DNA from: a virus
Virus record (IMG/VR): IMGVR_UViG_3300043119_000365
Location: 1-29,178 of that record
Length of the DNA stretch: 29,178 nucleotides
Reading direction: 5' to 3' (one strand)
Both the position numbers and the translations under genes were made by a program. The notes beneath the pieces were generated by a model, which saw only the letters and a list, made by a program, of their open reading frames with translations, was not told the origin of the DNA and did not search any database. This document shows positions 1-29,178 of the stretch, piece by piece (within the stretch, counting starts at the first letter, position 1; each line of letters opens with the position of its first letter).

Positions 1-285
1 GTTTTAAGATTCCCTCCTTCGCAATACAATGATATGAGTTTTAGAGAGGTTGTTATGGCTATGCAAGGTTATAACAATTTCTTTGAACAACAGGAGCAAA
101 CAGAATGGGAACGAATTAGATGGCAGACAACACTTTTATTAAATGTTCATACGGCAAAAGGTAAGAGTTTAAAGCCAAAAGATTTAATTGAATTCCCGTG
201 GGAAAATCCTACTAAAAAAGAAACTAAAAGAAGTTTGACAAATACTGACAAATCAATATTTGACAAATGGGATAAAGAAGCATAA
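1..285 (+). CDS. tail assembly chaperone-like protein, C-terminal part (5' end outside window)
   Basis: The reading frame is open from base 1, so the gene or its frameshifted upstream part begins outside the window. The ATG at 34 is inside the frame and probably not the true start. The visible 94 residues are hydrophilic, with an FREVVMAMQGYNNFF segment, a Trp-rich stretch (TEWERIRWQTT) and a short conserved end (KSLKPKDLIEFPW). Position directly before the tape measure gene is where siphophages encode the G/GT or gp13/14 tail assembly chaperones, and the composition fits the second (T-like) part. A TAA lies in the adjacent frame at 5-7, as expected if a shorter upstream product ends there and this frame is reached by frameshift; that is inference. 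It overlaps the next start by one base (TAATG). Confidence 0.6.
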   Translation, partial: VLRFPPSQYNDMSFREVVMAMQGYNNFFEQQEQTEWERIRWQTTLLLNVHTAKGKSLKPKDLIEFPWENPTKKETKRSLTNTDKSIFDKWDKEA

Positions 286-2348
286 TGGCAATAGGTAAAC
301 TACTTTTAAAGCTGGGTATTGATACCACTAATCTCGATAAAGAGTTAGGTAAGGTAGAAAAATCTATGACTAGGTTTGGACAAAATATGTCTAATCTTGG
401 TTCAACTTTAACCCAGTCATTAACTCTACCTATTATTGGTGTTGGTGCTGCAGCTTTAAAATCTTTTGCAGATATGGAGAAACTGCAAAACGGTTTAATT
501 GCCATTATGGGTAGTAGTGAAGGGGCTGCCATTGAATTAGAAAAATTACGAAAGGTTGCTGAAAATCCTGGTCTTGCTTTACCAGAGGTAGTTAAGGCTT
601 CGGCATCATTACAAAGTGTAGGAATGAGTGCCGACGCTGCTCGCGAAACCATAACACAATTTGGCAATGCTGTAGCAAGGGCAGGAGGTGGCGCAGAACA
701 ATTTGATGGTGTAGTTTTAGCCTTATCACAAATAAGTGCCGTTGGAAAAGTTACTCAGGAAGATCTTAATCAGATTAAAGAAAGACTTCCAGAGTTTGCA
801 AGGGTAATGAAGGAGGAATTTGGCGTAGTTACTGCCGAAGGAATCAGAGAGCTAGGAATAAGTAGTGAAGAATTTATACAAAGGTCTGTAGGTGCTTTAA
901 GTAATTTAGAACGAGCCAATGGAGGATTAGGTAATGCTTTTGATAATTTAAAAGATAACGTTACAAATAGTCTTGCAGAACTTGGAAAAGCAATTAATAA
1001 TAGTTTAAATTTAGAGGCAGTATTTACGGCTTTATCTGAAAAAATAAACTATTTAGTAGAGGGTTTTAAAGGTCTTAATCCTGCCACTCAGGAATTTATT
1101 GTTAAAACTGCTTTAATTGTAGCTGCTATTGGGCCCGCAATATTTATAGTAGGTAAATTAATTACGACATTTGGGGCACTTGCTGGAACTATACGATTAA
1201 TTAGAACTACTATTATTTTAATGAGCACTGCTATATCTTCGGCTTTTGCATCTATTCTCGCTAATCCTACTATTCTTGCGGTTGTGGCTGCCATAGCTGC
1301 CGTTGGTGCCATTGCTTTATACGTTTACGATAACTGGAAGGCATTTAGCGATAACTTTAAAAACATTTGGATAAATATTAAAAACTCCGTAATGCAAGGA
1401 GTAACCTTTGTGTTAGGCAAATTAGATAGTTTACAAAAGGCTTTAGGTTTAGATTTATTTGATTTATCTGGTATGACAAAGTACCAGGAAGAACAAAGGA
1501 TAGTTGCATCGGAATTTAAAAGTATAGGCGAAACTGTTGATAGTCTTAAAGGTAAATTTAAAAGTTTATTTGTAGCTACTTCAAAATCAGGAGGCAAAGG
1601 AGGCGCCGTTGTTTCTGAAGATATAATAGAGCCAACAACCACAACGACAGGCGGAGGCATAGGAGGTGGTGCAAGTCCTGTAACTGCAATAACGGCTCAA
1701 TCTACAGGCATAACAAATATGTTACCCACCTTAGATTTATTGGCTATAAAATTAGATACAGCATCTGCAAGTAATCAAAGATTAAAAGAAACAAACGAAG
1801 AAGTAAAAAATTCATTCGTAAACACTGAAGCTCAAATGATGAGTTTTGGAAACACAATGACAAGCGCATTAATTGCAGCTACTGATGCTTTTGCTAATTT
1901 AGCGGTGCAAGGTGAAACCGATATGAAAAAGTTAGGTAGCGCAGCTATGCAAGCCGCTAGAATGATTATTAGCGCATATATAAAAGAAGGTGTAGCGGGT
2001 ATTATAAAAGGTATATTAGGCGGCCCGTTGGGTAAAACTTTAGGGCCTGGTGCTTTAGCCGTAGCGGGTTCGGCTGGTGCAGGTGCGGCTGTATTATTTA
2101 ATACCATGCTTAATAAAGTAGCTCCTCCAAAACTTGCTCAAGGTGGATTAGCATACGGGCCTACAATGGCAACCGTAGGAGATAATAGAAACGCGCGAGT
2201 TGACCCGGAAGTAATTGCACCTTTATCTAAACTAAAGGGAATGTTAGACGGTGGCGGATCACCTTATATATTAACCACCAGAGTAGCAGGAAGTGATTTA
2301 TTGGTAATCATGGAAAAGGCTAGAAACATAAACTCAAGAATAAGATAA
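285..2348 (+). CDS. tail tape measure protein
   Basis: This 687-residue protein sets tail length in siphophages and is assembled inside the tail tube with the chaperones encoded just upstream. The N-terminal third has the tape-measure domain pattern: an amphipathic start with SLTLPIIGVGAAALKSFADM, then the block LPEVVKASASLQSVGMSADAARE followed by GKVTQEDLNQIKERLPEF, as in TMP_3-type proteins. Long hydrophobic segments follow at about residues 270-350 and 560-610, with a Gly/Thr-rich linker near 445-465. The C-terminus carries the GLAYGPTMATVGD motif common at tape measure ends. The protein is short for a tape measure, which implies a short tail of about 0.1 micrometre by the usual 1.5 angstrom per residue rule. 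The start is set by TAATG coupling to the gene before it. Confidence 0.9.
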   Translation: MAIGKLLLKLGIDTTNLDKELGKVEKSMTRFGQNMSNLGSTLTQSLTLPIIGVGAAALKSFADMEKLQNGLIAIMGSSEGAAIELEKLRKVAENPGLALPEVVKASASLQSVGMSADAARETITQFGNAVARAGGGAEQFDGVVLALSQISAVGKVTQEDLNQIKERLPEFARVMKEEFGVVTAEGIRELGISSEEFIQRSVGALSNLERANGGLGNAFDNLKDNVTNSLAELGKAINNSLNLEAVFTALSEKINYLVEGFKGLNPATQEFIVKTALIVAAIGPAIFIVGKLITTFGALAGTIRLIRTTIILMSTAISSAFASILANPTILAVVAAIAAVGAIALYVYDNWKAFSDNFKNIWINIKNSVMQGVTFVLGKLDSLQKALGLDLFDLSGMTKYQEEQRIVASEFKSIGETVDSLKGKFKSLFVATSKSGGKGGAVVSEDIIEPTTTTTGGGIGGGASPVTAITAQSTGITNMLPTLDLLAIKLDTASASNQRLKETNEEVKNSFVNTEAQMMSFGNTMTSALIAATDAFANLAVQGETDMKKLGSAAMQAARMIISAYIKEGVAGIIKGILGGPLGKTLGPGALAVAGSAGAGAAVLFNTMLNKVAPPKLAQGGLAYGPTMATVGDNRNARVDPEVIAPLSKLKGMLDGGGSPYILTTRVAGSDLLVIMEKARNINSRIR

Positions 2349-4594
2349 TGGCTGCAAGATACACATCTACATTTTATTCAGAGAAAGGGCGTAAATATTA
2401 TTTAGTAATAGATGACAGTACCTTTTCGGGAATGACTTATGACGTGGATGTTACAGGAGCGCAAATAGAATGGCAAGCGGATGTTGAAAACGGTTTAGAA
2501 AGATACGCTCCTATTATTGGGAGTAATTTTAAGTTCACTATAATCATTGACACAGAACAAAAACAACAATTATTAACGGATTTTTTAACGGCACCAGAGG
2601 GTAGATTTACTATTCAATTAACTGCCTACGACACATCTAACGCAGCTAACTTTTATTGGTATGGCTACATTCTTGCTGATTTAATTGAATTTGACGACGT
2701 TCCATTAGGAATGGGATATAATTACACGATAAATGCTATTGATGGCATAGGGTGGCTAAAAGGCATTGATTATAAACCCGATGGTAGTGATATTTATCAG
2801 GGTGACGATACCATAATTAATCATGTAAATAATTGTCTGCAAAAACTTACATACGTTCAATCAATATATGGCACATCTATAGGGGTGTTGGCTAGTGCTT
2901 TTCAGTGGCATGAAGATAGTTGGACTTATTCGACTTCTATTGACCCACTCCTTAGAATGAGGGTAAATCATAAAGTTTTTTACACGATAGATAGCAAGGG
3001 TAATTATACTTACATGAAGTGCTATGATGTTTTAAAAAGAATGATGGTACCATTAGGCTTAAGATTCTTTTTTTCAGATAGGAAATTCTATATGGTTCAG
3101 CCAAATACCTATTTAGATTCAGCCGTTACAATCAATATTTATTACCTAACTTCTACTTTATTACAACAAAGTAGTTTTCAATCAACTATTGAAAATGATA
3201 ACTATTCCGAAACAAATAAAATGCTTCGTTTTAGCGGTGGTAAATGGGGGTATTATGGACATATAAAGGATTTAGATATTGAATATGAACACATTGCATC
3301 GGTAAATTTATTGTCAGGTAAAATATTTAATAACCTAAACACAGAATTTTTTAACTCAAAGGATTTAGATTATAATAATGATGAAGCTACTATAACATTT
3401 ACTTCGGTAATGAAATATAGGGATAGTCAGGTAGGTTCTAGTACTATTGCAGAACATATAGTTGAAGGTTCTTTTGTTATTGAACTAAGACCTATCGTGG
3501 TGCCATTAATAGATTTTTTAACTGCTAATCGTTCACCTGAAATTACCACATGGACATTAGGCAGCGGATGGACTTTTTCCGATGGTGGCGGAGCTGCTTT
3601 AGGTCATGCAAAAGCAACTAACGCTACAGGTGATTTAGTTTATACAAATTTTACTCCTACTAATGGAGCTACTTATTATGTATCTTTTGGTATTGAGGTT
3701 ACAAATGGAACGCTTGTTTTAAAAATGGGTGGCGATACTTTTAGTATTACAACCACAGGAGAATATTATGAAAGAATAGTTTGTATTTCAACGCAACAAT
3801 TAACTTTTGACCCTAGTGGCACATTTAACGGTAAAATTAATTACGTTAAAATTAATCATGTAAAATATTGGCTAAAAAGGGATATAACTTATAATGGATT
3901 TCAGCACACTTTTTCTGCTCAAAGTTGGGAGCAAACATTTAGTTATTATAAATTTGTTATTCCTGGTGGAGCGACTACCTTACCTGCAGCAGGTGGAACA
4001 GTTGATAACATTATTGTAAATTGGACAACACCAACCATGCCAGAAAGTGGGGACGTTGGCGTAAGATTTTTATTGAGTAGGATTCAAACGGCAACGGGAA
4101 CGGATTTACTTACAAGCTATTTAAAATTTTACGAGTTGGGAAATTTGTTTATGGAACATTTAGCGGCTGGGAATTTAGACGGGCAAAATGACGTGGTAGT
4201 TTATGGCTCATTTAATAACGACACAAGTAGCATAAGTGTTAAAAAACGAGTGTTCATTGGTGACGGCCCATCATTAGGCAGTCCAGGTGCAATAAGAGTA
4301 AAAAACGATAGTAACACATGGCAAATAACTGACGGGACTGGATGGCGTGTTAAAAATATTGGAAGTGGGAAAAACATTAATCAATTATTGGTTAATGAAA
4401 TTATTAAAGGTCAGCTATTTCCAGTAAGAAAGATGTTAAGTATGTCATTTCAAATATTGGATAATAATAACCCATGGTATCCTCATGTAGCCATTGAAAA
4501 TAATGATGTTAAATTCATCATGGAAACGGCTACTATGGAATTGAAAAGCGATATAGTGCAAGGTACATTTATTGAAATTATAGACCAGTCATAA
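2348..4594 (+). CDS. large tail/baseplate protein (tail hub-like)
   Basis: This 748-residue protein lies directly after the tape measure, where distal tail and tail-hub (Dit/Tal) proteins are encoded. The first ~150 residues (FTIIIDTEQKQQLLTDFL, then FYWYGYILADLIEFDDVPLG) resemble the N-terminal tail-tip domain found in many Bacteroidota siphophages. The middle continues as a beta-rich body with DVLKRMMVPLGLRFFFSDRK at about 225-245. Residues about 395-510 look like a separate beta-sandwich, carbohydrate-binding-like insert (WTLGSGWTFSDGGGAALGHA, then TNGATYYVSF). The rest is a beta-rich C-terminal body. It probably forms the tail tip that meets the cell surface. The hub role is inferred from gene order; no peptidase motif was seen. 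Confidence 0.7.
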   Translation: MAARYTSTFYSEKGRKYYLVIDDSTFSGMTYDVDVTGAQIEWQADVENGLERYAPIIGSNFKFTIIIDTEQKQQLLTDFLTAPEGRFTIQLTAYDTSNAANFYWYGYILADLIEFDDVPLGMGYNYTINAIDGIGWLKGIDYKPDGSDIYQGDDTIINHVNNCLQKLTYVQSIYGTSIGVLASAFQWHEDSWTYSTSIDPLLRMRVNHKVFYTIDSKGNYTYMKCYDVLKRMMVPLGLRFFFSDRKFYMVQPNTYLDSAVTINIYYLTSTLLQQSSFQSTIENDNYSETNKMLRFSGGKWGYYGHIKDLDIEYEHIASVNLLSGKIFNNLNTEFFNSKDLDYNNDEATITFTSVMKYRDSQVGSSTIAEHIVEGSFVIELRPIVVPLIDFLTANRSPEITTWTLGSGWTFSDGGGAALGHAKATNATGDLVYTNFTPTNGATYYVSFGIEVTNGTLVLKMGGDTFSITTTGEYYERIVCISTQQLTFDPSGTFNGKINYVKINHVKYWLKRDITYNGFQHTFSAQSWEQTFSYYKFVIPGGATTLPAAGGTVDNIIVNWTTPTMPESGDVGVRFLLSRIQTATGTDLLTSYLKFYELGNLFMEHLAAGNLDGQNDVVVYGSFNNDTSSISVKKRVFIGDGPSLGSPGAIRVKNDSNTWQITDGTGWRVKNIGSGKNINQLLVNEIIKGQLFPVRKMLSMSFQILDNNNPWYPHVAIENNDVKFIMETATMELKSDIVQGTFIEIIDQS

Positions 4595-4959
4595 TGCCAT
4601 ACACGGAAAAGACAGTATTATTTAGAGGATTAGATTTTGATTCAGGAAGAACGCCAAATCATTCTGCTGGAGGTGTAGCTGGAACAGGATCGACAACGCC
4701 AACAAATAGCACGCCAAATACACAAAATAGTAGTGTTACAAAAGTGTTTAAAGAATCCTTTTTAAATAGCTATACAGCCATTTTAACCGTTACAAAAAAT
4801 GCAGGCGTATTACCTTCAAATTTAGAGCAACTTTTAATTTTCCAAAATGGTCAGGAATTAATTAGTAGTCAATTCTCCGTTGCTGGGTCAGTTATAACAA
4901 TAGATTCATCTACTCATTACGATGGTTCTAATTATGTCATATTTTTTATAATTGTATAA
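4594..4959 (+). CDS. small tail-tip or fibre-associated protein
   Basis: This 121-residue protein has a low-complexity Thr/Asn/Ser linker (residues about 25-48) followed by a beta domain. The beta domain carries LLIFQNGQELISSQFSV and then TIDSSTHYDGSNYVIFFIIV at the very end. That domain has two close relatives in the next gene, each with a central [RQ]NGQ turn and a final Y.V-or-Y.L strand. The protein is therefore likely a minor tail-tip component or adaptor that shares a fold with the fibre. It is coupled by TAATG to both neighbours. I do not recognise a named family. Confidence 0.6.
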   Translation: MPYTEKTVLFRGLDFDSGRTPNHSAGGVAGTGSTTPTNSTPNTQNSSVTKVFKESFLNSYTAILTVTKNAGVLPSNLEQLLIFQNGQELISSQFSVAGSVITIDSSTHYDGSNYVIFFIIV

Positions 4960-7900
4960 TGGAAGAAATTAAGGCACCAAAAAAAGAAAGAAAGTTTTTA
5001 AAAGCCATTGGAAATATTGGTAAAGTTTTAGCGGAGGAATTAGTTATGGGAATAGCAAGAAAGTTTATAGGCAAAGTAGTTGACAAAGTAAAATTTCCAA
5101 AGAAAAGAGAAACGCTATCTTTATTACTTTTGATTTCGTGTAGTATTGCTTTTGCTCAATTCCCATCTACAGGCAACAAACAAAGATTAGGATTCCAGAC
5201 GACCGCGGACGGTCTCGTATGGCGCGGTTCAATTTCCGACACAGCAAGCATTCAACCCGTATCAAACCAAAACGCATGGGTTATTCTTGACACCGTTAAC
5301 TTAAAAATATACTCCTTTGATTTTACTTCCAACATTTGGAATCAAGTAGGCGGAGGTGCTTTTGCACAACCTATTGACTCATTATTTTTTAATGTCAATG
5401 TTCCAACGAATAATGTCGATACTGCAAAAATGAGATGGGATTCCGATTTAGCTACAGTGGTGCTTGGATTAAATGACAATGTACCAAATGAAATAGGTTT
5501 TAAAAACTTTTGGCTCGTTAAAAATCAAACAGGCTTAACCATTACAAAAGGAAGTCTTGTATATGCTAATGGCACGGTGGGAGCAAGTGGCAGAATAACA
5601 GTTGCAAAGTTTATAGCTAACGGTTCAATAGATGCAAAATATTTATTAGGAATAACGGCACATGATTTAACGGACGGTGAAGATGGCTACGTTATTTCAT
5701 TTGGCAAAATAAGACAAGTCAACACTGATACCTTTGCGGCTGGAACTATCCTTTATCCTTCGCCAACTACTGCTGGCGTTTGGACAGATATTGAACCCAT
5801 TGCGCCAAATCTTGATATGCCAATAGGATTTTGCATTAATTCTCATGTAAATAATGGTACTATTGCCATTCGTGTAGCATCGGGTTATAAATTAAGTGAG
5901 CTTCATGATTTGGCTATTTCTTCGCCTGTTACAAATGCTTCTTTATATTATTCAGGTGGATTATGGATAGATACAACTGCCACGCTTTTAGTTAGCGATA
6001 CGGCTTCCATGTTAGCCAACTATGCAACCAAAGCCTACGCAGATACAAGTGGAAGATTTTACGCAAGGCAGGATTTTACAAATGTTTCTTCCTCAACTTT
6101 GACTTGGACGCAAAGCGACACATTAGTAGTCGGTGGCGTAAATGTGGTGCAAGTTTACAGGAATGGACAAATTTTATTACCAACCCAGTACACGATACCA
6201 ACCAATGCTTCGGTTGTTATCGGTGCAACGGCTTATAAAGTAGGTGAAAATTATACAGTAATTTTTCCTCGTGGTGGCGGTGGTGGTGGAAGTGGCAGCG
6301 GATCACTTACCTCAATTTCTGGAGGTACAGGAATAATAGTTAATCCAAATCCAATCACAACTACGGGTACGGTGTCGGCTGATTTATCAATCTTAATGGA
6401 GTTGACTGATACTACTTTATTGAACCTTACTACAAGATTTGCCACTAAGCAAAAAAATATCACATTAACTACAACGGGCACCAGTGGAGCTTCTACATTA
6501 ATAGGTGATACTTTAAACATACCTCAATATAGTGGTGGAGGTGGAGGAAGTGGCACTGTTACAAGCGTAGGTAGTGGTTATGGTATATTAGGCGGCCCAA
6601 TAACAACTACAGGCACACTACGAGTAGATAGCTCTACTGTTTACGATTTTGTGAGAGATAGCATTGTGGCAGTAGAAATAGGTGGTGATACAATAAAAAT
6701 AATTAAACAGGAATATACACCTGCAACAAGTGACACTTTAACCTTTACTATCCTTCCTAAATTTCCTATTCAACTAAGGCAGTTTATTTTACTTTTCCGA
6801 AATGGGCAGTTATTACTTAATGACCAATTTACCGTAATTGATACAAATAAAGTTAAGATAGCAGCCACATCTTATAAGGTAGGCGAAAATTACACTTTAG
6901 TCACAGTAAGTGGTATTGGTTCTGTTTCGTCCGCACAATCAAATCCAATTTACCCAGAGGCAGGTATTGCCCTATCAACAGGCACAACATGGACAACCTC
7001 AATCACAAATAATTCAAGTAATTGGAATACCGCATTTACGGATAGGCTAAAATGGGATGGAGGTAGTACAGGGCTTGTAGCATCCACAGGAAGGACAAGT
7101 TTAGGAGGTACAACTATAGGACAATCAATGTTTACTTTGACTAATCCTTCTGCAATAACTTTTCCTCGATTTAACGCTGATAATACTGTTTCGGCTTTAT
7201 CTGCTACTGACTTTCGTACAGCCATAGGAGCAGGAGTAGGAAGTGGTAATGGTACTGTAACAAGTGTAACGGTTTCCGCAACAAGTGGAAATCCTTTATC
7301 TATTTCAAATACAACTACCACTCCAGTAATTGAATTATTAAGTGCAACAAGTGGAAGAAATGGATATTTAACATCAACAGATTGGAACACTTTTAATAAT
7401 AAAGGCAGCGGAAATATTTCAGGAAATGGTTCAAATTTATATTTTCCAATTTTTACAAGTAGTTCATATATTAGTCAATCATTATTAAGATGGGATGGTA
7501 GCACCATACCAAATGCCAAATTAATTAGCGATTATAATATTAATGAATTTAATGGTACTTTATTAGCTACAGGAGCAACAACATTATCAAGTCTTATAGG
7601 CACAGGTACAAGAATGGTGGTTGCAAGTGAAACAGGATTATTATCTACACAAACAATAGGTACATCTGTTACTTCATTTAGTGCAGGAACAACAGGATTT
7701 ACGCCAAATACGGCATCAACTGGAGTAGTTACTTTAGCCGGAACATTAGCCTTAACAAATGGTGGCACAGGTGGAACAAGCGCATCTACCGCAAGAACTG
7801 GATTAGGAGCAACCGTAAGAGGTGCTAATGTTTTCACCTTACCAGACATCGACCAAGTTTCCTTTATAAGATATAATGCAAATAACACTGTTAGTCAAAG

Positions 7901-8579
7901 GACTGCTGAGGGAATAAGAATTGATTTAGGTGGTACAACAATAGGACAAAGTATGTTTATGCTTACCAATCCTTCGGCTATAACTTTTCCGAGGTTTAAC
8001 GCGGACAACACGGTAAGTGCTTTGGATGCTGCAAGTTTTAGAACGGCTATTGGTGTAGGCGCGGGAGGCGTTACAAGTGTTACAGCTTCTACTCCTCTTT
8101 CATCTTCGGGAGGTGCTACGCCTAATATTACGATAACGGATGCAGGCACTGGAGCATCGGGTGTAGTAAATACAACTACTCAAAGTTTTGCAGGAAATAA
8201 AACATTTACGGGCACATTAAATGTTTCTTCAACTGGAACATTTGGAGGTAGAGTAAACACACCATGGTTAGAAAGACAATACACATCTTCTACAAGTTCG
8301 TCTTTTACAGTTAGTGTAAATACTACATGGTTAGATATAAATACAAATGTACTTACAACTTTAACCCTTCCTAATGCAGCTACTTATCCGGGCAAAGAAT
8401 TACATATTAGACAAACTGGCACAGGTCAAGTTCAATCTTTAAATTCTAATGTTATACCATTTACTTCTCCTCCTACTGGTAGTGCAGGTACAGCAATTTT
8501 TAATCCAACAAATAATAAAGCCGTTACCCTTGTAAGTGATGGGGCAAATTGGATAATCATGCAAAGAAGTACCAATTAA
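4959..8579 (+). CDS. long tail fibre / receptor-binding protein with internal signal-like segment
   Basis: This 1206-residue fibre-like protein starts with about 51 basic, amphipathic residues. A hydrophobic segment at 53-66 then ends in IAFAQ and reads like a Sec signal, with LISC at 58-61 also fitting a lipobox. After it comes an N-terminal module (LGFQTTADGLVWRG) shared with the next gene. Two copies of a small beta domain with an NGQ turn lie at about 374-436 and 584-649, joined by Gly-rich linkers. Three repeats of about 45 residues (RTSLGGTTIGQSMFTL / FNADNTVSAL type) begin near 710, 944 and 985, and the fibre motif STDWNTFNNK occurs once. These features fit a trimeric beta-structured fibre that recognises the host. 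The start at 4959 is supported by TAATG coupling; an in-frame ATG at 5046 is the alternative. Confidence 0.8.
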   Translation: MEEIKAPKKERKFLKAIGNIGKVLAEELVMGIARKFIGKVVDKVKFPKKRETLSLLLLISCSIAFAQFPSTGNKQRLGFQTTADGLVWRGSISDTASIQPVSNQNAWVILDTVNLKIYSFDFTSNIWNQVGGGAFAQPIDSLFFNVNVPTNNVDTAKMRWDSDLATVVLGLNDNVPNEIGFKNFWLVKNQTGLTITKGSLVYANGTVGASGRITVAKFIANGSIDAKYLLGITAHDLTDGEDGYVISFGKIRQVNTDTFAAGTILYPSPTTAGVWTDIEPIAPNLDMPIGFCINSHVNNGTIAIRVASGYKLSELHDLAISSPVTNASLYYSGGLWIDTTATLLVSDTASMLANYATKAYADTSGRFYARQDFTNVSSSTLTWTQSDTLVVGGVNVVQVYRNGQILLPTQYTIPTNASVVIGATAYKVGENYTVIFPRGGGGGGSGSGSLTSISGGTGIIVNPNPITTTGTVSADLSILMELTDTTLLNLTTRFATKQKNITLTTTGTSGASTLIGDTLNIPQYSGGGGGSGTVTSVGSGYGILGGPITTTGTLRVDSSTVYDFVRDSIVAVEIGGDTIKIIKQEYTPATSDTLTFTILPKFPIQLRQFILLFRNGQLLLNDQFTVIDTNKVKIAATSYKVGENYTLVTVSGIGSVSSAQSNPIYPEAGIALSTGTTWTTSITNNSSNWNTAFTDRLKWDGGSTGLVASTGRTSLGGTTIGQSMFTLTNPSAITFPRFNADNTVSALSATDFRTAIGAGVGSGNGTVTSVTVSATSGNPLSISNTTTTPVIELLSATSGRNGYLTSTDWNTFNNKGSGNISGNGSNLYFPIFTSSSYISQSLLRWDGSTIPNAKLISDYNINEFNGTLLATGATTLSSLIGTGTRMVVASETGLLSTQTIGTSVTSFSAGTTGFTPNTASTGVVTLAGTLALTNGGTGGTSASTARTGLGATVRGANVFTLPDIDQVSFIRYNANNTVSQRTAEGIRIDLGGTTIGQSMFMLTNPSAITFPRFNADNTVSALDAASFRTAIGVGAGGVTSVTASTPLSSSGGATPNITITDAGTGASGVVNTTTQSFAGNKTFTGTLNVSSTGTFGGRVNTPWLERQYTSSTSSSFTVSVNTTWLDINTNVLTTLTLPNAATYPGKELHIRQTGTGQVQSLNSNVIPFTSPPTGSAGTAIFNPTNNKAVTLVSDGANWIIMQRSTN

Positions 8580-8597
8580 TAATTAAAAAACAAAAAC

Positions 8598-9842
8598 ATG
8601 AAACAACTCATTTCCCTTTTCATCTTCCTTTTGCCTTGCCTTGCATGGGCACAGTATCCGAGCAATGGCAATCAAAAGATAACGCTCGGAGAACAGACCA
8701 CTGCCGATGGGCTTGTATATCGGGGTGTAGCATCTATTGACACACTTACAGCTACAAACAAAATTACACGAGCAAACAAACAAGATACAAGTGTTTTTAT
8801 TTTACTTGATACAGTTACTAATTTATTATGGCATTATAAAACGGCAAGTAATGGATGGTCACAAGCAGGAGGCTCAACACTTGATACGGCAACAATGTTA
8901 TTGCCTTATTGGAGGTCAGGTAGATTTTCAGGAGTATTACCTGTATTAAACGGTGGAACGGGAAGCGCAACGCAAAACTTTGTTGATTTAACAACAACAC
9001 AAAGTAGTATTGCAGGCGCAAAGACGTTTACAAGCGCAGTCACGGCAACAAGATTTAATCCAACGGCATCAACATTAACGGGCACTGGAATGTTTTTACC
9101 AGTAACAAATACACTTGGATTCTCAACGGATGGAGTTGAACAAATGCGTATTTTAAGCAACGGAAATGTAGGTATTGGCACGGCAAGTCCGAGTGCCAAA
9201 TTACATCTTAATAATAATGCAAGCGTAACTACTTTTGACCGAATAATTCAGGGAAGGTCTGCTAGTAATAATTCTTTTGTGATTGGGGTTAGCGACCCAA
9301 ATACCTATTTTGCAGCCGCTGGAGCTGGTGGATTGAGATTTGCTGTCAACAGTAACCTCGGTGTTAGCGGAATTTCAGTGCCATCCAATGTAGCAATGAC
9401 AATTTTAAGCACAGGAAATGTCGGCATTGGCACAGAAAACCCAGTAGTGCAATTACACACGACAGGTACGATAAGATATGCAACTTTTGCAGGTGGAGGT
9501 TCATCCACAATAACTGTTGACAATTCTGGAGATTTAACAAGAACATCAAGTATTCAATTAAAAAAAGATGTTACAGCTATTAATTATGGATTAAATGAAA
9601 TATTACAAATAAATCCAATTAATTTTAATTGGATAGATGAAGATAAATTTGGTAATGAAAATGAAAATGGATTTATCGCTGAAGATGTCATGAGTATTAT
9701 ACCAAATGTAGTTGGTTCAGATATACATGGTATATTCATGGATTATACAAAACTCATTCCCATCCTTACCAAAGCCATACAAGAGCAACAAGCCCAAATA
9801 GAAGCTTTAAAACAAAGATTATTAATCCTCGAAAATAAATAA
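8598..9842 (+). CDS. tail fibre with signal peptide and C-terminal S74 chaperone domain
   Basis: This is a 414-residue protein. Residues 1-19 form a clear Sec signal with AWA|Q cleavage. The next module (LGEQTTADGLVYRG) is paralogous to the one in the preceding fibre. The middle contains fibre repeats, including NGNVGIGTASPSAKLHL at about 190-206 and a second NVGIGTENP copy. The last ~100 residues are a Peptidase_S74 intramolecular chaperone: SSIQLKKDV at 317-325, FIAEDV, and a C-terminal coiled coil (KAIQEQQAQIEALKQRLL). In this family a Ser and a Lys five residues later cut the chaperone off after trimer folding; S317 and K322 fit. The 18-nt gap before this gene breaks the otherwise overlapping operon, but direction and content keep it in the fibre module. 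Confidence 0.87.
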   Translation: MKQLISLFIFLLPCLAWAQYPSNGNQKITLGEQTTADGLVYRGVASIDTLTATNKITRANKQDTSVFILLDTVTNLLWHYKTASNGWSQAGGSTLDTATMLLPYWRSGRFSGVLPVLNGGTGSATQNFVDLTTTQSSIAGAKTFTSAVTATRFNPTASTLTGTGMFLPVTNTLGFSTDGVEQMRILSNGNVGIGTASPSAKLHLNNNASVTTFDRIIQGRSASNNSFVIGVSDPNTYFAAAGAGGLRFAVNSNLGVSGISVPSNVAMTILSTGNVGIGTENPVVQLHTTGTIRYATFAGGGSSTITVDNSGDLTRTSSIQLKKDVTAINYGLNEILQINPINFNWIDEDKFGNENENGFIAEDVMSIIPNVVGSDIHGIFMDYTKLIPILTKAIQEQQAQIEALKQRLLILENK

Positions 9843-9844
9843 AC

Positions 9845-10447
9845 ATGAAAAAAATACTTTTCTTTTTACTATTCCCTTTCCTTTCTTTTGCGCAAGACGT
9901 TGTCACTGATACGGTGTACATTCAAAAGCAAGGCGACATTTATTACATTGTTACTATGACCACATTCAGCGATAGCACGGTGACAGGGAACAAACAAATA
10001 CTTGGCGATTCATTAACCGCCATTGGTGCGCTTGTTACCGATGCGGAAAGGCAAAGCAACACGATTGCCATCCATGCAAAGCCATTGATTTTAAAAGCTA
10101 AGTCTGTAAAGCGTATTAATTACTACAATGATTTGCACGTTCAAATAAGTGGTAAGCCTGTCTATTTTACAACGGCTCAACGCGACACGGCAAAGTTTAT
10201 CGGAGACTGGAGGCTAAATTTTAACGGTGAAATCATTGATGGAGTTATTGAATTAAATGTAAATAAGCGTTTAATTTTTAATCCTGATAATGGCAAAGTT
10301 TATTCTATTTCAACTAATCTACTTTTATCCACATTTACCAATCAAGTTTCCTTTGCTTTTAATGGTGTTAAATACGATTTGTATAAATATGCTGAAGGTA
10401 AATTTGCAACCGTTGACGGTGATGTTAGGCTAATAAAACTTGAATAA
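9845..10447 (+). CDS. unknown protein with N-terminal signal peptide
   Basis: This 200-residue protein begins with a strong Sec signal (MKKILFFLLFPFLSFAQD, cut expected after SFA). The mature part is beta-rich and soluble, starting VVTDTVYIQKQGDIYYIV. I do not recognise a family. It lies between the S74 fibre and the holin, two bases after the former and overlapping the latter by TAATG. A role in adsorption, fibre attachment, superinfection exclusion or lysis is possible, but none is shown. It is the third consecutive product here with a secretion signal. Confidence 0.6.
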   Translation: MKKILFFLLFPFLSFAQDVVTDTVYIQKQGDIYYIVTMTTFSDSTVTGNKQILGDSLTAIGALVTDAERQSNTIAIHAKPLILKAKSVKRINYYNDLHVQISGKPVYFTTAQRDTAKFIGDWRLNFNGEIIDGVIELNVNKRLIFNPDNGKVYSISTNLLLSTFTNQVSFAFNGVKYDLYKYAEGKFATVDGDVRLIKLE

Positions 10448-10851
10448 TGAAAGCAATAATCTATAACATTTTTAAAATTGGCTACGACGGCATTGCCTAT
10501 TCAATTTGTTGCGGTATCATTTTTTCATTTATATTTCCCATTAAACATTTTTTAATTTTTACAATATTCGTTGTTTTTGCGGACACGGTCACGGGAATCC
10601 TTGCGGCTAAGAAACGCAAAGAGCCTATAACAAGCAAAGGGCTGTATCGCACTTCGCAAAAGATATTAACCTATTTTTGTGGTATCATGATTTTTCACGG
10701 TGCAAGTATAACTTTTGGACTGCCTTCTCAGATAGTTTATTCAGTTAGTTTCTTGATAGCATTCACCGAGCTATACAGCATTTCAGAAAACATAAAATCA
10801 ATTACTGGCGTTAATTTGGCAATGACAATTCTTAAATTCTTTAAAAAATAA
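10447..10851 (+). CDS. holin (Phage_holin_4 family)
   Basis: This 134-residue membrane protein has three or four hydrophobic helices, at about 17-50, 70-90 and 95-112. Its central signature, ADTVTGILAAKKRKEPITSK, is the D.(T/I)TG...K.K.E.(I/V)(T/S)SK pattern of the Phage_holin_4_1 (toxin secretion/phage lysis holin) family. Holins form membrane lesions that release or activate the endolysin at the end of infection. The amidase encoded 370 bases downstream is the natural partner. The TAATG start couples it to the secreted protein upstream. Confidence 0.85.
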   Translation: MKAIIYNIFKIGYDGIAYSICCGIIFSFIFPIKHFLIFTIFVVFADTVTGILAAKKRKEPITSKGLYRTSQKILTYFCGIMIFHGASITFGLPSQIVYSVSFLIAFTELYSISENIKSITGVNLAMTILKFFKK

Positions 10852-10855
10852 AATT

Positions 10856-11149
10856 ATGCAGACTAATTTAAAAGATGCGCTTAAAAACGCGGAGGGAATA
10901 AAATCACCAATGGGTGACATCGCTTGTTACTCAATGAACTTTGCGGAGCTTGCTTCGGAGATAAATGTTCATCTTGAAGGAAACAAAGTAAAATTTACAT
11001 GGCGCGAATATATCCAACTTGCACAAATCATTTGGGATAAGATAAAAGAAACAAGCCGCGAATGTGCAGGAAAAGAGATTGAAGTAAAACTTCCAGCTAA
11101 GTTATCAATCGTTGGTGCGGCTTTTGCACTTATCGGTTTTAAATTATAG
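10856..11149 (+). CDS. small protein of the lysis region, unknown
   Basis: This 97-residue protein lies between holin and endolysin. It is mostly alpha-helical, with a central WREYIQLAQIIWDKIKE helix and a hydrophobic C-terminal segment (LSIVGAAFALIGFKL) that could touch the membrane. It has no signal peptide. It might be a lysis regulator or a minor tail protein; I do not recognise a family. The start follows the holin stop by four bases. Confidence 0.5.
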   Translation: MQTNLKDALKNAEGIKSPMGDIACYSMNFAELASEINVHLEGNKVKFTWREYIQLAQIIWDKIKETSRECAGKEIEVKLPAKLSIVGAAFALIGFKL

Positions 11150-11181
11150 GCGCAGACGATTCGCTACCTTATGCGGCTTCA

Positions 11182-11210
11182 GGGAGGTATATTGATTTAT
11201 GCCTCCCTTT
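11182..11210 (+). terminator. hairpin between small lysis gene and endolysin, terminator-like
   Basis: A nine-pair stem (GGGAGGTAT / ATGCCTCCC with one T-G pair) with an 8-nt loop is followed by only TTT. The short T run makes it a weak terminator. It could instead reduce or delay endolysin expression, or mark an mRNA processing site. Confidence 0.45.
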
Positions 11211-11223
11211 AAAATTGTAAATT

Positions 11224-11886
11224 ATGAATAAAAACGAATTTTGTATTTTTTTAGATGCTGGTCATGGTGGTATTAATCCTAAGGTAAAATTACCTAATGG
11301 ATATACTACCTATCCTTCAAAATGTGCGCAACACAATAATGGCACTTTTCATTCCTATGGATGGTTTTTTGAAGGCTTGTTTAATCGGGCGGTTGTGCAA
11401 TATATTGAACAATATTTAAAAGATTGGGGCTATATCACAATGAAGGTTTATGATGAAATATTAGACATATCACTAAGTAAAAGAGTAACGAAAGCAAACT
11501 TTGCAGCTAAAAATTTTAAAGCATCATTGTATTTAAGCATTCACGGGAATGCAGCGGAAAACAAAAGCGCTAGAGGTTGGGAAGTGTTTACTTCACCAGG
11601 GCAAACCAAATCTGATATTTATGCAGAACTTTTATTTAAGGAGGTAAAACAAAGTTTTCCAAATTGGATTTTTAGGGCAGATTTAACCGATGGCGATCAT
11701 GATAAGGAAGATAGATTTTATGTTTTAACCCAGACAGATATGCCTTCAGTTTTATCGGAAAACGGTTTTTTTACTAATTTTCATGATGCTAAATTAATGT
11801 TTGATTTAGACTTTCAAAAGAAATTAGCTTTATGTCATGCTAGGGCTGTATCTGATTATGCAGAAAAAATAGGTATAATTTTATAA
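11224..11886 (+). CDS. N-acetylmuramoyl-L-alanine amidase endolysin (Amidase_3)
   Basis: This 220-residue single-domain zinc amidase cleaves the bond between MurNAc and L-Ala in peptidoglycan. All expected zinc and catalytic positions of Amidase_3 are present: DAGHGG (H14), FFEGLFNRAV (E50), SIHGNA (H107) and LSENGFF (catalytic E179). There is no signal peptide and no separate cell-wall binding domain, so release depends on the holin encoded upstream. An insert-rich region at residues 20-45 precedes the E50 helix. It is the last rightward gene before a convergent minus-strand block. Confidence 0.92.
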   Translation: MNKNEFCIFLDAGHGGINPKVKLPNGYTTYPSKCAQHNNGTFHSYGWFFEGLFNRAVVQYIEQYLKDWGYITMKVYDEILDISLSKRVTKANFAAKNFKASLYLSIHGNAAENKSARGWEVFTSPGQTKSDIYAELLFKEVKQSFPNWIFRADLTDGDHDKEDRFYVLTQTDMPSVLSENGFFTNFHDAKLMFDLDFQKKLALCHARAVSDYAEKIGIIL

Positions 11887-11894
11887 AATGGAAA

Positions 11895-11920
11895 GGGATA
11901 ACACAAATGTTACCCCTCTT
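11895..11920 (+). terminator. weak terminator at the convergent junction
   Basis: A hairpin GGG(a)TAAC / GTTACCC with a one-base bulge and 6-nt loop, followed by CTCTT, lies between the endolysin and the end of the leftward operon. It has no strong T run, so termination in the 11887-11950 gap is plausible but not certain. Confidence 0.4.
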
Positions 11921-11950
11921 ATTACCACTAATTAACAAAATGTAATCAAC

Positions 11951-12238
11951 CTAACTTATATATTTCTTTAATAAAGTTAATGCTAATTCTCTAACATTAT
12001 CTCCATTTGATTCTTTATAAATCCTATAGGCTATTGTAATCATTCTTCCAGGCTCCATCATTTGCATTGGTGCCCTTTCATCTTTCATTAAAGGGTCAAG
12101 ATAAAATTTAAGGATAGTTAATTTTGCCACTGTACCCTCGGCATATTTAATAGGTTTTGGATATTGCCTAGAAATCTTTTCAATCTCTTTCCATGTTGTG
12201 ACACTAATGCCGTCAATCATTTCACTATTTCTTTTCAT
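11951..12238 (-). CDS. small protein at the end of the leftward operon, unknown
   Basis: I take the ATG at 12238 (MKRNSEMIDG), giving 95 residues. A longer frame to 12283 would overlap far into the resolvase gene. The 14-base overlap with that gene suggests translational coupling. The protein is charged and helical, with ISVTTWKEIEKISRQYPKP near the start and a C-terminal helix (VRELALTLLKKYIS). No family was recognised. As last gene after the resolvase, it may be a partner in DNA processing. Confidence 0.55.
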   Translation of the reverse strand: MKRNSEMIDGISVTTWKEIEKISRQYPKPIKYAEGTVAKLTILKFYLDPLMKDERAPMQMMEPGRMITIAYRIYKESNGDNVRELALTLLKKYIS

Positions 12239-12716
12239 GTTTTTGGTAATTTTTAGCCTGTAAAGCAAGAGTAAAACAATCAATTTCGTCCTGACTTATT
12301 TTGGCTGGTTTAAAATTTGGTTCAAATTTGTAGCCTTCATTCTGAAATACTTTCATAAATATTTCCTTTCCCCATTTTTTACCCTTTTGTTCCGGGGAAA
12401 TATTATAGGCTTCACAACCATTTTCCTTAATCCATTCATAGGCTATTCGCGAAGCTGCTTGGTTCATGCCTACATTTCGGGACATACGGGAAAGAATCGC
12501 GCGGTTAATGGAAGAGTTGAAAGTTACATTCTGGAGGCTACTATCTTCAACTAAAACAACAGAGTTTGGATAATCCATATGCCAGTAAAAAGAGTCTTCC
12601 AAAAAATCTACAAACCTTTTGTATTTTTTAAATTCAACTTCTTTGTCTGACTTTATAAAACAAGCTGCCATTCCGTTTATTCTTATAGCTGGGTCAACTC
12701 CTATGTATGTTCTCAT
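12225..12716 (-). CDS. RuvC-like Holliday junction resolvase (RNase H fold)
   Basis: This 163-residue protein has the acidic residues expected of RuvC-type nucleases: D8 in YIGVDPA, E57 in VVLVEDSS, and the C-terminal pair D143/D146 in QDEIDCFTLALQA. The spacing and length match RuvC and its phage relatives. Such enzymes cut four-way junctions and help resolve branched replication intermediates before packaging. It starts by a four-base ATGA overlap with the upstream gene. Family assignment rests on motif positions read by eye. Confidence 0.8.
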   Translation of the reverse strand: MRTYIGVDPAIRINGMAACFIKSDKEVEFKKYKRFVDFLEDSFYWHMDYPNSVVLVEDSSLQNVTFNSSINRAILSRMSRNVGMNQAASRIAYEWIKENGCEAYNISPEQKGKKWGKEIFMKVFQNEGYKFEPNFKPAKISQDEIDCFTLALQAKNYQKHEKK

Positions 12717-13093
12717 TCGTTTTTAATTATTTTAATCATTTTTTGCAAACTATGTATTTCAGCTTCTTCGTATTTTTCAAACAATTCATGTTTAAAGCAA
12801 TAGGTACTTGTTTCGATGTTAAAAACCTGAGAAGCCCATTTAAAATTTAACCTATAAATTGCGCCTTCCAAACTATATTTTTCCCTAAAAAATCTAAATG
12901 CTTGGGATAAAGTTGGAGCTAAAATAATTCCTGATTTTTTAGTTCCTTCGTATGCCCAACCATTATTTATATCAACTGATATATTTGTTCTTAATTTACC
13001 AGAAATATTATAATAATATGTAAAACAAGGTTCATCGAATCCAAGTTCTTTAAGCTCTAAAGCCATTCCATAGCTTACAAATTCTTTTTCCAT
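12713..13093 (-). CDS. conserved Bacteroidota phage protein, unknown
   Basis: This is a 126-residue soluble protein. The order EFVSYGMALELKELGFDEP, then APTLSQAFRFFREKY, is a pattern I associate with a hypothetical family that is frequent in Bacteroidota phages and prophages. No catalytic motif was seen. It lies between a membrane protein and the resolvase, with a four-base overlap downstream and a two-base gap upstream, so it is a regular operon member. Confidence 0.65.
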   Translation of the reverse strand: MEKEFVSYGMALELKELGFDEPCFTYYYNISGKLRTNISVDINNGWAYEGTKKSGIILAPTLSQAFRFFREKYSLEGAIYRLNFKWASQVFNIETSTYCFKHELFEKYEEAEIHSLQKMIKIIKNE

Positions 13094-13095
13094 AA

Positions 13096-13632
13096 TTAAA
13101 ATAGTGATAATTGATATGAGGTAATATTTCTTCTAATATTCTTAGGTACTTCTTCATTGGCATTCTTAACAATGATTTTACGCCTCCTACGCTTTATAAT
13201 TTTTGGCTCATTAATACCGTAGGCTTCTACTCCTTTATCCACAAAGTTTATTTCCAAAAGATAGCCAAAAACTATAATAGTTCCAACAAATAAAAACATA
13301 GTTATATACTCGCCACCTTCATAATGTTCCTGCAATCCAAAGAATATTTCTATTAAAGCCACAATAGTCGCTCCTAATGCTATTTTAGGTGGGTAAGTAC
13401 TTCTACCTTTAGTGGGATTAAGAAAGTCCATGAAAACGACGGCAAATCGCCCTAATTGAAGAATAGAGGATGCAATAATAGCTAACCAAAAATCTAATGG
13501 TAAAAATATGGCGGTTAGATAGGCGTTTATGCCATACGTCAAAAGGATAGTTATCAGCATAATAGTAGGAATGTTATCCGATATGCTTTCAAACGTCCAT
13601 TGAAATTGAGTGTTGGTGAAATTCTTTTCCAT
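13096..13632 (-). CDS. four-helix membrane protein with C-terminal clamp-binding motif QLSLF
   Basis: This 178-residue protein has four predicted membrane segments at about 24-46, 48-70, 82-100 and 110-130. A basic tail (IIKRRRRKIIVKN) follows, which should be cytoplasmic by the positive-inside rule. The last five residues, QLSLF at 174-178, match the consensus peptide by which bacterial proteins bind the beta sliding clamp (QL[SD]LF). If it works, the protein would hold the host clamp, and so replicating phage DNA, at the inner membrane. The membrane fold and end motif are seen; the tethering role is inference. No enzyme family was recognised. Confidence 0.6.
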   Translation of the reverse strand: MEKNFTNTQFQWTFESISDNIPTIMLITILLTYGINAYLTAIFLPLDFWLAIIASSILQLGRFAVVFMDFLNPTKGRSTYPPKIALGATIVALIEIFFGLQEHYEGGEYITMFLFVGTIIVFGYLLEINFVDKGVEAYGINEPKIIKRRRRKIIVKNANEEVPKNIRRNITSYQLSLF

Positions 13633-13633
13633 T

Positions 13634-14044
13634 TTAGCCTTGTTTTATTTGCTTATTAGTTTTACCTCCAAAAAAATTAGACGCCAAATCATTAAAGTCT
13701 TTTGTTGCAAATTTTGGTAATCCAAAATCATTTGGATAAAATTGTTTAGGTTCATCTTTTTGAGTAATTACTTTGTTTTCTTTTAAGTTTAATAATTCTT
13801 GTTTTACATCATTCCAATAACCATAACTTATTAATGTTCCTTCGCTATGAATTATTTCAATTATTTCATCAGCTGCAATTAATGAACAGTTGATAGCAGA
13901 ATAATAAGATTCCCAATCATTTATATGTTCTTCTGTACAATCTATATAATTATAATTTTCATTATAAGGTCTTGTGTGATGTTGGAAACTATCTATCAAT
14001 TCTTTTGCTTTTTCTTTTGGTGTCATTGGTTTATAAGTTTTCAA
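13634..14044 (-). CDS. small PKEKAKEL-family phage protein, unknown
   Basis: This 136-residue helical protein starts MKTYKPMTPKEKAKELIDSF and contains SLIAADEIIEIIHSE followed by YWNDVKQELLNL. The same three blocks in the same order occur in the 74-residue protein at 22062-22286, so the two are paralogues. This one has an extra C-terminal tail of about 40 residues. The function is unknown; proteins of this type are frequent small early genes in Bacteroidota phages. It overlaps the upstream gene by 14 bases. Confidence 0.6.
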   Translation of the reverse strand: MKTYKPMTPKEKAKELIDSFQHHTRPYNENYNYIDCTEEHINDWESYYSAINCSLIAADEIIEIIHSEGTLISYGYWNDVKQELLNLKENKVITQKDEPKQFYPNDFGLPKFATKDFNDLASNFFGGKTNKQIKQG

Positions 14045-14267
14045 GTTCTTTAGTTAATGTTAATATTTTTTCTTTTAAAGTAAAAATGGAATGTAATACT
14101 ATTTCAATTACAACTTCTTTATCAAGAATAATAAAACTATTTATTTCATGTAGCTTACCAAATTTGATATTATGTGTTTCGCTAAATGTTAAATAATGCA
14201 GTGATTCTTTATATTCATTAATTTTTTGCAAAATATCAGATGCTTTTTTTGCTTGTTCTAAATTCAT
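14031..14267 (-). CDS. small coiled-coil protein, unknown
   Basis: This is a 78-residue, almost entirely helical protein (MNLEQAKKASDILQKINEY, ending FTLKEKILTLTKELENL) with heptad-like leucines. No domain was recognised. Its leader shares 17 identical bases including the start codon with the leader of the gene at 20944. Confidence 0.5.
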   Translation of the reverse strand: MNLEQAKKASDILQKINEYKESLHYLTFSETHNIKFGKLHEINSFIILDKEVVIEIVLHSIFTLKEKILTLTKELENL

Positions 14268-14285
14268 GATTTTGGTTTTTTAAGT

Positions 14286-15131
14286 TTAAAATTGATTGTA
14301 TTCTTTTTTCAAAGGGAAATTATCCCTTTTGATTTGCCAGTATTCAGCCATTAATGACGCTCTAAATTTGTAATCGGTATCCGTGTGGTATCCCGATTTG
14401 TAAACACATTTACAAATAGATTCATATAGCTTTATTCCTTTCATCCTGTAATTTGCCTTTTTGCAAGCCGCGTATCTTCCTGAATTAAGAACGCCTGCCC
14501 AAAGCTTCATGCCTTTTTCTGTTGATTCAGCACTCATAAATTTAGCCCTGATAAACTTGTTTTTGCCTCTGATGACTTCCCGTGTTTTGTACGTCACATA
14601 ACCATGGCCTTTAAGAGCTTTAACTCCTCCAGCGTTGGCATGCTTGCGCCACAATTCAGTTTCAACTCCTTGTGAAGTTGCCTCAATGATAAAAAAAGAA
14701 TAAATCATTGATACAGGAAAATCGGTTAAAACGTGAACGTTCATCAGCATACTTTCGTAGCAATAAGCAAGGTATATGCGACGTAATTTAGACCTGTCAA
14801 CTCCTTTTAAATTCCTAAAACCGCGACCTTCCAATGTTTTACGAAGTTGTTCCCCTGATAACTTGCGCACTTCCCATCCGTATGAACGAGATCCGTAGGC
14901 GCTTTCATCTATTTCCTTCTTTTCATCTTTGCCCTGGATAGTGAGCGATGTTATTTTGTGAACGTAAACCGTATCTTTTTGAATGATGGGAACAAAGGAA
15001 GTGTAATTGTATTGGGTATTGATTGGTGAATAAATCAACCCAACAACAAAAGCAACTCCAACGGCTCCAGCAATCTGGTAGGGTAAACGTTTATTTTGTG
15101 GGACATAAGTCTCAATAATTGGATTTTTCAT
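14286..15131 (-). CDS. membrane-anchored GH73-like glucosaminidase
   Basis: This is a 281-residue protein with one N-terminal membrane segment at about 18-36. After a linker, residues about 130-270 resemble the FlgJ/GH73 glucosaminidase fold: a helix FPVSMIYSFFIIEATSQ with the likely catalytic E150, a Trp-containing ELWRKHANAGG segment, FRAKFMSAE in the middle, a LWAGVLNSGRYAACK stretch, and a YHTDTDYKFRA end. GH73 enzymes cut the glycan strands of peptidoglycan. It is in the leftward block, away from the holin and amidase, so it may act as an anchored, differently timed lysis or envelope-remodelling enzyme. Fold assignment is by eye; the active state is not proven. Confidence 0.6.
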   Translation of the reverse strand: MKNPIIETYVPQNKRLPYQIAGAVGVAFVVGLIYSPINTQYNYTSFVPIIQKDTVYVHKITSLTIQGKDEKKEIDESAYGSRSYGWEVRKLSGEQLRKTLEGRGFRNLKGVDRSKLRRIYLAYCYESMLMNVHVLTDFPVSMIYSFFIIEATSQGVETELWRKHANAGGVKALKGHGYVTYKTREVIRGKNKFIRAKFMSAESTEKGMKLWAGVLNSGRYAACKKANYRMKGIKLYESICKCVYKSGYHTDTDYKFRASLMAEYWQIKRDNFPLKKEYNQF

Positions 15132-15133
15132 AA

Positions 15134-15397
15134 TTAACCGATTAAAGGTTCAGCGTAAAAATATCCTCCATCGTGTTCGATAGTTTCGTCGTGTGCATCC
15201 GCAATAACATTGCCATCGCAATCCTTTACAAGACCTCCCCATAAAAAATCTTCTTCAGGGAAGTAATTTTCGTTTTGCATTTTTGAATAAACTTGTTCAA
15301 CAGCGTGTCTCTTAGAGTAGGCAGCTACCTCTTCGCATAAATCCTGATAGATTGTAGCGTTACCGAAGTACATCACGGTGTAAATCATTTTTTCCAT
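15134..15397 (-). CDS. small acidic phage protein, unknown
   Basis: This 87-residue protein has MIYTVMYFGNATIY at the start, a helix YSKRHAVEQVYSKM, and an acidic C-terminal half ending GGYFYAEPLIG. A possible alternative start is M4. No family was recognised. It is the first gene of the last leftward transcription unit, right after the terminator at 15491-15523 and an AT-rich gap likely to hold the promoter. Confidence 0.5.
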   Translation of the reverse strand: MEKMIYTVMYFGNATIYQDLCEEVAAYSKRHAVEQVYSKMQNENYFPEEDFLWGGLVKDCDGNVIADAHDETIEHDGGYFYAEPLIG

Positions 15398-15490
15398 TTG
15401 TTAAAATTTAGTAGTAATAAAAATGTTTTTTTGTTTCTTTTGTAAAAATATGTATAAATAATTATATAAAAAAATATTTATGTATTTATT
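15398..15490 (-). promoter_or_regulatory. probable promoter region of the last leftward operon
   Basis: This 93-base gap is very AT-rich and lies between a strong leftward terminator and the next gene, so a new start of transcription is expected here. The best -7-like element is TATTTTTA (minus strand, 15450-15443), one base off the Bacteroidota TAnnTTTG pattern. I see no convincing -33 element. Confidence 0.35.
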
Positions 15491-15523
15491 TAAAAAAAAT
15501 CCCATACCGAAAGATATGGGATT
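15491..15523 (-). terminator. intrinsic terminator of a leftward operon
   Basis: A perfect nine-pair stem AATCCCATA / TATGGGATT with an 8-nt loop is followed on the minus strand by eight T. It lies about 25 bases after the stop of the 45-residue gene and ends that transcription unit. Confidence 0.88.
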
Positions 15524-15547
15524 AAAAACAACACTTTTAACAACTAA

Positions 15548-15685
15548 TTACTTAGCAAACTTACTAATGGAAATTTCTTTATCTGGAACCTCAATTTTTA
15601 GCTTCTTAAAATTTTCTATCGCCTCTTCAACCGTCGGGGCGTTGGTGATTATTCTGCCTGACTTCCATTTTATTTCCCAATACAT
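15548..15685 (-). CDS. very small protein (45 aa), unknown
   Basis: The frame starts MYWEIKWKSGRIITNAPTVE and ends ISISKFAK. Its ATG overlaps the upstream stop as TAATG, the same coupling used throughout this genome, and the sequence has a plausible beta-hairpin plus helix (VEEAIENFKKLKIEV). A terminator follows shortly after. A plus-strand frame over the same bases is less protein-like and is the shadow. Confidence 0.65.
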   Translation of the reverse strand: MYWEIKWKSGRIITNAPTVEEAIENFKKLKIEVPDKEISISKFAK

Positions 15686-15813
15686 TAGTACCATTTTTTT
15701 AAAGTGTCAACAATAAAATAAATGGCATAAGACAGCGTCAAGATACCTCCAGCGGCTACAATAATGAGAGCCAAATCCTTACCTAATTTTTGTTTCTCTT
15801 TTTCAGTCAACAT
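15685..15813 (-). CDS. very small single-pass membrane protein (42 aa)
   Basis: The start at 15813 (MLTEKEKQKLGKDLALIIVA) is chosen over a longer frame because it overlaps the upstream stop by only 11 bases. A charged N-terminus is followed by one hydrophobic helix (LALIIVAAGGILTLSYAIYF) and a short basic end. Function unknown. It is one of two adjacent tiny membrane proteins in this unit. Confidence 0.55.
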   Translation of the reverse strand: MLTEKEKQKLGKDLALIIVAAGGILTLSYAIYFIVDTLKKWY

Positions 15814-16105
15814 GATTTTTTTCTTTTTGTTTTTTACGATATTCGGCTTGATAAGCCCTATTTTTTTCTTTATGTTTATTACGATATTCGGCATTTTTAA
15901 CTAATATTTTCTCCCTATTTTGTTGATAGTAAAGCCTGTTTTTTATGCTTTGTATTTTTTTTTCTTCGGGAGTTGTAATTTTATTTCTTTTGGCATTGTA
16001 TTCTTTTAACTTAAGTCGTTTTTTTTCTCTTTGAAAACGGCTCAAATTGTTTTTAAGATTTATGCGATAAGCAGTTCTTTTAGCCTTTATTTCTTCTTCG
16101 GTCAT
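15803..16105 (-). CDS. highly basic coiled protein, unknown
   Basis: I use the ATG at 16105 (MTEEEIKAKRTAYRINL), two bases after the preceding small gene; 100 residues result. The protein is very rich in Lys, Arg, Asn and Tyr, with repeated units of the type YRNKHKEKNRAYQAEYRKKQ. Such basic helical repeats are often seen as nucleic-acid-binding parts of HNH proteins. The product of 26627-26851 has the same character. It could bind DNA or RNA; no domain was recognised. Confidence 0.5.
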   Translation of the reverse strand: MTEEEIKAKRTAYRINLKNNLSRFQREKKRLKLKEYNAKRNKITTPEEKKIQSIKNRLYYQQNREKILVKNAEYRNKHKEKNRAYQAEYRKKQKEKNHVD

Positions 16106-16107
16106 GG

Positions 16108-16227
16108 CTATCGGTTTACTAAATAATAAATTAAATTTAAAAATAGACCTAAGCCAGTCAATAAAACTACCATTAACCATATAATAAAATTAAATATATA
16201 TAATTCATTTACTTGCTTTTTTGTCAT
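16108..16227 (-). CDS. very small single-pass membrane protein (39 aa)
   Basis: The frame begins MTKKQVNELYIFNFIIWLMV and continues hydrophobic (VLLTGLGLFLNLIYYLV) before NR and the stop. It starts two bases after the dCTP deaminase stop, and the next gene starts two bases after its own stop. Both junctions carry the same bases ATAGCCATGAC. Close packing and a clean membrane helix support a real gene. Function unknown. Confidence 0.5.
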   Translation of the reverse strand: MTKKQVNELYIFNFIIWLMVVLLTGLGLFLNLIYYLVNR

Positions 16228-16229
16228 GG

Positions 16230-16763
16230 CTATTTGTTTAAATAGTTCTTTGAGGCAACTGGATTTTTTCCCTGGTCTTTATACTTTGCATCCGCTTTAT
16301 TTGCATAGTCTGTGTAAGGCATTTCCGAAATGTCATGATAACAGATTTGCGCTATCTTCATGCCTGGATATATTTTGACTGGCTGGATGCAAGCAAGTTC
16401 TAAAGTCCAATGTCCTTTAAAATTCACATCTCCAAAACCTGCGGTTATATGAACGAATAAGCCTAACCTGCCTAAACTTGATTTGCCTTGAATGATTGGA
16501 ACGTGCCGAAGTGTCTCCGTATATTCTACGGTTGAGGCAAGATATAAAATACCCGGTTGCAAAATCATACCTTCTTCGGGAATAATAATTTCTGCCGTTT
16601 GAGGCTTCTTCCTGACGTCAAGAACATGGTCGGTGTACATTAATAAAGTTTTGGATAGCGTTAAATCTACGCTATTAGTACCAATGTTTGCCTCGATTAA
16701 TGGCTCAATGACAATGTTGCCAGCTGCTATTTCGTCAATAATGGTCTTGTCTGTTAAAATCAT
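16230..16763 (-). CDS. dcd: dCTP deaminase
   Basis: This 177-residue protein is of the dUTPase/dCTP deaminase fold. It deaminates dCTP to dUTP, feeding dTTP synthesis and changing the pool for phage DNA. The core block GKSSLGRLGLFVHITAGFGD is followed by FKGHWTLEL with the likely catalytic E122, and KIYPGMKIAQICYHDI near the end matches the family. Length is near that of known Dcd proteins (about 190 residues). No separate dUTPase is seen in the window. It overlaps the upstream gene by four bases (ATGA). Confidence 0.85.
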   Translation of the reverse strand: MILTDKTIIDEIAAGNIVIEPLIEANIGTNSVDLTLSKTLLMYTDHVLDVRKKPQTAEIIIPEEGMILQPGILYLASTVEYTETLRHVPIIQGKSSLGRLGLFVHITAGFGDVNFKGHWTLELACIQPVKIYPGMKIAQICYHDISEMPYTDYANKADAKYKDQGKNPVASKNYLNK

Positions 16764-16999
16764 TTTTCTTCTTTTTTATAAGTTTCGTTGTAATATTGTT
16801 CTGCCGATATAGTTATAAAATTTCCAAAATCTGAAAGGTAATCTCTTTCATCTCCATGAGCTTCCATTATCTGCTCATTTTCCATTTCTTTGGCGATTCT
16901 AAACTGCTCTTTGTATTTATTTCTAAGGACTTCTGAATCAAAAGAAACAATTCCAAGTAATTTTAATTCTAAAATTTCAACAGCGGTTAGTTTGCTCAT
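16760..16999 (-). CDS. small conserved phage protein, unknown
   Basis: This 79-residue protein starts MSKLTAVEILELKLLG and contains a helix KYKEQFRIAKEMENEQIMEA followed by a final AEQYYNETYKKEEK. A helical end of this type recurs in small early proteins of Bacteroidota phages, in my reading. Function unknown. It overlaps both neighbours by four bases and sits between two nucleotide-pool enzymes. Confidence 0.6.
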   Translation of the reverse strand: MSKLTAVEILELKLLGIVSFDSEVLRNKYKEQFRIAKEMENEQIMEAHGDERDYLSDFGNFITISAEQYYNETYKKEEK

Positions 17000-17397
17000 T
17001 TCTTTAAATCATTTAGTTCTGGGTGAGTAAAATAAAACTCCGTCAACATTGCAGCGTTTGCCATTAGGTGTGCGGAATGCAAAAGTCCACTTTCTTCGTC
17101 AATCATTTCACCAAGTCGCATGGCTTCAAGGTGACGCATGGCGGAGGCGATCACTTCTGAAAATAAAAAACCTTTTTCCCAATTTCTGGCAGGATATTTT
17201 TTTAATCCTTCAGTCCAAACCTTCGCGTATTCCCTTTGCGCAATGGCTGGGCAAAGGTCGTATCTTAGCTTATTTTCATTTATCCTAAATGCTTTGTTTT
17301 CGTCATAGTCAGGATTCCTACCCGAAGCTTTCATTAGTTCATCAACGCTTAGTTCTGAATTTTTAAAATATTTGTCATAAATGTTTTCTATTGCCAT
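16996..17397 (-). CDS. dATP/dGTP diphosphohydrolase-like protein (MazG-like fold)
   Basis: With the start at 17397 (MAIENIYDKY) this is 133 residues. The pattern NKLRYDLCPAIAQREYAKVW, then KYPARNWEKG, RHLEAMRLGEMIDEESGLLH and AHLMANAAML matches the family annotated as dATP/dGTP diphosphohydrolase, N-terminal (formerly DUF5664). It would hydrolyse purine deoxynucleoside triphosphates, the E..D and H..N positions being the metal-binding helices. The start codon lies in a 39-bp leader repeat shared with the gene before it; an ATG three codons upstream (17406) is also in the repeat. Substrate is inferred from the family. Confidence 0.75.
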   Translation of the reverse strand: MAIENIYDKYFKNSELSVDELMKASGRNPDYDENKAFRINENKLRYDLCPAIAQREYAKVWTEGLKKYPARNWEKGFLFSEVIASAMRHLEAMRLGEMIDEESGLLHSAHLMANAAMLTEFYFTHPELNDLKK

Positions 17398-17433
17398 AAT
17401 TATCATTTTGTTGAGGTCAACGATATGGTTTAA
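17395..17433 (-). repeat. leader repeat copy A with palindrome and start codon
   Basis: These 39 bases are identical to 17604-17642 except one. They contain an ATGATAATTATG double start, AAACCATATC upstream, and GTTGACCTCAAC (17410-17421), which is one base off a perfect 12-bp palindrome. The copy covers the leader of the diphosphohydrolase gene. Confidence 0.85.
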
Positions 17434-17606
17434 CGAAAAAATCCAATTAACCAAATTGGACAATAAAATATCCAAGCCACAAATCTTTCAGTAAGACTTA
17501 CTGCTAAGTTTTCTTTGCCTATTTCTTTACAGTCGTTTCTCCAAATTAAATAAAATGGTATAAATAAAACAAGTTGTAATAATATACAAATTAATAATGT
17601 TTTCAT
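17430..17606 (-). CDS. small two-helix membrane protein, conserved in phages
   Basis: This is 58 residues from the ATG at 17606 (MKTLLICILLQLVLFIPFYL); a start at 17615 would add MII. There are two hydrophobic segments, at about 3-22 and 44-57, around a hydrophilic hairpin DCKEIGKENLAVSLTERF. The pattern IWR.DCK.IGKENLAV is one I recognise from small membrane proteins of Bacteroidota phages; its role is unknown. Its leader is copy B of the 39-bp repeat, and its stop falls inside copy A. Confidence 0.6.
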   Translation of the reverse strand: MKTLLICILLQLVLFIPFYLIWRNDCKEIGKENLAVSLTERFVAWIFYCPIWLIGFFR

Positions 17607-17642
17607 AATTATCATTTTGTTGACGTCAACGATATGGTTTAA
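17604..17642 (-). repeat. leader repeat copy B with perfect palindrome
   Basis: This is the second copy of the 39-bp leader. Here the centre is the perfect 12-bp palindrome GTTGACGTCAAC (17619-17630), an operator-like or hairpin-forming site just upstream of the start codon. Confidence 0.85.
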
Positions 17643-18000
17643 AATTGCCGTCTTTCCGTGCTGTCACCCGTTTATTTTTCGCTTTGAGGACTTTATGGGT
17701 TAAGCCCTATTTAACCCTAAGCGTTTAGGGCTGCCTGCATACGGCATAAACCTGTGGCAACTTTTCTTTAACGTTTATGCCATGCTAAGTGCAAGGGCAG
17801 GATTTGATACCTGCACAGCGCGACCTTCTAATTTAGAGTACTAATGTCGTGCGCTTACGTTCTAAATTATAGCGTCTAACTTCCGCCACCTTGCTATTTA
17901 TCTGTCTAATTCCAGATTGCCAATTCATCCTCTGACGCTTTTAGGTTGAAAGAAATGTTTAATTAGGGGAAAATAACATTTACCTAAACCCGAGGTCTGC
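17643..18000 (-). ncRNA. gene-free, strongly structured segment, possible noncoding RNA
   Basis: About 360 bases without a convincing gene, visibly richer in G and C than the genes around it. At least six good hairpins can be drawn: 17697-17703 with 17711-17717; 17715-17720 with 17725-17730; 17737-17751 with 17773-17785 (13 pairs, 2-nt bulge); 17829-17837 with 17861-17869 (9 pairs); 17900-17904 with 17913-17917; and 17940-17959 with 17975-17988 (14 pairs with a one-sided bulge). A tRNA-Leu-like core lies at 17791-17894. Strand is assumed minus from that core and from the neighbours. I cannot match it to a named RNA family. Confidence 0.55.
17791..17894 (-). ncRNA. tRNA-Leu-like element, probably degenerate or a tRNA mimic
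   Basis: Read on the minus strand the ends pair as GCAAGG / CCTTGC. TGGCGGAAGTTAGACGC follows and closely resembles the D-arm of tRNA-Leu, and GCAGG ... CCTGC near the 3' end forms a T-arm, with A after CCTTGC as discriminator. Departures from a working tRNA are: a six-pair acceptor stem, a D-loop lacking GG, an 8-nt T-loop, no good 5+7+5 anticodon arm, and about 40 extra bases that form their own stem (TAATTTAGA / TCTAAATTA). I therefore do not call it a tRNA gene. Confidence 0.4.
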
Positions 18001-18007
18001 AAATATC

Positions 18008-18418
18008 TTATGTAGTCATGTGACCGACCAATATTCTTTCCTGCCTAAAGCTACTAAGCAAAGTTCTATAATTATCCGAAGTTACTAATAATAACTTTTG
18101 AACGGCTCTACATTGCTCAAATATTGCCGTAGCTTTTGGGTATTTCCCTTTAACATAAAAATCGGTTAATGTGGAGGAGTGCTTAACTCTTTTATACTCC
18201 TCCTCTGGCATATCTCTAATACAACTCATCATAAGATAAGAATAAATACTTTCGTTCATGCCAGATATAACCGTATAGCGAGAGTAATAACCCGATAATT
18301 GACGAAGGTACTCGTCACATTCGTCTAGCATTTCAGCCGACGGGGCTGTACTTATCCAGGCGTTAACCTCTTCACAAAAAGCCTTAATTTCTAACATCTT
18401 GCTATTATACTCTTTCAT
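18008..18418 (-). CDS. hypothetical helical protein
   Basis: This 136-residue soluble, mostly helical protein starts MKEYNSKMLEIKAFCEEV. A central PEEEYKRVKHSSTLTDFYVK is followed by a long helix FEQCRAVQKLLLVTSDNYRT. No family was recognised. It is the last gene before the structured gene-free segment, so that segment would be part of its 3' transcript if transcription continues. Confidence 0.5.
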   Translation of the reverse strand: MKEYNSKMLEIKAFCEEVNAWISTAPSAEMLDECDEYLRQLSGYYSRYTVISGMNESIYSYLMMSCIRDMPEEEYKRVKHSSTLTDFYVKGKYPKATAIFEQCRAVQKLLLVTSDNYRTLLSSFRQERILVGHMTT

Positions 18419-18427
18419 GATAGTTTT

Positions 18428-18655
18428 TTAAAATGGGAATCTTTCGTCGCTTATCATTCCATCGGTGTATTTTACTCCCTTTTCGTAGCCTTTTTCAAAA
18501 GCTTCATCTCTATCTGATTTAACTTGTTCATAGAGTTTTTCTACTTCAATCAAATCTTGTTCAAGTTCTTCTATTTTTTTTCTTAACAATATGAAAACTT
18601 CATTCATATCATTTAATATATCATCCAATACTCTTTCTAATGATTTGTCGTTCAT
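18428..18655 (-). CDS. small coiled-coil protein
   Basis: This 75-residue protein has a long heptad helix (VFILLRKKIEELEQDLIEVE) followed by DEAFEKGYEKGVKYT. The order coiled coil, then AF..G...G..Y, is shared with the next upstream small gene (18680-18889), suggesting a diverged pair. Function unknown. Confidence 0.5.
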   Translation of the reverse strand: MNDKSLERVLDDILNDMNEVFILLRKKIEELEQDLIEVEKLYEQVKSDRDEAFEKGYEKGVKYTDGMISDERFPF

Positions 18656-18679
18656 CTTAATTTATTTTATCCTTTTGTT

Positions 18680-18889
18680 TTAAAATGAATTTGGTTTATT
18701 TCTTTTTAATTCACATCCGTATTTCTTTCCCATTGAAAAAGCTGAATTTAATTCATTTTCATGTTTTTCTTTTGCTTTTTTTATAATATTATTAGTTTCT
18801 TTTAATTTATTCATGGGTATAAAAATCATATTTGATAAATTTTTTAATAAAAAATCTAAAGATGTTAAATTCTCTTCTGGTATTTCCAT
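18680..18889 (-). CDS. small coiled-coil protein
   Basis: This 69-residue protein starts MEIPEENLTSLDFLLKNL and has a Lys-rich helix followed by NSAFSMGKKYGCELKR, similar in layout to the downstream gene at 18428-18655. It lies 11 bases after the exonuclease gene. Function unknown. Confidence 0.5.
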   Translation of the reverse strand: MEIPEENLTSLDFLLKNLSNMIFIPMNKLKETNNIIKKAKEKHENELNSAFSMGKKYGCELKRNKPNSF

Positions 18890-18900
18890 AATAATTTATT

Positions 18901-19704
18901 TTAAAAATCAAAAAATCCTTCACTATCTCCCCAAAACTCGGGGCCCATATCCATGCCCTCCATATTTACCCGATGTGCCGCTGCGATTAATCTATGCCAT
19001 TGCCATCGAGCTTTTTCCCTAGCGTCACGGGAAATCTTAAAAGGAGTAACATATCCTTCATTATCAACCGCAATAATAAAGTAATCAACTGGTATATTTT
19101 CAATATCGTATTTATGGCAGTAAATGGCAGCCTGTAAATCGTATTGATTATGCCTAATTTGGCTTCTTACAAGTTGTTCACCAGAACGCGCACCCATTCG
19201 TTTTAAATCCCAAATAACGTGCTTACCATTTCTGTCTAATCCTTCAGCATCTTTAATTCCTTTGTGTTTAAATCCTTTATAAAAAAAATCGGTGGTTACT
19301 TGAAATTTAAAGTTATCCGCATGAAGTAAACCCTGAAACACAACCGTACTATTATTTCGTACACATTCAGCTATTAACTCGCTATCGTCGTATTGGTCTT
19401 GCGTAATAACGATTTTATTACCTATTTGAGCCTGAATAGATTCCCATTTTTTAATTTGCTCTAAAGTTTCGGGAGCTGGCTTTTTAGCGTTTATTTGTGA
19501 GCTCGTTGGCTTCTTTACACCTTCAGGCATAATAAAAAATCTATCCTTAAATGTGTCTTTTTCAAACAAAAGGCAATCTAATAAAGTACCTTCATCCATT
19601 GCTTTAGTGGATGTTCTTGTCTGCTCAATATATCTTTTAAGGCATAAAGGCGAATGAGATAAAGCCTTTAATCTCGAAAAACTAAGATGGGTTATTTCAT
19701 TCAT
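18901..19704 (-). CDS. PD-(D/E)XK exonuclease, phage recombination type
   Basis: I use the ATG at 19704 (MNEITHLSFSRLKALSHSP), which overlaps the annealing-protein stop as ATGAATGA; 267 residues. It has the layout of the putative exodeoxyribonuclease 8 / PDDEXK family: N-terminal SFSRLKALSHSP..LKRYIE, GTLLDCLLFE, the active-site pair D152 and D166-L-K168 (IKDAEG...WDLK), and NQYDLQAAIYCH as the Q...Y motif. Such enzymes resect DNA ends so that the partner annealing protein can load. Direct coupling to a RecT/Bet gene supports a two-component recombination system. Confidence 0.82.
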   Translation of the reverse strand: MNEITHLSFSRLKALSHSPLCLKRYIEQTRTSTKAMDEGTLLDCLLFEKDTFKDRFFIMPEGVKKPTSSQINAKKPAPETLEQIKKWESIQAQIGNKIVITQDQYDDSELIAECVRNNSTVVFQGLLHADNFKFQVTTDFFYKGFKHKGIKDAEGLDRNGKHVIWDLKRMGARSGEQLVRSQIRHNQYDLQAAIYCHKYDIENIPVDYFIIAVDNEGYVTPFKISRDAREKARWQWHRLIAAAHRVNMEGMDMGPEFWGDSEGFFDF

Positions 19705-20470
19705 TTGTTTTGTTTTGAATAGCATTAGCCATTTCGGTAAATAAAGCAGCGTGTTCTTTATATGCTAAATTTGATTTGTATAAAATAGTTAATTCTTCTA
19801 AAGTAGCACAATTGATTATCTTATTTTTCAATTCATCAATATCTAATCCTACTGCTGGTTTAACTTCCGCAGCCTGTATAGTAGCATCTTCAAAAGCGGC
19901 TTTTTCTTCTTCAATATGTAGTCCTGAAAGTTCATCACTAAAAGCAATCTTTAAAGCCTTCGCCCTGGCACATTTGGCGATCATGTTAAATGGCATTGTT
20001 GCAGCTTTAGAATAGCTATCTTTTCCCGATGAAACGGCTGGATAATATTCCGAAAACAAAACCGTGGCGGTAAATGGGCAGCGAATCCCTCCAACAATAG
20101 CCCACACTGTTACCGTGCAGGAAATAGGCATTTCTTTTGCAGCTTTTAGTTGGCTAGATGTTTGGTAAGTGCCGTCGGACATTCTGTTATATTGCTCTTC
20201 GTCTATTCCTGCAAACCTTCCAGTACGCGCCGCCTTTTGCTGTAGTCCATCTATTCCGACAATAGTATGGTATTTCATACCGTCGCGGCTGTTATATGCG
20301 ACTAGGTAAATCTCTTTTTTAAAAGGCGATAAACCATGTTGTCGGCAACTTTCAGCAAATACCTCAACCTGTGCGGCTGGTGTTCCAGCAGGAATAACGC
20401 CTGCCTGTGCTAATGTTTCAATTTGTGCGGGCGTTATCCCAATTTTCGCTACTTCCATATTATTCTGCAT
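19697..20470 (-). CDS. RecT/Bet-family single-strand annealing protein
   Basis: This 257-residue protein has the RecT/Bet pattern: CRQHGLSPFKKEIYLVAYN, then TIVGIDGLQQKAARTGRFAG, PISCTVTVWAIVGG, a TMPFNMIAKCARAKALKIAF block and an ELSGLHIEEE end. It promotes annealing of single strands for phage recombination and replication. An alternative start at 20458 (MEVAKIGITP) follows the upstream stop by one base and may be the real one. The C-terminal ~60 residues after VKPAVG are a variable tail that could carry partner contacts such as SSB binding. It is coupled to the exonuclease gene downstream. Confidence 0.87.
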   Translation of the reverse strand: MQNNMEVAKIGITPAQIETLAQAGVIPAGTPAAQVEVFAESCRQHGLSPFKKEIYLVAYNSRDGMKYHTIVGIDGLQQKAARTGRFAGIDEEQYNRMSDGTYQTSSQLKAAKEMPISCTVTVWAIVGGIRCPFTATVLFSEYYPAVSSGKDSYSKAATMPFNMIAKCARAKALKIAFSDELSGLHIEEEKAAFEDATIQAAEVKPAVGLDIDELKNKIINCATLEELTILYKSNLAYKEHAALFTEMANAIQNKTNE

Positions 20471-20690
20471 CTAATTGTTCCATCATTTTTTTAAAAGTCA
20501 ATCTTTCGCTTACGTAATCAAAATCTATTGATTCAACCATTAGGCTGTTAAAAAGCGATTTATATTGAGGCAAAATATTTTCAAAGTTAAAAATATCGTC
20601 GATTGCCTTTTCTACACCTTCAACCGAAGTGTCTTTTATGTGATAAACGTCTAAAAGATAGTTTAGCACCATTAGATTAGTATCGTTCAT
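20460..20690 (-). CDS. small hypothetical protein
   Basis: This is a 76-residue acidic helical protein (MNDTNLMVLNYLLDVYHIKD, ending FKKMMEQLDAE). It overlaps both neighbours by a few bases. No family was recognised; its place directly before the annealing protein may mean an accessory role in recombination. Confidence 0.5.
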   Translation of the reverse strand: MNDTNLMVLNYLLDVYHIKDTSVEGVEKAIDDIFNFENILPQYKSLFNSLMVESIDFDYVSERLTFKKMMEQLDAE

Positions 20691-20944
20691 AATATTGATT
20701 TAAGTTTAAGTTCTTCGATAAACTTGTTATTGTCTTTAATAGCTTGTTCCAAAATGTCTTTATAATATCTGTGATTAAAATTACTATCATCAACATCATT
20801 GACTACTGGTATTTGGTTTATAATATTTAGCATATATTCCAATCTATGTGCGCCTTCTTTACTAATGGTATTTGTCACCATTGCATAAATGGATATTTGG
20901 TAAAATGCCTCTAAAATAGCTTTTTGTCTTTCTTCTGGTGTCAT
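20687..20944 (-). CDS. small hypothetical protein, first gene of a leftward operon
   Basis: I choose the ATG at 20944 (MTPEERQKAILEAFYQIS), giving 85 residues. A longer frame reaches into the terminator of the previous unit and starts with an implausible hydrophobic stretch. The protein is helical and acidic. Its leader TCATGATTTTGGTTTTT (plus-strand reading) is identical over 17 bases to that of the gene at 14267, and a TAnnTTTG element lies about 21 bases upstream. Confidence 0.55.
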   Translation of the reverse strand: MTPEERQKAILEAFYQISIYAMVTNTISKEGAHRLEYMLNIINQIPVVNDVDDSNFNHRYYKDILEQAIKDNNKFIEELKLKSIL

Positions 20945-20964
20945 GATTTTGGTTTTTATTAAAT

Positions 20965-20972
20965 CAAAGATA
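20965..20972 (-). promoter_or_regulatory. -7 promoter element TATCTTTG
   Basis: TATCTTTG matches the Bacteroidota -7 consensus TAnnTTTG exactly. It lies between the terminator at 21007-21045 and the first gene of the next unit at 20944. No clear -33 TTG was found at the usual distance. Confidence 0.5.
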
Positions 20973-21006
20973 CAAATAAATAATATTACTTGTATGTATT
21001 TTGTAT

Positions 21007-21045
21007 AAAAAAAATAAAAAAAGTGAGGCACCAATTATGCCTCAC
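21007..21045 (-). terminator. intrinsic terminator
   Basis: A perfect eight-pair stem GTGAGGCA / TGCCTCAC with a 7-nt loop is followed on the minus strand by a run of T interrupted by a single A. It ends the unit that finishes with the gene at 21080. Confidence 0.9.
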
Positions 21046-21079
21046 CAGAAAACCAAATGATATGACAAAAAACTAACGA

Positions 21080-21817
21080 TTAATCTCTTAATAATACCTT
21101 ACGCCAAACGGCTAATTTATACGCCAGTGCCCGGGCCCTAGGCATATTACCATCTTCTATTTTGCGTAAATGATTCTTTCTATCTATCAAATTATCAGAT
21201 GTAGGTTTTTCATTCAATGCCATTTCCTGCGCTTCGGCCCACAATGCCTCTTTTTCTCCTTCGCTCCATTCATTGATATATCCCCTTTTCACGCATTCAT
21301 CATACCAAAAGATAGGTATTTCATCTAAAGTTTTATTAAAGTTCTTTAGCTTATTATCAAAATCTTTGTCGTAATCTTCCGCTACTTTACCCAGGCGTTT
21401 AATCCTGTCCTCTTCTTCTTTCTTTGCCATTATATCGCTATCAATGGCGTAGTATATTTTTTGCCTCCATGTAATGTATGAGGATAATATTTTCCCTATC
21501 GCATGAAGATCCACTTTGCCATATAATTTGTGGTCATTTAAATCAAGTTCTTGTTTTGCAAATTTCTCAAAAGCCAGTTTTATCTCATCGACTGAAATCA
21601 ATTTGTAAGAAGCTACAAAATCTATAAGCTCCATCAACTGGTCGGGCTTTACTTCAATCCCATATACTGGCAACAACTGATTTAAAACGTGGGTAATTTT
21701 TGGTATAGCTTCTTTAGTACCTGTCTTAAATATCCTTAATTCTCGGTTCTGTATAACAACCTGCACATCTTGTATTTTCTCTTCAACTCGATTAGCAATC
21801 ATTGGTAAGTTGTTCAT
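21080..21817 (-). CDS. replication-region protein, unknown (possible loader)
   Basis: This 245-residue protein has an N-terminal half with a helical core (THVLNQLLPVYGIEVKPDQ, then VDEIKLAFEKFAKQELDL, GKVDLHAIGKILSSYITWRQ). This type occurs downstream of replication initiators in Bacteroidota phages, where it might help load a helicase; that role is inference. The C-terminal half is charged and helical (IKRLGKVAEDYDKDFDNKLK). There is no Walker motif, so it is not an ATP-dependent loader of the DnaC kind. Last gene of its transcription unit; its leader includes a 24-bp repeat. Confidence 0.5.
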   Translation of the reverse strand: MNNLPMIANRVEEKIQDVQVVIQNRELRIFKTGTKEAIPKITHVLNQLLPVYGIEVKPDQLMELIDFVASYKLISVDEIKLAFEKFAKQELDLNDHKLYGKVDLHAIGKILSSYITWRQKIYYAIDSDIMAKKEEEDRIKRLGKVAEDYDKDFDNKLKNFNKTLDEIPIFWYDECVKRGYINEWSEGEKEALWAEAQEMALNEKPTSDNLIDRKNHLRKIEDGNMPRARALAYKLAVWRKVLLRD

Positions 21818-21832
21818 AATGGTTTGGTTTTT
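21809..21832 (-). repeat. 24-bp leader repeat, copy 1
   Basis: Twenty-four bases, identical to 22039-22062, cover the start codon and leader (AACCAAACCATTATGAACAAC on the minus strand is split here as AACCAAACC + ATTATGAACAAC). Confidence 0.8.
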
Positions 21833-21840
21833 ATTGTGTT

Positions 21841-22047
21841 TTAAAATAAACTTAATTGTTTTGGCTCAATTATTTCTAATTCGGTAATTTGCCTCATATA
21901 TTCACCATGCTCCCACTTAAAAGATAACCAACAAATACTCCAGTCGCTATTATTGAAAACAATGTGGTTAATAATACCTTTTCTGTTCATCGTTAAGTCT
22001 AAAACCTTTTTGCCAATCAATGACTTATAATATATTTCGTTGTTCAT
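21841..22047 (-). CDS. small beta-rich protein ending in clamp-binding motif QLSLF
   Basis: This 68-residue protein has an SH3-like look: YYKSLIGKKVLDLTMNRKGI, then WSICWLSFKWEHGEYMRQI and ELEIIEP. It ends exactly in QLSLF, the canonical sliding-clamp binding peptide, placed on a free C-terminus after a Pro-Lys. A small clamp-binding protein could block, recruit or redirect the host clamp, as small phage inhibitors do in other systems. The end motif is seen; the activity is inference. It lies between replication genes. Confidence 0.6.
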   Translation of the reverse strand: MNNEIYYKSLIGKKVLDLTMNRKGIINHIVFNNSDWSICWLSFKWEHGEYMRQITELEIIEPKQLSLF

Positions 22048-22062
22048 AATGGTTTGGTTTTT
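22039..22062 (-). repeat. 24-bp leader repeat, copy 2
   Basis: The second copy of the 24-bp leader shared with 21809-21832, including the start codon of the QLSLF protein. Confidence 0.8.
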
Positions 22063-22286
22063 TATAAGTTATTAATTTCTTCTTTAACTTCTAGCCAGTA
22101 ATGAGATAAATCAAAGTCTTTGTCAACTGAATTAATTTCTAAAATTTCAAGAACTGCAAATAAAGCGCAATTCTTTGCTAAAATTGATACAAGTATTTCA
22201 TGACCTAAATCACCGCCAATATCTTGAATAAGATTGTGGTACTGGTCAAATAATTCTTTTGCTTTTTCTTTTGGTGATTTGTTCAT
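22062..22286 (-). CDS. small PKEKAKEL-family phage protein, unknown
   Basis: This 74-residue protein starts MNKSPKEKAKELFDQYHNL and contains CALFAVLEILEINSVDKD and SHYWLEVKEEINNL. It is a paralogue of the product at 13634-14044, with the same three blocks in the same order. Function unknown. It follows the replication initiator by three bases. Confidence 0.55.
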   Translation of the reverse strand: MNKSPKEKAKELFDQYHNLIQDIGGDLGHEILVSILAKNCALFAVLEILEINSVDKDFDLSHYWLEVKEEINNL

Positions 22287-22289
22287 AAT

Positions 22290-23252
22290 TTATTGGTTTT
22301 CGTATTGTTTCATTTTTTCAGCGAGAAGTTCGGCAATTCGATCATTCTTTTTCTTTTCAATCATTTCTGGGCTACTTGTCTGATACCCTGTAAATATCTT
22401 TGAAAATTGCCCGTACAAAGTATTGGGTGTAAAATTTGCCCTAATCCATTTGTCGTTTAAATTCCATGCAGCGGTTACAAAAACTTTTAGGGCTTCAATG
22501 CTATTTCCATTCCTATCTACCTGTTCCACATTTCGCATTAGGTAAACCATGCCTCCAGCATCTTTTGATGTCATTAAATAATTTCCATTTTTGTCGGTAG
22601 GATAGTTGGCTCCAGATAATTGTTCAAAGGTTTGGCAAAATATTGTAAAGGATTCGTAGGTTAGATTTGCCTTCTTTTCTTTATTTTCTTTTGCGAAATT
22701 TTCTTTTGTTTCTTTTTTTTGTAATTCAGATATAAGTTGAAAAGGATTTACTTTGCCGTTTTTATTTTCCTTAATTTCTATTCCATTTATTTTGATGGGC
22801 GAAAATTCTTTTGAATTTTCAGAAGAAGAAGATAATACTTTAATATGGTTAATACTTCTATTAGCTAATACTTCATGGGGCTTCATTGTTAAAGGTGTCC
22901 CCCCTTCATGGGTGAAGGTGTCCCCCTCTTCACTGGTGAATGGGGTGGTATCCAAATTTGACATACTTTTGCCTGTAATAAAGACTCCTATAAATTCAGT
23001 TTCAATTTTATAAAGGTTGCTAGTTTGGCTTCCATCGGGTCTAAACCTTTGTTTTACACTAATGATTTTTCTTGTTACCAATTCGTTTTTAATCCTCAAT
23101 ATCTTTGAATCGCTAAATTTACATTGCTCAATCAATTTTTTGTTTGAAGGAAAACACATTTTATTTTCATTCATAAAATTTACAATATGGCAAAGTAGAA
23201 ATAATTGGTCAGGTGTTACCTGAGGTAAAAGCCTTGTATCTATGTTTATCAT
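22290..23252 (-). CDS. replication initiator with winged-helix N-terminus
   Basis: I use the ATG at 23252 (MINIDTRLLPQVTPDQLFLL), one base after the upstream stop; 320 residues. Residues about 1-95 look like a winged helix-turn-helix (MCFPSNKKLIEQC, SDSKILRIKNELVTRKIISV) of the phage replication initiator / HTH_36 type. Residues about 100-190 are a variable linker, whose DNA carries iteron-like repeats. The C-terminal part (SFTIFCQTFEQLSG, then WNLNDKWIRANFTPNTLYGQ) resembles the end domain of phage replication proteins. It would bind the origin inside its own gene and recruit the host helicase, as lambda O does. Confidence 0.7.
   Translation of the reverse strand: MINIDTRLLPQVTPDQLFLLCHIVNFMNENKMCFPSNKKLIEQCKFSDSKILRIKNELVTRKIISVKQRFRPDGSQTSNLYKIETEFIGVFITGKSMSNLDTTPFTSEEGDTFTHEGGTPLTMKPHEVLANRSINHIKVLSSSSENSKEFSPIKINGIEIKENKNGKVNPFQLISELQKKETKENFAKENKEKKANLTYESFTIFCQTFEQLSGANYPTDKNGNYLMTSKDAGGMVYLMRNVEQVDRNGNSIEALKVFVTAAWNLNDKWIRANFTPNTLYGQFSKIFTGYQTSSPEMIEKKKNDRIAELLAEKMKQYENQ
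22877..22949 (-). repeat. iteron-like repeats inside the replication gene, candidate origin
   Basis: Read on the minus strand, three consecutive units share a CACC..TTCACC..TGAAG core: TTCACCAGTGAAGAGGGGG, ACACCTTCACCCATGAAGG followed by GGGG, and a diverged ACACCTTTAACAATGAAG followed by CCCC. Each has a short dyad (TTCA..TGAA) and, in two units, a G run. They encode the initiator linker at residues about 101-125. Origins placed as iterons within the initiator gene are known from lambdoid phages. Confidence 0.5.
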
Positions 23253-23253
23253 T

Positions 23254-23982
23254 TTAAAATAATTGTAAAGTTTGTGATAATTCGTTTTTACATTCATGCA
23301 CCCCTAAACCAATCCAAATATTTCTGTGTTGATACATATTTCCTATTAAAATGTAATTATCCTTATCTTTTGAAATATATCTAAAAGCATCTTTTTTTGC
23401 TCCAAACTTTCTTTGAAATTCATAATATTGCCAATCGTTTAGTTGTAAATTATGAATACCATCCAAATCGTTAAATGAAATTCTGGATTCTTTTAAATAC
23501 TGGTCTTTAGTGTATAAGGACGTTTCAATACATTGCACATCTTCAAACATATTAAATTGACTAGTATTCACAAAGTTTTTATTTACATCCCAATAAGGTT
23601 TTAATTGATTTGTCTTAATTACTCCAATACTCTTTCTTTCTTCGTTTAACTTAGAAATACTAGGTGAAACAATTTTTTGAAACATTGAAATTATAAAATC
23701 TTTATTTACTTTTCCAAGGCAAATAATTTCTTTTTCAAGTCCAATAAAATTGTCAGTCCTTGTCATTGAGGATAATTTCCATGATTCTTTTCTTGTATCT
23801 CTACTATTCCTTTCAACATCAATAATATATTTATACCATCTTTTGAATCCTATTAAAGGAACAGGGTAAACTCTTATAAATCCAAGTTCTGGTGAATAGC
23901 CAACAGTGCATGAATATTCCCTCCCATCTTTTTTAGATATTTCAGGAATTGTTTTCGCTATAACAATATATTCAATTTTCAT
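23254..23982 (-). CDS. unknown conserved-looking protein, paired with ParB-like/DUF4326 gene
   Basis: This is a 242-residue soluble protein. The start MKIEYIVIAKTIPEISKKDG is followed by EYSCTVGYSPELGFIRVYP and RWYKYIIDVERNSRDTRKES, an ordered set of conserved-looking blocks with several Arg, Asp and Trp positions that could bind nucleotide or nucleic acid. I do not recognise a family. It ends in QTLQLF, a weaker variant of a clamp-binding end. It overlaps the upstream gene by 11 bases, so the two products probably act together. Confidence 0.55.
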   Translation of the reverse strand: MKIEYIVIAKTIPEISKKDGREYSCTVGYSPELGFIRVYPVPLIGFKRWYKYIIDVERNSRDTRKESWKLSSMTRTDNFIGLEKEIICLGKVNKDFIISMFQKIVSPSISKLNEERKSIGVIKTNQLKPYWDVNKNFVNTSQFNMFEDVQCIETSLYTKDQYLKESRISFNDLDGIHNLQLNDWQYYEFQRKFGAKKDAFRYISKDKDNYILIGNMYQHRNIWIGLGVHECKNELSQTLQLF

Positions 23983-24856
23983 CTGCCAATTGTTTTAAAT
24001 GTTCACCATGACAACGAAGTGGGTAACAATGACAACCTAACGCCTTACCTTTTAATTGCTTTACCTTTTGATTTAATTCTAATTTTAAATTAAAATATAC
24101 TTTGAAAGATTCACAAACAGTATCACGATTCCCATCACCTCCAATTAAAAATGGATTTCCCCAATCGCTCCATCTATCTATTTGTTGAAACCTTTCATTA
24201 TCCTTTGCCCATTTCATAGCGTGAAAATTTGTATTCATGTTTAAAACAACCGTTTCGCCTTCTTTCATTCTATTAATAAGTTCCAAATCTTCTAATGGAA
24301 TAACCTCAGTACTTCCTTTTTGGTCAATGATTTGCCTTTTTACTTCGGCTCTTTCTTTTGCGACTTCTTTAGCTTTCTTTAATAGTTCCTCTGGAGTGCT
24401 AATTGCAAACATTGGTTCATTTTTTACTTCTTTAATTTCTTGATTTACGGGTTTCCAATTATTCACAACCGATTGAACCTTTGCGGCTGTTATTGGCTGC
24501 CTTGTTTCCTCGCTTTGTTTTACAACTTCCTTCCAAACCTCTTTTTGAATTTCAGGCTCCAAACTTGTAAGGGGTCTAATTTGTGATTCTGATTGAGGTA
24601 AAAGTGAGCCAATTGGTTCACTTTGTAAATTAGTTACAGTTTCATAAGCTCTTATTAATCTTGTTGCGCTTTGTTGAACCATTCCCCATTTATGGGTACA
24701 ATAATCCTCAAAAGTTTTAAAACTAATTCGGTATAACCGTTTTTCTTTAATAGTCATTAAAGCCTGTCCAACCTCAATAAAGGTATTTAAGCCTTGCTTA
24801 ATGACAACCTCGCATCTTTCGAGTTCATGCGATTCTTCAATATTCAATATTTGCAT
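23972..24856 (-). CDS. ParB-like DNA-binding domain fused to DUF4326
   Basis: The start at 24856 (MQILNIEESHELERCEVVIK) is chosen because an upstream ATG at 24889 lies inside the terminator hairpin; 294 residues. Residues about 8-80 (FIEVGQALMTIKEKRLYRIS, FEDYCTHKWGM...ATRLIRAYE) match a helical N-terminal domain common in phage ParB-like or regulatory proteins. A charged linker follows. Residues about 205-294 are DUF4326: VVLNMNTNFHAMKWAKDNER, IDRWSDWGNPFLIGGDGNRD, and LKGKALGCHCYPLRCHGEHL with a Cys-His cluster likely to bind metal. DUF4326 has no known activity. The leader holds a terminator-like attenuator. Confidence 0.7.
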   Translation of the reverse strand: MQILNIEESHELERCEVVIKQGLNTFIEVGQALMTIKEKRLYRISFKTFEDYCTHKWGMVQQSATRLIRAYETVTNLQSEPIGSLLPQSESQIRPLTSLEPEIQKEVWKEVVKQSEETRQPITAAKVQSVVNNWKPVNQEIKEVKNEPMFAISTPEELLKKAKEVAKERAEVKRQIIDQKGSTEVIPLEDLELINRMKEGETVVLNMNTNFHAMKWAKDNERFQQIDRWSDWGNPFLIGGDGNRDTVCESFKVYFNLKLELNQKVKQLKGKALGCHCYPLRCHGEHLKQLADEN

Positions 24857-24860
24857 AGGT

Positions 24861-24900
24861 AGAAAAAAAATGCCCCAATAGCTAGACATCTATCGGGGCA
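24861..24900 (-). terminator. terminator/attenuator immediately before the ParB-DUF4326 gene
   Basis: The stem TGCCCC.ATAG / CTAT.GGGGCA has ten pairs and one mismatch, an 8-nt loop and eight T on the minus strand. It ends only about 5 bases before the ATG at 24856, leaving no room for another promoter. It therefore acts on transcripts meant for that gene as well as on those from upstream. Confidence 0.8.
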
Positions 24901-24961
24901 AAGGTGAAACAAAGATTTGCTTCAAGCTCCTTTGGGACGTTGTCTAGTCCGTTCCAAAGGA
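24863..24961 (-). promoter_or_regulatory. candidate leader RNA with complementary loops (attenuator-type switch)
   Basis: Two hairpins follow the TATCTTTG element. The first has the stem TCCTTTGG / CCAAAGGA (24928-24935 with 24954-24961) and an 18-nt loop that contains CTAGACA. The second is the terminator, whose loop contains TGTCTAG, complementary to it over seven bases. Loop-loop pairing or an alternative fold could change termination in front of the gene at 24856. Complementarity is seen; regulation is inference. Confidence 0.5.
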
Positions 24962-24965
24962 TAAA

Positions 24966-24973
24966 CAAAGATA
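24966..24973 (-). promoter_or_regulatory. -7 promoter element TATCTTTG
   Basis: This exact TAnnTTTG element starts three bases after the stop of the 45-residue gene and would begin a leader RNA of about 100 bases for the ParB-DUF4326 gene. No good -33 element was found. Confidence 0.45.
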
Positions 24974-24975
24974 AC

Positions 24976-25113
24976 CTATTTCTTATTATTTTCTACCTTA
25001 CTTTTAAACTCTGGATTCCCGATTAAACTTTTTAATTTAATCCAAACCAACAACTTTTCAGGCGTTGTGTAAATGAGTGCTTTGTCTAAAGAGGTTTTTA
25101 TAAAGTCGTTCAT
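24976..25113 (-). CDS. very small protein (45 aa), unknown
   Basis: The frame begins MNDFIKTSLDKALIYTTPEK, continues LLVWIKLKSLIGNPEFKSKV and ends in a Lys/Asn-rich tail. It overlaps the upstream gene by four bases (ATGA), shares the MND.. start of its neighbours, and ends just before a promoter element. These points support a real short gene; function unknown. Confidence 0.6.
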   Translation of the reverse strand: MNDFIKTSLDKALIYTTPEKLLVWIKLKSLIGNPEFKSKVENNKK

Positions 25114-25337
25114 GATTCTTTTTTGCTTTTATTCATATAATCAACTAGTTCATTGTATTCCTCAATCCACTCAATTTTAATCTTTAATCGAGCATCGTAA
25201 TATCTAGCAATCGCTCCGCAAACTTCATTAAACCTTTCAACTTTAACAAGATCGTCGTGAAGTATTTTAGGTATTAATCCTAAAGGTGGTTTGGTAGAAT
25301 TATCGTTAATAAAAGTATGGTTTCGTAAGTCGTTCAT
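25110..25337 (-). CDS. small conserved phage protein, unknown
   Basis: This 75-residue protein with PLGLIPKILHDDLVKVERFN and EVCGAIARYYDARLKIKIEW, then IEEYNELVDYM, has a layout I recognise as a recurrent small protein of Bacteroidota phages. No function is known to me. It is coupled by TAATG upstream and ATGA downstream. Confidence 0.6.
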   Translation of the reverse strand: MNDLRNHTFINDNSTKPPLGLIPKILHDDLVKVERFNEVCGAIARYYDARLKIKIEWIEEYNELVDYMNKSKKES

Positions 25338-25606
25338 TATTTTTTTGATTTTACAATGTTTAAAATGATATCGTCATTAAGATGCTGTAACCAATCGGTG
25401 GGAAATTCGCATATAGGATTATCAAAATTATCTTCCTGATAAGCTACAATGATTTTATCTTTACTCACATACGACTTAGTTTTATTCGTATCAATGTTAC
25501 CATACTTTTCTGGATAGCATTTTTTGTGGAGTTCTAATATTTCTATTATCCGATTAATCCAGACTTTAGTATCTGTAGAAAAAACTACTCTTTTATTTTC
25601 TTCCAT
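25337..25606 (-). CDS. small acidic protein, paralogue of next gene
   Basis: An 89-residue protein. The order of a helix with HKKCYPEKYG, a strand KIIVAYQED and an acidic ICEFPTDWLQHLNDDIILNI end is repeated in the protein at 25611-25916, indicating duplication. Function unknown. Confidence 0.5.
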   Translation of the reverse strand: MEENKRVVFSTDTKVWINRIIEILELHKKCYPEKYGNIDTNKTKSYVSKDKIIVAYQEDNFDNPICEFPTDWLQHLNDDIILNIVKSKK

Positions 25607-25610
25607 TAGA

Positions 25611-25916
25611 TTAATTCTTTTTTCTTCTTGAAATATAGTAATCTTCGCGCTTCTTTTTTTGCTCTAATATATCTTTAATAATTGTTTCATCATCTTCGTT
25701 AAGCCATTCAATGTCAATGTAACAGTAAATATCTTCTTGAATAGTATTAATATTATACACGGTCAATATGTTTTTATTATTAAAATTAAAAATAATATCC
25801 TCAATACAAATATCCGGATATAACTCTGGGTCATGCTGGTGAAATAGCATACATATACTTATGATTTTATTTCTTAATTTTTCATGCTCAATAAAATAAT
25901 TTTTGTAATCGTTCAT
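25611..25916 (-). CDS. small acidic protein, paralogue of previous gene
   Basis: A 101-residue protein with MLFHQHDPELYPDICIED and YCYIDIEWLNEDDETIIKDI, in the same order as the blocks of the 25337-25606 product, plus a basic tail (REDYYISRRKKN). It overlaps the methyltransferase stop by four bases. Function unknown. Confidence 0.5.
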   Translation of the reverse strand: MNDYKNYFIEHEKLRNKIISICMLFHQHDPELYPDICIEDIIFNFNNKNILTVYNINTIQEDIYCYIDIEWLNEDDETIIKDILEQKKKREDYYISRRKKN

Positions 25917-26563
25917 AAATTTAGTTTTAGTTGTGAAATATGATTGTTGTACCTTTTTTCTTGTGCCTCAAAATATTCCTTATCCAATTCAAAAGCCGTA
26001 AAATCAAATCCCATTTCATAGGCTGCTATTCGACTGCTTCCAGAACCTAAATGAGTATCAAGTATTTTATCGCCTTCGTTTGCGTAATTTTGCAAAAGCC
26101 ATTTGTAAAGGGCAACGGGTTTTTGAGTAGGGTGAATCCTGTTTTCAGGGCTTTGTTTTCTGAATCCATTCCAAGTCCATTTAAATTTTCTTACAGCCGT
26201 TTTAAAAGAACAACAAGCAAGCTCTCCATCGGAAAAATCTCCATATCCATCTTTATCCCAAAATAGCCAACAAGGTGTATTTGCGTTTGGTATATTTTCG
26301 ATAAAATGATTTGCTCCCCAAATTATTTGGTTTTTTGATACCCTTTGCAATTCAATAAAATACTCTTTATTCGGTGGTTGTAAATCCCAATCACCGCCTT
26401 TGTATTTTTTTTGAGTGTGATGCCTGCTTTTCATTCTTTTATCATTTGCCTCACCAATCCCATAAGGAGGGTCAACAATAGCCAAATCAAAGTATTTGTC
26501 TGGATACCGCGCCATGCCTTCCATGCAATCCTCGTTTGTTACCTTGCTTATAAAATTATTCAT
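25913..26563 (-). CDS. DNA methyltransferase, amino-methylating (class beta order)
   Basis: This 216-residue enzyme uses S-adenosylmethionine to methylate adenine N6 or cytosine N4 in DNA. The catalytic motif IV DPPY is at 31-34, after LAIV. The target region follows, then IHPTQKPVALYKWLL, and the AdoMet-binding motif I comes last as ILDTHLGSGSSRIAAYEMGF, so the order is IV then I (class beta). No restriction enzyme is encoded nearby, so it is an orphan methylase, probably protecting phage DNA or regulating it. The specificity cannot be read from the sequence. Confidence 0.87.
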   Translation of the reverse strand: MNNFISKVTNEDCMEGMARYPDKYFDLAIVDPPYGIGEANDKRMKSRHHTQKKYKGGDWDLQPPNKEYFIELQRVSKNQIIWGANHFIENIPNANTPCWLFWDKDGYGDFSDGELACCSFKTAVRKFKWTWNGFRKQSPENRIHPTQKPVALYKWLLQNYANEGDKILDTHLGSGSSRIAAYEMGFDFTAFELDKEYFEAQEKRYNNHISQLKLNL

Positions 26564-26573
26564 TTGTTTTTTT

Positions 26574-26602
26574 AAAAAATAGTAAGGATTTTACTCCTTA
26601 CT
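26574..26602 (-). terminator. terminator-like hairpin in front of the methyltransferase
   Basis: A perfect eight-pair stem AGTAAGGA / TCCTTACT with a 6-nt loop is followed by ATTTTTT on the minus strand. It is placed 11 bases upstream of the methylase start. It would limit read-through from the SSB unit into the methylase gene, as at 24861-24900. Confidence 0.75.
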
Positions 26603-26626
26603 ACAGAACACTATAAACTAAAACAC

Positions 26627-26851
26627 TCAACTAGAAAAGTTCTTTTCGGCTTTGATTCTATGATATCTAACATTGGAGTACTCTCTTAACCTCTCTTTAT
26701 TTTCTTGATAACGTCTCTTAACTTTTTCAATCTTTTCAGCTTTCTTTTCAGGCGTTAAAGCAGCGTATCTCTTTCTCTGATATTCTAAGCCTTTAGCTAT
26801 TTGATAAGCAGGCATTAACTTTCTGTATTCTTTCTTTCTTTCAGCATTCAT
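26627..26851 (-). CDS. small highly basic protein, unknown
   Basis: I take the ATG at 26851 (MNAERKKEYRKLMPAYQIAK), one base after the SSB stop; 74 residues. It is rich in Lys, Arg and Tyr with helical repeats (YQRKRYAALTPEKKAEKIEK, VKRRYQENKERLREYSNVRY), similar in style to 15803-16105. It may bind nucleic acid together with SSB. Confidence 0.5.
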   Translation of the reverse strand: MNAERKKEYRKLMPAYQIAKGLEYQRKRYAALTPEKKAEKIEKVKRRYQENKERLREYSNVRYHRIKAEKNFSS

Positions 26852-26852
26852 A

Positions 26853-27284
26853 TTAAAAAGGTAGTTCTTCTTCAAGATTTAATTGATTCCTTAAATCCTG
26901 TACGACTGGGTTATTTAAAGGATTAGTATAACCAGTAAGTGTAGCAGGAGCGCTCTCATTACTTGCATTAGGCTTTCCACCGAACTCTAAAGAATTGACC
27001 ATGCAACGAATAACCGCTTCGGCTGCTCCAGTGTTCTTATTGATATACGCGTTAATGCCTCCCGATCCTTCCATGACTACAAAGGTGCCCTTTAAAATAT
27101 AAGGCGCTAACTTAACACCTCTCTCACCCCAAATGGAACACGTCACCCAAATCGTCTTTTCCGAAGGTGTTGGGCTATATACCTTTTCCGTATGTGCTAC
27201 ACTAAAAGAACATACGGTATTATCACCAACGCTCTTAACTTCGGCATCATTGCCTACTCTACCGCTTACTATTAGCTTAATCAT
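26853..27284 (-). CDS. ssb: single-stranded DNA-binding protein
   Basis: A 143-residue SSB with an OB fold at residues 1-105: MIKLIVSGRVGNDAEV, VCSFSVAHTEK, TIWVTCSIWGERGVKLAPYI, LKGTFVVMEGSGG. A short linker leads to the acidic tip LEEELPF, equivalent to the DDDIPF-type end by which SSB recruits replication and recombination proteins. It coats single strands during phage replication and probably works with the annealing protein and exonuclease encoded to the left. Confidence 0.92.
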   Translation of the reverse strand: MIKLIVSGRVGNDAEVKSVGDNTVCSFSVAHTEKVYSPTPSEKTIWVTCSIWGERGVKLAPYILKGTFVVMEGSGGINAYINKNTGAAEAVIRCMVNSLEFGGKPNASNESAPATLTGYTNPLNNPVVQDLRNQLNLEEELPF

Positions 27285-27549
27285 TGTTGTTTAGTTTATT
27301 TTCGTTATTGAATAAAAAATTTAACATTACTATTCCTGCAGGAAATAATAAATCACTCCAATGTACTTTATAATCAAGTACCATAGCTATGAGTAATATC
27401 CAGAATGTTATTTCTGCTAAAGTTGTTCTTTGTATCAAGTGAATGTGTTTTAATGTACGTTTAACAATAATACAAAAGTAGGTAAAATTATTTAACAAAA
27501 TACTTTTTAATAAATTAAAATGTATATTTGTGAAAAAATATTTAAACAT
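27277..27549 (-). CDS. small membrane protein; true start uncertain
   Basis: The convincing part is the last ~53 residues, from about 27438: two hydrophobic helices, TTLAEITFWILLIAMVLDYK and SDLLFPAGIVMLNFLF, then a polar end. The only upstream ATG is at 27549, but that region carries a leftward promoter element (TACTTTTG, 27480-27473) and the divergent promoter. A start at the TTG of 27438 or another non-ATG codon is therefore likelier. The gene overlaps the ssb start by eight bases. Function unknown. Confidence 0.45.
   Translation of the reverse strand: MFKYFFTNIHFNLLKSILLNNFTYFCIIVKRTLKHIHLIQRTTLAEITFWILLIAMVLDYKVHWSDLLFPAGIVMLNFLFNNENKLNNND
27473..27480 (-). promoter_or_regulatory. -7 promoter element TACTTTTG for the leftward operon
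   Basis: An exact TAnnTTTG element with TTTG 15 bases upstream, read on the minus strand. It would start transcription of the membrane protein, ssb and following genes. Confidence 0.5.
27523..27530 (+). promoter_or_regulatory. -7 promoter element TATATTTG for the rightward genes
   Basis: An exact TAnnTTTG element 17 bases before the ATG at 27548. It is divergent from the leftward promoter about 45 bases away, making this the main early promoter region of the window. Confidence 0.55.
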
Positions 27550-27709
27550 GACAGTAAGGAAGAAAAATGTAATGATGACTGAAGATGTTCATTGCGCACT
27601 ATTAGAAATGAGAATGAGGATATATAAAGAGAAAGGCGTACTTTTAACAATGGAGAAGGTTATTACCTATCTCATTGAAAACAAATTAAAGGAAGAATGC
27701 CATTCATAA
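27548..27709 (+). CDS. small ribbon-helix-helix-like protein (53 aa), candidate regulator
   Basis: The frame has a short strand-like start (VRKKNVMMTEDVH), then helix CALLEMRMRIYKEKG, a turn VLLTM, and helix EKVITYLIENKLKE: the order and size of a ribbon-helix-helix (Arc/MetJ-type) repressor. It is the first gene to the right of the divergent promoters and overlaps the HNH gene by 13 bases. A role in controlling the two promoters is likely but not shown. Confidence 0.55.
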   Translation: MTVRKKNVMMTEDVHCALLEMRMRIYKEKGVLLTMEKVITYLIENKLKEECHS

Positions 27710-28161
27710 GGAAGTCAACACCCTCGCATATACATAAGGCCAAGTTACAACGTAAACCAACAGGCGAGCAAGGCAACTACAATAGTGCATGGGCTAAGAT
27801 GTCACGCTCATATAGGCGTGCTAATCCTTTATGTGAATGCTGTTTATTGCGTGGTATAATGACAGATATAACTCCAGGTGATTATAAGGGATGTGTTGAC
27901 CACATGATACCCATTACAAGAGGAGGTAGTATGTACAACCTTAGCAACTTGTTGGCGTTATGCAAAGAGTGCCATGATTATAAGAGTATAGAGGAGGGAA
28001 AGGGAATCCCACCTGTCTCAATCTACATGGATAGCGACGGTAAGATGGCACCTCGCAACAAGGTTGAGGTCATAGCATGGTTGAGCAAGGTCATAGCCGA
28101 GAGGGCACGAGAAAGGGCGAGAAAGGATGGAAACGACGGGGAATTAATTAATAAAAAATAA
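27697..28161 (+). CDS. HNH endonuclease, packaging-associated type
   Basis: A 154-residue protein with a basic N-terminus (NYNSAWAKMSRSYRRANPLC) leading into a zinc-supported HNH domain: C46 and C49, the catalytic VDHMIPITRGG (H69), N84 in NLSNLLALC, and C89/C92 with H93 in CKECHDYKS. HNH proteins of this kind are encoded next to the terminase in many phages and help it cut genomic DNA. The terminase itself would lie just outside the window. The C-terminal tail is Arg/Lys-rich. Base composition is less AT-rich than in the next gene. Confidence 0.85.
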   Translation: MPFIRKSTPSHIHKAKLQRKPTGEQGNYNSAWAKMSRSYRRANPLCECCLLRGIMTDITPGDYKGCVDHMIPITRGGSMYNLSNLLALCKECHDYKSIEEGKGIPPVSIYMDSDGKMAPRNKVEVIAWLSKVIAERARERARKDGNDGELINKK

Positions 28162-28165
28162 TGTT

Positions 28166-29089
28166 ATGTGTCAAAGTAATATTGTTTTAAAGTTTTGCGA
28201 GAAACATAATTGCGCTTATACTCAACGTGGTAATACTGATAAGGTGCATTGTCGTAAATGTACCAATGAACGTACTAATGAACGCAGGAAAGTTAATCCT
28301 TTAAGTGAAAATGCAAAGGAAAAAAAGCGTGAGATAGATAGGATTTATCAAGCTAAAAAAAGATTGGAGAATCCTGTTTTATTAAAAGAAATACGCGATA
28401 GATATAAACAAACAGAAAAGGGTAGGGATTGGATTATTAGAAATGCTTATGTTAAGTCATCACATATTTACTGTATTAAATGCAATATTAAAAGAGTTTA
28501 TAATAATGATTATTGTAGTGAATGTGTTATTTTACTACATATAATAAAGAATCACGATTTTATATCTGTATGTAAACATTGTAATAAAGAGTATGGATTA
28601 GATATTAAAATTAATAATCATGGTAAAGTATTTCAGTTGAATAAGTATTGTTCTATTGAATGCAATAATGAAAGAAAAATACATATAAAAAAATATCATA
28701 AAATTAAAAGCCGTAAACATAGAAGTAAACATAAAAGAATTAAGGAAGATAAACAATGGGCTAAAAAGTATGGTAATAAATATGAGCCTATAAGTAGAAC
28801 GATAGTATATAGAAAGCATCAATATATATGCTCATCATGTGGTGTTAAGTGTGTTCATCCTAATAAGGATAATTATAATCAATCTAATGCAGCAACACTA
28901 GACCATATTATACCTAAATCAAAGGGTGGTTCACATACTTATGATAATGTTACTTTATTGTGTAGGTCATGTAATACTATGAAGAGTGATAAAATATTAA
29001 TGGATTATAAAAGAAACATAGGTCAAATGGAAATAGAGTTTACATCTCACATTCCGCAAGGGTCACAGTTACAACTACAGTTACAATGA
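28166..29089 (+). CDS. second HNH endonuclease with several zinc knuckles
   Basis: A 307-residue protein with four Cys clusters (CEKHNC and CRKC at the start; CIKC with CSEC; CKHC; CSSC) around Lys/Arg-rich helices, ending in a C-terminal HNH domain: LDHIIPKSKGG with its catalytic His, N in YDNVTLLCRSC and N in CNTMKSDK. It may be a homing-type enzyme or a second packaging nuclease. It is markedly AT-rich. The end QGSQLQLQLQ comes from a small DNA repeat (ACAGTTACAA twice). It overlaps the following gene start by four bases, which argues against a very recent insertion. Confidence 0.75.
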   Translation: MCQSNIVLKFCEKHNCAYTQRGNTDKVHCRKCTNERTNERRKVNPLSENAKEKKREIDRIYQAKKRLENPVLLKEIRDRYKQTEKGRDWIIRNAYVKSSHIYCIKCNIKRVYNNDYCSECVILLHIIKNHDFISVCKHCNKEYGLDIKINNHGKVFQLNKYCSIECNNERKIHIKKYHKIKSRKHRSKHKRIKEDKQWAKKYGNKYEPISRTIVYRKHQYICSSCGVKCVHPNKDNYNQSNAATLDHIIPKSKGGSHTYDNVTLLCRSCNTMKSDKILMDYKRNIGQMEIEFTSHIPQGSQLQLQLQ

Positions 29090-29178
29090 TGCAAGAAGCC
29101 TCCGAACAAGGTGCGAAACAACGAGGAGAGGTTCGAAAGACACGCGGGAGGGGTCGAGCATGCCACATTAAGGCTAAT
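29086..29178 (+). CDS. start of a gene running off the window, unknown
   Basis: The frame ATGATGCAAGAA opens at 29086 by ATGA overlap with the HNH stop and stays open to the end (31 codons: MMQEASEQGAKQRGEVRKTR and on). The piece is basic and clearly richer in G and C than the gene before it. By position this could be a terminase small subunit, but too little is visible to say. The stretch could also be a noncoding packaging region. Confidence 0.4.
   Translation, partial: MMQEASEQGAKQRGEVRKTRGRGRACHIKAN

Follow-up and report, generated by a model that had tools for sequence, protein, structure and literature searches.

A leader RNA of uncultured phages in which a 5' hairpin loop and the loop of a predicted terminator vary together as a complementary code

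We describe a leader RNA on the minus strand of the window, by which we mean the whole stretch of viral DNA analyzed (29,178 nucleotides, positions 1 to 29,178 of IMG/VR record IMGVR_UViG_3300043119_000365). The leader contains three hairpins, P1, P2 and P3, of which the last is a predicted intrinsic terminator whose apical loop (L3) is complementary over seven nucleotides to the loop of the first (L1). Comparison with related leaders makes the pairing between the two loops well supported. We propose that the leader is a cis-acting loop-loop transcription attenuator of early or replication operons, a reading to which we give a probability of roughly 55%.

Results

Anatomy of the leader

On the transcript, the elements follow each other in the order -7 box, P1, P2, P3, T8 tract and ATG (Table 1). 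The original prediction, made from this sequence alone, comprised a short sequence element, a hairpin exposing CTAGACA and a terminator with a complementary 8-nt loop. All of them are present on the minus strand, both in the sequence and in the fold, and CTAGACA finds its exact reverse complement in TGTCTAG (24888-24882). The two hairpins thus stand, but a third one lying between them, P2, had been missed. The terminator was also rightly placed just before the start codon, at a distance then given as about 5 bases; counted from the T8 tract to the ATG at 24856, the gap is 6 nt. The expected transcription start of the window leader lies close to position 24961, one base 5' of P1, because the box is taken to span -12 to -5, the interval determined in Flavobacterium (PMC9723704).

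Table 1. Position of the leader elements and of the first operon genes in the window
Feature	Position	Strand	Basis
Promoter -7 box TATCTTTG, Bacteroidota sigma-A type TAnnTTTG	24966-24973	minus	sequence
P1, 5' hairpin	24929-24960	minus	fold and covariation
L1 loop code CTAGACA, in the P1 loop	24941-24947	minus	sequence
P2, small hairpin GAAGCAA-ATCT-TTGTTTC	24906-24923	minus	fold and alignment
P3, predicted intrinsic terminator hairpin, 11 bp	24871-24900	minus	fold and covariation
8-nt P3 loop ATGTCTAG	24882-24889	minus	sequence
L3 loop code TGTCTAG, 7 bp Watson-Crick with L1	24882-24888	minus	covariation
T8 tract of P3	24863-24870	minus	sequence
First operon gene, 294 aa, C-terminal DUF4326	23972-24856	minus	Pfam
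Second gene, overlapping the first; PHROG of unknown function	23254-23982	minus	
Third gene, overlapping the second; HTH_36, replication initiation protein	22290-23297	minus	

The plus-strand complement of the leader folds at -38.5 kcal/mol and its shuffles at -25.4 (z = -4.3, no shuffle being equally stable). The transcribed strand, at -40.0 kcal/mol, forms these three hairpins too, each separate from the others. A scanner looking for a terminator with an exact 7-mer complement upstream returned one match in the real window and 0.0 per shuffled window. Elsewhere in the window, a terminator-like hairpin (GTAGTAAGGA/TCCTTACTAT, followed by T5) lies at 26579-26604 on the minus strand, just upstream of the methyltransferase gene, and for this hairpin the scanner returned no loop upstream that matches.

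Related leaders

Homologues of the downstream gene were taken from IMG/VR and their upstream regions were inspected. The three-part leader precedes most of them, with loop letters that differ and are again complementary (GTAGACA/TGTCTAC, GTGCAAG/CTTGCAC, GCACTAC/GTAGTGC and GTGATAG/CTATCAC). The closest case departs from the window by a single swap of C-G for G-C, made simultaneously in both loops. One homologue, L006, lacks such a leader before this gene and carries copies elsewhere on its contig. Further relatives were sought without using the loops, through patterns of P2 and the linkers and through homologues of a second downstream gene, the ParB-N-methyltransferase. A covariance model, R1, was built on the stems alone and is therefore blind to loop pairing. 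It matched 83 distinct copies, 82 of them complete, on contigs of uncultured phages; these metagenomic contigs share descent and their counts overstate the independent events, for which the number of distinct codes together with the second architecture described below is a better measure. A divergent class I leader outside the R1 matches, L011, keeps CTGCGAC/GTCGCAG. Three other leaders (L189, L202 and L195) are doubtful.

Covariation of the two loops

Among the relatives, both-side changes are seen at four of the seven pairs of the P1 stem and at all 11 pairs of the P3 stem, where G-U is tolerated. P2 is the most sequence-conserved part of class I, with 99% of cells paired, and conservation of sequence along the leader is highest in P2 together with the linkers. 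In a MAFFT alignment of 19 sequences the kissing helix is 100% paired with both-side changes at all seven pairs, which 0 of 500 shuffles matched, and shifting the partner by one column abolishes the pairing. Seven Watson-Crick pairs without any G-U are present in 51 of the 52 complete leaders among the first 53 copies. In the full set, 77 of the 82 complete copies show a run of at least seven pairs joining the region of the P1 loop to the loop of P3; another four stand at six from alignment trimming, the full seven being visible for the three types concerned, and contiguous Watson-Crick pairing of at least seven is found in all but one copy. When partners are swapped in from copies with other codes, seven or more pairs form in 0.35% of cases. 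Eighteen distinct loop codes were recorded, with no G-U pair in the columns checked. The sole mismatch, an A.C at one of the seven pairs (GTGGACA against CGTCCAC), occurs in L109, the second copy on its contig.

Since the matching letters vary between viruses yet change together, the two loops must pair. Loss of complementarity in homologues that keep both stems had been set beforehand as the observation that would count against the prediction; in the homologues examined, the pairing was kept.

The complementarity stops at the loop edge. It does not extend in 46 of 52 copies on one side and in 43 of 52 on the other, extension into the stem being rarer than the 25% expected by chance, and the P3 loop measures 7 or 8 nt in every one of the 52 copies. 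L1-L3 pairing and P3 can therefore coexist. Nor does the pairing replace the terminator, because the complementarity would then continue into the stem. The stacking energy of 19 codes is about -13.4 kcal/mol with a standard deviation of 0.98, against 1.95 for column shuffles of the same composition; this is suggestive of selection on L1-L3 affinity, the codes being partly related by descent.

A second architecture

Leaders found before more distant ParB-N genes (class II) lack P2, have a P1 loop of 13-14 nt and end in a long two-part terminator hairpin. Their P1-loop codes GCTTCAAC, GCCTTCAC, GTCTTCAC, CATCTCAC, GCTCTCAC and GACTTCAC each match a complement in the apical loop of the terminator. 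In an alignment of nine sequences, 8/8 loop pairs are kept, six of them with both-side changes, a result reached by 0 of 500 shuffles. A generic minimum-free-energy test of loop-loop pairing gave a diluted signal in class II, where the fold often closes a pair within the apical loop. For the distant leaders, a loose-hairpin test was often matched by shuffles too, and the class II covariation was used instead. Further leaders, read by eye, carry GTGCAT/ATGCAC, AATGCAG/CTGCATT and AGGTCGAAGC/GCTTCGACCT. Covariation in each of the two architectures thus lends strong support to the kissing proposed from the window. With compensatory changes in both loops and the stems kept, the leader is, as judged from these alignments, a kissing-loop RNA.

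Promoter, terminator and downstream genes

A promoter box precedes P1 in 52/52 distinct copies, at a spacing of 6-8 nt in 51 and of 12 nt in one, and a T run follows P3 in all 52, its longest stretch being 4-10 nt. The ATG comes 6-16 nt past the end of the R1 model and the terminator lies directly 5' of it in nearly all copies. Promoter, leader and predicted intrinsic terminator are hence found directly before a gene, which is the structure of a cis-acting attenuator. From the promoter type, the hosts are probably Bacteroidota. On the antisense strand, TAnnTTTG boxes, the one box type considered, occur in 3 copies against 5.7 expected.

The first two genes of the window operon overlap, as do the second and the gene of the replication initiation protein; the leader thus heads a replication operon. 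The first gene had been called ParB-DUF4326. Pfam bears out the DUF4326 half and finds no ParB domain in the window copy, though among the relatives there are, by eye, fusions of ParB-N with a DUF4326-like C-terminus. The same gene has no PADLOC match. Over all copies, the downstream genes belong to at least a dozen families, including ParB-N with methyltransferase, DUF4326, HTH_36 and other initiator-like proteins, HNH-AP2, HNH-helicase, T5orf172/MUG113 proteins and a small unknown protein, and homing-type nucleases are among them. Up to ten codes are found per gene family and up to five families per code: leader RNA and gene reassort.

Discussion

Proposed mechanism

Attenuation is the most likely role of the leader because the promoter box sits just before the RNA and the terminator just before the ATG. 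Where a promoter, leader and terminator form a unit that ends at a start codon, expression is reduced unless polymerase reads through, and a partner that holds the loop of an intrinsic terminator can alter that effect. We propose that transcription starts at the 5' edge of P1 and that the polymerase meets P3 about 90 nt further on, with an apical loop exactly complementary to that of P1 and the start codon some 6-25 nt beyond the terminator. As the P3 arm and loop leave the RNA polymerase, the waiting P1 loop would pair in cis with the P3 loop. Assuming that P3 indeed terminates, kissing or its absence would set the fraction of polymerases that stop there, and thus the level of the early or replication operon. 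As to the direction, our guess is that early L1-L3 pairing slows the closure of P3 and favors readthrough, whereas occupation of L1 would restore termination.

Alternatives to attenuation in cis

Covariation is blind to whether the loops pair in cis or in trans. One could imagine that the terminated leader of about 100 nt is released and that its L1 and L3 pair with other leaders of identical code while these are being transcribed, so that termination rises with the number of template copies and provides feedback or immunity, much like the CI RNA of phage P4 or the attenuator of pT181. We regard this as possible, at something over one chance in five. It would suit leaders that precede replication or early operons, the near-identical genes that carry up to ten codes and an L1-L3 affinity that looks tuned; a precedent exists in the CI RNA of phage P4, which pairs with leader sequences upstream of replication genes (PMC4825925). 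Two different codes are also found on 14/14 contigs with two copies, but this is not beyond chance (P = 0.45) and avoidance of a shared code within a genome was accordingly rejected. Moreover, pairing in cis would compete with pairing in trans, no antisense promoter was found among the TAnnTTTG boxes considered, and none of the additional target sites of the code looks non-random. Extra copies of the code, numbering 32 against 18 expected in the raw count, were discarded as trans targets, being apparently coding, in redundant loci and without shared context.

If such action in trans were true, the loop codes would define immunity or incompatibility groups. A somewhat less probable and frankly tentative extension is an RNA self-recognition code, in which each phage would own a private loop pair, the terminated leader would serve as its own diffusible repressor, and diversification would create immunity or incompatibility groups among Bacteroidota phages. 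Such a code would parallel the specificity of phage repressors by means of RNA alone.

Because P3 and kissing are compatible, the contact need not alter termination at all and might do no more than stabilize the RNA. The P1-P3 contact might then fold the 5' end into a compact cap shielding the mRNA or a small RNA against nucleases, or present the start codon, with termination left unregulated. P1 beginning at about +1 and the ATG just after P3 would agree with this. Leader structure can also matter because Bacteroidota are without Shine-Dalgarno sequences (PMC6847099). Neither role, however, requires the terminator-grade stem and T-tract present in every copy, and class II retains the loop pairing with a different stem design. 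We consider this reading rather unlikely.

The original prediction had also envisaged the sensing of a small molecule, and this is not supported: the variable part is the loop code, the same code stands before unrelated genes, and one gene may have up to ten. A gene-specific ligand is unlikely because codes do not follow genes. The conserved P2 and linkers could bind a common protein, but this RNA stands before a dozen or more unrelated families with a code independent of the gene, and class II lacks P2, which leaves a metabolite-sensing riboswitch or the site of a gene-specific regulator very improbable. Finally, the two loops do form a 7-bp inverted repeat as DNA, but 18 different 7-mers cannot all suit one protein, the P3 stem changes its pairs and accepts G-U among them, as an RNA would, and shuffled windows gave zero scanner matches, so that the proposed pair of protein sites is effectively excluded and chance complementarity is very improbable.

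A type III toxin-antitoxin system of the ToxIN kind was considered and rejected: by eye, the leaders contain no tandem repeat, and the genes downstream are methyltransferases, replication initiators and nucleases.

Relation to known systems

The window has no match in Rfam, C4 antisense RNA included, the weak matches all being far below the gathering threshold; the leader RNA family is new relative to Rfam. The cassettes tried in blastn had no copy in the phage-isolate collection or among PLSDB plasmids, with the exception of one 33-base match (E = 0.03) in an unannotated metagenomic phage record. No copy was found in Flavobacterium tant8-1, Croceibacter P2559S, Cellulophaga phi39:1 or the first 20 kb of Parabacteroides PDS1. 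We found no description of such a leader in the literature searched, which left out many subscription papers.

The C4 antisense RNA of P1/P7 (RF01695) belongs to a phage leader with complementary segments in one transcript and control by premature termination. These features are shared by phage P4, whose CI RNA pairs with leader sequences and so brings about termination of the replication transcript (PMC4825925). On the proposed mechanism, the present leader resembles P4 in all of them and in its place before replication genes. It differs from both in that the complement lies within the apical loop of the terminator, the pairing is strictly loop to loop and the codes number about 20. Plasmid pT181 likewise places kissing hairpins and a terminator ahead of a replication gene, where control is exerted at the step of loop pairing (PMC3753616) and the antisense RNA is counter-transcribed. 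Here, in contrast, both loops are in the sense RNA, and the TAnnTTTG boxes considered gave no antisense promoter. In ColE1, the loops of RNAI and RNAII are of about 7 nt, fully paired and different in sequence between compatibility groups. The present loops are alike in length, full pairing and variability, whereas ColE1 kissing is intermolecular and acts on a primer rather than on a terminator.

The PeSLs of T4-like phages (Arbiol 2010, cited in PMC4503421) are mobile promoter-stem-loop cassettes, and our leader resembles them as a promoter and hairpin unit common to many unrelated phage genes. It differs in being found in other phages, with a Bacteroidota-type box and a 5'-leader position instead of a T4-type early promoter and a stem-loop lying between genes. 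We know of no loop-loop pairing in PeSLs. In Gifsy-1, one promoter gives both a terminated short RNA, IsrK, and a readthrough mRNA (PMC4825925); IsrK differs in acting on translation and in having no kissing code.

The leader adds to the RNAs of uncultured phages a covariation-supported class, standing at the head of early and replication operons, whose 5' hairpin and terminator loop evolve jointly as a code that can change. It makes testable the tuning of an intrinsic terminator by loop-loop contact, the action in trans of terminated phage leaders and the cause of code diversification. Since their predicted pairing energies are similar, the natural codes could be used as ready-made orthogonal parts for building attenuators in Bacteroidota.

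Minor observations on the loci

In L007, L008 and L012, a short direct repeat, TTAGACATTTA, lies just upstream of the promoter box. On one contig, two related HNH-AP2 genes are each preceded by a leader (L109, 3946-4042, and L108, 1231-1327). The ParB-N genes of L030, L022, L091, L188 and L203 have a conserved ParB-N N-terminus and varied C-termini (N6_N4 methyltransferase, MT-A70-like and DUF4326-like), and by this comparison such genes undergo modular exchange of their second half. The C-terminal DUF4326 half is near-identical between the first operon gene of the window and those of L003, L007 and L008, while their leader RNAs are wholly different, which suggests recombination between leader and gene.
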